The notes beneath the pieces were generated by a model that was given only the letters and a program-made list of their open reading frames with translations, had not been told where the DNA came from and made no database searches. 54,514 nucleotides of DNA, taken from assembly GCA_021789915.1 (NCBI GenBank), contig JAJYIV010000005.1, positions 1 through 54,514 of the forward strand, given 5' to 3'. The position numbers and the translations under genes are program-made. Positions 1-54,514 of the stretch are shown one piece after another. This DNA comes from a bacterium (GTDB lineage Bacteria; Patescibacteriota; Patescibacteriia; UBA9934; GWF2-40-263). The number at the start of each line of letters is the position of its first letter. Position 1 is the first letter of the stretch.

Positions 1-368
1 TCAATGTCATGTTCCGCCTCGGAATGCCCGTGAGCGTCCCTGTCGTCGCCTAACCATTCACACAAACAAACCCATGTTTGTCTTCGCGGATGGTTGTGCA
101 ACAAAGCCTCAAAAAACCTATCCCGTATCCGATCACGCTCCATGCCTGAAACGGAAAAATGGCTGTCTCCATCAATCTCAATAACAAGTTTCCGTTGTGG
201 ACAATAGAAATCGACCACGTATGGGCCTATGCCGAATTGGCGACGAAAACGAACGCCGAGCTGGTTCCGGCTTATGGCCGACCAAAGTCTGCGTTCCGCC
301 GGCGTTTGATCTCGACGTAATCGTCGACGAATCCCCTTTCGACTCGGATCATTGAAAAAATAAGGCAT
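1..368 (-). CDS. DUF559 (Vsr-like) endonuclease domain protein, partial at window edge
   Basis: Open minus-strand frame MPYFFNDPSRKGIRRRLRRDQTPAERRLWSAISRNQLGVRFRRQFGIGPYVVDFYCPQRKLVIEIDGDSHF...; the tail after RDRFFEAL does not look like the usual DUF559 C-terminus. Confidence 0.75.
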   Translation of the reverse strand, partial: MPYFFNDPSRKGIRRRLRRDQTPAERRLWSAISRNQLGVRFRRQFGIGPYVVDFYCPQRKLVIEIDGDSHFSVSGMERDRIRDRFFEALLHNHPRRQTWVCLCEWLGDDRDAHGHSEAEHDI

Positions 369-383
369 GACGTACTCCCCCTA

Positions 384-406
384 ACCCCCTCTTTGCAAGA
401 GGGGGT
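384..406. repeat. palindrome accccctctttgcaagagggggt next to the DUF559 start
   Basis: Near-perfect inverted repeat 15 bp upstream of the DUF559 start codon. Confidence 0.7.
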
Positions 407-423
407 GCGCGCAAGCTCATTCG

Positions 424-1194
424 TCAGCGTTCCACCGCAATCTCCCTGGCGCCGCGCCAGGCGAGTTCGAACAGCGCGCGCACGGCGCCGGCGATCTCCT
501 TGCTGGTGACGACGACGGACAGGACGGAAGGACGGTACGCGTACAGGAAAACCATGCTGCCGCGCACGGTGACTTCCCCGCGCAGCGGAATCATGTCCGC
601 CGGCACCACGCGCACGTCCGCCTCCGGCAGGCGCGGCACGGCCGACGGGTCCGGCTGCTTCATCGAAAGGATGGCCCGCCCGCGCACGCCGTCCGCCTCC
701 AGCCGCCGCAAATGCTCTTCCTGCCCTTCGCGCAATTCGGGCCGCTCGCGCACGTCGTCGTATGAAAGGATCTGGAGGAATTCGCCGGAGAGGCCGAGAA
801 AGATCCGGCGCACGGCTTCGCGCCCCTCTTCCCCTTCCATAAACCGCACGTGCGGCTTCGGCCCTTCGGCGTTGAACAAGGCGACCAGCATCGGCATGAT
901 GCCTTCCAGGACGTGCTCGCGCCCCGCCATCTGCGCCTTTTCCGCTTCCAGCGCGGCGGCGAGATGCTGCGGCGTCTCCGCCTCGAACACGCGCCCGCCC
1001 GGCGTCTCGTGCGCGCTGACCAGCCCGCGTTTCGAAAGGGAACCGAGCGCGGCGTACGCCGTGACGCGGTTGATGCCCGCGCGGGAAGCGATCATCTGCA
1101 CCGTCGCGGCATGCAGCCGCAGCGCGGCGACGTACGCGGCCGCTTCCTTTTCCGTCAGGCACAGATGGACGAGGGACTGGATGATCTCGTGCAT
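424..1194 (-). CDS. TrmB-family transcriptional regulator
   Basis: MHEIIQSLVHLCLTEKEAAAYVAALRLHAATVQMIASRAGINRVTAYAALGSLSKRGLV: TrmB-type winged HTH plus C-terminal effector domain. Confidence 0.82.
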   Translation of the reverse strand: MHEIIQSLVHLCLTEKEAAAYVAALRLHAATVQMIASRAGINRVTAYAALGSLSKRGLVSAHETPGGRVFEAETPQHLAAALEAEKAQMAGREHVLEGIMPMLVALFNAEGPKPHVRFMEGEEGREAVRRIFLGLSGEFLQILSYDDVRERPELREGQEEHLRRLEADGVRGRAILSMKQPDPSAVPRLPEADVRVVPADMIPLRGEVTVRGSMVFLYAYRPSVLSVVVTSKEIAGAVRALFELAWRGAREIAVER

Positions 1195-1220
1195 AGGCGT
1201 GAAAAACGCGAGGAGTTCGG

Positions 1221-1374
1221 AGACCTCTGAAAAAGTCCTCCTTGTGTCATCCTGACCCCGCCCGCATGCAGGCGGGGGAAGGATCACGAGCATCGCCTGT
1301 TCGTGATCCCTCGCTTCGCCCCGCTCAGCGGGGCTTCGCTCGGGATGACACGGAATGGACGTTTGCAGAGGTCT
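1221..1374. mobile_element. MITE-like element, copy 1 (TIR agacctctg/cagaggtct)
   Basis: Terminal inverted repeats enclosing an inner gtgtcatcct...gggatgacac palindrome; same layout at 40419 and 42542. Confidence 0.7.
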
Positions 1375-1650
1375 CTAATGATACAGCAGAATCTGCCCGA
1401 TGAGGATCGCGCCGAAAATCACTGCGGGGATTTGCGGGATGACAAGGTATTTGTCATGCGCCTCCCGCGCGCCATGGACGAGCCACGAGGCGGACGCCAA
1501 GAGGCCCAGCGTGATAAACGCCAAAGAAAGCGGTCCGACCGTGCGCCCGATATAGTTGCGATAGATCTGGTCCGGCATGCCGATGAAAACGACGGCCAGC
1601 TGAAACAGCATGGCGGCGAAACCGAAGGGGGATTTTTTGACGTCGTACAT
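1375..1650 (-). CDS. small membrane protein
   Basis: MYDVKKSPFGFAAMLFQLAVVFIGMPDQ...; three hydrophobic segments. Confidence 0.65.
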   Translation of the reverse strand: MYDVKKSPFGFAAMLFQLAVVFIGMPDQIYRNYIGRTVGPLSLAFITLGLLASASWLVHGAREAHDKYLVIPQIPAVIFGAILIGQILLYH

Positions 1651-1693
1651 GGGGGAGCCGTTAGCCTTTAGCCAATGCTCGCCCGCCATTTTA

Positions 1694-2833
1694 TCACGTC
1701 CCCGCCAATGTCTCCCACGTCAGTCCGGCCGTCTTCCCCCAGGAGAAGAGCGCCGCGCGCACGCGGCCGCGCGCCTGCAGGTCCGCGCGCAGGTCGGATG
1801 ATTCGACGACGCGGCGCATGGCTTCCGCCCACGCCTCCGCTTCCGCGGGCGGTGCGAACACGGCGGCGTCGCCGGCCGTTTCGCGGCACGCCGGGATGTC
1901 CGAGGCGATGACGGGCGCGCCGCAAGCCATGGCTTCGAGGACGGGGAGGCCGAATCCCTCGTACCAGGACGGGAACAGGAAGGCCGCGGCCCCGCTCATC
2001 AGCGCCGCGACGTCCGCTTCCGGCAGGTACGGCAGGAGGCGCACACGCGCGCGCAGTGGGTGGAATTGCAGATAGCGCGTCACGTCGTCGGCGCCGAAGC
2101 CGGGCGCGCCGACCAGGACCAGCTCTAACGGATCCCCTTCCCCGCGCCGGCTCTTGAAAAGCTCGAATGCGCGCACGGCCGCGAGCGGATTCTTTTTCCG
2201 TTCCTGCCGGCCCACGACCAGGAAAAAATGCGCGCCGACGCGATGCGCATCGCAGACGCGGCGGACTTCGTCGTCCGCGCGAGGACGGAAGACGGACGGG
2301 TCGGCCGCCAGGGGCGTGACCGCGATGCGATCGCCGGCGACACGATAGGCGTCCATGATTTCGCGCTTGGAAAACTCGGAGACGGTGAGCAGGCGCGTCG
2401 CCAGGCGGACGGCGCGCGCGGTGGCGCTCCGCAGGCGGCGGGCAACGGCCGGATCGTACAGCTGCGGCGCGCGCAAAAATCCGACGTCGTGCACGGTCGT
2501 AACCGTGCGGCGCCCGCGTGTCCGCGGCGGAAACAGCGGCAGGCCTTGCGCGGGAACGAACAGGACGTCCGGCGGACGGCGCAGCGTCTCCCAGCCGACG
2601 CGCAGCCGCATCCACCCCGGCCCGCGCCATCCAAGCACCGCCGTTTCCCAACCCGCCGGCAACGTACCGAGCGGAGCGGAAAGCGCCTGGCGGGTATACA
2701 AACGCACCCGGTCTCCCTCCGCGAGCGGGTGCGATTTGAATTGCTGGATCAGTTGGAACGCGTACTGCTCGACTCCCGTCCGCACGGATTTGGCAGCCGA
2801 GCTGGCGTCGATGGCGAGGAGCATATTATGCAC
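1694..2833 (-). CDS. glycosyltransferase family 4 (GT-B)
   Basis: MLLAIDASSAAKSVRTGVEQYAFQL ... VVGRQERKKNPLAAVRAF ... PSWYEGFGLPVLEAMACGAPVIASDIPACRE. Confidence 0.9.
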   Translation of the reverse strand: MHNMLLAIDASSAAKSVRTGVEQYAFQLIQQFKSHPLAEGDRVRLYTRQALSAPLGTLPAGWETAVLGWRGPGWMRLRVGWETLRRPPDVLFVPAQGLPLFPPRTRGRRTVTTVHDVGFLRAPQLYDPAVARRLRSATARAVRLATRLLTVSEFSKREIMDAYRVAGDRIAVTPLAADPSVFRPRADDEVRRVCDAHRVGAHFFLVVGRQERKKNPLAAVRAFELFKSRRGEGDPLELVLVGAPGFGADDVTRYLQFHPLRARVRLLPYLPEADVAALMSGAAAFLFPSWYEGFGLPVLEAMACGAPVIASDIPACRETAGDAAVFAPPAEAEAWAEAMRRVVESSDLRADLQARGRVRAALFSWGKTAGLTWETLAGT

Positions 2834-3221
2834 GTTCTTTTAACTCGATTTCTTCCTTGGACAAGTCGAACTTCACGACGAATCGATCGAAAAACCCCTT
2901 CTGGCCGACCACGCCATGGCCAAATCGACCCATGTCCATTTTGAAACCGACACGGGTTTCACATGGACGCCCACCCACCCAAAGCGTTACGTCATGGACA
3001 TAATACGGCTCCGGCTGGCCGCTGATGCCGCTCACGTCATGTCGTTCGCCCCGCTCGAGATCGACGCCGAGAATCTCACAAAGATCGGCATCAAAAATGC
3101 AGGAATCGGAACCGGAATCCACCAAGACTTGGTATCCGACGGAGTTGCCATCGTGTTCGATAACCACGGGAATGATGGGACGCAGGACATCCTTGCTGAA
3201 TTTTTTATACCTGAATTTCAT
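2826..3221 (-). CDS. retropepsin-like aspartic protease domain protein
   Basis: MKFRYKKFSKDVLRPIIPVVIEHDGNSVGYQVLVDSGSDSCIFD...; the DSGS motif fits a retroviral-type aspartyl protease fold. Confidence 0.72.
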   Translation of the reverse strand: MKFRYKKFSKDVLRPIIPVVIEHDGNSVGYQVLVDSGSDSCIFDADLCEILGVDLERGERHDVSGISGQPEPYYVHDVTLWVGGRPCETRVGFKMDMGRFGHGVVGQKGFFDRFVVKFDLSKEEIELKERA

Positions 3222-3411
3222 GTCGACCGACGTACGTGACCAAACGGTTCGGCATACGACTGAGGATCGGCGTTTCACATCCCTTGCGCCGCGCGAGCTG
3301 ATACGCCTGCTTTGCCGTCATTCCGCTTCCCATGACCGTCCGTTCGTCATCGGCAAACGCAACCCAACGGCCTTTGTATTGTTTCAATACGCGAGACCAA
3401 TCGATGGACAT
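3205..3411 (-). CDS. DUF5678-like small protein
   Basis: MSIDWSRVLKQYKGRWVAFADDERTVMGSGMTAKQAYQLARRKGCETPILSRMPN; overlaps the start of the retropepsin ORF. Confidence 0.65.
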   Translation of the reverse strand: MSIDWSRVLKQYKGRWVAFADDERTVMGSGMTAKQAYQLARRKGCETPILSRMPNRLVTYVGRHEIQV

Positions 3412-3431
3412 ACGCGAGGCGTTCTCATCCA

Positions 3432-3512
3432 TTATATACGCGTGAAGTTTCTTCGCCGAGCGTCCGCGCGCACGGATTTCGCCGCGGAAGAGGCGTCGAT
3501 GGCGAGGAGCAT
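3432..3512 (-). pseudogene. N-terminal remnant of a second glycosyltransferase
   Basis: MLLAIDASSAAKSVR is identical to the N-terminus of the 1694-2833 gene but uses different synonymous codons, then diverges to a stop. Confidence 0.6.
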
Positions 3513-3641
3513 AGAGAATCCCTTGGCCTGGCCAGCTGAGCTGGCCCCGCTGGCCTGTTTGGAAACGGTTACTGACTTCGATGGGGATCCCTCGGCCTGC
3601 TGGCCTCGGGATAACGTTGCCTCCCGTTGGGGCCAGCAACG

Positions 3642-4646
3642 TTAATTCGTAAAAATACTCCGCTTGTACGCCTCGAGGTTCTCGAGCGCCACGCCCGTGC
3701 CCTTGGCGACGCACATCTGCGGATCCTCCGCGACGAACGTCGGCACCCCCGTCGCCTCGGCGACCAGCCGGTCCAGATTGCGCAGCTGCGAGGAGCCGCC
3801 CGACATGACGATGCCCTTGTCCATCACGTCGGCGGAAAGCTCCGGCGGCGTCTTCTGCAGGACGTCCTTCACCGTGGCGATGATTCCTTCCAGCTCGTTC
3901 TGGATGGCGTTGGTGACGTCGTCGCTCGTCACCTCGATGATCTTCGGCAGGCCGGTAATCATGTCGCGCCCCTTCACTTCCATCGTGAGCTTCTCTGGCA
4001 TGAACATGGCCGAGCCGATCTGGATCTTGATGTCCTCGCTGGTGCGCTCGCCGATCGCGAGCCCGTACTTGCGGCGGATGTATTCCGAGATCGCCGCGTC
4101 GAACTTGACGCCGCCGATGCGCACCGACGCCGACGCCACGATGCCGCCGAGCGAAATGACGGCCATCTCCGCCGTGCCGCCGCCGATGTCGATCACCATG
4201 TGGCCCGACGGCGAGCCGATCGGGATGTTGGCGCCGATGGCGGCGACGATGGGCTCCTTGATGACGTAGGCGGCCTTGGCGCCGGCCGCGAGCGTCGCGT
4301 CGATCACGGCGCGGCGTTCCGTGCTGGTGATGCCGCCCGGCACGGCGACCATGACTTCCGGCCGGAACAGGCGCATGCCGCCCAAGGCCTTGTTTATGAA
4401 GTAGCGCAGCATCGCCTCCGTCGTGCGGTAATCCGCGATCACGCCGTCCTTGAGCGGCCGGCGCGCGACGATGGTGTCCGGCGTGCGGCCCAGCATGTCC
4501 TTGGCTTCCTTCCCCACGGCAAGCACTTTTTTATCGGTATACGAAACCGCCACGACGGACGGCTCGTGGATGATGATGCCGCGCTTGGGGACGTAGACGA
4601 GCACCGTCGTCGTCCCGAGGTCGATGCCGATCTTCTTGATGAACAT
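3642..4646 (-). CDS. mreB: rod shape-determining protein MreB
   Basis: MFIKKIGIDLGTTTVLVYVPKRGIIIHEPSVVAV ... VIDIGGGTAEMAVISLGGIV. Confidence 0.97.
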   Translation of the reverse strand: MFIKKIGIDLGTTTVLVYVPKRGIIIHEPSVVAVSYTDKKVLAVGKEAKDMLGRTPDTIVARRPLKDGVIADYRTTEAMLRYFINKALGGMRLFRPEVMVAVPGGITSTERRAVIDATLAAGAKAAYVIKEPIVAAIGANIPIGSPSGHMVIDIGGGTAEMAVISLGGIVASASVRIGGVKFDAAISEYIRRKYGLAIGERTSEDIKIQIGSAMFMPEKLTMEVKGRDMITGLPKIIEVTSDDVTNAIQNELEGIIATVKDVLQKTPPELSADVMDKGIVMSGGSSQLRNLDRLVAEATGVPTFVAEDPQMCVAKGTGVALENLEAYKRSIFTN

Positions 4647-4715
4647 ATGAAACCGATGTTAGCCGTCAGCCGTCAGGAGGGAACGCGAGATGAAGGCTGA
4701 AGGCTGATGGCTTTC

Positions 4716-6746
4716 TCAGAATCCCACCGCGAACATACGGTCTTGGTCAAGAATGGTGTTCAGCGTATACGACGCGTCGCCCCAGTTTTCTGGCGCTTCG
4801 GGCGGCGTGGCGGTCGCCACGTTCTTATCAAACGCGAGATCCAGCGTCAACGCGCGCGGCGCGGCGCCCATTTGCTTGAACACCGTCAAGCGGTACGAGC
4901 CCGCTTCTTCCGCCTGCGAAACGCGCTCCGGCAGCACGTACTCAAAGGTGAGGTCGCGCGTCTCGCCCGGCTCCACGGCGACGAAAGTCCCGAAGGTCGT
5001 GAAGCCGAGATCCGTGCCGATGTCCGTGGTCCCGGGCGCCATCGTCGGGTTCCGCGTCTTGTCGTCGGCCAGCGAGCCCGTGGTTTTCACGAGCGTGCTG
5101 CCGAGCGGCACGTACAGCCGCACGTACGAACGGTAGCGCGTCGTCTTCCAGTCGAAGACGCCGTGGTGCGCGTAGCGAATGGTCGCCGTGGCGACGAGCT
5201 GGCGGCTGTTGTTGAGCCGCAGCTGATAGGCGACGGACCGGTCCACGACCGGATCGGACTTGAGCGACGCCAAATTGGCGTCCACCGCCATCAGCGCGTC
5301 CTGCCCGTCGGGAGGCGGCAGGACGCGCCCGCCCCAGCCGGAGGCCGTGATGGCGTCCTCGACCGACTGGTCCTCGCTGTAGACGGCCATCTGCTTGGTT
5401 TGCAGCGCGTCCTCCACGGCCGCCAGCACGTCGCCCCAGCGGTCGAACGGCAACGCGTACAGGCGCTTCTGCCCTTCGGCCAGGAGGGCGCCGAGCAGCT
5501 CCTTGCGCTGCGCGGGCGGCACGCCTTGCCGGGCGTAGCCCACGTCGACCTGGTACTGGATGGCGTCGTAGATGTTGTCCGCCGTGAACGTCTGACCGCC
5601 GACGCTGACGGGACCCACGATGCGCAAAAGGGCCGAGAAGAACGTCGGAGTCAATCCGGCGACGTTCTGCACGGGGACGTCCTCAAGCGGGCCGGTGCGC
5701 TGCGCCGGCGCGACGGCGGCGATTTCCGCGCGGCGCCGCTCCAGCAGCGTCCGCGCCGACACGGCAAAATCCGGCGACCAATTGGCGTCGCGGAACAGAT
5801 ATTTCGCGTCGCCGAGATAGCGCGCCAGCGGGGCCGGCGGGGGCGTCGAGATGGCCGGCGCGGCCGGCTGGTCCAGGGCATAGGCGTCATAGACGCCCAA
5901 CGACGCGATGCTGCCGTCCTGCATCGAGAGCCGGCCGAAGGAGCCGACGAATCCTCCGCCCGGACGCAGCTCGGCATTGTTCAGGAACAGCACGAGCGTC
6001 GTGCGCACGCCGTCCAAACCGGCGAACGCGGGCAACAGCCGGGCGGCGGAGGCCGCCACGCGCACGTCGTCCCCGAGTTTCGACAGTTTCGCGTCAAGCG
6101 GACGCAGGGCGGACGCAACGGGACCGGACAGCTGGTCGGACGGAACGGAGGCCAGGTCGGAGCGGGCGATGCTGATGTCGTCGGCCATGCGTTCCAGGTC
6201 CGGAGCGGCGGCCGCCACCCGCGCCAGCAGCGCGCGCTTCGTGTCCGGCGACAAATCGTTGAACGTGGTGCGTCCGGAGACGCCCTGCGCGAGCGACGCC
6301 AAATCCTGCGACGAGAGCCCGGAAAGGCGCACGAGATCGGCGCCGATGGACGTCAGGCGCTGGACGCCGGAGAGGACGTCGCGGCCGGCGCGCAGTCCCG
6401 CGTCCACGGCATCGATCTGCGTGCCGATCCACGGAAAGAACGACAGGGGCTTTACCCACGCCAGATGCGTTTCCGCCTGCGCGAAGGAAGCGTCGGCCAG
6501 GGCCGCGTCCTGCTCCGCCGCCGCAAAATCAAGGCGCTGCGCCGAGGCCTGCGCGGCGGCCAACCGCGCGCCGCCGTCCGAAGCGGCGGCGGCCGTCTGC
6601 GCGGCGGCCACGGCGACGAAGATCAGCCACAAGGCGAAGAGGGAGCCTGCGATGGCGCCGACAACAAACCAAAGGCGCCGCCGCGGCCGAATGGCAGGCG
6701 GTTCTTCGTGCGCGAGAAAACCAGGGGCGTGCGACATGTTTTCCAT
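4716..6746 (-). CDS. DUF4012 domain-containing protein
   Basis: N-terminal TM, long extracytoplasmic region, TTLVLFLNNAELRPGGGFVGSFGRLSMQDG motif. Confidence 0.88.
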   Translation of the reverse strand: MENMSHAPGFLAHEEPPAIRPRRRLWFVVGAIAGSLFALWLIFVAVAAAQTAAAASDGGARLAAAQASAQRLDFAAAEQDAALADASFAQAETHLAWVKPLSFFPWIGTQIDAVDAGLRAGRDVLSGVQRLTSIGADLVRLSGLSSQDLASLAQGVSGRTTFNDLSPDTKRALLARVAAAAPDLERMADDISIARSDLASVPSDQLSGPVASALRPLDAKLSKLGDDVRVAASAARLLPAFAGLDGVRTTLVLFLNNAELRPGGGFVGSFGRLSMQDGSIASLGVYDAYALDQPAAPAISTPPPAPLARYLGDAKYLFRDANWSPDFAVSARTLLERRRAEIAAVAPAQRTGPLEDVPVQNVAGLTPTFFSALLRIVGPVSVGGQTFTADNIYDAIQYQVDVGYARQGVPPAQRKELLGALLAEGQKRLYALPFDRWGDVLAAVEDALQTKQMAVYSEDQSVEDAITASGWGGRVLPPPDGQDALMAVDANLASLKSDPVVDRSVAYQLRLNNSRQLVATATIRYAHHGVFDWKTTRYRSYVRLYVPLGSTLVKTTGSLADDKTRNPTMAPGTTDIGTDLGFTTFGTFVAVEPGETRDLTFEYVLPERVSQAEEAGSYRLTVFKQMGAAPRALTLDLAFDKNVATATPPEAPENWGDASYTLNTILDQDRMFAVGF

Positions 6747-6918
6747 TATACCTTAGAGCCTGTTCAGTATCTTTCTTCCAGGGACATTCGGATGACGTTT
6801 TGTGCGAAACATGTGATGGCTGACGAAGCGTAGCCAACGTTACGGTGAGGAGGCCAGCGCATGTTGCAGCCAAAACGGCGCCAAATGGAGCCGGGAGAGG
6901 AGATGTTGAACAGGGCCA

Positions 6919-7944
6919 TTAGCGGAACCACGAACGCAGATTCGTCCCCGCCGCCCGACGCAGGGCGCGCACGGCGCGGCGCTTCGGCCGCCAGGACGGC
7001 AGGCCCGCCAGGACGAAGAAGGGGGCGAAGGCCTCCGACGGCTTCCAGGCGCGCCCGAGCCAGGAGGCGAACAGCCAGGGCAGAGCGAGCAGCAGGCTTG
7101 GCAGGGTTTCGTTTTTTGCGGCGAGCAGCCAACGATCCGAAGGCGGGATGACGGACGAGGCGGACGAGGCGGCCGAATCCGAGGCCGCCTGCGCGCCGCA
7201 AAAACGCCAGGCGCGCGCCGCGGGCGCGAAGGCGGCCGGCCATCCGGCCAGCTGCAGGCGCCAGGCAAGATCCGCGCCGGCGGCCGCGGGCGACAGGGCC
7301 GGATCCAAAAGGCCGCCCGCTCCCGGTCCTCCGCCGGGCAGCTGCGCGGCTTCCAGCGCCGATGAGCGGAAAAGCCCGAAGGACGCGGACACGCCGAACG
7401 GCGCGCCGACGTCCGCGTATTGCCCGCGGTCGAGGCTCCCGGCGCCGCGCGCGATGAAGCGGCGATCGCGGCGCACGGCCCATCCCGCATGGTCGATCAC
7501 GTCCGAGCGCACCGCTTCGGCGAACGGGCGTTCCGACGACGGATCGCGGAACGCCCGCCGCACGACGCCGCCGGATGATCCGGCTTCCGGCTGCGCGTCA
7601 AGCGCCGCGCGCAGGCGCGGCACGGCGTCCGGCGTCAATACCATGTCGGGCGAAAGGAGAAGCACGAAGCGGTCGGCAGGCGCTTCCCCGCCCCAGGCGC
7701 CGCGCGCATAGCGCCAGCCCTGGTTCACCGCGTGGGCGTAGCCGAGATTGCGCGCGTTGCGCAGCCACGCCACGTGGGGAAACCGTTCCCGCACGACGGC
7801 CGAGGAGGCGTCGTCCGACCCGTTGTCCACGACGAGCACCTGCAGGTCTTCCGCCGGCGCGGGCGCGAGCGACGCCAAAAGCTCCGGCAGGAATTCCCGG
7901 TCGTTCCAGGCGACGATGATGGCGAACGTGGAGGGGGACATCAT
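6919..7944 (-). CDS. glycosyltransferase family 2
   Basis: MMSPSTFAIIVAWNDREFLPELLASLAP...LQVLVVDNGSDDASSAVVRERFPHVAWLRNARNLGYAHAVNQG. Confidence 0.9.
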   Translation of the reverse strand: MMSPSTFAIIVAWNDREFLPELLASLAPAPAEDLQVLVVDNGSDDASSAVVRERFPHVAWLRNARNLGYAHAVNQGWRYARGAWGGEAPADRFVLLLSPDMVLTPDAVPRLRAALDAQPEAGSSGGVVRRAFRDPSSERPFAEAVRSDVIDHAGWAVRRDRRFIARGAGSLDRGQYADVGAPFGVSASFGLFRSSALEAAQLPGGGPGAGGLLDPALSPAAAGADLAWRLQLAGWPAAFAPAARAWRFCGAQAASDSAASSASSVIPPSDRWLLAAKNETLPSLLLALPWLFASWLGRAWKPSEAFAPFFVLAGLPSWRPKRRAVRALRRAAGTNLRSWFR

Positions 7945-9431
7945 CTCCTCTTCTTCGTCACGTTGAATCCAAGATACGTCCCGAGCATCAGCCGCGTCTG
8001 CGCGTCCAGGGCCGGCAGCGAACCGAAGACGACGAACGTCACGGGCAGAAGCGCCCATTGCAGCAGCATGAACGCCCACCGGTGCAGGCGCGCATGCCGC
8101 GGGCGCGGCGGCAGGAGCGTCAGGGACAGCGTCGCCGACACGAACACGCCGATCATGGATCCGCGGATCAGCAGCTGCAGGGTATACGGCGCGGCCTGCA
8201 CGAACGCGCTGCCCTGCCCCGACGTCAGCGCGAGCGGCAGCCAGCCCATCAGGAAGATGAGGATCGGCGCCGTGGCCCAGGTGTACATCCCTTCCAGGTG
8301 GTTGAACACGTACCAGACTTTCTTCCTCAGCGGGATGAGCCGGTCGGCCTTGAACGCCTCGACCATCACCGGCAGATGCTCCACGCCCCACGCCCAGCGC
8401 CGCTGCTGCTTGTACAGCGCCCGCAGCGCTTCAAGATAGGTGCGGCCGACGACGGTGTCCAGCGAGATCGGCAGGAACAGCGGCGTCACGCGATAGCCGC
8501 CGTGGTAGTGCAGGAAGGCCTGCAGGAAGATGCGCGAGTCCTCGGACACGACGTCCTTCTGCCAGAAGCCGACGTCCTTGAGCATCTTCCACGGCATCGA
8601 ATGCGACGAGAACGTCCACAGGCGTTCCGGCCGCGCCAGCTCTCCCATCAGCCAGAACGTCGTGCCGAAGGCGGCGATGCGCACGGGCGCCGGCGCCGAC
8701 CAGATGTTGTTGGAAAACAGCGCGACCGGCTGGAACGACGTATGCGTCGGGTCGGGAACGGTGGCATAGAGATACGCCAGGCAGGCGAAGTACTGCGGAT
8801 GGGCGATCGTGTCGACGTCGAAGGCGGAAACGATGACGTCTTCGTCCCGAAGATCCGGCTCCAGCCGCGCCAGCTCTTCCGCCACCTGCCGGGCCGCCCA
8901 ATGGAGATTGGATCCCTTGCCGGGAATTTCGCCGGGGAGGCCGGCGGGATGCTCCGTCACGAAGATGCGGCCGAAGGCATGGCCGAACTCCCGCTGCGCC
9001 AAGGCGGCGTTCCGGCGGAAGCGCTCCGCGTCGCGCGCTTCCCCCGCCAGCACGATGAACATCCGCTGCGTCGGAAACCGCGCGGCGCGCAGCGAGCGCA
9101 GCGTCTCGCGCAGGATCGGGTATTCCTCCTGGTAAGTCGGCAGGAAGACGAGGTGGCGCAGGCGGTCGGCGCGCGGAACCGTCTTCAGCTTGGCTTCCCA
9201 ATCCGTGCGCATGGCGCGGCGATAGGCGCTCCAGGCCAGAAAGAGCTGGATGACGAAATAGGCCACGCGGTACAGCCAGAGGAGATCGAAGACGATGATG
9301 AAAATGATGGCCGCCGTCGGCGCCAGAAACGACAAAAGCACGGCGCCGAGAAGCGTGCCCCACACGAGGGCGCCGGGGAGGATTTCCCAGCCCCGATGCG
9401 TGCCGTATCCGTATTGACTCAAGTCGGGCAT
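7941..9431 (-). CDS. membrane glycosyltransferase family 2
   Basis: TM segments; VFLPTYQEEYPILRETLRSLRAARFP...EDVIVSAFDVDTIAHPQYF...YKQQRRWAWGVEHLP. Confidence 0.87.
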   Translation of the reverse strand: MPDLSQYGYGTHRGWEILPGALVWGTLLGAVLLSFLAPTAAIIFIIVFDLLWLYRVAYFVIQLFLAWSAYRRAMRTDWEAKLKTVPRADRLRHLVFLPTYQEEYPILRETLRSLRAARFPTQRMFIVLAGEARDAERFRRNAALAQREFGHAFGRIFVTEHPAGLPGEIPGKGSNLHWAARQVAEELARLEPDLRDEDVIVSAFDVDTIAHPQYFACLAYLYATVPDPTHTSFQPVALFSNNIWSAPAPVRIAAFGTTFWLMGELARPERLWTFSSHSMPWKMLKDVGFWQKDVVSEDSRIFLQAFLHYHGGYRVTPLFLPISLDTVVGRTYLEALRALYKQQRRWAWGVEHLPVMVEAFKADRLIPLRKKVWYVFNHLEGMYTWATAPILIFLMGWLPLALTSGQGSAFVQAAPYTLQLLIRGSMIGVFVSATLSLTLLPPRPRHARLHRWAFMLLQWALLPVTFVVFGSLPALDAQTRLMLGTYLGFNVTKKRR

Positions 9432-9497
9432 GAACAGCTTTTAGCCGTTAGCCATTGGCTGTAAGAGAGCCAATGGCCAATGGCCAATAGCCAAAAG

Positions 9498-10181
9498 CTA
9501 TTCCTTCTCCGACGAGATGTCCTTGCCCAGGCGGTCCAGCACGCGCGCCGCGTGTTCGCGGCCGCCCAGGCCGAAGGCCAGTCCGCCGGCGATCGCGAGC
9601 ATCGCCACCAATCCGGTGAACAGGGTCTGGATCAGGTTCTGCGCGATTTGCAGCTGCACCAGCGCGGCCATGAAGCTGAACACGACGACGGCCCATTTGG
9701 CGAGGCCGGCGAGGAAGCCGCCCGAAGCAAGCCCCGCCGCGTCCACGGCGGATTTCACCACGTTGCGCACGAAGGTGCCCAGCACGATGCCCGCCAGCAG
9801 GATGATGACGGCGATGATGACGTTCGGAATGTAGAGCACGACCTGCTTCAGGAAATCCGTCACCTGCTCCCAGTGCAGGATGTCCGTGGCGGCGATCAGC
9901 GCCACGATGATGAAGAACCATTTCACGATCCAGCCGAGCAACGGGCCGACCTTGAGCGTCAGACCGGTGCGGCCGAAGGCGCGGTTCACCTCAAGCTTGG
10001 CCATCCCCTCGTCGATTTTCATCATGGCGGCGACATGGATGATGACGCGGTTCAGGATGACGGCCAGGGCGGCACCGACGATGAAGACGGCCAGGGCGGC
10101 GACGGCGGCGGGCAGCGCCTGCACGACGCTTTGCCACAGCTGCGAAACGGAACCTTGGATGATCTCGGCGAAGAGGGACAT
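9498..10181 (-). CDS. TM-helix repeat / mechanosensitive-channel-like membrane protein
   Basis: MSLFAEIIQGSVSQLWQSVVQALPAAVAALAVFIVGAALAVILNRV...GLAFGLGGREHAARVLDRL. Confidence 0.75.
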   Translation of the reverse strand: MSLFAEIIQGSVSQLWQSVVQALPAAVAALAVFIVGAALAVILNRVIIHVAAMMKIDEGMAKLEVNRAFGRTGLTLKVGPLLGWIVKWFFIIVALIAATDILHWEQVTDFLKQVVLYIPNVIIAVIILLAGIVLGTFVRNVVKSAVDAAGLASGGFLAGLAKWAVVVFSFMAALVQLQIAQNLIQTLFTGLVAMLAIAGGLAFGLGGREHAARVLDRLGKDISSEKE

Positions 10182-10198
10182 AGAAGGATAGAAGGGGT

Positions 10199-10582
10199 CT
10201 ACTTTTTCCGCGTAATATTCGCCTCCCGATCGTACACCGGCACGGCGTGCGTCGTCCGCGCCGCGGGCAAGGCGGGCGCCAAATCCGCCAGCGGCCGGCG
10301 GCCGGGATTCTCCAGCGGAATGACCGGCACGTCGAGCGCGAAGGCGATCGCATCCGCCAGAACCGTGCTCACGCGGCTGGCCGTGAAGGCGCCGGGGCCC
10401 GTGACGACGGCCACGGCGGAAATGTCGCCTGGTCCGGCCTTCCACGCGGCAAGCAGACGGTCGAGCTCGGCCAAATACCGCTCGGGCGGCGCGTCGACGC
10501 GGGCCGATTCCTTCAACGCGCCGGCATCGACCAGTCCGAAATCCGCAAATCGGATGTCTTGTGCGGCAAGAAAGAGGATCAT
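10199..10582 (-). CDS. tsaB: TsaB-like protein (t6A biosynthesis)
   Basis: AVAVVTGPGAFTASRVSTVLADAIAFALDVPVIPL resembles the TsaB GPGSFTGLR motif; short and divergent. Confidence 0.65.
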   Translation of the reverse strand: MILFLAAQDIRFADFGLVDAGALKESARVDAPPERYLAELDRLLAAWKAGPGDISAVAVVTGPGAFTASRVSTVLADAIAFALDVPVIPLENPGRRPLADLAPALPAARTTHAVPVYDREANITRKK

Positions 10583-11184
10583 GTCTTCAACGTGTTTACC
10601 ATCACGATCTTTTCGCCTTCCGTGATCGAAAAGAGGAAGCGGTCCATCACCTGGCGGCGATAGAGGAATTCGTCCTTGGGAAGCAGCGTGTAGTTGATCT
10701 CCTGCCCGAATTCCTTTTCGAATTCGCCGACGATGCGGCGCAGCTCCAAGGCATCGATGGAACCGACGATGAGGATGTCCGTCGGCGCTTCCGACGCGTT
10801 GACGAAACGGCCCGTGAAGGCAAGATAGTCGATGACGCCCTTGCCGACGATTTCCTCCACGAGATTCTGCTTGAGCAAAATTTGCACCTTCGTGAACAGC
10901 GAGCGCAGATCGTGGAACAGGATGGACTCCGCATTCGCCACGTAGAAGCGTTTTTTGTCGGCCAGCGTCTTCGCCGACTTCCCTTCCTGCGTGCGTTCAA
11001 CCACCAATCCGAGTTCCATGAGGTTTTTGAGCTCCCGGCGGACGGAATTGAGCTGCGCGTCAATGCGGCGGGTCAGTTCCCGCACGAAGAAGGCGTCGGA
11101 GGAGTGCAGCAAAAAAAGACTGAGCAGGCGCGCGCGCGTCTGGGAGCCGAAGAGCTGCTCAAGGCGGAAAACGTGTGTAGCCAT
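10579..11184 (-). CDS. winged-HTH transcriptional regulator
   Basis: MATHVFRLEQLFGSQTRARLLSLFLLHSSDAFFVRELTRRIDAQLNSVRRELKNLMELGLV. Confidence 0.8.
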   Translation of the reverse strand: MATHVFRLEQLFGSQTRARLLSLFLLHSSDAFFVRELTRRIDAQLNSVRRELKNLMELGLVVERTQEGKSAKTLADKKRFYVANAESILFHDLRSLFTKVQILLKQNLVEEIVGKGVIDYLAFTGRFVNASEAPTDILIVGSIDALELRRIVGEFEKEFGQEINYTLLPKDEFLYRRQVMDRFLFSITEGEKIVMVNTLKT

Positions 11185-11281
11185 AGCGGTGAACCATTCC
11201 TGCCGGTTCCCGGCGTTTCCCCCAGAGATGCTTCGTGTATATAATCTACTCTCAAGGAGGCCGATTGAGCAAGATTCGCCT

Positions 11282-13435
11282 ATGACGTCCCTGATTCTCA
11301 AAGCCGGCCAATATCGCGAGCCTGATGCGCCCTCCGCCGAGACGCTTTTGCAGCCGCTGGAGGGACGGAGCGGATACGTGTTCGGACTTTGGACGGTCAA
11401 GCCTCTCAAACACACGGAACGCGCGGACGCGTTCGGAACCGTCCTGCAGGACCATCTGCTGCGCTTGGCATCCGGCTTCGGCGCCCGGGCGAATGTCCAG
11501 CACCGCTTTGAACAATTTTTGCGCGCACTCAACGAAGCCCTCGCGGACCAGGTGCGGGAAGGCGCCTGGGACATCCCCATCCGGAACGTGCATGCCTTCG
11601 TCGGCGTCGCCTGCGACGGCCAGATCTTTTTTTCCGGCGCCGGCGACCTGACGGCCCTGTACCTGCATCGGCGGCCGGACGGCCCTTATCAAGTCTACAA
11701 TCTCTTCCGCGGCATACAGACGGAGCAGGCGCTGCCCTCGTGGGAAAAGGCGTTTGCCGTCGTCCTGGACGGGGACCTGCAGCCGGGCGACGTGCTGTGC
11801 GCGTCCAACCATGACGTGAAGCGTCTGCTGCCGCCGGAAGAATTGAACCGCTATCTTTCGGCCCTTCCCCCCGCGTCCGCGGCGGAAAAAATACGACAGC
11901 ATTTCCCCGCCCGGACCGACATGTCCCTGATCATCCTGCAGGCCGTCGACGCTTCGCCGTTTGCCATGGATCGCGCCGTCCCGCACGCGGACCTGTCCGT
12001 CGCCCGCATGGCGGAGACGGAACGGCAGACGGAGCAGCTCCTGGAGGATCAGGGGCCCCATATGTTTGCCGCTCTGCGGAACCGGTTCGCACGCCACGAC
12101 GATGGCGTGCCGGGCCTGCGCCGCCCGTTCGCCGTGTACGCGACCTCCCTGTTCAAATCCGTCCTGCGCTTCCTGGTGACGGCCTTCGGCTGGTCCGCGC
12201 GCGCCGCACGGCAGGTGCGCCAGGCGCGCGATCGGCAGGATCTGGCGCGCGCGCTCAAGGCGCGGGCCCGCGCCTTGGCGGATCGGGCATTCGGCCGCTT
12301 CCGCCGCATTTCCCGCGCCAGCCGCTATCTCGGCGCGGCCGCAGCGGTCGTCGTCGTCGCTATCGTCATCGGCATCAGCGCCATCTCGCACGGCCAGGCC
12401 GTGGCCAGAGCCAGCGCCGCGTACGAGGCGCAGGTGGCCGCCATTAAGGACCGGCGCGACCAGGCGGCGGCGGCCCTCATCTATCGCGACGAGCAAAAAG
12501 CCAAGGCGCTGTACGAAGAGGCGGCCGGCCTGGCGGCCAAGCTCCCGACGGACACGGCGGCGCGCGCGGCGGAAGCCAAGGCGCTTTCCGCCGACATCCA
12601 GGCCGGGCTGGATGAAGTCCGCCATGTCGTGAACGTGCCAAGTCCGCCGCTCGAAGCCGACTTGGCGGCGCTCGGCACGAACGCGACGGGCACGGCGCTC
12701 TTGAACGACGGCGGCACGCTGTACGTGTTCGGCTCCGACAAAAAAGTGTACCGCTTCGACCCGGCCGGCAAGACCTTCCAACCGGTGAACGCGGCCGCGG
12801 GCGGCGTCGGCGCGGCCCTGGCCACGACGTCGGAGAACGGCACGGATTACTTTCTGGACGACCGGCCCGGCGTTTCGCTCTTCGATCCGGCGCATTCCCT
12901 CGAACAGGTGACTGATCTGCAGCCGCCCGCCGGCACGGCCTGGACCGACCTCGCGCTCTACGGCGGCAGGCTGTACGTGCTGGCTCCAAACGCAGGCGAC
13001 GGGCACATCCTGCGCTTCGGCACCACGGGCAGCGGCTTCACCCAGCCCGCCAACTGGATCAAGACCAAAAGCACGAGTCTGGCGGACGCGATGTCGATGG
13101 CCATTGACGGGACGATTTTCGTCCTGAAGCGCAGCGGCTCCGTGGTGCGCTTCGCCCAGGGCAGCGAGGTCGGGTGGGCTGTACAGCAGGTCGACCCGCC
13201 GGTTGCGGCGCCCACGCGCATCTGGACGGACCAAAACAGCAACTACGTGTACGTGCTGGATCCGCCGAACAGGCGCCTCATCGTCTACGCCAAGCAGACG
13301 GGCGCCTTCGTCAGCCAGTACCGCTCCGACGCCTTCGCCAATCTCACGGATTTCTCCGTGGACGAGAAGGATCGCGTGATCTACCTGCTCTCCGGCTCCA
13401 AGCTCTACGCCATTACGGCGAGCCACGTGCAGTAA
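11282..13435 (+). CDS. PP2C-like domain plus TM plus beta-propeller-like protein
   Basis: N-terminal PP2C-like segment, central TM (AAAVVVVAIVIGISAI), C-terminal repeats (LYVFGSDKKVYRFDPAGKTF, IWTDQNSNYVYVLDPPNRRLIVY). Confidence 0.75.
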   Translation: MTSLILKAGQYREPDAPSAETLLQPLEGRSGYVFGLWTVKPLKHTERADAFGTVLQDHLLRLASGFGARANVQHRFEQFLRALNEALADQVREGAWDIPIRNVHAFVGVACDGQIFFSGAGDLTALYLHRRPDGPYQVYNLFRGIQTEQALPSWEKAFAVVLDGDLQPGDVLCASNHDVKRLLPPEELNRYLSALPPASAAEKIRQHFPARTDMSLIILQAVDASPFAMDRAVPHADLSVARMAETERQTEQLLEDQGPHMFAALRNRFARHDDGVPGLRRPFAVYATSLFKSVLRFLVTAFGWSARAARQVRQARDRQDLARALKARARALADRAFGRFRRISRASRYLGAAAAVVVVAIVIGISAISHGQAVARASAAYEAQVAAIKDRRDQAAAALIYRDEQKAKALYEEAAGLAAKLPTDTAARAAEAKALSADIQAGLDEVRHVVNVPSPPLEADLAALGTNATGTALLNDGGTLYVFGSDKKVYRFDPAGKTFQPVNAAAGGVGAALATTSENGTDYFLDDRPGVSLFDPAHSLEQVTDLQPPAGTAWTDLALYGGRLYVLAPNAGDGHILRFGTTGSGFTQPANWIKTKSTSLADAMSMAIDGTIFVLKRSGSVVRFAQGSEVGWAVQQVDPPVAAPTRIWTDQNSNYVYVLDPPNRRLIVYAKQTGAFVSQYRSDAFANLTDFSVDEKDRVIYLLSGSKLYAITASHVQ

Positions 13436-13647
13436 AAGATCCTTTCATCCCCTCGTCATTGCGAGGACCCCGCCTGCATGCAGGCGGGGGAAGGATGACA
13501 AGGGGGAGGTAGGATGACGCGGGGATGGAGCGCGCCGCCGGAGGCTTCCGGCAAAAGAGTCTCGTGATCCCTCGACTTCGCCCCGCCTGCATGCAGGCAG
13601 GGCTTCGCTCGGGATGACACTAAGGAGCGGGGGATTTCCGGCAAAGC

Positions 13648-13674
13648 AAAAGACGCCCCGCGAGGGCGTCTTTT
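13648..13674. terminator. bidirectional intrinsic terminator
   Basis: aaaagacgccccgcgagggcgtctttt between convergent genes. Confidence 0.85.
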
Positions 13675-13681
13675 GACTGGA

Positions 13682-14077
13682 TTACTTCAGCGCGACCTTG
13701 GCGCCGGCGGCTTCCAGCTTCTTCTTCATTTCCTCGGCGGCGGCCTTGTCCAGGCCGGCCTTGATGACCTTCGGCGCGCCGTCGACCATCGCCTTGGCCT
13801 CGGCGAGGCCCAAGCCCGTCACTTCGCGGACGGCCTTGATGGCGTTGATCTTGTTGTCGCCGGCGGCCGTGAGCTCGACGTCGAAGGACGTCTTCTCCTC
13901 GGCGGCGGCAGCGCCACCCGCGCCGCCCATCATCATGACGGGAGCGGCGGCGGACACGCCGAACTTGGATTCGAGGACCTTCACCAATTCGGCGAGGTCG
14001 ATGACGGACAGCTTTTCAATCGTTTCGACGAGCGCGGCAAACTTCGCCGGCACTTCGACCTTGGTCTCTTCGGACAT
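13682..14077 (-). CDS. rplL: 50S ribosomal protein L7/L12
   Basis: [41 protein letters not shown]...[46 protein letters not shown]. Confidence 0.97.
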
Positions 14078-14085
14078 ATTTTTTC

Positions 14086-14155
14086 GTGTCATCCTGAGCC
14101 GAAGGCGAAGGATCTCGCGACGGCGCGTGATCCCCCACTTCGTTCGGGATGACAC
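14086..14155. repeat. gtgtcatcctgag/gggatgacac dispersed palindrome
   Basis: Inverted repeat in the rplJ-rplL intergenic region; same family as 1244-1351, 21086-21151 and 40433-40535. Confidence 0.7.
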
Positions 14156-14168
14156 ATGATTATGATAT

Positions 14169-14687
14169 TTAGGCGGCGACCGGAGCCTGCGCGGCGGGCT
14201 TCTCGTCCTTCGTCGCGATCGCGTTCAACACGCGGACGAAACCGGACACCGGATTGTTGATGGAACCGACCAGCTTCGCGTACAGCTCCAGGCGGGTCGG
14301 GATCTTGGCGAGCGCCTTGACGTACGCGGCGTCCACGGTCTTGCCTTCCATCAGGCCGCCGACGATCTTGATGGCGTCGCGGTCCTTGGATAGCGCGGCG
14401 ACCAGTTTGGCCGGGGCGATTTCATCCTGCATGCCGAAGGCGGTGAGGATGGAGCCGTCGAAGGTCGCGGCCGGGATGTCCAGTCCGGCGTCCTTGAGGG
14501 CGCGCATCAGCAAGGTCTTCTTCGCGACCACGAACTCGACGCCTTCCTTGCGGCCTTGGGCGCGCATCTTGTCGGCGTCTTCCATCGTGTAGCCTCCGAT
14601 GGAGGTGAACACGACGGACTTCATGCGGCGGGCCTTGTCCGCCAGCTTCGTGACGATATCGGCTTTTTGAGCACGCGTTTTGGGCAT
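14169..14687 (-). CDS. rplJ: 50S ribosomal protein L10
   Basis: [64 protein letters not shown]. Confidence 0.95.
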
Positions 14688-14795
14688 AGTCGAATTGGCT
14701 TTTGGCTTTTGGCATTTAGCTTTTAGCCAGAGGGAGTCGGCGCCTTCATGCCAACAGCCAATAGCTAGCAGCCAACAGCCTTCACACCGACCTTT

Positions 14796-14940
14796 AACAA
14801 AATCTCCACGGTTTTTGGCCGGGAGATCGCGGGCCCCGCGCCACCCTCCCCTGTCAAGGGGAGGTCTGGTGGGGTCGCTGCGCCTCAACGGGACTTACGC
14901 CTTTCGGCGACCCGTTTTCTACGGCCGTGGGAGATTTGTT
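14796..14940 (-). ncRNA. L10 leader (r-protein autoregulatory leader)
   Basis: Closing helix AACAAATCTCCCACGG...CCGTGGAGATTTTGTT; internal GGTCGCCGAAAGGCGTAAGTCCCGTTGAGGCGCAG; located upstream of rplJ. Confidence 0.78.
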
Positions 14941-14943
14941 GGG

Positions 14944-14972
14944 AGGATAACCTGGCTATACGGATGCGTCAA
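14944..14972 (-). promoter_or_regulatory. rplJL leader promoter (TTGACG-N17-TATCCT)
   Basis: -35 at 14967-14972 and -10 at 14944-14949; the -35 overlaps the stop codon of the STAS-like gene. Confidence 0.65.
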
Positions 14973-15271
14973 GAGGATGTGTTTGCTCGGTTGAATGTGA
15001 TGTCATTTCCTTTCTCCAACGTCTTTATCGTAAGAGAAACGGATGGGTTTCCGGATTTCTTCAACCGCAGACGTTCCCCGAATTTTTTTTGCAACGGAGT
15101 CAAAAACTCATCCCCCCAGGACGGGGAAAACACGTCCACGCCCTTAAAATCCACGACGATTTCCTCACGGCCTCCAAGCCCTGCCAGCGTGGGCAAAAAA
15201 GCCGCGTACGCCTCCTTGCCGGCCTGGCGGGACGTGAGCACGGAACCGAACCTCTCAATGTTGATGATCAT
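14969..15271 (-). CDS. STAS-like (DUF4325) domain protein
   Basis: MIINIERFGSVLTSRQAGKEAYAAFLPTLAGLGGREEIVVDFKGVDVFSPSWGDEFLTPLQKKFGERLRL. Confidence 0.75.
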   Translation of the reverse strand: MIINIERFGSVLTSRQAGKEAYAAFLPTLAGLGGREEIVVDFKGVDVFSPSWGDEFLTPLQKKFGERLRLKKSGNPSVSLTIKTLEKGNDITFNRANTSS

Positions 15272-15279
15272 ACGTTTCC

Positions 15280-16014
15280 TCAATAGTTGATGAAGCACAG
15301 GGAGCCGCGGATGAAAGCGCCCGCCCGCTTGATCATGAGCTTGGGATGGCCTTTGCGGATTCCGAGAATCGCGTGGCCGGATTGAAAGCGCAATGAGGCT
15401 TTGCACTCCATCAACGCATCCTTTACGAATTTCAATCCGTTGCCGCGATGCTCTGGCGCACGGCCGGTAATGAATTCGGTAAAAGCCGCCTTCAACGCGT
15501 CTTCATCCGTTTCGAGGTCCGGCCGGATTCTGCGCAGCGTGGCCCTGACGCCGACGCCGCGATCCGCAAGGACAATCGAATGTTTGCCGGTATCGTACGC
15601 AAAAAACACACCGCGGACGTCCGGCCAATTCCCCAAATTATGGTCGAAAGAATTGTTGCCTATTTCGCCCACGGACGAAGAAACGAGCGGGGCCGATTTC
15701 CGGCGCACCGGATCCGCATCGAGTTCACGCGCCAACCGTTCAAGGCGCGCCGTGAACACGTCGCTGGTCGGACAATAAAAATCCGGCTCCGGTTCTTTCG
15801 GCGTTTCGGCGATTGCCCATTCCTCGGCCATCCGGAAAATTCCCTTGGTCTTCCTGCCGAGATCCTCAAGCGAGTAATAACGGTGCCCGCCCGGGGAGAC
15901 GAATGTCGGCTTGAATGTTCCATCGCCGTGCCAACGCCGAAGTGTGGCCTCTGAAACGCCGAGGCACCGGGCGGCTTCGCTTATGGACACAAAATTTTTG
16001 GCGTTTCTATCCAT
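15280..16014 (-). CDS. MerR-type HTH fused to GHKL (HATPase_c) domain
   Basis: FVSISEAARCLGVSEATLRRWHGDGTFKPTFVSPGGHRYYSLEDL (HTH) then GEIGNNSFDHN, VLADRGVGV, GNGLKFVKDAL (GHKL N, G1, G2 boxes). Confidence 0.82.
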   Translation of the reverse strand: MDRNAKNFVSISEAARCLGVSEATLRRWHGDGTFKPTFVSPGGHRYYSLEDLGRKTKGIFRMAEEWAIAETPKEPEPDFYCPTSDVFTARLERLARELDADPVRRKSAPLVSSSVGEIGNNSFDHNLGNWPDVRGVFFAYDTGKHSIVLADRGVGVRATLRRIRPDLETDEDALKAAFTEFITGRAPEHRGNGLKFVKDALMECKASLRFQSGHAILGIRKGHPKLMIKRAGAFIRGSLCFINY

Positions 16015-16035
16015 AATTCCTGCAGGGGTGGTCGT

Positions 16036-16063
16036 ATTGTACCAAAATTACACATTCCGTCAA
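16036..16063 (-). promoter_or_regulatory. promoter of the HTH-ATPase operon (TTGACG-N16-TACAAT)
   Basis: -35 16058-16063, -10 16036-16041; aaatct repeats at 16063, 16073 and 16092 adjoin and overlap it. Confidence 0.6.
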
Positions 16064-16100
16064 AATCTGCACAAATCTATACATTTTGATGAAATCTACC

Positions 16101-16163
16101 AAAAGGCCCGAGCCTGCATATCAGGCTCGGGCCAATCCGTTTTCTACGGCCGTGGGAGATTTG
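16101..16163 (-). ncRNA. putative short RNA carrying the 5' arm of the L10 leader plus a terminator
   Basis: Promoter TTGACC-N17-TATAGT (16169-16197), 27 nt identical to the L10 leader 5' arm, then a 12-bp hairpin ggcccgagcctg/caggctcgggcc and UUUU. Confidence 0.5.
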
Positions 16164-16405
16164 CTGGCACTATAGCGGAGGATCGGGACGGGGTCAAGAG
16201 AGTTATATAAAGCTGTGCAAAAAAATGAAAAAACCGTTGATGTTCAATATGTAAACCGACGCGGCGATTAGTACGGAAAGTAGCACCCCGTACTCGCTCA
16301 TTGCCAGCTTGAACAGCAGAAAATCGACTCGGCCAAGAAGTACTTCGAGGTCATCAACGTGAACTATAAAGAGGCCGATGGCTAAGAATAATTTACCGAA
16401 CTCAT

Positions 16406-16879
16406 CTAAACGAGGTGATTTACAAGTTCGTCCGAGGTCATTATCTTCAATCCAGAAAAAGTTTGTTCAAGCTTCTCACGCCGCCCATCACGAATAAATT
16501 CATCCAGATCCTCCGTCACAAATATGTCGTTACCGGAACGAATGTGTGCCTCCAAGTGTCGAATATCTCCCATATTGTGCTTGCCTAGAATTTTTGCCAC
16601 CTCGTCAAAAGTACCATCATCACTTCCCCACACAGAACCATCGTTCCATTTAGAGTGACCCCATACAGCAACAGCGGGGACCTTCTCCGTGTTTTTGGAA
16701 AAGTTCTCGATATTCACATCGAAGACCTCAATAAGGTATCGACCAACAAGTCTTCTTAAAATCCTTTTATTCGCACTTGAATCAGCTGTAACCCTCAACA
16801 TAGTGTCGACCGTTAAAGTGGAAATATCAGGCCGATGAATAAATAGGCTTCGGTGATCCCGTACTTTTGTCGGATCCAT
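16406..16879 (-). CDS. hypothetical protein, weakly PIN-like C-terminus
   Basis: MGDIRHLEAHIRSGNDIFVTEDLDEFIRDGRREKLEQTFSGLKIMTSDELVNHL; start uncertain, probably near 16800. Confidence 0.45.
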   Translation of the reverse strand: MDPTKVRDHRSLFIHRPDISTLTVDTMLRVTADSSANKRILRRLVGRYLIEVFDVNIENFSKNTEKVPAVAVWGHSKWNDGSVWGSDDGTFDEVAKILGKHNMGDIRHLEAHIRSGNDIFVTEDLDEFIRDGRREKLEQTFSGLKIMTSDELVNHLV

Positions 16880-16980
16880 GAACGGAAACGACGGTAATCA
16901 AGTCTCCAACCCAAAGAGCTGACCCCTTTATGGAGATTCGCGCCGTCGATGTAGGCAATTTTCCTCGGTTCTCGCTCCAC
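16813..16980 (-). pseudogene. truncated NYN-domain fragment
   Basis: MEREPRKIAYIDGANLHKGVSSLGWRLDYRRFRSWIRQKYGITEAYLFIGLIFPL* aligns with the N-terminus of the 53692-54411 ORF. Confidence 0.7.
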
Positions 16981-17095
16981 AAGATGTTTTTTGCTGTAAG
17001 CAAGCGTACATCAATTCGCCGGCTCTGCAATGTTCCTTGACCTCGATCGTTTGGAGACGAGAAGGACCCACAACCCCGTGCCTATCAAGAGGATT

Positions 17096-17201
17096 GTGCA
17101 AAAATTGCATAATGCTTTTTGAACCATCCGAAAATCCCGGAGAGTTCAGCTGTTGCAAAAAATGCAACAGCTGGAATCGTCAGTGTGTGCAAAATCTGCA
17201 C
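17096..17201. repeat. three nTGCA-N5-TGCAn palindromic sites
   Basis: gtgcaAAAATtgcat (17096-17110), ttgcaAAAAAtgcaa (17153-17167), gtgcaAAATCtgcac (17187-17201). Confidence 0.6.
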
Positions 17202-17212
17202 CTACTGACCGG

Positions 17213-17241
17213 TTGCACTTTGTCCGAAATCCTCTTACACT
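17213..17241 (+). promoter_or_regulatory. metK promoter (TTGCAC-N17-TACACT)
   Basis: Spacing 17 bp, just upstream of the riboswitch. Confidence 0.6.
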
Positions 17242-17257
17242 CCCCTCACAACTGAAT

Positions 17258-17365
17258 CACCTATCAAGAGAGCGGCGAGGGTTCTGGCCCTGTGACCCGC
17301 CGGCAACCGGTTTGCGCAAGCAAACACGGTGCCACATCCAGCCCTGAACGGGGAAAGATAACGTG
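17258..17365 (+). ncRNA. SAM-I (S-box) riboswitch
   Basis: ctatcaagagagcggcgagggttctggccctgtgacccgccggcaaccgg...cacggtgccacatccagccc...gaaagataacgtg; upstream of metK. Confidence 0.93.
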
Positions 17366-17374
17366 TCACCTAAG

Positions 17375-17406
17375 ACGCCTCTTTCCGCGCGGGAATAGGC
17401 GTTTTG
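17375..17406 (+). terminator. riboswitch expression-platform terminator
   Basis: acgcctctttccgcgcgggaataggcgttttg hairpin followed by U-run. Confidence 0.75.
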
Positions 17407-17524
17407 CGTTGCGATGGGAACAGGATTGCTTCCCCCGCCTGCATGCAGGCGGGGGAAGCAATGATGAGAAGAAAATACGATCCGATTTTTTACTTCCTAC
17501 TCACTACCCACTACTCACTTTCCT

Positions 17525-18592
17525 ATGCTCTCCACCTCCGAAGCCGTGGCTGTCGGGCATCCCGACAAAGTCTGCGACCAGATTTCCGACGCCGTCCTGG
17601 ACGCCTGCCTGGCACAGGATCCGCTCTCACGCGTCGCGATCGAAGTCTTGGGCGGGCATGGCGCCATCACCGTCTGCGGCGAGTTGACGACGAAGGCGAA
17701 AATCAACGTCCGCGACATCGCGCGCGACGTCTATCGCTCCTGCGGCTACGCGGACGAGCCGGGCATCTTCGTGAACGTCGTGGAGCAGAGCCCGGAAATC
17801 GCGCGCGGCGTGGACGCCGAGGGCGCGGGCGACCAAGGCATCATGGTCGGCTACGCCTGCAATGAGACGCCGGAGCTGATGCCGCTCCCCGTCATCCTGT
17901 CGCGCCGGCTCGTGCAGGCGATGGGCGCGCGCGACGGCAAGGCGCAGGTGACGGTCGACAGGACGCGTGTGACGCGCGTGCTCACCTCCGTGTGCGACGC
18001 GGGCGATTTCGACCAAGCGGCGTTCGAGAAAAAGGTAATTGAGATCATCTCTCCGTTTGTCGAGACACCATTTCACTCGTCATCGCGAGCGACCAACGGA
18101 AGCGAAGCAATCCTGCAGCGGAAAGATTGCTTCGTCGCTCGTGAACTCGCTCCTCGCAATGACGAGGCGGGGATTTGGCTCCGCAATCCGAACGGTGCGT
18201 GGACGGTCGGCGGATTCGCCGCGGACACGGGGCTGACCGGACGCAAGCTCGCCGTGGACAATTACGGGCCGAATATCCCCGTCGGCGGCGGATGCTTCTC
18301 CGGCAAGGACGCGACCAAGGTCGACCGCAGCGCGGCCTACATGGCGCGCAAAATCGCCGTCGACATGCTGCGCCGCACGGGCGCGCACGAGGTGTTCGTC
18401 CACTTGGCCTACGCGATAGGCGTCGCAGAGCCGCTCATGGCCGTTGTCACGCTCGACGGAAAGCAGGAACCCGTGCGAGGATACGACCTGCGCCCGCGCG
18501 CCATCATCGAACGCCTCGATTTGGGCCGCCCGCAATTCCGCGAGACGGCAAAGTACGGCCACTTCGGCAACGGCTTCGCGTGGGATGCGTGA
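17525..18592 (+). CDS. metK: S-adenosylmethionine synthetase with internal repeat-derived segment
   Basis: GHPDKVCDQISDAVLDACL, GDQGIMVGYACNETPELMPLP, GGGCFSGKDATKVDRSAAYMARKIA; riboswitch upstream. Confidence 0.93.
   Translation: MLSTSEAVAVGHPDKVCDQISDAVLDACLAQDPLSRVAIEVLGGHGAITVCGELTTKAKINVRDIARDVYRSCGYADEPGIFVNVVEQSPEIARGVDAEGAGDQGIMVGYACNETPELMPLPVILSRRLVQAMGARDGKAQVTVDRTRVTRVLTSVCDAGDFDQAAFEKKVIEIISPFVETPFHSSSRATNGSEAILQRKDCFVARELAPRNDEAGIWLRNPNGAWTVGGFAADTGLTGRKLAVDNYGPNIPVGGGCFSGKDATKVDRSAAYMARKIAVDMLRRTGAHEVFVHLAYAIGVAEPLMAVVTLDGKQEPVRGYDLRPRAIIERLDLGRPQFRETAKYGHFGNGFAWDA
18076..18166. repeat. palindromic repeat inserted in frame in metK
   Basis: ctcgtcatcgcgagcgaccaacggaagcgaagcaatcctgcag...agattgcttcgtcgctcgtgaactcgctcctcgcaatgacgag. 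Confidence 0.8.
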
Positions 18593-18687
18593 TATCCACA
18601 TCCGTCGATCCACATCCGTCGATTGACAAATCAAAAAAATCGTGATGTACCGTACGCACGATTGAGGTAATCTCATCGGTGTCAATG

Positions 18688-18731
18688 AATACTCCCCCTG
18701 GTCGAAAGACCGGCGGGGAGTATTTGTTTTT
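18688..18731 (+). terminator. strong intrinsic terminator
   Basis: aatactccccctggtcgaaagaccggcggggagtatttgttttt. Confidence 0.85.
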
Positions 18732-18763
18732 CCCGGCATCTGGGCCGCGCCTGCGGGGCCTTC

Positions 18764-18831
18764 GGGCCCGGGCATGGTTGCCTCAATCGTTTTGACACCG
18801 ATGAAAGCTGGTTCGATCCCCGCCGGGTCCA
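18764..18831 (+). tRNA. degenerate tRNA-like sequence, resembling tRNA-Val(GAC)
   Basis: gggcccg/cgggtcc acceptor, ttgacac anticodon-loop-like, gctggttcgatccccgc T-arm (one mismatch); D-arm shortened; 68 nt total. Confidence 0.35.
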
Positions 18832-18935
18832 CAGCGCCGGGACCACCACTGCCTCGACGCGGATGTCGGGGTGGTTTGGTTTGCGTTCACGCCGGGCGCG
18901 CAAGGGCGTACAATGGGACCGGGAATACAATCACT

Positions 18936-19286
18936 ATGCCGAAAATCAACGTCAAACGCGCGTACGAGCCTGTCGAAAAGACGGATGGCACGCGCATCCT
19001 CGTCGACCGCCTCTGGCCGCGTGGCGTGAGCAAGGCCAAGGCCCGCCTGCACGAATGGGCCAAGGACGCGGCGCCCAGCGCCGAGCTGCGCCAGTGGTTC
19101 CATGAGAACCCGGAGCGCCGCTTCGCCGCTTTCTCAAAAAAGTACGCGACGGAGCTGAAGAAGAATCCCGCGGCTGCGGCGCTGCGCAAGGAGATCAAAG
19201 CGGCGAAAAATCCCGTCACGCTCGTCACCGCCGCCAAGGATCCGTCGCATTCGCATGTCCCCACCCTGCGCACGTACCTGCGCTGA
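18936..19286 (+). CDS. DUF488 family protein
   Basis: INVKRAYEPVEKTDGTRILVDRLWPRGVSKAKARLHEWAKDAAPSAELRQWFHENPERRFAAFSKKYATEL. Confidence 0.9.
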   Translation: MPKINVKRAYEPVEKTDGTRILVDRLWPRGVSKAKARLHEWAKDAAPSAELRQWFHENPERRFAAFSKKYATELKKNPAAAALRKEIKAAKNPVTLVTAAKDPSHSHVPTLRTYLR

Positions 19287-19293
19287 TGCGCCT

Positions 19294-19764
19294 ATGAAAA
19301 ACGTCTGGAGATACGTCGTGGCCGTCGTGCTCGCCGAAGCCGTCGGATTCATCGGCGCCTTGAGCATGGGCAACGCCGTATCGGGCTGGTATGCGACGCT
19401 GAACAAGCCCGTATTCAACCCGCCGAGCTGGATATTCGCCCCCGTCTGGACGCTGCTGTACGCGCTGATGGGCGTCTCGTTCGTCGTGATGTACGACGCG
19501 CGCGGCACGGCTGAGGAGAAGCACGAGGCGGAAGCCTGGTTCTTCGTGCAATTGTTCCTCAACGCGATTTGGACGCCCGTGTTCTTCGGCCTGCACGCAC
19601 CCGGCTGGGCCTTGCTCGTCCTGTTCGCATTGCTGCTCGCCTTGATCGGCACCGTCCTGCGCTTCGCGCGCGTTTCCAAGGCGGCCGCTTGGCTGCTCAC
19701 CCCGTATCTCGCCTGGGCCGGATTCGCGTTCGTGCTGAATTTCGCGGTCTGGCGGATGAATTAA
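19294..19764 (+). CDS. tspO: TspO/MBR family protein
   Basis: GWYATLNKPVFNPPSWIFAPVWTLLYALMGVS...FFVQLFLNAIWTPVFFGLHAPGWALL. Confidence 0.92.
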   Translation: MKNVWRYVVAVVLAEAVGFIGALSMGNAVSGWYATLNKPVFNPPSWIFAPVWTLLYALMGVSFVVMYDARGTAEEKHEAEAWFFVQLFLNAIWTPVFFGLHAPGWALLVLFALLLALIGTVLRFARVSKAAAWLLTPYLAWAGFAFVLNFAVWRMN

Positions 19765-19816
19765 AAGCGCCGCCCGTTCCACGAGGGGAACAGGGCGGCG
19801 AGCGGGGCGGGCGGTC

Positions 19817-20449
19817 TCAGTCCTGACTGCCGAAGAGCGGCAGCGGCACCGGATGGCCGCGCAACGTGATGTATACCGCGTCGGGTTGAGGATCGACGGA
19901 CGCGATGTCGGCGCCGAACACCGCGCTGTTCTCTCCCCACCACACGACGCGGTCGGAATCGTCGCGGACGACGAAGAGAGGAAGCTCTTTGAACAAGGTC
20001 ACGCGACCGACGACGGCGAGGCGCAGCCATCCGACGGCGGTAATGGTCACGTATTCGCTGCCGGAAGGGCCGGGGGCGATCCAGTACCGGAACCCGTCGA
20101 TGTTCCGGTAAACGGACGGCGCGCGCGACGACGGCCCGAGGTTGGCGCCAACGGCGAAGAACCAATCTTCGCCCTTCCGCGCGATGTACATCGGCGTCCG
20201 GGCTTGCCGAATGAGCAGCGTCCCGATCAGGCGCGCCTCATGGAACGGCCCGGCGCGACCGCCTTTCCAGACGACCATGCATCCGGCCCGCGTGCGCCGG
20301 ACGAACGTGCCGACGCGGCAGGTGCCCGTCGGCCGCAGTCGCGCGTAGGTTTCCGACGGCGGGAGGGTGGACGCGCGGGCGATGGACGATGCGAACGCGA
20401 GGAGACCGAGGACGAGCAGGAAAAGACGACGAGCTACCGAAAATCTCAC
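19817..20449 (-). CDS. hypothetical secreted protein
   Basis: Signal-peptide-like N-terminus MRFSVARRLFLLVLGLLAFASSIARA. Confidence 0.6.
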   Translation of the reverse strand: MRFSVARRLFLLVLGLLAFASSIARASTLPPSETYARLRPTGTCRVGTFVRRTRAGCMVVWKGGRAGPFHEARLIGTLLIRQARTPMYIARKGEDWFFAVGANLGPSSRAPSVYRNIDGFRYWIAPGPSGSEYVTITAVGWLRLAVVGRVTLFKELPLFVVRDDSDRVVWWGENSAVFGADIASVDPQPDAVYITLRGHPVPLPLFGSQD

Positions 20450-20527
20450 GGAGAGACCTCCAAACCCCCAAACGGGATGTCCAGGGAATCCGAAAGATAC
20501 AAGGAAACGCCGCCGGCGTCAAGGGGA

Positions 20528-20884
20528 TCACCGGCGCGCCTCGCGCAGCACGACGCTCGTGGCGAGACTCACCGCCCAGAGGATCAATGCCGCCAACAAG
20601 GCCGGCAGGAATCCGGCGACGGAAAATCCGGGGATGACGGATCCGACGAACCACACGAGCAAAGCGTTGACGACGAACGTGAACAGGCCGAGCGTCACGA
20701 CGTTGATCGGCAGCGTGAGTACGAGCAGGATCGGACGGATGATCGCGTTGACGAGCCCGAGCACGAGGGCAGCCAAGAGCGCGACAGGAAAACTGGCGAC
20801 GACAATGCCGGGAACGACGTAGGCGACAAAGAGCAGGGCGAGGGCGTTCACGATCCAACGGAAGATCAGGGACATATCATTCAA
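20528..20884 (-). CDS. phage holin family IV-like membrane protein
   Basis: IFRWIVNALALLFVAYVVPGIVVASF...LVNAIIRPILLVLTLPINVVTLGLFTFVVNALLVW. Confidence 0.88.
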   Translation of the reverse strand: MNDMSLIFRWIVNALALLFVAYVVPGIVVASFPVALLAALVLGLVNAIIRPILLVLTLPINVVTLGLFTFVVNALLVWFVGSVIPGFSVAGFLPALLAALILWAVSLATSVVLREARR

Positions 20885-21077
20885 ACTTCAGTTTGATTTC
20901 CTTCACCTTGTTTTCGACCTCATCCAGCTTGTCGCGGCACAATTTCGAAAGCTCCAAGCCGCGTTCGAATTTCTTCAAGCCTTCGTCCAGATCCATTTCC
21001 GAGGACTCGAACCAGCGCGTGATTTCCTCAAGCTCCTCGAAGGCCTTGGCGAAAGATTTTTGTTTGGGGGTGGGCAT
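20877..21077 (-). CDS. xseB: exodeoxyribonuclease VII small subunit
   Basis: SFAKAFEELEEITRWFESSEMDLDEGLKKFERGLELSKLCRDKLDEVENKV. Confidence 0.9.
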   Translation of the reverse strand: MPTPKQKSFAKAFEELEEITRWFESSEMDLDEGLKKFERGLELSKLCRDKLDEVENKVKEIKLKFE

Positions 21078-21085
21078 AGGTTTTT

Positions 21086-21151
21086 GTCATCCTGAGGGAG
21101 CGCAGCGACCGAAGGATCTGTCGACAGATCCTTCGCTGCGCTCAGGATGAC
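21086..21151. repeat. gtcatcctgag/ctcaggatgac palindrome between xseA and xseB
   Basis: Long inverted repeat, same family as 14086-14155. Confidence 0.75.
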
Positions 21152-21166
21152 AAACGGTGGTTGGCA

Positions 21167-22378
21167 TTAAATCAGCGCCTGCTGTCCGGCCTCGCGTGTT
21201 CCTTTGCGCACGTCCGCGTCGAAGGAACCATGGGCCAATTGTACGTGGACGGTCTCCCCCGCGTCGAGGGCCGCCGCGTCGCGCACGACGCGCCCGCCGG
21301 CGCGCACGATGGCATAGCCGCGCTCGAGGATTTTGGCCGGGTCGAAGCTTGAGAGCAGGCGCTGGGCTGCGGCGAACCGTTCGCGCACGGAAGGGAGCCA
21401 CGCGTCCGCGCGCTCGCGGAAGCGCTGCGCCGCAACGTCGAACGCGCGTCGCTGGCGCTCCAACGCGAAGCCCATCGTCTCCAGAACCGCGTCTAGGCGC
21501 CGGCGCGTATCGTCCAACGTCTCGCGCACGCGCCGCTCCCGGTGCTCGCCCATCGCCTCGAGTTCGAAACGCACCTGCTCGCGGCTCGGCACGGCGCGCT
21601 CCGCCGCGTTGGACGGCGTGGACGCGCGCACGTCCGCGGCGTAGTCGCACAACGACTCGTCCCGCTCGTGCCCCACGCCGACGATGACGGGCACGCGCGC
21701 CTGAAACACCGCGCGCACGACGCGCTCGTCGTTGAACGCGTGCAAATCCTCCAAGCCCCCGCCGCCGCGCACGAGCACGAGCGCCTCCGGGCGCTGCGCC
21801 TCCGGCCGCCGGTTGAACCGCGCAAATGCCTCGACGATTTCCGGCACGGCCTCGCGTCCCTGCACGTGCACGTGAACGAAGTCGATCTCGACGCCGCCCC
21901 AGCGGTTGTTCAGCACGCGCAGGAAATCGCCGTACGCCGCCGCGTCGCGCGACGTGATGAGCCCGAGGCGCGACGGGAAGCGCGGCACGGTCCGCTTGCG
22001 CGCGGCGTCGAACACGCCCTCGTCGAGCAGTTTCTTCTTCAGGAGCTCGTACGCGCGCTTCAACGCCCCTTCCCCGACCGGCTCGACCGTGTCGACGTTC
22101 AGTTGGAACTTGCCGAAACGCGGGCTGACGGTCGGCCGACCCGTGACGCGCACGCGCATGCCGTCCTCGAGCGGAACCGTCACCTGCCACGCCGTCATGA
22201 AGCATTTGAGCACCGCCTGGCCATCGTCGTCCTTCAAATCGAAGCTGATCCACTTTTGGTGGGTCAGGCGATGATCGTAGATTTCGCCTTCGATATGGAC
22301 GTCGCGCGGCACGGCGGCGAGCGCCTTGTTGACGAGCGCGAGATAGTCCGCGACGCGCAAGATGAGGAGATCGGCCAT
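21167..22378 (-). CDS. xseA: exodeoxyribonuclease VII large subunit
   Basis: VHIEGEIYDHRLTHQKWISFDLKDDDGQAVLKCFM...LGLITSRDAAAYGDFLRVLNNRW...VLVRGGGGLEDLHAFNDERVVRAVF. Confidence 0.95.
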   Translation of the reverse strand: MADLLILRVADYLALVNKALAAVPRDVHIEGEIYDHRLTHQKWISFDLKDDDGQAVLKCFMTAWQVTVPLEDGMRVRVTGRPTVSPRFGKFQLNVDTVEPVGEGALKRAYELLKKKLLDEGVFDAARKRTVPRFPSRLGLITSRDAAAYGDFLRVLNNRWGGVEIDFVHVHVQGREAVPEIVEAFARFNRRPEAQRPEALVLVRGGGGLEDLHAFNDERVVRAVFQARVPVIVGVGHERDESLCDYAADVRASTPSNAAERAVPSREQVRFELEAMGEHRERRVRETLDDTRRRLDAVLETMGFALERQRRAFDVAAQRFRERADAWLPSVRERFAAAQRLLSSFDPAKILERGYAIVRAGGRVVRDAAALDAGETVHVQLAHGSFDADVRKGTREAGQQALI

Positions 22379-22410
22379 AGCGTGGAACGTGGAGGATCGG
22401 GCATGAGGCT

Positions 22411-22442
22411 CCTCCCCTGCCAAGGGGAGGCGGGGTGGGGTT
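22411..22442. repeat. 32-bp inverted repeat, left end of DUF559 element
   Basis: cctcccctgccaaggggaggcggggtggggtt; reverse complement closely matches 22799-22830. Confidence 0.8.
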
Positions 22443-22795
22443 TAAAGACGTCGTCGAATCCATTCAATCGTCCCTTCCAGATTTTGCATGACGTCCGCAT
22501 TCGTCACCCGAATGATTTGTAGTCCATGGGCGGAGAGAAACGCATCGCGCGTCGCATCCATCGCTCTCCCCGTTTCCGTAAAGTGCGAATCTCCATCCAC
22601 TTCAATGACGACCTGTTTGTCATGACAGTAGAAATCGACGATGTAGGGACCGATGCCGTGCTGCCGACGGAATTTTAACCCCTCGAACCCTTTGTTTCTC
22701 AGAACGATCCACAACCGCTATTCAGCTGGCGTACCTCGCCGTCGCAACAACCTCCTCGTTTCCTTGTGGTCTGACTGATTGAATACTTCGTACAT
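22442..22795 (-). pseudogene. DUF559 endonuclease with in-frame amber codon
   Basis: MYEVFNQSDHKETRRLLRRRGTPAE*RLWIVLRNKGFEGLKFRRQHGIGPYIVDFYCHDKQVVIEVDGDSHF...; TAG at 22718-22720, frame otherwise intact. Confidence 0.8.
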
Positions 22796-22798
22796 ACG

Positions 22799-22830
22799 AA
22801 CCCCTCCAGACCTCCCCTTGGCAGGGGAGG
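22799..22830. repeat. 32-bp inverted repeat, right end of DUF559 element
   Basis: aacccctccagacctccccttggcaggggagg. Confidence 0.8.
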
Positions 22831-22860
22831 ATGGCTCAATGCACCTCCTTATTCCACGCT

Positions 22861-23319
22861 CTACGCTCCCGCCATCCACCGCATCAGCAGCCACAGGCCG
22901 ACGCCGTTCACCAGCATCGACAGCAGCAGCTCCAGCCACGCGCGCTTCCCTTCCTTGCGCGCGAAGAGCCCCATGCCGAGCGCCGGAAAGACGACGAGAC
23001 CGAGCACGAGGAACGCGCCGACGGCGTAGACGACGAGCGACAGGAAGGAGAACGGCGCATGCGTTACGAACAGCCAGCCGCGCAGGGCGAACAGCGCATA
23101 CATCGCGCCGAAGGCGAACCCGATGACGACGTGCAGCAGCAGCGCCGCCGCGAACGTTTCGCGCGCATTGAGTTTCTTGCCGAAGACCGTGCGGACGTCA
23201 ACGACGAGCGGCAAATCCTTCACGCGCCCGCGATCCTTGATCTCAAGCACGATGGACGGGATGGCCAGCGCGAACGCGACGAGTCCGCCCAGCGCGCCGG
23301 CGAGAAGAGAGAGGTTCAT
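22861..23319 (-). CDS. hypothetical integral membrane protein
   Basis: MNLSLLAGALGGLVAFALAIPSIVLEIKDRG...; multiple TM segments. Confidence 0.65.
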   Translation of the reverse strand: MNLSLLAGALGGLVAFALAIPSIVLEIKDRGRVKDLPLVVDVRTVFGKKLNARETFAAALLLHVVIGFAFGAMYALFALRGWLFVTHAPFSFLSLVVYAVGAFLVLGLVVFPALGMGLFARKEGKRAWLELLLSMLVNGVGLWLLMRWMAGA

Positions 23320-23390
23320 AGGAAAAGCGATCAGCTTTCAGCCGTCAGCTCACGTGCCTCGGCCTTTTCCTGATGGCTGATGGCTGAAGG

Positions 23391-24155
23391 CTACGGATTC
23401 GGATAGACGACGAGCGCGCGCGGCGGGCCGTCGGCTTGGCCGGCGGCAGCGTTCCAATCGTGCATGGCCTTCATCACCTGGTCAAATCCGTACACGTAGC
23501 CGTCGCCGCGGCGCGTGCCGGGATCGTTCGAGATGAAACCCGACGACGTATATCCGCGCAGGACCAGCATGTGGTAGATGGGGCCGGGCGACGCGTAAAA
23601 CGGATTGCCGATCAGACGGCCGTCGACCGGCACGATGACGGGGTGGCCCGCCGCCAGGATCGCCTTGATCCGGTCCGCCGTCGGCTGCTCCACGATTTCA
23701 ACATGGCCGTAGCCGAGGAAGTCCCGGGCGATCTGCGCCGTCTGCGCCGCCGTCGTGTCCTGGTTGAAGCCGAACGTCTTGTCCTCGAAATCCGTCATCG
23801 CGTGGATGGCTTTTTCCACGGCGGCTGGATCCAGCAGCCCGGCCGGCATCCCGCGATAGAACTGATCCACCATGTAAAGCGACGCTTCCTCGCAGGCTTC
23901 TTCGTGATAGGCGTCCCAATTGGCCGTGGGCGCTTGCGGCGTGAAGGGAACGGCAAGATTCACCGTCGCCGGCAACGGAGCGTTCGCGGCGGGAGCGGGC
24001 AGCGGCCGCAGCGACGAAAACGACATGGCCGGCGGAAGACGGCTCGCATGCCAAGCAACCCAGGCGTCCGCCAGGCGGACGCGCTCCGCATAGGCGGCGG
24101 CGACGACGGCCGCGAGCACGGCGGCGACGACGATGTGGCGGAGAAAACGGCGCAT
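23391..24155 (-). CDS. C39-like (papain-fold) peptidase family protein
   Basis: NLAVPFTPQAPTANWDAYHEEACEEASLYMVDQFY...GHPVIVPVDGRLIGNPFY...YHMLVLRGYTSSGFISNDPGTRRG. Confidence 0.85.
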   Translation of the reverse strand: MRRFLRHIVVAAVLAAVVAAAYAERVRLADAWVAWHASRLPPAMSFSSLRPLPAPAANAPLPATVNLAVPFTPQAPTANWDAYHEEACEEASLYMVDQFYRGMPAGLLDPAAVEKAIHAMTDFEDKTFGFNQDTTAAQTAQIARDFLGYGHVEIVEQPTADRIKAILAAGHPVIVPVDGRLIGNPFYASPGPIYHMLVLRGYTSSGFISNDPGTRRGDGYVYGFDQVMKAMHDWNAAAGQADGPPRALVVYPNP

Positions 24156-24191
24156 AAGGAGACGGCGGTTGGCGGTTAGAGTTGGGGTTGA

Positions 24192-25592
24192 TCACGTCTG
24201 CGCGTGTTCGCGCAGCCAATCGCGCAGGACGCGCGTGGCGCGCACGTCATCCTCATTGTACAGGAAGATCTTCTCGAGGAGCGCCGCATCCCGCATGCGC
24301 AGCCATTGCTCGAACCACAGGACGGAATTGGCGCCGGACGCATCCTCGGCGCGCCAGCGGAAGCCGAGAAACGACGCGATGTCCTTGAGCGAATAAAACG
24401 ACAGCGGGAAGAGGACGGCCGGCCGCATCTTCGCAAGCAGGTCGACCAGGTTGCGCGCGAGAATGCCGCGCGCGGCGTTCGTCGCACCGAACCGCGCGGC
24501 GAAGCGGCGCACGACGTCGGCCTCGAACGCGCCGTAGTGGAAGATCGGCGCGTCCGGATAGCGTTCGACGAACGCGAGAAACTCCCGCCACATGGCCTCT
24601 TCCTTCGTCGCGTCCTCGGCGAAAAAACGATAATATGTTTCCTTCCCTCCCTGGACGGCCAACACGCCGAAGAGATAATCCAAATCGCGCAGCGGATCGC
24701 TTTCCACGTCGAAATACAATTCGACCTCGGCGGACGGCAGCTCCACGCGCTCGCGGACGATGGCGCGCCGCTCCGTCAGCGCCACGGCCTGATCGCGCAG
24801 ACGCTCCAGGCGCGCGGGGTCGACGGCGGGCACGCGCCGCGCCAACTCGTTCGCGCTCAGCGCGGCAAGCGCCGTCACGGTGCGCACGCCGGACGCCTCC
24901 AGGCGCGCGGCCTCCTCGCGCCACACGCGGTTCAACAGCGACAAGCCGTCGCAGGATTTGGCCAGCGCGCGGCACTCGGAAAACCAGGGCGACTGCTTGC
25001 AGCCGGACGTGAGGAAATGCGGCGGGCGCCGGCCGGAGAGGATGCGCTCGATGGCGTCCAGCGTCAAGGCGTATTCCTTCTCGAAACGCTCGACGAGAAA
25101 CGTCAGCGCGACGCCGTCCGGCGTGATCACGTACCCCTGCGGCGGACGCACGCCCTGCAGGCGGCCCAGAAGCTCCGCGTAAAAGCAGGCTTGGAACTTG
25201 TATTCGTCCTTGAGCGCGCGGCCGCGCTTCATGTCGGCGGCGACGTAGTAATAGTCGCCGAGAAGCGACCGCCCGCCGACGCGTTCCAACACGTCTGGGT
25301 GGCCGACCCAATGGCCGTCCACGAGCACGCCGTGGAAAATCGTGCGCCGCCCGGCGCGCATGAAGGCGAGCGTCTGCGCAAAGGCCTCATCCACGTCCTC
25401 GGCCGACACCTCGGCCACGTCGGGACGGCCCGCCAGCAGCGCGCGCTGCACGTCTTCAACCAGGCCGTCGTCCTGCAGCGCTTCCATCAGCGGATCCAGC
25501 GCGCGCGGCCCGCTTGCGTGCGCATCAAACCACACCCAGTCCGGGCATTTGAGGTAGCGGAAAAACGTGCGTTCCGTGAGCAGGCGCGGCAT
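24192..25592 (-). CDS. TM0106-family RecB-like nuclease
   Basis: VELYFDVESDPLRDLDYLFGVLAVQGGKETYYRFFAEDATKEEAMWREFLAFVERYPDAPIFHYGAFEADVVRRFA; LYNEDDVRATRVLRDWL. Confidence 0.85.
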   Translation of the reverse strand: MPRLLTERTFFRYLKCPDWVWFDAHASGPRALDPLMEALQDDGLVEDVQRALLAGRPDVAEVSAEDVDEAFAQTLAFMRAGRRTIFHGVLVDGHWVGHPDVLERVGGRSLLGDYYYVAADMKRGRALKDEYKFQACFYAELLGRLQGVRPPQGYVITPDGVALTFLVERFEKEYALTLDAIERILSGRRPPHFLTSGCKQSPWFSECRALAKSCDGLSLLNRVWREEAARLEASGVRTVTALAALSANELARRVPAVDPARLERLRDQAVALTERRAIVRERVELPSAEVELYFDVESDPLRDLDYLFGVLAVQGGKETYYRFFAEDATKEEAMWREFLAFVERYPDAPIFHYGAFEADVVRRFAARFGATNAARGILARNLVDLLAKMRPAVLFPLSFYSLKDIASFLGFRWRAEDASGANSVLWFEQWLRMRDAALLEKIFLYNEDDVRATRVLRDWLREHAQT

Positions 25593-25673
25593 GGGGAGAT
25601 TATAGCACCACGGCCTTGACGAGCACGAAAAAAGCGCGCAGAGTCCGGGCGGCCTTTCCCCAAGGAGGAAATC

Positions 25674-26060
25674 ATGGCCCAGCGTCGAAGCGTCGAACTG
25701 CTCTACATCCCGCCCGAGGAGATGGCAGCCGTCCGAAACTTGCACGACCCATCCTTCGTTCTCGAAGGCGGCGGCGACGTGATGTTCGTCGCCGTCCACC
25801 GTCGGGTTGAAGCCTGTGTTCACAACGGGGCGACGAACGCGACGTTCCAGATCGGGCCGTTCCGCCCGTTCAACGCCTTGCGCGTGTCGACCGGACTGAC
25901 AGTCAGCCTCTTACGGGACATTGTGCCGCTAGACGATGAGCCGAAGCCGGGAATCGACTTCGTCGTCGTCCGCGGCACGGACGCCGTCCGCGCCGCGCTG
26001 GCGCACGAGCCCATCACCCGCTTCAACGGCGACGCCGCGCACCGCTCGCCGGGCGTCTAG
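25674..26060 (+). CDS. hypothetical protein
   Basis: Clear RBS aaggagg then ATG; MAQRRSVELLYIPPEEMAAVRNLHDPSF; followed by a terminator. Confidence 0.6.
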   Translation: MAQRRSVELLYIPPEEMAAVRNLHDPSFVLEGGGDVMFVAVHRRVEACVHNGATNATFQIGPFRPFNALRVSTGLTVSLLRDIVPLDDEPKPGIDFVVVRGTDAVRAALAHEPITRFNGDAAHRSPGV

Positions 26061-26078
26061 CCGCGCCGCTTCCCTTCT

Positions 26079-26116
26079 GCCGCGCTCCCCCGTGAGCCGC
26101 GGCGGTTTTTGTTTTC
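26079..26116 (+). terminator. intrinsic terminator
   Basis: ccgcgctcccccgtgagccgcggcggtttttgtttt. Confidence 0.7.
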
Positions 26117-26166
26117 TCCGCAACAAAAAAAACGGCGCCGGAGAGAATCCGGACGCCGAAGAAGCA

Positions 26167-28242
26167 TCAGAGAGAATCGGGGACGTCGGTCTCGAGCTCG
26201 CGCAGCCAGGCGTCGGGCGCCGCGTCCGACGGCATGCGCCAGTCCCCGCGCGGACTGACGGAGGTCAGCCCAACCTTGGGCCCGTCGGGCGCGCAGGAGC
26301 GTTTGAACTGGTTGGCGAAGAAGCGCCGCAGGAACACGCCGGCCCACTTCTTGAGCTCGCCGATCTCGTACGGCCGATGCGTGAGCGGGTTTTCCCGCGA
26401 GCCGAAGGCGTGCCAGGCGAGCCGCAGGATGCGCGACGGCTCGAAGCCGTAGCGCAGGAACGAGCGGCCGAAAAAGTCGTGCAGCTCGTACGGGCCGACC
26501 AGCTCCTCGGTCTTCTGGGCGATCTTCCCCTTCGCGTCCGCCGACGTGAGCTCGGGCGAGATCTCGAGCGAGAGCACGAGCTCGAGCGCCGCACGCGTGT
26601 CGGGCTCATGCGTGAAGACCGCGTCCTTTGCCCACCCGATGAGGGAGGAAATGAGCGTCTTCGCCACGTCCGCGTTGATGCCGTAGTGGCTGAAGTGGTC
26701 GGCGCCGTACGTGCACCAGCCGAGCATCAGCTCGGACAGGTCGCCGGTGCCAAGCACCAGGCCGCCGTGGCGCGCGCAGGCCGAGAACAGGATGTGCTTG
26801 CGCGTCCACGCCTGCACGTTCTCGAAGAAGAGATCCTCCGCGTCGGTCCCGCGGCGACAGCCGAACATCTTGAACGTCTCGTCGGCGATCGCGGCGATCG
26901 GAATTTCCATGAACGTCGCGCCGACCGCCTTGATGAGGTCGCAGGCGGCCCGGTACGAGGCCTTCGTGGTGCCGAATCCCGGCATGGTGATGCCGATGAG
27001 GTTCGACCGCGGGAGCCCCAGCATGTCCAGGGCGTAGCAGGCGACGAGCAGCGCGTGCGTCGAGTCGCGCCCGCCGGAAACGCCGAGGATGATCTTGCGG
27101 CGCTCGGGAGGCAGGTTTTCCAGGCGGCGCATGAGCGCCGTCGCCTGGATGAGGAACGTCTCGCGGCAGCGCTCGTTGCGCGTGCGACGGTCGTGCGGGA
27201 CGAACGGATGCGGGTCGACGTCGCGACGCAGCTTCCGGTAGACCGCGTCCCGCGCGCCGCCGAGCGGCTGCGGGAACGCGACCCGGCGGAACGGCCGCGC
27301 GTTGTCGGCGGCGTTCTGGCCGAACGACCGCCACGTCATCCGCTCCTGGACGAGCAAGGTCGGATCGACGTCGGCGACGACGACCTGTCCCTCTTTCTTG
27401 ACCGGCCCCTTGGCCCCGAACACCATCCCGTTGAACCGCTTCGCACGGGTAAGCAGCGTCCCGTTCTCGGACACGAGCCCGTCGCCGTCCCACGCGAGAT
27501 CCGTCGAGGATTCGCCGTAGCCGGCCGCGGCGTACATCTGCACCGCCACGTTCTTGCCGGAGGAACCGTCCACCAGCAACTGCCGGTAGTCGGCCTTGCC
27601 GATGGTGATGTCGGACGCGGACAGGTTCGCGAGCACGGTCGCACCCGCGAGCGCGGCATGCGCCGAAGGCGGAATCGGGACCCAAAGGTCTTCGCAGACC
27701 TCGTTGTGCAGAACGAAGGCCGGATTCGCCTCCGACGCGACGAGGATGTCGAGACCGAACGGCACCGTCTGGCCGCACAGCGTGACTTCGTTGATGAGCG
27801 CTTCGCGGGCCGCGGCGAACCAGCGGCCCTCGTAGAACTCGCGGTAGGTCGGCGGATAGGCCTTGGGCGCGACGGACAGGAAGCGGCCCTCGATGAGGGT
27901 CGCGGCGACGTTGAACAGCGACGTGCCGACGAGGAGCGGCAGGCCGACCGAAACGGCCATGCCCTTCCAATCCTTGGACCGGTTGAGCAGCGTCTCGAGC
28001 GCCTCGAGCGACTCGCGCAGCGTCACGCGCTGGTGGAACAGGTCGGCCATCGAGTAGCTCGACAGGCCGAGCTCCGGGCACAGCGCGTAGCCGGCGCCCT
28101 GCTTCCAGGCGCGCTGCAGCGCGCCGACGTGATACGCGGCGTTCTGCCGCGGATCGCCCACGCACACGCGCGGAATCGCCAGGGCCACGCGCACAAAGCC
28201 GTGCGTGCGGACGTCGAGGAAACGAGCGGATTCGGATGTCAT
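26167..28242 (-). CDS. nadE: glutamine-dependent NAD+ synthase
   Basis: Nitrilase-like N-domain (ALCPELGLSSYS, LHNEVCEDLW, LANLSASD) and synthase domain (IILGVSGGRDSTHALLVACYALD). Confidence 0.95.
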   Translation of the reverse strand: MTSESARFLDVRTHGFVRVALAIPRVCVGDPRQNAAYHVGALQRAWKQGAGYALCPELGLSSYSMADLFHQRVTLRESLEALETLLNRSKDWKGMAVSVGLPLLVGTSLFNVAATLIEGRFLSVAPKAYPPTYREFYEGRWFAAAREALINEVTLCGQTVPFGLDILVASEANPAFVLHNEVCEDLWVPIPPSAHAALAGATVLANLSASDITIGKADYRQLLVDGSSGKNVAVQMYAAAGYGESSTDLAWDGDGLVSENGTLLTRAKRFNGMVFGAKGPVKKEGQVVVADVDPTLLVQERMTWRSFGQNAADNARPFRRVAFPQPLGGARDAVYRKLRRDVDPHPFVPHDRRTRNERCRETFLIQATALMRRLENLPPERRKIILGVSGGRDSTHALLVACYALDMLGLPRSNLIGITMPGFGTTKASYRAACDLIKAVGATFMEIPIAAIADETFKMFGCRRGTDAEDLFFENVQAWTRKHILFSACARHGGLVLGTGDLSELMLGWCTYGADHFSHYGINADVAKTLISSLIGWAKDAVFTHEPDTRAALELVLSLEISPELTSADAKGKIAQKTEELVGPYELHDFFGRSFLRYGFEPSRILRLAWHAFGSRENPLTHRPYEIGELKKWAGVFLRRFFANQFKRSCAPDGPKVGLTSVSPRGDWRMPSDAAPDAWLRELETDVPDSL

Positions 28243-28343
28243 GGAACGTCCCTTCAGCTTCGGAGCCCGGCGGGATGCCGGGATCCGGAGAAAAGGCGGG
28301 ACGGACGGAAGAGGTCCGTCCCGAGTTCGTCAGGCGCGTGCGT

Positions 28344-29585
28344 TCAGACGGCGCACGCGACGAAGGGGCTCTCGGTGTAGCCGAACACCTCCTTGAAGAA
28401 GGCGACACGGTCGGCCGGGCCGGTGATCTTGGCCGGGTTGTCCGAGAGCTTCACGGTCGGAAACCCGTTGGCCATGACCACCTTCATCACCAGCGAAAGC
28501 GTCTTGAACCCGACGTCGTTGGTGAGCATCGTCCCCCAGCCGAAGCCGGTGCCGATGCGGCCGCGGAAGCGCTCGTGGAGTGCGACGATCGTCTCGGCCG
28601 TCAGGCCGTCGCTGAAGACCACGGTCGCCGTGCGCGGGTCGATGCCGTGGCGGCGATAGAACCGGATGGCGCGCTCGCCGTAGGCGAACGGGTCGCCCGA
28701 ATCGTGCCGGACGCGGCGGTAGCGTTCCGCCCACTCCTTGGTCGTGGTGCGGAAGAAGTACTCGCTGCCGAACGTGTCCGTCAGGGCGACGGCGAGATCG
28801 GGCCCGTACCGGTGCCACCATAGCTCGTGTGCCGTCTGGAACGAGCCGCGGATCTGTTCCGGCTCGTTCCCGAACAGGTTCGCAAGCACCATGGTGATCT
28901 CGTGGGCGATGGTGCCGGTCGCTTTCGTCCCGATCTCCTTGGCGTACAGGACGCTGGACGTGCCGGCGAGCAGCTCGGGCGCCTCGTTCATGACGATCTC
29001 GAGCACCCGCTTATGCCAGCGCGTGGAAAACGCGCGGCGCGTACCGAAGTCGGTGAACGCGATCTGCTTGCTCTTGAGCAGCTTCAGCTTGGAACGGAGG
29101 CGCCGCTCCCCTTCCTGCCACACCGCGGCGTCGCGCAGTCCCGCTTCCTTCTGTTTCGCGCGGAAGTAAAGCTCGTTCATCACCTTCAAGGAATAGATCT
29201 CCCACGGGGACGACGTCGGCCACGTCCCGCTCGCGACGATCTCGTGCTGGCCGTCCGCCGTGCGGATCTCGTACGCCGGCAGGCGGAAGTCCCGCAGGAA
29301 ATCGACGTACGCCTTGGTGAACAGGCCGGGCTTGACGTTGGCGCCTGCGAGCAGGAACCGCGCTTCCTCTTCGCTGAGCGTCAGCGAACGGACGTGGTCG
29401 AGCTGCTCGCGCAGGGCCTCGACGGGCACGTAATCCGCGAACCGCACGCTCGTAGTGCGGTTCTTGGACGCGAGCGTGACGGGAACGTCCGGGAACAGCT
29501 CTCGGATGAACTGCTGCATCGTCAGCTTGTAGAGATCCGTGTTCAACACGGAGTCCGCGATCGGGTTGTCGGGCGAAAGAGCCAT
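28344..29585 (-). CDS. pncB: nicotinate phosphoribosyltransferase
   Basis: NTDLYKLTMQQFIRELFPDVPVTLASKNRT...DFGTRRAFSTRWHKRVLEIV...GTSSVLYAKEIGTKATGTIAHE. Confidence 0.95.
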   Translation of the reverse strand: MALSPDNPIADSVLNTDLYKLTMQQFIRELFPDVPVTLASKNRTTSVRFADYVPVEALREQLDHVRSLTLSEEEARFLLAGANVKPGLFTKAYVDFLRDFRLPAYEIRTADGQHEIVASGTWPTSSPWEIYSLKVMNELYFRAKQKEAGLRDAAVWQEGERRLRSKLKLLKSKQIAFTDFGTRRAFSTRWHKRVLEIVMNEAPELLAGTSSVLYAKEIGTKATGTIAHEITMVLANLFGNEPEQIRGSFQTAHELWWHRYGPDLAVALTDTFGSEYFFRTTTKEWAERYRRVRHDSGDPFAYGERAIRFYRRHGIDPRTATVVFSDGLTAETIVALHERFRGRIGTGFGWGTMLTNDVGFKTLSLVMKVVMANGFPTVKLSDNPAKITGPADRVAFFKEVFGYTESPFVACAV

Positions 29586-29669
29586 CGCTTCGTCTCCTGC
29601 TCCGCCGCCCACTCCATGTGGGAGGCGGGGAAAAGACGGCAAGCCGAGAGACCGGCTTGCCAGGAAAGA

Positions 29670-30344
29670 TCAGAACGTCAGATGCCGGAGCCGCGCGTCT
29701 TCGCGCAGGTGCTGCAGGAGGATGAGCGAGCTGGCGTGGGTGATCTGACCGCAGTCGAGCAAGGCGAAGGCCTCGCGAAACGTCAGCTCCCACACCTCGC
29801 CGGTCTCGTGCCCGTCGCCGCGCGGGTGCAGCTCGCCGACCGGGCCCCTCAGCGGCGCGAGGTACAGGTGGAGCTGTTCCGTGGATCCGCCGACCGACGG
29901 GAAGACCGTGGCCACGTGGACGAACGTCTCCGCGGCGACGTGCAGGCCCGTCTCCTCCGCGAGCTCGCGCGCCGCGGCCGCCCGCGGCGGCTCGCCTTCC
30001 TCGATCATGCCCGCCGGCACGCCCCACGCCACGACGACGTCGCGCGGCGCGGCGATCTCTTCGGGGCTTGCGCCTTCCGCGAGCGCGCGGCGCACCGCCG
30101 CCCGGCCCTCGGGCAGCAGCGCGTACGCGCGCAGATGCCGCGGGGCGCACAGCAGGTACGCCAGGCCGCGCTCCCAATCCACCGGCAGCATCGCGCAGGC
30201 GCCGCCGCGCTCCATCAGGTCGAAGCGGTACGGCCGGTCGTCCGGCTGGAAGTCGAGCAGGTTCAGGAATCCGCGGCGCACCACGCGCAAATCGCGCAGG
30301 CGGAACGTTTCGGGCATCGTGCCGAGTTGTGCCACGCGCCTCAT
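29670..30344 (-). CDS. NUDIX hydrolase
   Basis: VPAGMIEEGEPPRAAAARELAEETGL (NUDIX box). Confidence 0.88.
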   Translation of the reverse strand: MRRVAQLGTMPETFRLRDLRVVRRGFLNLLDFQPDDRPYRFDLMERGGACAMLPVDWERGLAYLLCAPRHLRAYALLPEGRAAVRRALAEGASPEEIAAPRDVVVAWGVPAGMIEEGEPPRAAAARELAEETGLHVAAETFVHVATVFPSVGGSTEQLHLYLAPLRGPVGELHPRGDGHETGEVWELTFREAFALLDCGQITHASSLILLQHLREDARLRHLTF

Positions 30345-30424
30345 GGAATGATCCTCTGCTTCGGACGCCGAAGGATTCGGCGGCCGGAGAAAGAACGCGA
30401 ACGCGGGGTTCGCGAGATCCGCCG

Positions 30425-31810
30425 TCAGGCGGAAGGAAACTGGAAGGCAAGGCGCTTCACCGGCAGATCGTCCTCGGGGGCGAAGACGAGTTCGGCGGCG
30501 GCCGTGCGGCTGCCGCGGACCTCCATCGCCGCGGCCGGACCGAGGTCCAGCGAGTCGACCATGGCACGCACCGGCCGTTTGTCCGCATCCAGAAGCTCGA
30601 AGCGGATCATCGTGTCGGAGGGCAGGTTCACCGGCTTCCAGCCGAGCGGCTGGTCCACGTTGGAACCGGCGAGCACGAGGCCCGGCACGTCGAAGAGCGG
30701 CGCGGCGCCCATGGCGCGCACGTAGCCGGTCGAGCCGATCGGCGTCGCGACGATGGCGCCGTCGGCGCGCAGGCACGCAATCCGCTCCTGCCCGTCCACC
30801 GAGACGCGCAGCCAGGCCGTCTGCCCGCTGGCGCGTTCCAGCCAGGCGTCATTGACGGCCACGTGCTCCCGCGCGGAGCCGTCGGCGCGCTCGATGCGCA
30901 CGCGCAGGAACGGCGTCCGCCGCATGCGCAGGTCCGTACGCGCGAAGAAGGCGCGCGGATCCGGCGGCAGACGGTTCATGAAGAAGCCGCGATGGCCGGC
31001 GTTCAGGCCCACGAACGGCAGGCGGCGGCGCCCATGCGCGCGCAGCATCTCCAGGAAAAATCCGTCGCCGCCGATCACGGCGATGCAGGTCGGCGGGCCC
31101 GGAGGCGCGGCCGCCTGAATCTGCGCGGCCAAATGCATCGCGTCCGGCTTCTCCGGATCAGCCAGCGCCAACGGGCGCTGCAAGACGTCGGAGACGACGA
31201 CCGCCTGGTCGGGCGGCGGCGCGCCGCGGTACAGACGCCACCGGGCGGCGTACGCGGCCACCGCCGGGCTCAGCAAATCGTCCGCCGCCTGGCGATGGAA
31301 CAGCCGGTCGCGCGCCTGCGTGCTCGATCCTTCCGGCGTGTCGCCGAGGATGCGCGCATGCGGCGGCAGGTCGTCCGGCGCCAGGGGATACGGCGCGCGG
31401 CGGACGACGGCGAAGTTCAGCCGCTCCCACAGCTCGCGGCCGCCAAGCCACCTGGCCTGGATCTCGGAAGCGCCGCGCGCGCCGCCGGCGAGCAGGTCGG
31501 AACCGACCACGTGCCACACCTCGTCGCCCGCGCTACGGAAGCGGGCGTCGAGCTCGGCCGTGCGCGTGAAGACGTCCCGCTCCAAATCGTCGAGCAGGAC
31601 GTGGACGCGCGGCAGGCCGCCGAAGGCGAGATCCGCCATCGCGGCGCGGTGGCCGGGAGAAACGTCGTCGACGCTTTCCTTGTCCGGCCGGCGGCCGCAC
31701 GGAATCACGTGCACGCCATCGAAGTGCGCGGCAGCCAAGCGAGCCACCGCTTCGTGCAGACGGGTCGGCGGATTGAAGCTGCCGCCGAAGAGCGCGATGC
31801 GTTTGGCCAA
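30425..31810 (-). CDS. bifunctional nicotinate-nucleotide adenylyltransferase (NadD) / NAD kinase fusion
   Basis: N-term RIALFGGSFNPPTRLHEAVARLAAAHFDGVHVIPCGRRPDK; C-term CIAVIGGDGFFLEMLRAHGRRRLPFVGLNAGHRGFFMN...PIGSTGYVRAMG. Confidence 0.88.
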   Translation of the reverse strand: MAKRIALFGGSFNPPTRLHEAVARLAAAHFDGVHVIPCGRRPDKESVDDVSPGHRAAMADLAFGGLPRVHVLLDDLERDVFTRTAELDARFRSAGDEVWHVVGSDLLAGGARGASEIQARWLGGRELWERLNFAVVRRAPYPLAPDDLPPHARILGDTPEGSSTQARDRLFHRQAADDLLSPAVAAYAARWRLYRGAPPPDQAVVVSDVLQRPLALADPEKPDAMHLAAQIQAAAPPGPPTCIAVIGGDGFFLEMLRAHGRRRLPFVGLNAGHRGFFMNRLPPDPRAFFARTDLRMRRTPFLRVRIERADGSAREHVAVNDAWLERASGQTAWLRVSVDGQERIACLRADGAIVATPIGSTGYVRAMGAAPLFDVPGLVLAGSNVDQPLGWKPVNLPSDTMIRFELLDADKRPVRAMVDSLDLGPAAAMEVRGSRTAAAELVFAPEDDLPVKRLAFQFPSA

Positions 31811-31938
31811 TGGACGCTCCTTGAAAAGGTTCGCTTTCAGCCACGGCCTCCGCCTTCATGGCGGGAGCCGTGGAAAAAGGCCGTCGCGCTCCACGAGAAG
31901 CGGAGGGAGACGGCAAGAACGTCAAATGGAAAGAGCGC

Positions 31939-32670
31939 TCAGGGTGCGACGATGTCCTTCGACGCCACGAAGCGAATGTCCTTCGCCCGCAGGCGATCGA
32001 TCATCGCCTCGACGCTGCCCGGGATTGGCACCGAACGCGTGGCATCCTCCACGAGGACGACCTCGAAGCCGAGGTCCGCCGCGTCGAGCGCCGTGAAGCC
32101 GACGCAGAAGTTGAGCGCGAGCCCCGCGACGAAGAGGCGCGTGACGCCGTAGCCGCGCAGGATCCCGTCGAAGCCCGTCGACCGTCCGAGGTTGTCCGTG
32201 AAGGCGCTGTAGCTGTCGCACTTCGGGTCTTCCCCCTTCGAGAAGATGGCGCAGCCGAGCCATGTCAGGCTTCGATCCAGCCGCGTCTCCTCCCAGTGCG
32301 GGAGGCCGTGATAGGACCACGGCATCTGCTGCTGCCCGCGGCAGTGCTCCAGGTACCAGCGCAGGTACGCCAGGTCGAAGGACGGCGAGGCGACGCGGTT
32401 CGGCGCCCAGCCCTTGATGCGCGCGAGCGTGAGCGGTTCGCCGTTCGCCTCGACGCCCTGGTACGAACCGGCGAAGCCGACGTGGCCGAACGGATGCACG
32501 TCCTCCGTCGCGAAGCGCAGCTTGAAGCTGCCGGCGAGATCTTCGACCACCGGAACGATCTCGTCGCCGCCGGGGACGGCGAGGCCGCCTCCGGGCATGA
32601 ACGTCGGCGTGACGTCTACTGCAAGAACGGCATCGTGGCCGCGATCGATCAAGATCCTGTTCTCTTCCAT
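31939..32670 (-). CDS. pncA: nicotinamidase / isochorismatase family
   Basis: HDAVLAVDVTPTFMPGGGLAVPGGDEIVPVV...FSKGEDPKCDSYSAF...LFVAGLALNFCVGFTALDAADLGFEVVLVEDATRSV. Confidence 0.9.
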   Translation of the reverse strand: MEENRILIDRGHDAVLAVDVTPTFMPGGGLAVPGGDEIVPVVEDLAGSFKLRFATEDVHPFGHVGFAGSYQGVEANGEPLTLARIKGWAPNRVASPSFDLAYLRWYLEHCRGQQQMPWSYHGLPHWEETRLDRSLTWLGCAIFSKGEDPKCDSYSAFTDNLGRSTGFDGILRGYGVTRLFVAGLALNFCVGFTALDAADLGFEVVLVEDATRSVPIPGSVEAMIDRLRAKDIRFVASKDIVAP

Positions 32671-32848
32671 GCCTTCCTCCTCGTGAAAAGAGCGTGTGAA
32701 CGTGCCGTCTTCCGCCAAGATCGGGGCCAAAAACGACGGGCGACCTTAGCAGAAACACGACAGACCGTCAACCGGCGGCGGCCGGCTTCCGCGTCCCGCC
32801 CGGGGGCCGGGGGCGCGGAAGGAGCCGCCGGACGGCTCCGCCTCTTCG

Positions 32849-32869
32849 TTTGTGTAACTTTGACACGAA
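32849..32869. promoter_or_regulatory. putative NrtR operator 2 (upstream of the pncA-led operon)
   Basis: tttgtgt-aactttg-acacgaa; same 7-7-7 layout as 34613-34633. Confidence 0.7.
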
Positions 32870-32939
32870 GTAAAATCGCCGTCAAGCGCCTGGTTTTCCG
32901 CCGCGAAAAAACCGGCCGAAGCCGGTTGGAGAACGGGGA

Positions 32940-33824
32940 TTACGCGCGCGCCAGGCGCAAGCCGCACTCGGGCGGCAGCACGTACCGCGCCATCGCCTCG
33001 AGCACGCTGCCCGTTTCCGTCACGACGACGGGAACCTGGTCGCGCGGCAGCAGGGAGGCCGTCCGCTGCCCCACCGTCCAGACCCGCTGCTCGAAGAACG
33101 CGACGGCATCCTCGATCTTGCCGCTTCCGTCCTCCGCGGGCGGCCCGCCCGACGAGGAAATCAGGCGCAGCACGTTGACGGGGATGAGCCGCTTGCGATG
33201 CTTGAAGACGGCCGAAATGTCCGTCTCGTACGCCTGAAGGCGGCCGTTGGCGGCGATGAGCACGTCCAGCGACGCCACGAACGCGTCCGAATACGCGGCC
33301 GCCGTTTCCGCGACGTAGACCGGCTGCTCGTCGTCCGCCACGTAGAAAAGGTACGGCAGGCAGTTGAAGCCGAGCTGTCGGCAATTCGTCTCGCGCGCTG
33401 CCGCCATCACCGCGGCGTCCACGCCCATGTCGGACGCGCCGTGGACCAGGACGATCTCGATGCCGTCGAAGGAGCGCCGCAGGCGGCGGACGGCCTGGAC
33501 GAGGATTTCCTGGCACAGGATTTCATACGCGCGCGGCTGCACGCCCCACGCGCGGCACTGCTCCGGCGTGAGGCGGCTGTAGCCGTTCATGCCAAGCACG
33601 AAGGTCGACGGCGTGCGCGCCAGATGCGCGTTGACGGCCACGGGCCGTTCGTCCGGCAGGTAGATCTTCTTGCGAAAGAACCGTTTTCGATACGTGCGGC
33701 GCCCGACGGGCTGATCCGGCGTCAGGCACTCGACCCCCGGCAGTGGCGAAAGGGAGAGATCCGTTCCTTCTTCCTCCGCGTACACCGCGACGCCGGCGCC
33801 CGTGCGTTCGATCCGATAGGCCAT
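32940..33824 (-). CDS. uncharacterised LOG/SLOG-like Rossmann-fold protein
   Basis: IEIVLVHGASDMGVDAAVMAAARETNCRQLGFNCLPYLFYVADDEQPVYVAETAAAYSDAFVASLDVLIAANGRLQ; fold assignment tentative. Confidence 0.6.
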   Translation of the reverse strand: MAYRIERTGAGVAVYAEEEGTDLSLSPLPGVECLTPDQPVGRRTYRKRFFRKKIYLPDERPVAVNAHLARTPSTFVLGMNGYSRLTPEQCRAWGVQPRAYEILCQEILVQAVRRLRRSFDGIEIVLVHGASDMGVDAAVMAAARETNCRQLGFNCLPYLFYVADDEQPVYVAETAAAYSDAFVASLDVLIAANGRLQAYETDISAVFKHRKRLIPVNVLRLISSSGGPPAEDGSGKIEDAVAFFEQRVWTVGQRTASLLPRDQVPVVVTETGSVLEAMARYVLPPECGLRLARA

Positions 33825-33945
33825 GAGCTTCTCCTCCTGTCGCCCCGCGAAGACGGGACGCGGTGTTTTTGCACGAAAAAGCCGGCACGTCAAGGCGCGT
33901 CGGCTACAGGCCCTGTTCCCGAATGCCGCATGCGCGAACAAGGCC

Positions 33946-34608
33946 TTACAGCACATCCACGAACGCGGGCGCCCGCTTGGCGAAGCGGTACAGCGCCGCC
34001 GGACGGTGCGCACAGCCCGCCGTGCGTCTCCCCGTCGGCACCACGAGGCCGAGCGCAAGCAGCTTGCGCAGGAAGTTGCGCTTGTCGAGCGCCTGGCCGA
34101 GAAACGCCTCGTACGCCGCCTGCAGGTCGGACAGCGGAAACGCCTTCGGCAGCAGCGACCAGGCGACGTTGGAGTAGCCGAGCTTGGCCCGCACCCGCGC
34201 GAGCGCCGCGCGCGCCATCGCGCGGTGGTCGTAAGCCAGCGGCGGCAAGCGGGAGGCCGGCCACCAGCGAACGTCCGCGTAGCGATCCGTCGTCTTCAGC
34301 GCGACGCCCGCGGCGGGCACGAGCGCGAACCAAGCGACGGTGACCACGCGCCCGAGGGGGTCGCGATCCACGGCGTCGAAGGTGCCCAACTGTTCCAGGT
34401 ACGCATCAGTGACGCCCGTCTGCGTGCGCAAAATGCGGCGCGCGGCCGCTTCCGTCGTCTCGCGCGCGCCGATCACGCCTCCCGGAAAGGCCCACCGGCC
34501 CGCGAAGGGCTTTTTTTTCATCTGCACGAGCAGCACGTGCGGCGTGCCGCCGATCACCGTGAAGATCACGGCGTCGGTCGCCACGCGCGGCAGGGAATCG
34601 TCAGCCAT
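33946..34608 (-). CDS. nrtR: NrtR-type NUDIX-HTH transcriptional regulator of NAD metabolism
   Basis: NUDIX-like FPGGVIGARETTEAAARRILRTQTGV plus C-terminal wHTH (FLGQALDKRNFLRKLLALGLVVPTG). Confidence 0.88.
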   Translation of the reverse strand: MADDSLPRVATDAVIFTVIGGTPHVLLVQMKKKPFAGRWAFPGGVIGARETTEAAARRILRTQTGVTDAYLEQLGTFDAVDRDPLGRVVTVAWFALVPAAGVALKTTDRYADVRWWPASRLPPLAYDHRAMARAALARVRAKLGYSNVAWSLLPKAFPLSDLQAAYEAFLGQALDKRNFLRKLLALGLVVPTGRRTAGCAHRPAALYRFAKRAPAFVDVL

Positions 34609-34612
34609 AGTG

Positions 34613-34633
34613 TTCGTGTTAAACCGACACGAA
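34613..34633. promoter_or_regulatory. putative NrtR operator 1 (upstream of nrtR)
   Basis: ttcgtgt-taaaccg-acacgaa perfect 7-bp inverted repeat. Confidence 0.75.
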
Positions 34634-34670
34634 TGATAGCGAAAAATCCCGCGGCCGTCAAGCGGGACGG

Positions 34671-34699
34671 TTGACATAAAGCCGCGAACCGCATATCAT
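34671..34699 (+). promoter_or_regulatory. sigma70-type promoter (TTGACA-N17-TATCAT)
   Basis: -35 34671-34676, -10 34694-34699, upstream of the 34758 ORF. Confidence 0.75.
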
Positions 34700-34757
34700 C
34701 CTCTCTCGTCCCGAAGCGCGGGGCGATACGCGTTCAACCGAACGCAGGAGACACGCG

Positions 34758-35033
34758 ATGAGAAAGGCCGTGTTGATCGCCGCTTTGATCTTGTTCCCGG
34801 GCTGCTGGGGCGCGTGCGTGAGCAGTGGCCGCGCGGAGCACGCCTTGCATGCGGAAGGCTGGACCGACGTGACGGTCGGGGCGGGGCACTGGATTTCGCC
34901 CCACATCATCGAGGGCTGCTCGACATCCGACGACGTCGCGTTCTCGTGCTCGGGCCTGAATCCGGCCGGGCACCCGTCATCGGCCACGGTCTGCTGCGGC
35001 TTCTGGTTCAAGGGCTGCACCATCCGCCACTGA
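34758..35033 (+). CDS. small secreted Cys-rich protein
   Basis: Signal-like MRKAVLIAALILFPGCWGAC; C-term GCSTSDDVAFSCSGLNPAGHPSSATVCCGFWFKGCTIRH. Confidence 0.75.
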   Translation: MRKAVLIAALILFPGCWGACVSSGRAEHALHAEGWTDVTVGAGHWISPHIIEGCSTSDDVAFSCSGLNPAGHPSSATVCCGFWFKGCTIRH

Positions 35034-35060
35034 CGCCCGTCCGCAGACGTTCTGCGCGCG

Positions 35061-35096
35061 CCGCCGCTCTCTCATGAGCCGCGGCGGTTTTTGTTT
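35061..35096 (+). terminator. intrinsic terminator
   Basis: ccgccgctctctcatgagccgcggcggtttttgttt; nearly the same 3' arm as 26079-26116. Confidence 0.75.
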
Positions 35097-35210
35097 CGTG
35101 TACGAATCAACGAATGGGGACGCAGCCATTAGCTGTTAGGGCGAGGCACGTAGGGCGGGGGTTGTCCTCCGCCGCGCCGAGCGCCTAGAACCTGAAACCT
35201 AACACCCAAT

Positions 35211-36260
35211 TCACCTCCCAAGACCTGACCCCGTCTCCTGCCGGAAAAAATCCTTCCAGGCCTGCCAGAGCGCCCCGCGCGCGTCCGCCTCTTCCGGCGG
35301 CCAATCGCTGGCGCCGAGATCCAGCAGGACCGTCAGCGCGGCGCGCGTGAGCAAGGCGAAGCGGAACGCCGGGTCCGCGCGCGGATCGCGGCCGAACGCC
35401 GCGGCGCCGATGTCGGCCCACGCGTCGGCCCGCCGGCGGAGATCGTCGGCCGTCACGCGCGGGTCGCGGATGCCCATCGCGTCCGCCCACCACGGGAAGA
35501 CGACTTCGTAAAACGGCGGACGGTACGACCACGTCAGGTTGGCGAAGAGCACGTAGGCGTCCGACGCCGCATCGACTTTGACGTCGAGGCCGGAAAGATG
35601 GCCGTGCGTGAAGTGCGGCGGCGCGGCGTTCGGAGGAAGACGAGCGATCCATGCGTCGCGCAGACGGCTGGTCTCGCCGGCCGAGAGGCGCCGGTGCGGG
35701 CTGGCGTCCGCGATGGCGCGGAAGTGGGCGAAGGCGGCGAGCGCCTGCTCGCGCGCGCCGTCCGACGGCGGCGGGAACCAGGCGGCGATCGGCAGCGCGC
35801 CGCGCGCGAAGGCCGCCAGGAAATCCCGGTGCCGCGCGAGGTCGGCGCCGTCGGGGCGCCGCGCATGCCAGAGATCCGGCAGCGCCGTCAGGTCCTCGAA
35901 CAGCAGGAAGCCGTAACCGCGCGCCTCGCTCCACGGCTCGTCGCGCAGGATCCGCGGCAGCCGCACGCGCGGCGTGCGTATCTGCGGCGCCACCTGGCGG
36001 ATGATGAATCCTTCGTCGAAGCGCAGCGGGCGCAGCTGAAGCTTGAGCACGGCCGTCTTCCCTGCCGCGTCGGCGACGCGGACGATGCGGCTGCCGATCT
36101 TGCGCGGGTCGTAATAATACCCGGTGAAGACGGCATCCGGATCCGACGGCTTCCATCCGTACGCGTCTTCGATCTCGCGCCGCGCGCGGGCGACAAGATC
36201 CGCGGCGTCGTCCGCTGCCAGGGCGTTGTCCGTCAATCGGTTGCCGATCACGTCGGACAT
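35211..36260 (-). CDS. aminoglycoside phosphotransferase-like protein
   Basis: GKTAVLKLQLRPLRFDEGFIIRQVAPQIRTPRVRLPRIL...FTHGHLSGLDVKVDAASDAYVLFANLTWSYRPPFYEV. Confidence 0.55.
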   Translation of the reverse strand: MSDVIGNRLTDNALAADDAADLVARARREIEDAYGWKPSDPDAVFTGYYYDPRKIGSRIVRVADAAGKTAVLKLQLRPLRFDEGFIIRQVAPQIRTPRVRLPRILRDEPWSEARGYGFLLFEDLTALPDLWHARRPDGADLARHRDFLAAFARGALPIAAWFPPPSDGAREQALAAFAHFRAIADASPHRRLSAGETSRLRDAWIARLPPNAAPPHFTHGHLSGLDVKVDAASDAYVLFANLTWSYRPPFYEVVFPWWADAMGIRDPRVTADDLRRRADAWADIGAAAFGRDPRADPAFRFALLTRAALTVLLDLGASDWPPEEADARGALWQAWKDFFRQETGSGLGR

Positions 36261-36262
36261 AC

Positions 36263-37462
36263 TCAATGCGCCGGCCCGAAATTCCCCGGCGCGTAGACGT
36301 TGCGCGCGTTCCACAGCAGCCAGCCGGACGCGCCCGCGTCGCGCGCCGCGCGGATCTCCTCTTGCACCTGCGCAACGCCGTAGACGGCGCCCAGGTTGAA
36401 ATCCTGCAGCCACGGACGGAAATGCCCGCGCACCGACGAGGAGGACGCCGTGATCGAGCCCCGGTTGCAGGCGTCCAATGATCGCTTCACGACGTCGTAC
36501 GGATGGTCGGCGGGATTGGCGAACCCGTCGAAGCCGTCGGCGAAATGCGACGGATAGACCATGGGCGACAGAAAGGACGCGGAGGGCAGGACCGCGCGGA
36601 CCCGCTGGCCTATGCCCTGCCCGTCGTCCGCCCAGCACGTGATCCCGAAAATGTCGAAGGACGTCGGGATGCCCGCCGCGCGCAGACGGTCGCCGACGGC
36701 CTTGAAGAACGAGACCATGACGCCGTTGCGCGTCTGCGTCGCAGGCGAAAAGACGGGATAGACGGCGCCGGCGTCCGACGGGAAGCGCACGTAGTCGAAC
36801 TGCGCCTCGTCGAACCCGCGCGCGTAGGCCTCGCGCGCCAGCGCCTCGGCGTTGCGCACGGCGTCCGGCGCGGCCGGATCCAGCCACGCGTAGCCCGCCG
36901 CGTCACGCCAAAGGCCGCCGCCTTGCGCCCGCAGCGCCGCGGACGGATGCGCGGCGGCGTAGACGGCGTCGCGCATCACGACGATGCGCGCGATGCGGTA
37001 CAACCCGTCGCCGCCGAGCCGCCGCAGCAGGCCGTCGAGATCATGGATGGCCGGCGCCGGATCGGCCTGCGCCTCGAGCGCCGGGTTGCGCGGCGCGAAG
37101 GCGAGCGCGCCGTCATCCTCCTGCGCGTCGATGACGACGGCATTCAGCCCCGTCTTCTTCGCGAACGCCTCCAGCGCCGGCTCGCGCGCTCCGCCGGCCG
37201 ACGCCGCCGTCCAGAAGAACCCGCGCACTTCCGCGGGCAGCGGCACGCGCGCAGGCGGCGCGTAAGCGGGATCGGGCAGGCGCACCGATGACGTCGGGAG
37301 CGCGATGGGCGCGGGAGCATCCGCCCGCGCATCGGCGCGCGGCATCGAAGGGCCGCGCGTGAAGACGAAAAGCACGACGCCGGACGCCGCCCACGCGAAA
37401 ACCGCGGCCGCAACGACGGGCCGGCGGATTTCAGATCCCCGTTTGTCGGTCGGGGTGCCCAT
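36263..37462 (-). CDS. putative glycoside hydrolase (DUF4015-like)
   Basis: LPAEVRGFFWTAASAGG...NAVVIDAQEDDGALAF...AREAYARGFDEAQFDYVRFPSD...FDIFGITCWADDGQGIGQ. Confidence 0.82.
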   Translation of the reverse strand: MGTPTDKRGSEIRRPVVAAAVFAWAASGVVLFVFTRGPSMPRADARADAPAPIALPTSSVRLPDPAYAPPARVPLPAEVRGFFWTAASAGGAREPALEAFAKKTGLNAVVIDAQEDDGALAFAPRNPALEAQADPAPAIHDLDGLLRRLGGDGLYRIARIVVMRDAVYAAAHPSAALRAQGGGLWRDAAGYAWLDPAAPDAVRNAEALAREAYARGFDEAQFDYVRFPSDAGAVYPVFSPATQTRNGVMVSFFKAVGDRLRAAGIPTSFDIFGITCWADDGQGIGQRVRAVLPSASFLSPMVYPSHFADGFDGFANPADHPYDVVKRSLDACNRGSITASSSSVRGHFRPWLQDFNLGAVYGVAQVQEEIRAARDAGASGWLLWNARNVYAPGNFGPAH

Positions 37463-37472
37463 GGATGCGCGG

Positions 37473-38123
37473 TTACTTCGCGGGCTCGACCGTCACCTTG
37501 TTCATCTTGTCGCCGATGCTGATTTTGTCCACGACGTCCATCCCGCTCACCACATGGCCGAAAATGGTATAGGCCTTCGGTAGCGGATAATCCGCCAGCA
37601 TGATGAAGAACTGCGAGCCGTTCGTGTTGGGGCCGGCATTCGCCATGGCCACCGTGCCGCGCGCGTAGGTGTAGGAATCCTTCAATTCGTCCGGGAATTG
37701 GTAGCCGGGGCCGCCCGTGCCGTTGCCGTTGGGGTCGCCGCCCTGGATCACGAAGCCTTCCTCGCGCCGGTGGAAGGTGAGGCCGTCGTAAAATCCGTTG
37801 GACGCGAGATACACGAAGTTCGAGACCGCCATCGGCGCGGTGTCGGGATACAGCGCGATCACGATGTCGCCCTTGTCCGTCGAAATGCGGACTTCCTTAT
37901 GGTCGATCTGATCTTTCGGCAGGACGCCCGGGAACGTCCATTTTTTGGCGTGATCCGTGTTCATAGAAGATGCGGGGACAGACCCTTGCGATTGTCCCGC
38001 CGCGGGAGAAGGAGAGGAAGAAGCGGCGGGCGCGGGCGAAGACGGGGACGCGGCGCACCCGGCGCCCAGAAGCAGCAAAGCGCCGAGGGCGAGCGGAAAC
38101 GCGTACAAAGGCTTCAGCGTCAT
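37473..38123 (-). CDS. cyclophilin-type peptidyl-prolyl isomerase (lipoprotein)
   Basis: VRISTDKGDIVIALYPDTAPMAVSNFVYLASNGFYDGLTFHRREEGFVIQGGDPNGNGTGGPGYQF; lipobox-like LLLGAGC. Confidence 0.94.
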   Translation of the reverse strand: MTLKPLYAFPLALGALLLLGAGCAASPSSPAPAASSSPSPAAGQSQGSVPASSMNTDHAKKWTFPGVLPKDQIDHKEVRISTDKGDIVIALYPDTAPMAVSNFVYLASNGFYDGLTFHRREEGFVIQGGDPNGNGTGGPGYQFPDELKDSYTYARGTVAMANAGPNTNGSQFFIMLADYPLPKAYTIFGHVVSGMDVVDKISIGDKMNKVTVEPAK

Positions 38124-38132
38124 AGGGAGGGA

Positions 38133-38369
38133 TTATCGCGCCGCGGCGGCGGGCGCGGCTTGGCTTATCCGTTGGATCTGGAACTGCTGGGTCTGGATGA
38201 TGATCGAGGCCAGCACGACCAGGACGGACAGCACGCACACGATGGCCGCGAGCAGGCTGATCAAGTTCAAGGAACCGAACGGAACGGTGGAGCACGCGTA
38301 GCACGCGGGGGCGTCCGCGGGCGGAGCGGCTTTCGCTTGGGCGGCGCGGGGTGATTTCTTGATGGGCAT
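38133..38369 (-). CDS. small membrane protein
   Basis: One strong TM segment; good RBS aggagg. Confidence 0.6.
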   Translation of the reverse strand: MPIKKSPRAAQAKAAPPADAPACYACSTVPFGSLNLISLLAAIVCVLSVLVVLASIIIQTQQFQIQRISQAAPAAAAR

Positions 38370-38404
38370 ATCCTCCTATTAGGAATTCGCAAGACAAGTA
38401 TACG

Positions 38405-39157
38405 TCACGGCGAGGGATGCGCGGAAGCGACGGCCTCGCCGGGCGCGCAGCCGTCCCCCAGGCGCCAGCGCACGATGACGCGGTAGGAGATGCCGAAGGG
38501 CAGCGGCAGGTCGCGCGACGTGACGGTCGCGGATCGGCCGAGCTGAAACGCGCCGCCGCAGCCGCCCGCGTCCAACGGATCCGACAGCAGCACGGCATCT
38601 CCCTTCGCGTCGACCGCCGCATCGTACGCCTCATAGCCGACCGCGTCCGGCGGCGGCGCGGCCAAGAGACCGCTCAAGACGTCCCGCGCGCGCGCCGGGC
38701 GCGTGAACGACACGGCGGCGCCGACGCCCCACACGGACGCCGGCTGTCCGCCCACGGACGTGGACAGTGTCCATCCGTCCGCCGACGCGGCAGCCGGATA
38801 CGCCTGCCATGCGTCAAGGTCCGGCCGATAGCGATACAGCACGGGCGCTTCGCCAACGAGATCGGCCGGCACGGCGAAGGTCAGCTTGAACGGCGTCGGC
38901 GCCGACATCGGCAGCGCGGAGACCGCGTACGCCTTCTGCATGATCGCCGAGAAGGCCGACAGCGCGAAGCGCGTGATCGTCGGCGGCGGAGCGGACGGGC
39001 TCCAGACGCCGCTCACGCGCACGGCGCCGTCCGCGGAGGAGACCCGGCCCGACTCCGGCAACGGCAGCCACAACACCAAGCCCGTCCCGATCAGGGCGGC
39101 CAAGGCGACGAGAAGGGCGGACCACATCCGCCGGCGTTTCCTCCTGAAGCGCGGCAT
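38405..39157 (-). CDS. hypothetical membrane-anchored protein
   Basis: MPRFRRKRRRMWSALLVALAALIGTGLVLWLPLPE; no recognised domain. Confidence 0.6.
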   Translation of the reverse strand: MPRFRRKRRRMWSALLVALAALIGTGLVLWLPLPESGRVSSADGAVRVSGVWSPSAPPPTITRFALSAFSAIMQKAYAVSALPMSAPTPFKLTFAVPADLVGEAPVLYRYRPDLDAWQAYPAAASADGWTLSTSVGGQPASVWGVGAAVSFTRPARARDVLSGLLAAPPPDAVGYEAYDAAVDAKGDAVLLSDPLDAGGCGGAFQLGRSATVTSRDLPLPFGISYRVIVRWRLGDGCAPGEAVASAHPSP

Positions 39158-39202
39158 GGCCGCAGTGTACCGCTTTCTGAGAGGAGAGAGCAAAACGCCA
39201 GC

Positions 39203-39308
39203 GGAAATTCCAACTCTCAGGATCAAAGATTCAAATAATCGGGCATTTTCCCCTTCGATCGTTTCTTCCGCTCCTCCGTTTATTTTAATCTTTGATCTTG
39301 GAATTTCC
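39203..39308. repeat. AT-richer inverted repeat
   Basis: ggaaattccaa...gatcaaagatt ... aatctttgatcttggaatttcc. Confidence 0.7.
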
Positions 39309-39313
39309 TCCGT

Positions 39314-40363
39314 TTACGTCCCAAACGGCGCTTCCCACGGGAACTCGGCCCGCCCGAAATGGCCATACGCCGCCGTCGCGCGGTAGATCGGACGATCGAG
39401 CCGCCAGCGCTCGACGATCGCGTCGGGACGAAAATCGAAGTTCCGCCGCACCAGCTCGCCGAGGCGCACCGTCGTGCCGCGCGCCTTGTCCGCGGCGCCG
39501 AGCGCCTCGACGGAGATCGGCTCCGCGCGCCCGGCGGTGTACACAAGCGTGACGATGGCGGAGGATACCAGGCCCTGCTCCACCAGGAACCGCGCGGCGG
39601 CGCGCGCGGCGTCGGCGCCGGCGCGCTCGGCGGCGCGCGGATCCTTGCCGGACAGGGCGCGGTCGCAAAACGGCACGAGGCCGCCGTAGGCGTCCGCCCC
39701 GAGACGTTGCCCGTTCATGCCCGAGGCCGAATGGAAGCCCGCGTGCGTGAAGGCGCCGGCGGGGTTGACGTGGACGTGCATGTTTTCCGTCGAGCCGGCG
39801 ACGGGCGCGACCACGCGCTCGAGGATCGCGAGCCGGACGTCGTTCGGCGCCACCTCCGGCGCATGAGAGGCCAGTACCGTCACGGCGCGCATCGCGTCCT
39901 TCTCCATCGAGACCTGCACGCACCCGTCCGGCCGCAGCCAGGAAAAGGACGGATCAAAACGGCGCGCGTCGTCGAGCCGACGCGCCAGCGCGTGCGCGTA
40001 CGCGAGCGGACGCGGCAGCATCTCGCGCGTTTCGCGCGTCGCGTATCCGTTCACGACGACGGCGCCCGACGGGCCGGACAAGCCGCGGCGCTCCTCGGAA
40101 GGCTTGTCCACGTTCACGAACACTTCCAGCTCGTCCCCATACCCGATGTCCGCGTACACGGAACGGGCCAAGGCCGCCATGTCGAAATCCGCGGCCGAAT
40201 CCCATTCGCCGGCGATCACGAGCATGCCGTGCGAACCAAGCACGGAAAAGTTCGTGCGCGAAGACGGGTCGCGGCGCAGACACTCGTCCACCAGCGCATC
40301 GGCAATCTGGTCGCACATCTTGTCGGGATGGCCCGGGAGGCATGATTCGGCGGTTTTGCGCAT
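39314..40363 (-). CDS. divergent second S-adenosylmethionine synthetase-like protein
   Basis: GHPDKMCDQIADALVDECLRRDPSS...YGDELEVFVNVDKPSEERRGLSGPSGAVVVNGYATRETREMLPRPLAYAHAL...ALSGKDPRAAERAGADAARAAARFLV. Confidence 0.85.
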   Translation of the reverse strand: MRKTAESCLPGHPDKMCDQIADALVDECLRRDPSSRTNFSVLGSHGMLVIAGEWDSAADFDMAALARSVYADIGYGDELEVFVNVDKPSEERRGLSGPSGAVVVNGYATRETREMLPRPLAYAHALARRLDDARRFDPSFSWLRPDGCVQVSMEKDAMRAVTVLASHAPEVAPNDVRLAILERVVAPVAGSTENMHVHVNPAGAFTHAGFHSASGMNGQRLGADAYGGLVPFCDRALSGKDPRAAERAGADAARAAARFLVEQGLVSSAIVTLVYTAGRAEPISVEALGAADKARGTTVRLGELVRRNFDFRPDAIVERWRLDRPIYRATAAYGHFGRAEFPWEAPFGT

Positions 40364-40418
40364 AGGGGGACAGGAGCCGGTAGCTAGGGGGCTAGGGGCT
40401 AAGGAAGACGGTCGATAG

Positions 40419-40558
40419 AGATCTCTGTAAAAGTCCCCCTTGTGTCATCCTGAGCACCGCTCGGCGGGGCGAAGGATCACGAGATTCACAGATGCGTGAT
40501 CCCTCCCCCGACATCCGTCGGGGGAGGGATGACACAGAACGGACTTTTGCAGAGATCC
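40419..40558. mobile_element. MITE-like element, copy 2
   Basis: agatctctgtaaaagtcc ... ggacttttgcagagatcc with inner gtgtcatcctgagc...gggatgacac. Confidence 0.7.
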
Positions 40559-40773
40559 CAATACTCAACAGGCGGAAACGGTAGCAGAAGAACGGACGCA
40601 CTGACAAGAAAAAGGCGGCGCGGACCAGATCCACGCCGCCCGTCGGTTGTGTCGCGCGGAAGACTCTAGGGGACGTACACGCCGGCCTTTTTGAGCTCGC
40701 TCATGCGCTGTATCCAACGACGCGCCAAGAAACTTATCCACAGCCGTCTCGTTTTCCGCTGACGTTCGCGTAC

Positions 40774-40808
40774 TTGCGTTCGGTTTTTGTTCGGTCTATC
40801 ATGCGAAC
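40774..40808 (+). promoter_or_regulatory. lexA promoter with candidate autoregulatory palindrome
   Basis: TTGCGT-N17-TATCAT; tttttGTTCG-N10-CGAACagaaaa (arms 40789-40793 and 40804-40808). Confidence 0.55.
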
Positions 40809-40825
40809 AGAAAACGAAAACGCCT

Positions 40826-41446
40826 ATGGCTCCCTCACTCACCAAAAAACAAGCCGAGATGCTCGCGTTCATCCGCGCGCACATCGCCGAGCACGAGTAC
40901 GCGCCGAGCTACCGCGAGATCGCCGAGCACTTCGGCCTCTCGTCGCCGGCGACCGTGCACCAGCACGTGCGCTCGCTCATGGACAAAGGCATGCTCACCA
41001 GCGGCGAAGACGGCACGGCGCGTTCGCTCGAGGTCGTGGATCCGCAACCGCTTCCCTCGTTCGCCGTGATGCTCCCCTTGGCCGGGCTCATCACCGCCGG
41101 CCAGCCGATCGAAGCCGTCGAGGAGCGCGAGACGATGGCCGTGCCTACGCAGTTCGTCGTGGACGGCGCCAACTCGTACGTCCTGCGCGTCAAAGGCCAA
41201 TCGATGATCGAGGACGGGATTTTGAACGGCGATTTCGTCGTCGTCGAGCGCAATCCGTCGCCTAAAAACGGCGAGGTCGTCGTCGCGCTGCTCGACAATG
41301 CGTACGCCACGCTCAAACGGTTCTACCGCGAGCGCAACCGCATCCGCCTGCAGCCGGCCAACCACACGATGAATCCGATCTACGTAAAAGATTGCATCAT
41401 CCAAGGAGTCGTGAGAGCCGTGATCCGAAAATTCCAGCCCGTCTAA
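40826..41446 (+). CDS. lexA: LexA repressor
   Basis: LTKKQAEMLAFIRAHIAEHEYAPSYREIAEHFGLSSPATVHQHVRSLMDKGML...LPLAGLITAGQPIEAVEERE...LRVKGQSMIEDGILNGDFVVVER. Confidence 0.97.
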   Translation: MAPSLTKKQAEMLAFIRAHIAEHEYAPSYREIAEHFGLSSPATVHQHVRSLMDKGMLTSGEDGTARSLEVVDPQPLPSFAVMLPLAGLITAGQPIEAVEERETMAVPTQFVVDGANSYVLRVKGQSMIEDGILNGDFVVVERNPSPKNGEVVVALLDNAYATLKRFYRERNRIRLQPANHTMNPIYVKDCIIQGVVRAVIRKFQPV

Positions 41447-41794
41447 TTCGCCGCACAATTCCCTGCCCGCGATCCAAACGTTCGCGACGTCATGGTTGAT
41501 TCGTTTTGCTTAATTTCAAGAGGAGGGCCCCGCATTTGTTGAGCGCGGATGCGGGGCGCCTCCGACCAAATTATGAGACGAAGAAAGACGCCGCTCTTCG
41601 CACGAGACACCAGGTTTCCGTCCCGACGACGCGCCGTCCCGGCTCCTCCTGCGGGGACACGCGCGGATCGCGGATCAACGGAAACCTCATGCCTGGCGCG
41701 AAGAAATTCAAAACAAGCCGTCAGCCGTCAGTTGTCAGGAGAGAACACAAGCTGAAGGCTGAGGGCTAAAGGCTAAAAGCTAATCACTCCCCTT

Positions 41795-41962
41795 ATGACC
41801 GCCATCGCCCTGCGCTACCCGTCGCTTCCCCTCTCGTACCGTTCGCTGCAGCGCGTACCCGCTCACCGCGCGATGTCGTTCTGGCCCGCGCTCCGCGTGC
41901 GTTTCTCGCGCCGCCGGCTGCGCCGCGCCTATCGGCAGGCAGGCCGTGCCTTCGCCTGCTGA
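41795..41962 (+). CDS. small Arg-rich ORF (55 aa)
   Basis: MTAIALRYPSLPLSYRSLQRVPAHRAMSFWPALRVRFSRRRLRRAYRQAGRAFAC; no strong RBS. Confidence 0.25.
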   Translation: MTAIALRYPSLPLSYRSLQRVPAHRAMSFWPALRVRFSRRRLRRAYRQAGRAFAC

Positions 41963-41990
41963 CGACCATGCCGACGCCCATGTCACTGTT

Positions 41991-42539
41991 CTAATTCGGA
42001 AAGCGGCCGTCCAGCACGTGCGTCCCGGGTGTCGCCTCCGACGCCTTGTCCTGGCGCGTGACGATCACTTCGTGATACGTCGCATAATCCTTTCCCGGCC
42101 GGCCTTCCCAATCCAGCATGAAAGCGCCCGTGGCGTCCGTCGCCAGTTCGCCCAGAGGCACATAGTCGAACGGATACAGGCTGAACAGCCAGCCTTCATA
42201 CGACGTCTTCGCGCGGTCGATGGCCGGCAAGGTCGCATGGATCGTCAGATGGTAGAGGCCGTCCTTGAGATCGCGCTGCATCGTGCCGGATCCGCCGCCT
42301 TGCGGCTCCGCGTCCGTGAAGGCCGCGCTGGCGGGCGTGACGTCGAGAACGGGCGCGGCTGGAACGGCCGGGGGCGGCGCGGCGGACGGCGCCTCTTTCT
42401 GGCGCTTCGCATCGGCGGCGTGGCGGAAGAGATAGACGGCCGCGAGGAAGGCGCCGACCAAAAAAACGGCGCCAGCGATCGTGCGGATCGCCGAACGCGC
42501 GGAAGACGTCCTAGGCCGGTGCGGGGATCGGTATGCCAT
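41991..42539 (-). CDS. membrane-anchored hypothetical protein
   Basis: TM segment TIAGAVFLVGAFLAAVYLF plus Ig-like C-terminal region. Confidence 0.6.
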   Translation of the reverse strand: MAYRSPHRPRTSSARSAIRTIAGAVFLVGAFLAAVYLFRHAADAKRQKEAPSAAPPPAVPAAPVLDVTPASAAFTDAEPQGGGSGTMQRDLKDGLYHLTIHATLPAIDRAKTSYEGWLFSLYPFDYVPLGELATDATGAFMLDWEGRPGKDYATYHEVIVTRQDKASEATPGTHVLDGRFPN

Positions 42540-42541
42540 AG

Positions 42542-42699
42542 AGACCTCTGCAAAACTGCGTCTTTTCGTCTCATGGGCGTCCGCCGACCCCGCTCTCCCT
42601 ACGTTTCCTAGGGTTCGCGGGGCTCGGCAGCCCATTTCAGCCAGAGGCTGATCAGCCTTTGGCTGACAACGAAAATCCATCAGTTTTTCAGAGGTCTCC
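42542..42699. mobile_element. MITE-like element, copy 3 (different interior)
   Basis: agacctctgcaaaact ... agtttttcagaggtct; abuts the start codon of 41991-42539. Confidence 0.68.
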
Positions 42700-42703
42700 A
42701 TGG

Positions 42704-44812
42704 CTAATATTCTTCCACGCCGCGGAGAAACTCTCCGCCTCCATTGGGTTTCCCGCCTTTGGCGGATGGCGGCACGCGCTCGCCCAGCTCGTCGAAGACG
42801 ATGGTGATTTCGCCGTCATCGCGGCGCGTGGAGCGCGGATCGCGGATCGGATGCGGTGCATGGCGCAGGCGCACGTGCTCGACGGCATCCGCGGGGATCT
42901 CGAGCAGGAAAGGCGACGGCCGGTTGAGCGCCAACGTATCGTGGCCCGCGGCCAGCGGATAGGTCAGGAACAGGCGCTTGCGGGCGCGCGTGACGGCCAC
43001 GTAGAACAGCCGGCGCTCTTCTTCGATTTCGTCGCGGCTGCCCATCGCGCGCTGGTGCGGGAACTTCCCTTCCGCCAGATTGATGACGAACACGGCGTCC
43101 CATTCGAGCCCCTTGGCCTGGTGCACGGTGGACAGCACGACGCGGTCTTCCGCCTCCCCGTCGTCGGCCCCCGCGCGCGCGGCGCCGTACTCATCCGTCA
43201 GGGAGACTTCCGTCAGGAAGGACGGCAGATCGTCATAGCCCTCGGCGAACAACGCGAACTGTTCGAGATCGTCGAGCCGGTCGTCCGCGTCGGGATATTC
43301 GGCCTTGAGGTAGTCCCGATACGCTCCGGCGGCGACGAGGCGGATCATGTCCGCCGGCTGGGATTGGGCCAGAAGCTTCTCGAAAACGCCGGCGGCCTGG
43401 CGCCAGCCTTTGGCGGCGCGTCCCGTCAAGTCCAAATCCGCCTGCACGGCTTCCGCCAGCGCGGCAAAGGCGCGCGCCCGGAAGGCGATCCTGGCCGCCG
43501 TCACGGCGCCCACGCCCGGCTGCAGCGCGAGCACGCGCAGCCACGCCGCCTCGTCCTTCGGATTCGCGACCAGGCGCAGATGCGCCACGATGTCCTTCAC
43601 GTGCGCGCGTTCGAAGAATTTCATGCCGCCGCGGTACTCGTAGGGGATGTCGCGCTTCATCAGCTCGAATTCCAGCGCCTGCGAATGGAAGGCGGCGCGG
43701 AACAACACGGCCTGATCGGCCAAGGCGACGCCCTCGCCGCGCAGGGCAAGCATCTGCTCGGCGACGTACTGCGCTTCCTGCTGCGCGTTGGCGGCGGGCA
43801 CGACGCACGGCTTGTCGGCGGACGCGCGCACCGCTTTCAACTCTTTCTTGAACTGATGGCGGTTCTGCGCGATGACGGCGTTCGCGACGGACAGGATTTC
43901 CGGCGTGGAGCGGTAATTCGTCACCAGCCGGAACGTCTTGGCCTCGCCGTACGTCTCCGGGAAGCGCAGGATGTTGCGGATGTCGGCGGCGCGGAACGAG
44001 TAGATGCTCTGCGCGTCGTCGCCGACGACCAGCACGTTGCGGTGCGCCGACGAGAGCAGGCGCACGAGGTCGGCCTGAATGGCGTTCGTGTCCTGGTACT
44101 CGTCGGCGAGGACGTAGCGGAACTGACCCGCCAGCCGGTCGCGCACGTCGGGACGCTGCGCCAACAGGTCGCGCAGCAACAGGAGCAGGTCGTCGAAATC
44201 CACGGCGTCCGCCTCGCGCTTGCGCCGCTCGTACGACGCGTCGACGCGCTCGAGGACCGGCGCCAGGTCGAGGAAGCTCTCGTACGAGCGCTCGAGGACG
44301 TCGCGCAGCGGGAGCGCGGCGTTGCGGCGATAGCTGACGATGGCTTGGATGGTTCCGGCGGACGGAAAGCGCCGCGCCGTCGTGTCCACGTGCAAATCCT
44401 TGAGGCACAGGCCGATCAGATCCCGACTGTCTTCCTGGTCGAGAATAGTGAACGACGCCGTGCGCCCGACGTCGGCGGCGTAGCCGCGGAGGATGCGGTT
44501 GGCGACGGAGTGGAAGGTGCCGCCCCAAAGACCGGCGACCGAGGAACCCAAGAGCGCCTCCACGCGCGCGAGCATTTCACGCGCCGCCTTGTTGGTGAAC
44601 GTCAGCAGAAGGATTTCCTCCGGACGCACGCCCTGGTCCAGCAGATGCGCCACGCGATACGTGATCGTGCGCGTCTTGCCGCTGCCGGCCCCGGCCAGCA
44701 CGAGGCAGGCGCCATCCCCGTGGAGGACGACATCCAGCTGCTCGGCATTGAGCTCTTTTTCGTAGTCGATGCGGCGGCGGCCCGCGGGGGCGGAGAGGAC
44801 GAACTCGCGCAT
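42704..44812 (-). CDS. UvrD/PcrA-like SF1 DNA helicase
   Basis: LNAEQLDVVLHGDGACLVLAGAGSGKTRTITYRVAHLL...LLLTFTNKAAREML...YVLADEYQDTNAIQADL...VGDDAQSIYSFRAADIRN...LSTVHQAKGLEWDAVFVINLAEGKFPH. Confidence 0.96.
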   Translation of the reverse strand: MREFVLSAPAGRRRIDYEKELNAEQLDVVLHGDGACLVLAGAGSGKTRTITYRVAHLLDQGVRPEEILLLTFTNKAAREMLARVEALLGSSVAGLWGGTFHSVANRILRGYAADVGRTASFTILDQEDSRDLIGLCLKDLHVDTTARRFPSAGTIQAIVSYRRNAALPLRDVLERSYESFLDLAPVLERVDASYERRKREADAVDFDDLLLLLRDLLAQRPDVRDRLAGQFRYVLADEYQDTNAIQADLVRLLSSAHRNVLVVGDDAQSIYSFRAADIRNILRFPETYGEAKTFRLVTNYRSTPEILSVANAVIAQNRHQFKKELKAVRASADKPCVVPAANAQQEAQYVAEQMLALRGEGVALADQAVLFRAAFHSQALEFELMKRDIPYEYRGGMKFFERAHVKDIVAHLRLVANPKDEAAWLRVLALQPGVGAVTAARIAFRARAFAALAEAVQADLDLTGRAAKGWRQAAGVFEKLLAQSQPADMIRLVAAGAYRDYLKAEYPDADDRLDDLEQFALFAEGYDDLPSFLTEVSLTDEYGAARAGADDGEAEDRVVLSTVHQAKGLEWDAVFVINLAEGKFPHQRAMGSRDEIEEERRLFYVAVTRARKRLFLTYPLAAGHDTLALNRPSPFLLEIPADAVEHVRLRHAPHPIRDPRSTRRDDGEITIVFDELGERVPPSAKGGKPNGGGEFLRGVEEY

Positions 44813-44916
44813 AACGGCCTCACGATACCACGCGGGAAAAGAAGAAAGTAGCTCGTAGCAAGTAGCTTGTAGCTAGGGCGATGGAGCGCGTCTCTCGGCG
44901 CTCGGCGCGCGCTCCC

Positions 44917-44955
44917 TAAGCTCCTCAAGCTCCTTTAGCTCTTCAAGCTCTTAGC
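44917..44955. repeat. short tandem repeat (aagctcctc)n
   Basis: aagctcctcaagctcctttagctcttcaagctcttagc. Confidence 0.7.
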
Positions 44956-45101
44956 GGGGGCAAGCCCCCGCGCTACCTCGCCCTAGCTTCAAACAGGAAG
45001 TAGCTCGTGAGGAACGGCGGAAAGACGGTTAGATGCGTCCCTCGTCCTGACGGCTGATGGCTGTCGGCTAACGGCTGCACCCCCATGATTCGTACACAAA
45101 C

Positions 45102-45137
45102 AAAAAACGGCCGCGTCCCTTTCGGGAAACGGGCCGC
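45102..45137 (-). terminator. repeated terminator module, copy 1
   Basis: aaaaaacggccgcgtccctttcgggaaacgggccg. Confidence 0.8.
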
Positions 45138-45153
45138 ACGAGCGGTCGGGCGA

Positions 45154-45666
45154 CTACGCGGACGGCGCGGTCGCCCTGGCCTGCAGCAACCGTGTGATCA
45201 GCGCCTCCTTCGCCGTGACGGTGGTGACAAGACCCTCGTGCGAGAACGCGAGCAGGTCGCGCTTCCAGGCGAGGGTGAGTCCCCACGAGAGATCTTCGGT
45301 CATCTGCACCAGGCGCATGTACCGCTGCCAAAACGCGGACGCCGGAACCGCGTGGCGCGGCGGGCGCTCAAATCGTGGAAAGAACCGCCCAGGGAGAGGC
45401 GTCGCGTACGTCCTCTTCATCTCGAAGACGTCGGCGGCGCCGCGCAGAAGGCGGCCGGTGAACCCCTGGATTTCGTCGAGGGAGATCTGCCGCTCCCCCG
45501 CCGGCACGCACGCACGCACCACCTCCGCGAACGGCACGTCCCAGGTGTCGAGCGCGCGGGCCGCCGCGAGGTACGCCTCCACGACGTCGACGGTCTCCTT
45601 CTCGCCAAGACCGGAGAACCACGGCAACGGATCGGGGATGATCGCCGAAGGTTTTGGAAATTCCAT
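45154..45666 (-). CDS. hypothetical protein, paralog A
   Basis: RBS aaggag before ATG; ETVDVVEAYLAAARALDTWDVPFAEVVRAC ... GLTLAWKRDLLAFSHEGLVTTVTAKEALITRLLQA. Confidence 0.7.
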   Translation of the reverse strand: MEFPKPSAIIPDPLPWFSGLGEKETVDVVEAYLAAARALDTWDVPFAEVVRACVPAGERQISLDEIQGFTGRLLRGAADVFEMKRTYATPLPGRFFPRFERPPRHAVPASAFWQRYMRLVQMTEDLSWGLTLAWKRDLLAFSHEGLVTTVTAKEALITRLLQARATAPSA

Positions 45667-45757
45667 CACGTGCTCCTTGTCCGAGGCGGGATGCCTGGCC
45701 GGACGCCGCAACATAGCTCGTTCCCTCTGCCAAGTCAATGTCATCTGGCCATTGTAC

Positions 45758-45794
45758 AAAAAACGGCCCGCGTCCCTTTCGGGAAACGGGCCGC
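45758..45794 (-). terminator. repeated terminator module, copy 2
   Basis: aaaaaacggcccgcgtccctttcgggaaacgggccgc. Confidence 0.8.
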
Positions 45795-45807
45795 GAGGAC
45801 CTAAATG

Positions 45808-46332
45808 CTAGGCCGTGGCCGTGTGCTTGCACGCCTCGTTGAGGCGAGCGAGAAGCTTGTCCGTCGAACTGACGGTGGTCAGGCCGTGGTCGCTCTTGGA
45901 GGAGAGCCGCACGAGGTCGCGCTTCCAAGCGAGCGTGCCCCCGATCTCCAAGTCCTTGACGGAGCTCCGGAAATTCGTGAAGGCGTCGAGAATCCCGAGC
46001 GGCGCTCCGAAACTGACGATCTTCGTCCCTCCTTCGACGCGAAGCGTCATGTGCTTCGGGATCGGGAAGGACACGTACTCGAGTCCTACGGCCTTGGTGA
46101 TCGCACGGGCGAAACGCCCCGTGCGTCCTCGCAGGCCGGAACCCACGCGGTGCCTCGCCTCGGTGTACGTTTGGACGATCCAGTCGAACGGGACGTCGTC
46201 CCATGTGTTCTTGGCGCGGGCCAAGGCCAGGTACGCGAAGATGAACCACTCGGTCTCGGCCTTGCCGAACGAGAGATGCGGAACCATGTCCGGCATGAGC
46301 TCGCGCGGGGTTGGCGGCTGATTTTGGTCCAC
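45808..46332 (-). CDS. hypothetical protein, paralog B
   Basis: GTG start with gaggag RBS; ETEWFIFAYLALARAKNTWDDVPFDWIVQTY ... GGTLAWKRDLVRLSSKSDHGLTTVSSTDKLLARLNEA. Confidence 0.7.
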   Translation of the reverse strand: MDQNQPPTPRELMPDMVPHLSFGKAETEWFIFAYLALARAKNTWDDVPFDWIVQTYTEARHRVGSGLRGRTGRFARAITKAVGLEYVSFPIPKHMTLRVEGGTKIVSFGAPLGILDAFTNFRSSVKDLEIGGTLAWKRDLVRLSSKSDHGLTTVSSTDKLLARLNEACKHTATA

Positions 46333-46437
46333 GAATCTTCTCCTCTGTCCGGGGATGATTGGTTCTGAGAACCGGACAACCGTTCCTAACACATTTGACG
46401 ATGTACGTCAAGAAAATAGGCGACAGAAAATGGGAGA

Positions 46438-46476
46438 TAAAAAACGGCCCGCGTCCCTTTCGGGAAACGGGCCGCG
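46438..46476 (-). terminator. repeated terminator module, copy 3
   Basis: aaaaacggcccgcgtccctttcgggaaacgggccgc. Confidence 0.8.
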
Positions 46477-46491
46477 AGAGATGCGGCGCTC

Positions 46492-47751
46492 CTAGAGGCA
46501 ACGCACCGCTTCCGCCAGGCACTCGCGAGCGCCGGCGACATCGGCGCGACCGATCCGCTCGCTCGCGGTGGCGAGCAGCGCGTCCAGGTCGCGGGCCACA
46601 GGGCGGCGGAAGCCGTCGTCGATACGGGGACGCTCCGCAAAGAACCTCCGCACCGACTCGATCTTCTCCTGCACCGCGCGCACGTCCGCCACGCGATGCG
46701 TGCCTACGCGCGCACCGCGAGACGCGAGCGCGAGCGCTTCGTCAAGAGCGGGGCGCTGGCGCTGCAGCTGCAGGCTGCGGTCCAGCACGTCCAGGCGCTG
46801 AGCGGCGACGGACAACCGGCCCTCTCCCAGGGCCGCGGACGCGCGCGACAGGTCGGCGACGCAATGCGCGAACAGGCGCCTGTACGGGCTCACCGCCTTC
46901 GAGGCGAAGTGCTGCGCCTCGTGGAACAGGCGCCGCGCCAGCGCCGGCAGGTCGGCCGGCTTCCCTTCCGCCGCGCGCCGGACGTGCCGCTGCGCCGCCG
47001 CGACCACCGCCTCGAGATTGCGCAGCATGGCCACCGCCCTCAGCCCGATGATCGTGAGCCGCGCGGCGATCTTCGCGCAGTGCGCGTCGAGATCGGGCAC
47101 GCGCTCCTGGCGGTCGCGCAGGCGGCTCGTCGCCGCCATGGTGCGGGCGCGCGCCGCGGACGGGTTGTGGCGGCCGAGCGCGTCGTCGAGACCGGCCGCG
47201 CGCTGCAGCTTCTGGCGCGCCGTCTTCTTTTCCTCGTCGCGGTCGCCCTTGAGCATGTCGGCCATGCGCGTCAGGTCGCGCTCCCAGCAGGCGCGCTGCC
47301 GCTCGGGCAGGCCCGCCATGTCGAGCGTGCGGACGATCGCCTCCGGCAGCAGCTCCTGCGTCAGCTCCGCAAGCGTTGCGGCTTCGGCGGCATACCCGTC
47401 GCGGGCGTGCACGCCGTAGGCGCGCAGGGCGTCGTGCAGGTCGTGATACACGGTGTACGCCGCCGGCACCCTGAGCCGGTCGGCCAGATCGCGGTTGCGC
47501 ACCAGCACGTCGCCGCGCGTGATGCGGCCGTTGACGCGTCCGCCGGGCGCCTGGCACACGATGAGGATGAGCGTGCCCGGGAAGGGCCGATGCACCATCA
47601 TCGTCGCGCGGCGCGGTTTCCCGTCCGCCGAGACGTACACCGTGCGCACTTCGTCCCCGCGATGCGAGGGCGGCGAGAGCGAACGCGAACCGGTGCCGAG
47701 ATCGCGCGTGCCGCGCGCGTGCGGAGAAGGGGGGACGTAATCCGTTTCCAC
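46492..47751 (-). CDS. hypothetical Arg/Ala-rich, probably helical protein
   Basis: GTG start with aaggag RBS; long uninterrupted frame followed by a terminator. Confidence 0.65.
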   Translation of the reverse strand: METDYVPPSPHARGTRDLGTGSRSLSPPSHRGDEVRTVYVSADGKPRRATMMVHRPFPGTLILIVCQAPGGRVNGRITRGDVLVRNRDLADRLRVPAAYTVYHDLHDALRAYGVHARDGYAAEAATLAELTQELLPEAIVRTLDMAGLPERQRACWERDLTRMADMLKGDRDEEKKTARQKLQRAAGLDDALGRHNPSAARARTMAATSRLRDRQERVPDLDAHCAKIAARLTIIGLRAVAMLRNLEAVVAAAQRHVRRAAEGKPADLPALARRLFHEAQHFASKAVSPYRRLFAHCVADLSRASAALGEGRLSVAAQRLDVLDRSLQLQRQRPALDEALALASRGARVGTHRVADVRAVQEKIESVRRFFAERPRIDDGFRRPVARDLDALLATASERIGRADVAGARECLAEAVRCL

Positions 47752-48032
47752 GTCTGACTCCTTTGAAGGAGCGCCGGCGGCATGCCGGGCCGCCGCAGGC
47801 TAGCGCAAAAAATCCGCCGCGTCAAGCGCCTGGGTATTTTTGCAGAGACATCGTTCCGCACGAAGAGACGCGCCACCAAGGCGATCGTCCGCATCTGGCA
47901 AATGCCATTTGCGTCCTCGGTATGGCCGCCCACTCCTGTTTGACAAGCTCTTCATTCCCTGCTATCTTCGACCGTTCGTTTTTTCAGACCAAAACCGCTT
48001 GCCACGGCCATCCGGCCGAAAAGGGAGACACC

Positions 48033-48386
48033 ATGAAAAGATGGGCAGCCGCGAAGAACGCGATCATTCTGTTCGCCTTGGAGATTTTCTTGCTCGTCCC
48101 CCTCGTCGTGAACTCGACGGCGGAATCCGATGCCGAGTGGATCCCGAAGTCGGCTTGGCTGTGCTTCTTCTTGGTTGTGTGGACAAGCGTGGGCGCTGCC
48201 GTGGCCATCACCTTCATCAAAAGGAAGGTGCCCGTCCGCCCTTGGCGCATCGTCCTGACGCTCGCTCTGTCCGTGCTTGCGTACGCGAGCATGCGGTACG
48301 ACACGGATTTCTCCACGGGCGTCGCTGTGTGCGCCGCGTTTCTCATCAGCTGGCCGGTGATCAAAACGATCGCCCCAATCAACTGA
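48033..48386 (+). CDS. small multi-TM membrane protein
   Basis: MKRWAAAKNAIILFALEIFLLVPLVVNSTAES...; about 4 hydrophobic segments. Confidence 0.65.
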   Translation: MKRWAAAKNAIILFALEIFLLVPLVVNSTAESDAEWIPKSAWLCFFLVVWTSVGAAVAITFIKRKVPVRPWRIVLTLALSVLAYASMRYDTDFSTGVAVCAAFLISWPVIKTIAPIN

Positions 48387-48435
48387 CGGACGCAGTACCT
48401 CTCGCTTCCCTCGCGTCTCTCGACGCGAGGATTTT

Positions 48436-50187
48436 TTACCAGCTCCCGCCTCCGCCGCCGCCGAAGCCGCCCCCGGAAAATCCTCCGCCGCCGAAGCCGC
48501 CGCCCCCGCGCGCCGACGGCGCGTGCACGGCACTGGCGAAATTCGCGAAGCCGTCAAGCGACGAGGCGAGGCTCGTCACGGCATACGCGCCGACGAACGG
48601 CCCCACGTACCAGTCCGGCTGCGGCAAATTCATCCCTTCAAAAACCTTGGCCCACTTGTCGGCGACGCCGAAGACCATCGCGTACGGCAGGAACTGCTCG
48701 AAAATTCCTTCGCGCTCCTGCCACTGCAAGCGATAGCGTTCCGCCGTCGAGAGGAACAGCTTGAAGCCGAGCGCCTGCTCGCGCGCGAGCACGCCCTTCT
48801 CGGAACGCGCCCGCATGAACGGCGCGGCGACGAGCAGCAGGCCCGCCGTCGCGAGCAGCGCCTCCAGGGAGGAGGCGTTCCCCGTGGCGTCCCCGACCCA
48901 ATGGCCGACGAACCAGCCCGCGATGCCGACGAAGAGCGCGGCGCTGACGAACGCGGCCTGCGTCCTCTTCGGATTGGCGGCGAAGTAGCCGGCCGCCGTG
49001 AGGTCCTGCACCACGCGATCGGACGCCGCCCCGAGCGCCGTCGCCATCGCCTGATCCGTCTGCGCCAGCGTCTTGGACGGCCCGCCCGCGAACAGCGAGT
49101 TGAAGATCAATGCCTCGTACGGCTTCAGGCCGTCCGCCTCCTTCCGTTTTTCCAGCGTGTACGCGCGCGACGCGAAGACGCCGAGCGTCCGCCCGTCCTT
49201 CTCGACGATGCGCACATAGCCGCGCACGGCCAAATCTATGATCGCCGCCGACAGGTCGCGCCGGTCCGCCTTTTCGTCCACGAGCGCGCCGACCTCCGTA
49301 GGGCGTAGGCCGTCCGGCGGATCGTACAGCGGGATGATGACGCCGCGGCCTTTGAGGCCTTTGCGCAGGCGGAAGAACCGGCGGATCAGCCAGGCGAGCG
49401 CCACAAGCGGTACGAACCAGAACAACGCATCCCAATATTCCTGCAGCCACCACGCGAAGCGCTGCCAGGCGGACGGCGGCGCGACGATTCCTTTCGGAAA
49501 GCGCACGGCGATGGTGAGGAAATCGTGCGCCGTCGCCGTGACGGATCCGTCTTGCGCCGTCAGCGCGCAATCGGACGCCGTCGATCCCTGCGCCCCGGTA
49601 AAACACCTCGCCTGGAAATCCTTTTGCGCGACGCCCTCCACGTGCACCGTGGCGCGCGCGTCGGGAATCGGCACGCCCCAGTCCATGCCGGTGGCGTTCC
49701 AGTACACCTGGTCGTCGTTTGGCTCGAAGAGGATGGCGCGCGCGACGCGGTAATGGATCTGATAGGCGAACGGGCCGCTGATCGCGCGGTTCGGATCGCC
49801 GATCTGGATCACTTCCTCGTCTCCCTGGCGCGACGCGGCGTACGGTTCCGGCGCGCCGTCGCGCGTGACGGAGCGCACGTCGATCGGCAGCGAGAAATGC
49901 GAGCCGTCGGCGGCTTGATAGCGCACGGGGATGTTGCGGTAGATGCCGTGGCGCGGCAGCAAGAACTCGCCGTCGATCGTCTCGACGACGTCGAGCGTCG
50001 CGTCGCGGTTCACCGTCACGTCGCTGGCGAATTTCGTGAACGTGTAGCCGCCCGCGCTCGTCATCTGCGCCCGCGCGGCAGAAGACGCGAAAACGAGTGC
50101 TCCGGCCAGCAGCCAAAAGCCAACGGCCAACAGCCTACTTGAGATACTTCGCCTTGTCCGCGAGGAACTGATCATACGTGCGCGCAT
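48436..50187 (-). CDS. DUF2207 domain-containing membrane protein
   Basis: DVTVNRDATLDVVETIDGEFLLPRHGIYRNIPVRYQ...; C-term GGGGFGGGGFSGGGFGGGGGGSW; true start probably near 50130. Confidence 0.9.
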   Translation of the reverse strand: MRARMISSSRTRRSISSRLLAVGFWLLAGALVFASSAARAQMTSAGGYTFTKFASDVTVNRDATLDVVETIDGEFLLPRHGIYRNIPVRYQAADGSHFSLPIDVRSVTRDGAPEPYAASRQGDEEVIQIGDPNRAISGPFAYQIHYRVARAILFEPNDDQVYWNATGMDWGVPIPDARATVHVEGVAQKDFQARCFTGAQGSTASDCALTAQDGSVTATAHDFLTIAVRFPKGIVAPPSAWQRFAWWLQEYWDALFWFVPLVALAWLIRRFFRLRKGLKGRGVIIPLYDPPDGLRPTEVGALVDEKADRRDLSAAIIDLAVRGYVRIVEKDGRTLGVFASRAYTLEKRKEADGLKPYEALIFNSLFAGGPSKTLAQTDQAMATALGAASDRVVQDLTAAGYFAANPKRTQAAFVSAALFVGIAGWFVGHWVGDATGNASSLEALLATAGLLLVAAPFMRARSEKGVLAREQALGFKLFLSTAERYRLQWQEREGIFEQFLPYAMVFGVADKWAKVFEGMNLPQPDWYVGPFVGAYAVTSLASSLDGFANFASAVHAPSARGGGGFGGGGFSGGGFGGGGGGSW

Positions 50188-51247
50188 ACACGACGGTGCC
50201 GTCCGCCGTCGTCAGGAAATAGAGCCAGGCGTTCGACGAGGGATTCCGCACGGCGTCAAGCGCGTCGAGCCCGGGATCGTCGATGGGCCCCGGCGGCAGG
50301 CCCGCGTGTTGATACGTGTTGTACGGCGAATCGGCGGCCAAATCCTGCGCGCTCAAGGCGGCGTGGCCGACCGCATACGCGACGGTCGCGTCGGACTGCA
50401 GCGGCATGCCGGCGGCGAGGCGGTTCAAAAAGAGGCCGGCAACATTCGCCATGTCGGCGGGATCCTTCACTTCCTTCTGCAGGATCGACGCGAGGATGAT
50501 GTCCTGGTCCGGCGTGAGTCCGTCCACGTCGGCGGCCGTCGAGGCCGGCGTCGATTCCCCCCCTGCCAAGCCTGTCCTGAGCGAAGCCGAAGGAGGGGGG
50601 CTGCCGGCTGACCCCGTTGCGGCCGGCGGGGGGGTCTGCATCGCGGCGGCGGTCTTTTGCACGAACGCGAACAGCAGCGTGTGGACGACGTCCTGCGCCG
50701 TCGCGTCGGGACGGAAACGGTACGTGTCCGGGAACAAATAGCCCTCGAGCCCGCGCGCGGCGAGCGCGGATGGCAGCGCGCGCGCCAAGTCCGCGTCGGC
50801 GAGCGCGGGGCTGTGCGGCCCGACGGCCGCGTTCCACTCGTCCGCCGTGATCGCCGGGATGGCGGCGTGCACGAGGCCGCCGATCTGCGCCGCGGTATAC
50901 CCCTCGGGGATCGTCACCTGGACATCCTCCGAAGCCGCATGGGAAAGGGCCGTCAACAGATCCGCGAAGGACAGGCCGGGCTTCAATTGGAAATGCCCCG
51001 CCTGCAGGCGCTTGGCGGCATCGTTGAGCCGGGCGAAGAGCTCGAAGCCGGCGACGTTTTTCAGCAAGCCGCTCGCCTGGAGTCCGTCGGCGACGGCCTT
51101 GATCGACGCGCCGCTTTTGACGATGAACGCCACGGCCCTGGCGTCGGGCGCCGGCTGCGCGACATAGGCGTCATGCCAATAGCCGCCGACCAGGACGGCG
51201 CACGCGACGAGCAGGACGGAGAACAGGGACAGAAAGAGGCGCTTCAT
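50135..51247 (-). CDS. mltG: endolytic transglycosylase MltG
   Basis: VTIPEGYTAAQIGGLVHAAIP...GLEGYLFPDTYRF...ILASILQKEVKDPADMANVAGLFLNRLAAGMPLQSDATVAYA...SPYNTYQHAGLPPGPIDDPGLDAL. Confidence 0.95.
   Translation of the reverse strand: MKRLFLSLFSVLLVACAVLVGGYWHDAYVAQPAPDARAVAFIVKSGASIKAVADGLQASGLLKNVAGFELFARLNDAAKRLQAGHFQLKPGLSFADLLTALSHAASEDVQVTIPEGYTAAQIGGLVHAAIPAITADEWNAAVGPHSPALADADLARALPSALAARGLEGYLFPDTYRFRPDATAQDVVHTLLFAFVQKTAAAMQTPPPAATGSAGSPPPSASLRTGLAGGESTPASTAADVDGLTPDQDIILASILQKEVKDPADMANVAGLFLNRLAAGMPLQSDATVAYAVGHAALSAQDLAADSPYNTYQHAGLPPGPIDDPGLDALDAVRNPSSNAWLYFLTTADGTVVYARTYDQFLADKAKYLK
50555..50600. repeat. repeat-derived segment inside mltG
   Basis: ccccccctgccaagcctgtcctgagcgaagccgaaggagggggg encodes PPPSASLRTGLAGG in frame. 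Confidence 0.7.
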
Positions 51248-52308
51248 AGGTGGGCATGCAGACCTTCCTCGCGCAATCGGGCGACGGCCTCCTTCACGCG
51301 CTGGGCCTGGTCGCGGCGGCACACGAGCAGGGCGTCTTCCGTGTCGATCACGACCACGTCGTCCACGCCGATGACGGCGGCGGCCTTGCCGCGCGGCACG
51401 TATGCCAGGACGCCGCGCGCGTCGATCGTGACGACGGATCCCTTGGTCACGTTCTTCCCTTCCTCGTCCGCCAGCCGATCATAAAGCGTGTCCCAGCTGC
51501 CGATGTCGCTCCAGCCGAAATCGCCCCGCAGGATGATCACGTCCTCCGGCGCCAGATGTTCCGTCACGGCGTAATCGAAGGAGACGGCCGGCAGCGCCGC
51601 GAAGCGCGCGGCGCGCTCGTCCGCCGGCGCCGCGGCGATCTCGCGCAGGGAGCTCCCCAGCTCCGGCGCATGGCGGTCGAGCGCCGCCAGGAACCGGCGC
51701 GGCGTCCACGTGTAGTAGTTGGCGTGCCAGAGATACGCACGATCCTTGAGATACAGCTCCGCCACGGCGCGGGACGGTTTTTCCGTGTGGCCGGCGAACG
51801 CGTGCGCGCGGATGCCGTCGTACGCGCCGATGAGCGCGCCGATCTTCGTGTAGCCGAGCGCCGTGTTCGGGAAGGTCGGCGGGACGCCGATGTCCACGAG
51901 CCGCCCGGTTTCCGCCACCAGCCGTCCCCCGACCTGCAGGCAGCGCAGGAAGCGGCTCTCGTCGGCGATGTAATGGTCGCTTGGCACGAACACCAGCGCT
52001 TCATCGGCAAAGCGCTCCGCGAGCACGGCCGCCACGTAGCCCATGGCGGGGGCGGTATCGCGGCGGGATGGTTCCAGGATGAGCTGGTCCGCCGGCAGGC
52101 CCGGCAGGCACGCGCGCACGAGCGGCGCCAGCTCGGGCGTGGCGGCGACGAAAACGCCGTCCGCCGGGAACAGGCGGCGCAGGCGCGCATAGGCGTCGTC
52201 GATCAGCGTCTTGTTGCCGATGACGTCGAAGAATTGCTTGGGGCGGGCCTCGCGGCTCATCGGCCACAGGCGCGTGCCTTTTCCTCCAGCGAGGATCACG
52301 GCGAGCAT
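51244..52308 (-). CDS. manC: mannose-1-phosphate guanylyltransferase
   Basis: LAVILAGGKGTRLWPMSREARPKQFFDVIGNKTLI...GYTKIGALI...EKPSRAVAELYLKDRAYLWHANYYTW. Confidence 0.93.
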   Translation of the reverse strand: MLAVILAGGKGTRLWPMSREARPKQFFDVIGNKTLIDDAYARLRRLFPADGVFVAATPELAPLVRACLPGLPADQLILEPSRRDTAPAMGYVAAVLAERFADEALVFVPSDHYIADESRFLRCLQVGGRLVAETGRLVDIGVPPTFPNTALGYTKIGALIGAYDGIRAHAFAGHTEKPSRAVAELYLKDRAYLWHANYYTWTPRRFLAALDRHAPELGSSLREIAAAPADERAARFAALPAVSFDYAVTEHLAPEDVIILRGDFGWSDIGSWDTLYDRLADEEGKNVTKGSVVTIDARGVLAYVPRGKAAAVIGVDDVVVIDTEDALLVCRRDQAQRVKEAVARLREEGLHAHL

Positions 52309-52407
52309 AGGACGTAGAGCGTAGAACGTAGAGCGTAGAGCGTCCAGAGAACGCGGGAACCCGTGCCTATTCAGCCGCTTCACGTTCTACGCTTCGCGCT
52401 CCACGTC

Positions 52408-52953
52408 TCACAACGCCACCCACCGTAGCACAAGACCGCCGACAAGGATACCGATCGCGGCGCCAACCATGACGTCGGACAGATAGTGCACGCCGACGTA
52501 CACGCGGCTCGCCGAGACGGCGATCGCGGCGGCCAGGAAGACCAGGCCCAGCGGCACGGACAGCAGGAAGGCCGGGACGGCGAGAGCAAACGTGATGGCG
52601 GCGTGGGAGGAGGGCATGGACGGCAGCGGCAGCCAGAAGTCGGCCAAGAGCGGCTTGTGCAGTGCAACGAACGGACGCGGCCGGCGGAAGATCATTTCCA
52701 GGACGACGGCCGCGATCCAGGCGGCCAAGGCGAAGGAGGAGACGGCGCGCAGGCCGCGCAGGGATTCCAGCGTCCAGAAGCCGGCCGGCGAACCGTCGAT
52801 CAGGAAAAAATGCCGCGCCAAGATCGCCGTCTCGGCGGCGAAGAGCAGGACGATCAGCTCGCGCGCGCAAAACACGGCAAACCGATCCAGCCACGGGCGT
52901 TTTCCGTGGGCGGCGAAGGCGGCGAGCGCGAGACGCGTGTCGAGCGAGGGCAT
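52408..52953 (-). CDS. PAP2-family phosphatase
   Basis: RRPRPF...LPSMPSSHAAITFALAVPAFLL...SASRVYVGVHYLSDVMVGAAIG. Confidence 0.92.
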   Translation of the reverse strand: MPSLDTRLALAAFAAHGKRPWLDRFAVFCARELIVLLFAAETAILARHFFLIDGSPAGFWTLESLRGLRAVSSFALAAWIAAVVLEMIFRRPRPFVALHKPLLADFWLPLPSMPSSHAAITFALAVPAFLLSVPLGLVFLAAAIAVSASRVYVGVHYLSDVMVGAAIGILVGGLVLRWVAL

Positions 52954-52954
52954 A

Positions 52955-53695
52955 TCAGGGTTGTTTTGCCACGGCGCGGCGCATGGCTTCCAGCGCGGCT
53001 TCGCGGCGCGCGATGTCTTGCTTCACGTCGTCCGCGTCCGGCGGCGTCTTGAGGTTCTTGTCCTTGAACCTGCAAAAATCCCTGACCGGACACATCCAGC
53101 AGCGCGGCCGGCCGGGCAGGCACACGTAGCGGCCGAATTTCATCAGTACGGGATTGACGAGCGGCTGCAGCTTCGACGGAACGATCTTCAACAGCGCCGC
53201 TTCCGTTTTCTCCGGCGTCTTTTCCTTCACCCAGCCGAGACGGTTCGCGACGCGGAACACGTGCGTGTCCACAGCGATCGCGGGCGTGTCGAAACACGCG
53301 ACGAGCAGGACGCTCGCCGTCTTGCGTCCGACGCCCGCGAGCGACGTGAGCGCCTCCATCGTGCGCGGGATTTCGCCGCCGAAACGCCCAACGACGTCCT
53401 GCGCCAGACGCTTCAGGTTGCGCGCCTTCTGGCGGAACATGCCGATCGTGGAAATCTTGGCCTGGATCGCCTGGACGTCCGCGCGCGCGAGCGCCGCCGG
53501 CGTCGGGTAGGCTTCGAAGAACGCCGGGAGCAATTTCAACACCTGCTCGTCGCGCACGCGCGCCGAAAGCGACACGGCGACGATCGTGCGGTACGGGTCG
53601 CCCAAATGCAAGGCGCCGGGATGCGGATAATCCTTGCGCAGGCGCGTCAGCACGGTGCGGATTTCCTCGTGCTCGGGTGGCATAGAGACGATCAA
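52955..53695 (-). CDS. nth: endonuclease III
   Basis: LTSLAGVGRKTASVLLVACFDTPAIAVDTHVFRVANRLGW; C-terminal CLPGRPRCWMCPVRDFC Fe-S motif. Confidence 0.95.
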   Translation of the reverse strand: MIVSMPPEHEEIRTVLTRLRKDYPHPGALHLGDPYRTIVAVSLSARVRDEQVLKLLPAFFEAYPTPAALARADVQAIQAKISTIGMFRQKARNLKRLAQDVVGRFGGEIPRTMEALTSLAGVGRKTASVLLVACFDTPAIAVDTHVFRVANRLGWVKEKTPEKTEAALLKIVPSKLQPLVNPVLMKFGRYVCLPGRPRCWMCPVRDFCRFKDKNLKTPPDADDVKQDIARREAALEAMRRAVAKQP

Positions 53696-54411
53696 GGTCT
53701 AGTTTCGAATGCGCGGACGCATTCCGCAAAACTTTTCGGCCGGTATTTCTCCCAGTCATTCTGCTTCACGTACAGCATTTTGTAGACGAATTTGTTCTGC
53801 TGTTTGTTCACGTCTTCGCACCACTGCGCGAGACGCTCGATTTTCCGCGGGTCGTCCAGATCCTCCCGTCCCTTCGTCTCAATGATGTAAATTGTCTTCG
53901 CATCTTGCTTCACGAGGAAATCCGGATAGTAGTACGCGATGCTCCCGTCCGCGTTGCGATAATCGATGCGGTGCTGAATCTCGAGATAGTTTTTCGCGAA
54001 AGAGACGATGTCGTCGCAGTCGTCCAGAAATTTTGCGAATTCCAACTCAAGCATGCTGTCGCCGACGATTTTGTTGAAGACGGATTTCTTCGGCGTCTTC
54101 GCAAACTTTTTCTCGAAAAAATCCACGGCGGCCTGCAAGACGAGATCCGCGTCGCAGTTGCCTTTCGGTTTTCCGTTCCCATCGTAAATGACTTCCTTAA
54201 AAACAAGGATAAAGCCGCTCTCCTGCAAAGTCCGATAGAGCATGGCGTACGCCGGAATCAAACCAAGGAACAAATATGCGTGTCGAACGCCGTGTTTCTC
54301 CGCGAGCCAGCGCCGGAACCGACGATAATCTAATTTCCATCCCTGCGACAGGATGCCGTTGTACAAGTTCGCCCCATCGATGTACGCATTGTTCTCCAGG
54401 TTTTTCCTCAT
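53692..54411 (-). CDS. chimeric NYN-domain / type III restriction Res-like PD-(D/E)XK protein
   Basis: N-term AYIDGANLYNGILSQGWKLDYRRFRRWLAEKHGVRHAYLFLG...GNCDADLVLQAAVDFFEKK; C-term SFAKNYLEIQHRIDYRNADGSIAYYYPDFLVKQDAKTIYIIETKGREDLDDPRKIERLAQWCEDVNKQ. Confidence 0.78.
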   Translation of the reverse strand: MRKNLENNAYIDGANLYNGILSQGWKLDYRRFRRWLAEKHGVRHAYLFLGLIPAYAMLYRTLQESGFILVFKEVIYDGNGKPKGNCDADLVLQAAVDFFEKKFAKTPKKSVFNKIVGDSMLELEFAKFLDDCDDIVSFAKNYLEIQHRIDYRNADGSIAYYYPDFLVKQDAKTIYIIETKGREDLDDPRKIERLAQWCEDVNKQQNKFVYKMLYVKQNDWEKYRPKSFAECVRAFETRP

Positions 54412-54497
54412 ATATGAGTAGTGCTAGTTCTTCCGTTCTCCAAAACAGAAGAACGGGGCTATGATGCAGGCATATTCACCCACGCTAATAGGAGGAT

Positions 54498-54514
54498 ATG
54501 CCCGACATGGCCAC
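54498..54514 (+). CDS. start of a CDS running off the window (MPDMA...)
   Basis: RBS ggagg then ATG; truncated by window end. Confidence 0.4.

Follow-up and report, generated by a model that had tools for sequence, protein, structure and literature searches.

NadD and NAD kinase (NADK), essential enzymes of almost universal occurrence, are targets for antibiotics and normally carry out separate, non-adjacent steps. On the route leading from nicotinamide through nicotinate, NaMN, NaAD and NAD to NADP, NadD takes the third step, NadE the fourth and NADK the fifth. Bifunctional proteins of NAD(P) metabolism are known, namely NadM-Nudix (PRK05379), the NADP phosphatase-NAD kinase (PRK14076) and NadR, which combines NMNAT with ribosylnicotinamide kinase, but none of them joins NadD to NAD kinase. 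Known NAD salvage operons controlled by NrtR carry nrtR beside pncA, pncB, nadE and a Nudix gene. The same company of genes is found here; the locus differs from those operons in bearing nadD-nadK as one gene and an operator-like sequence of the form found in this lineage. No description of a NadD-NADK fusion was found in the open-access literature, and the fusion is best read as a novel combination of two enzymes that are themselves known.

The window studied here is the whole stretch of 54,514 nucleotides that was analysed, belonging to a genome that is probably patescibacterial, judging by its size (1.06 Mb at 96% completeness; relatives have 0.5-2 Mb) and by its relative in Ca. Sungiibacteriota. 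The fusion gene is a single uninterrupted ORF of 461 codons on the minus strand (Table 1). An earlier sequence-only reading had given its coordinates and its length of 461 aa exactly, omitting the minus strand, the operon and the standing of the fusion as a family-wide form in Verrucomicrobiaceae. Codon-position GC of the gene (0.76/0.52/0.89) is near that of its same-strand neighbours. Family searches with the plus-strand reading of the same interval returned zero matches, and the plus strand was thus ruled out as the coding one. Foreign contamination was also rejected, as the GC content of the contig (~0.66) fits that of other contigs of the genome (0.59-0.68). Elsewhere in the window, a SAM riboswitch (Rfam RF00162, 57.6 bits) at 17259-17364 (+) closely precedes an ORF at 17525-18592 (+) that resembles S-adenosylmethionine synthetase, and a second, divergent ORF of this kind is located at 39314-40363 (-).

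Table 1. Features of the nadD-nadK locus and of the surrounding NAD salvage cluster, in window coordinates.
Feature	Position	Strand	Evidence and remarks
nadE, glutamine-dependent NAD synthase	26167..28242	-	PRK02628 3.6e-231, over cut-off
pncB, nicotinate phosphoribosyltransferase	28344..29642	-	PF04095 1.1e-47; TIGR01514 over cut-off
Nudix hydrolase, ADP-ribose pyrophosphatase-like	29670..30344	-	PF00293 5.8e-13; TIGR00052 1e-11
nadD-nadK fusion gene	30425..31810	-	TTG start at 31810; open frame, families, orthologous fusions, AlphaFold2 model
NAD kinase domain and stop codon	30425..31201	-	Residues ~204-461; PRK04761 on residues 240-458; Foldseek; motifs
NadD (NaMN adenylyltransferase) domain	31220..31810	-	Residues 1-197; TIGR00482 on residues 7-194; PDB 1kam, 5db4
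RBS-like AAGGAG	31817..31822	-	6 nt before the TTG of the fusion; read from sequence
pncA, nicotinamidase	31939..32730	-	PF00857 1.2e-16; PRK11609 4.5e-28; start may be further downstream
Candidate NrtR operator TTTGTGTAACTTTGACACGAA	32849..32869	.	Before pncA-nadDK; exact match; played no part in deriving the pattern
Terminator-like hairpin ACCGGC-TTCG-GCCGGT and T run	32911..32926	-	After the ORF at 32940-33818; sequence read directly
Conserved 292-aa protein	32940..33818	-	Homologues in the same cluster of L016 and L017
nrtR, Nudix-related ADP-ribose-responsive repressor	33946..34608	-	ATG at 34608; PF21906 NrtR_WHD 7.2e-21, PF00293 NUDIX, NF050029 2.7e-38
Candidate NrtR operator TTCGTGTTAAACCGACACGAA	34613..34633	.	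Between promoter-like boxes and nrtR start; exact match

The N-terminal half has the fold, the GGSFNPPxxxH motif, the conserved Trp and the SSTxxR motif in common with NadD (TIGR00482; PDB 1kam), from which it differs in being fused to an NAD kinase, in its divergence and in a score below the equivalog cut-off. The full 194-position TIGR00482 model is covered (E-value = 6.6e-15) at 55.6 bits against a cut-off of 112.45, and PDB entry 1kam is matched at 5e-9. The active-site residues T16, H19, K44, W121, S163 and R167 are present in the window protein. In 37 fusions compared, H19, K44, R55, D105, W121, S163 and R167 are all invariant, with W121 aligning with the Trp of Bacillus subtilis NadD. 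Unlike in NadD, position 16, where the (H/T)xxH motif starts, is Gly in most fusions (34/37); the window protein has Thr there. A weak TIGR00482 match on another contig of the genome (G000:C3) was considered as a second NadD and turned out to be NadM; this second nucleotidyltransferase is an NMN adenylyltransferase of the NadM type, which gives the genome a pyridine mononucleotide adenylyltransferase besides the NadD half.

The C-terminal half shares the GGDG, N(E/D) and GST(A/G)Y motifs with NadK/PpnK of the alphaproteobacterial type and does carry an NAD kinase match, with NCBIfam PRK04761 hitting residues 240-458 (E-value = 2.3e-37). It differs from that kinase in forming one half of a fusion and in remaining under the equivalog cut-off (128.5 vs. 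211 bits); by these scores it is a relative of the PRK04761 family and not a member. In the 37 fusions, G247-G248-D249-G250, G359 and S360 are invariant, while N320 is kept in 36 and T361 in 35. NAD kinases were also matched among PDB sequences (1yt5, 1e-12). Of the Pfam families, CTP_transf_like (PF01467) passes in the N-terminal half (E-value = 3e-7, 31.1 bits vs. a 21-bit cut-off), but NAD_kinase (E-value = 2.7e-4, 21.7 vs. 25.5 bits) and NAD_kinase_C (E-value = 1.1e-4, 22.3 vs. 23.7 bits) fall slightly short; close relatives with the same fused architecture do pass the PF01513 cut-off. The second PF01513 match of the genome (G000:C34), tried as another NADK, is a relative of diacylglycerol/lipid kinases. 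Several genomes of the family of the window also encode a lipid-kinase/NADK-superfamily protein of ~250-260 aa (L176 820-1599 (-), and L177-L180), in which GGDG is changed to GDD or GND.

AlphaFold2, run on the window protein aligned with loci from a genome scan, modelled the 461-aa chain with confidence (mean pLDDT 91.5, pTM 0.89), only a few residues separating the two domains. Foldseek ranked NAD kinases first (E-value = 2.5e-16), with target-normalised TM values of 0.75-0.82 for many of the best of these matches. No PDB chain spanning both halves occurred among the sequence matches. HMMs, PDB matches and motifs, including every motif that had been quoted for the two enzymes, bear out the original claim of a NadD followed in frame by an NAD kinase within one ORF. 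The product is very probably a bifunctional NaMN adenylyltransferase/NAD kinase. Genome comparison, sequence and model show the two folds, their catalytic motifs, the gene neighbourhood, the kept architecture and, in Verrucomicrobiaceae, a lack of detectable separate copies; from these we infer both activities and the substrate preference.

The minus-strand cluster around the fusion reads nrtR, a 292-aa ORF, pncA, nadD-nadK, a Nudix hydrolase, pncB and nadE, and its core is conserved in relatives of the window. Searches of Pfam and NCBIfam gave no match for the 292-aa ORF, which has homologues with 52% (L016) and 30% (L017) identity. A glycine-rich motif in it hints at a Rossmann-like fold that binds nucleotides, and a single-sequence AlphaFold2 model was uninformative (pLDDT 34.8). 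Direct reading of the sequence upstream of nrtR in the window revealed TTCGTGT-N7-ACACGAA, a site that a palindrome scan had missed; TTTGTGT-N7-ACACAAA, of the same form, precedes nrtR in G021 and G003. The resulting pattern TTYGTGT-N7-ACACRAA matches the window at exactly two places, 34613-34633 and 32849-32869, against 0 matches in 100 shuffles; by nrtR in further relatives the palindrome is exact in G035 and G066 and has one mismatch in G027. Promoter-like boxes occupy 34661-34633 upstream of nrtR, and a TTGACG box is found just upstream of the palindrome preceding pncA. Both copies are predicted NrtR operators, and control of the fusion by NrtR is well supported at the level of sequence. 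With a hairpin and T run after the 292-aa ORF, pncA-nadDK looks like the beginning of its own transcription unit; terminator-like hairpins between some of the cluster genes count against one shared transcript. The co-regulation that had been proposed earlier is supported by the location of the fusion in a salvage cluster with nrtR and by the palindromes shared between nrtR and pncA-nadDK.

In the pathway that we propose, PncA would convert nicotinamide to nicotinate and PncB would turn this into NaMN, which the N-terminal domain of the fusion would adenylate to NaAD; NadE would then form NAD, and the C-terminal domain would phosphorylate NAD to NADP. The NrtR repressor presumably controls the cluster by binding to the TTYGTGT-N7-ACACRAA operators. 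Fusion would fix the ratio of the entry enzyme to the NADP-forming enzyme and place both under a single switch, and we infer fixed stoichiometry with joint control as the conservative reading of the arrangement. Channelling, which had also been suggested earlier, is not supported: NADK can use the product of the NadD half only after NadE, a distinct protein with its gene close by, has amidated NaAD, and in the Verrucomicrobiaceae loci that were read no salvage gene adjoins the fusion. The remark of the sequence-only reading that the two steps are non-consecutive, with NadE between them, agrees with the established order. A simple hand-over of the intermediate is thereby excluded, unless NadE docks or the kinase accepts NaAD.

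Two other substrate assignments would bring the fused steps together. According to the first, which appears unlikely, the NadD half would mainly adenylate NMN to NAD, making the steps consecutive and channelling possible. It draws on the fact that some NadD-type enzymes accept NMN, on the adjacency of the steps that would follow, and on the confident overall AlphaFold2 model (pTM 0.89), but it is opposed by a cluster that supplies NaMN (PncA, PncB) and contains NadE, that is, by the deamido route, by the separate NadM for NMN in the same genome, and by the Trp matching that of B. subtilis NadD, which is invariant in the fusions. According to the second, for which we see very little chance, the kinase half would act on NaAD, or shuttle with bound NadE, so that NaADP would be made and then amidated by NadE to NADP; if this were true, the fused steps would be consecutive and NADP synthesis would be re-ordered and channelled in these bacteria. 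The pathway context favours NaMN over NMN as the substrate of the predicted NadD half.

Relatives of the window protein share 34-43% identity with it and the identical in-frame architecture. Scanning genome contigs with the window protein alone as the query found nothing; a profile built from eight fusions recovered them. By this profile, full-length fusions are present in 9/43 genomes of the family of the window, as well as in G327, from another family of the same phylum, and in L025 (Ca. Sungiibacteriota, a Patescibacteria lineage). In the Verrucomicrobiaceae, the family of Prosthecobacter, 58/68 genomes bear the full-length fusion, and the count rises to 65/68 when fragments, several of them at contig ends, are included. 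Among the Verrucomicrobiota beyond that family it was detected in at least two further genomes (G765, L023), being otherwise essentially confined to Verrucomicrobiaceae. Salvage genes were absent beside the fusion in the Verrucomicrobiota loci that were read, so its value there would be independent of a salvage operon.

Separate copies of the two enzymes were sought in the same groups. Canonical NadD over the cut-off occurs in 56 of 59 genomes spread across Verrucomicrobiota; in the Verrucomicrobiaceae, TIGR00482 yields no NadD over its cut-off in any of the 68 genomes, and the listed matches to NadD all fall within the fusion. The only PF01513 match over the cut-off in four Verrucomicrobiota carriers is likewise the fusion. 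No separate canonical NADK was seen in Verrucomicrobiaceae by the fusion-profile search, in which ordinary Verrucomicrobiota NADKs score ~90-110 bits and the few extra Verrucomicrobiaceae matches ~26-32. In nearly all Verrucomicrobiaceae, each enzyme thus seems detectable only as part of the fusion. Within the 43 genomes of the family of the window, PF01513 over the cut-off hits only fusions and, in G022, a single NADK on its own, whose gene has pncA on one side and pncB on the other. In the phylum of the window at large, few genomes have NadD (9/145). In G035 (L009 / L020), a standalone second NadD copy lies just upstream of a fusion broken into two frames. A ~621-aa protein encoded beside nadE in another two members of the phylum (L254 1144-3009 (+), L255 541-2412 (-)) combines a NadD-like domain (TIGR00482 E-value = 1.1e-16 in L254) with a PRPP-loop-like motif, DDDIATGYT, in its C-terminal region; this is possibly a different NAD-pathway fusion of an adenylyltransferase with a phosphoribosyltransferase.

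These data also bear on whether both halves work. One half might be inactive and serve as a regulatory sensor, the NADK half for example sensing NADP(H) and restraining the NadD half; NADKs are often feedback-inhibited, and scores of the window protein below the equivalog cut-offs would fit such a role. We regard it as highly improbable, as the catalytic residues of both halves are nearly all kept in 37 fusions and a separate NadD or NADK was not found in Verrucomicrobiaceae. That a sequencing or assembly error, or chance read-through, joined neighbouring genes is practically negligible, for even if the G035 genome, with its fusion split into two frames and its second NadD copy, indicates that the genes can separate, full-length in-frame fusions (~460-480 aa) number at least 69 and come from separate assemblies, some on contigs of hundreds of kb, and this conserved architecture refutes it. 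With the in-frame fusion conserved in tens of independent genomes and no frameshift artefact behind it, the protein seems to be a genuine bifunctional enzyme that is old and has been widely retained.

Phylogenetic analysis placed the fused NADK halves in one clade (100/99), apart from the ordinary NADKs of Verrucomicrobiota and Patescibacteria and with alphaproteobacterial PRK04761-type NADKs as its sister (97/91). Fused NadD halves similarly share one clade (100/99) with a few standalone NadDs of Patescibacteria, apart from canonical NadDs, and the standalone copies of G065, G066, G115, G035 and G327 are interspersed with the fused halves. A clade of fused NadDs separate from the Patescibacteria standalones was not recovered, yet it was not rejected either (AU p 0.16). 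As each half falls into a single clade, a single origin of the fusion is probable, with Patescibacteria and Verrucomicrobiota sharing it. The lone NADK of G022 nests within the fused-NADK clade (AU p 0.027 against a position outside it), which suggests that the NadD half was lost there secondarily. The Verrucomicrobiota fusions belong to one shallow clade (98/97), lying within deeper Patescibacteria fusions in the NADK tree and so suggesting the direction of transfer; monophyly of the Patescibacteria fusions was not rejected (AU p 0.12). Transfer into the ancestor of Verrucomicrobiaceae, where the fusion would have replaced both native genes, is favoured by these trees, not proven.

A fusion of single origin would be a natural experiment on why NADP formation and the onset of NAD assembly should be coupled in cells. 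It is apparently the sole source of both enzymes in nearly an entire family of free-living Verrucomicrobia, which have it in common with tiny Patescibacteria, and it may represent a case of core cofactor enzyme exchange between Patescibacteria and Verrucomicrobiota.
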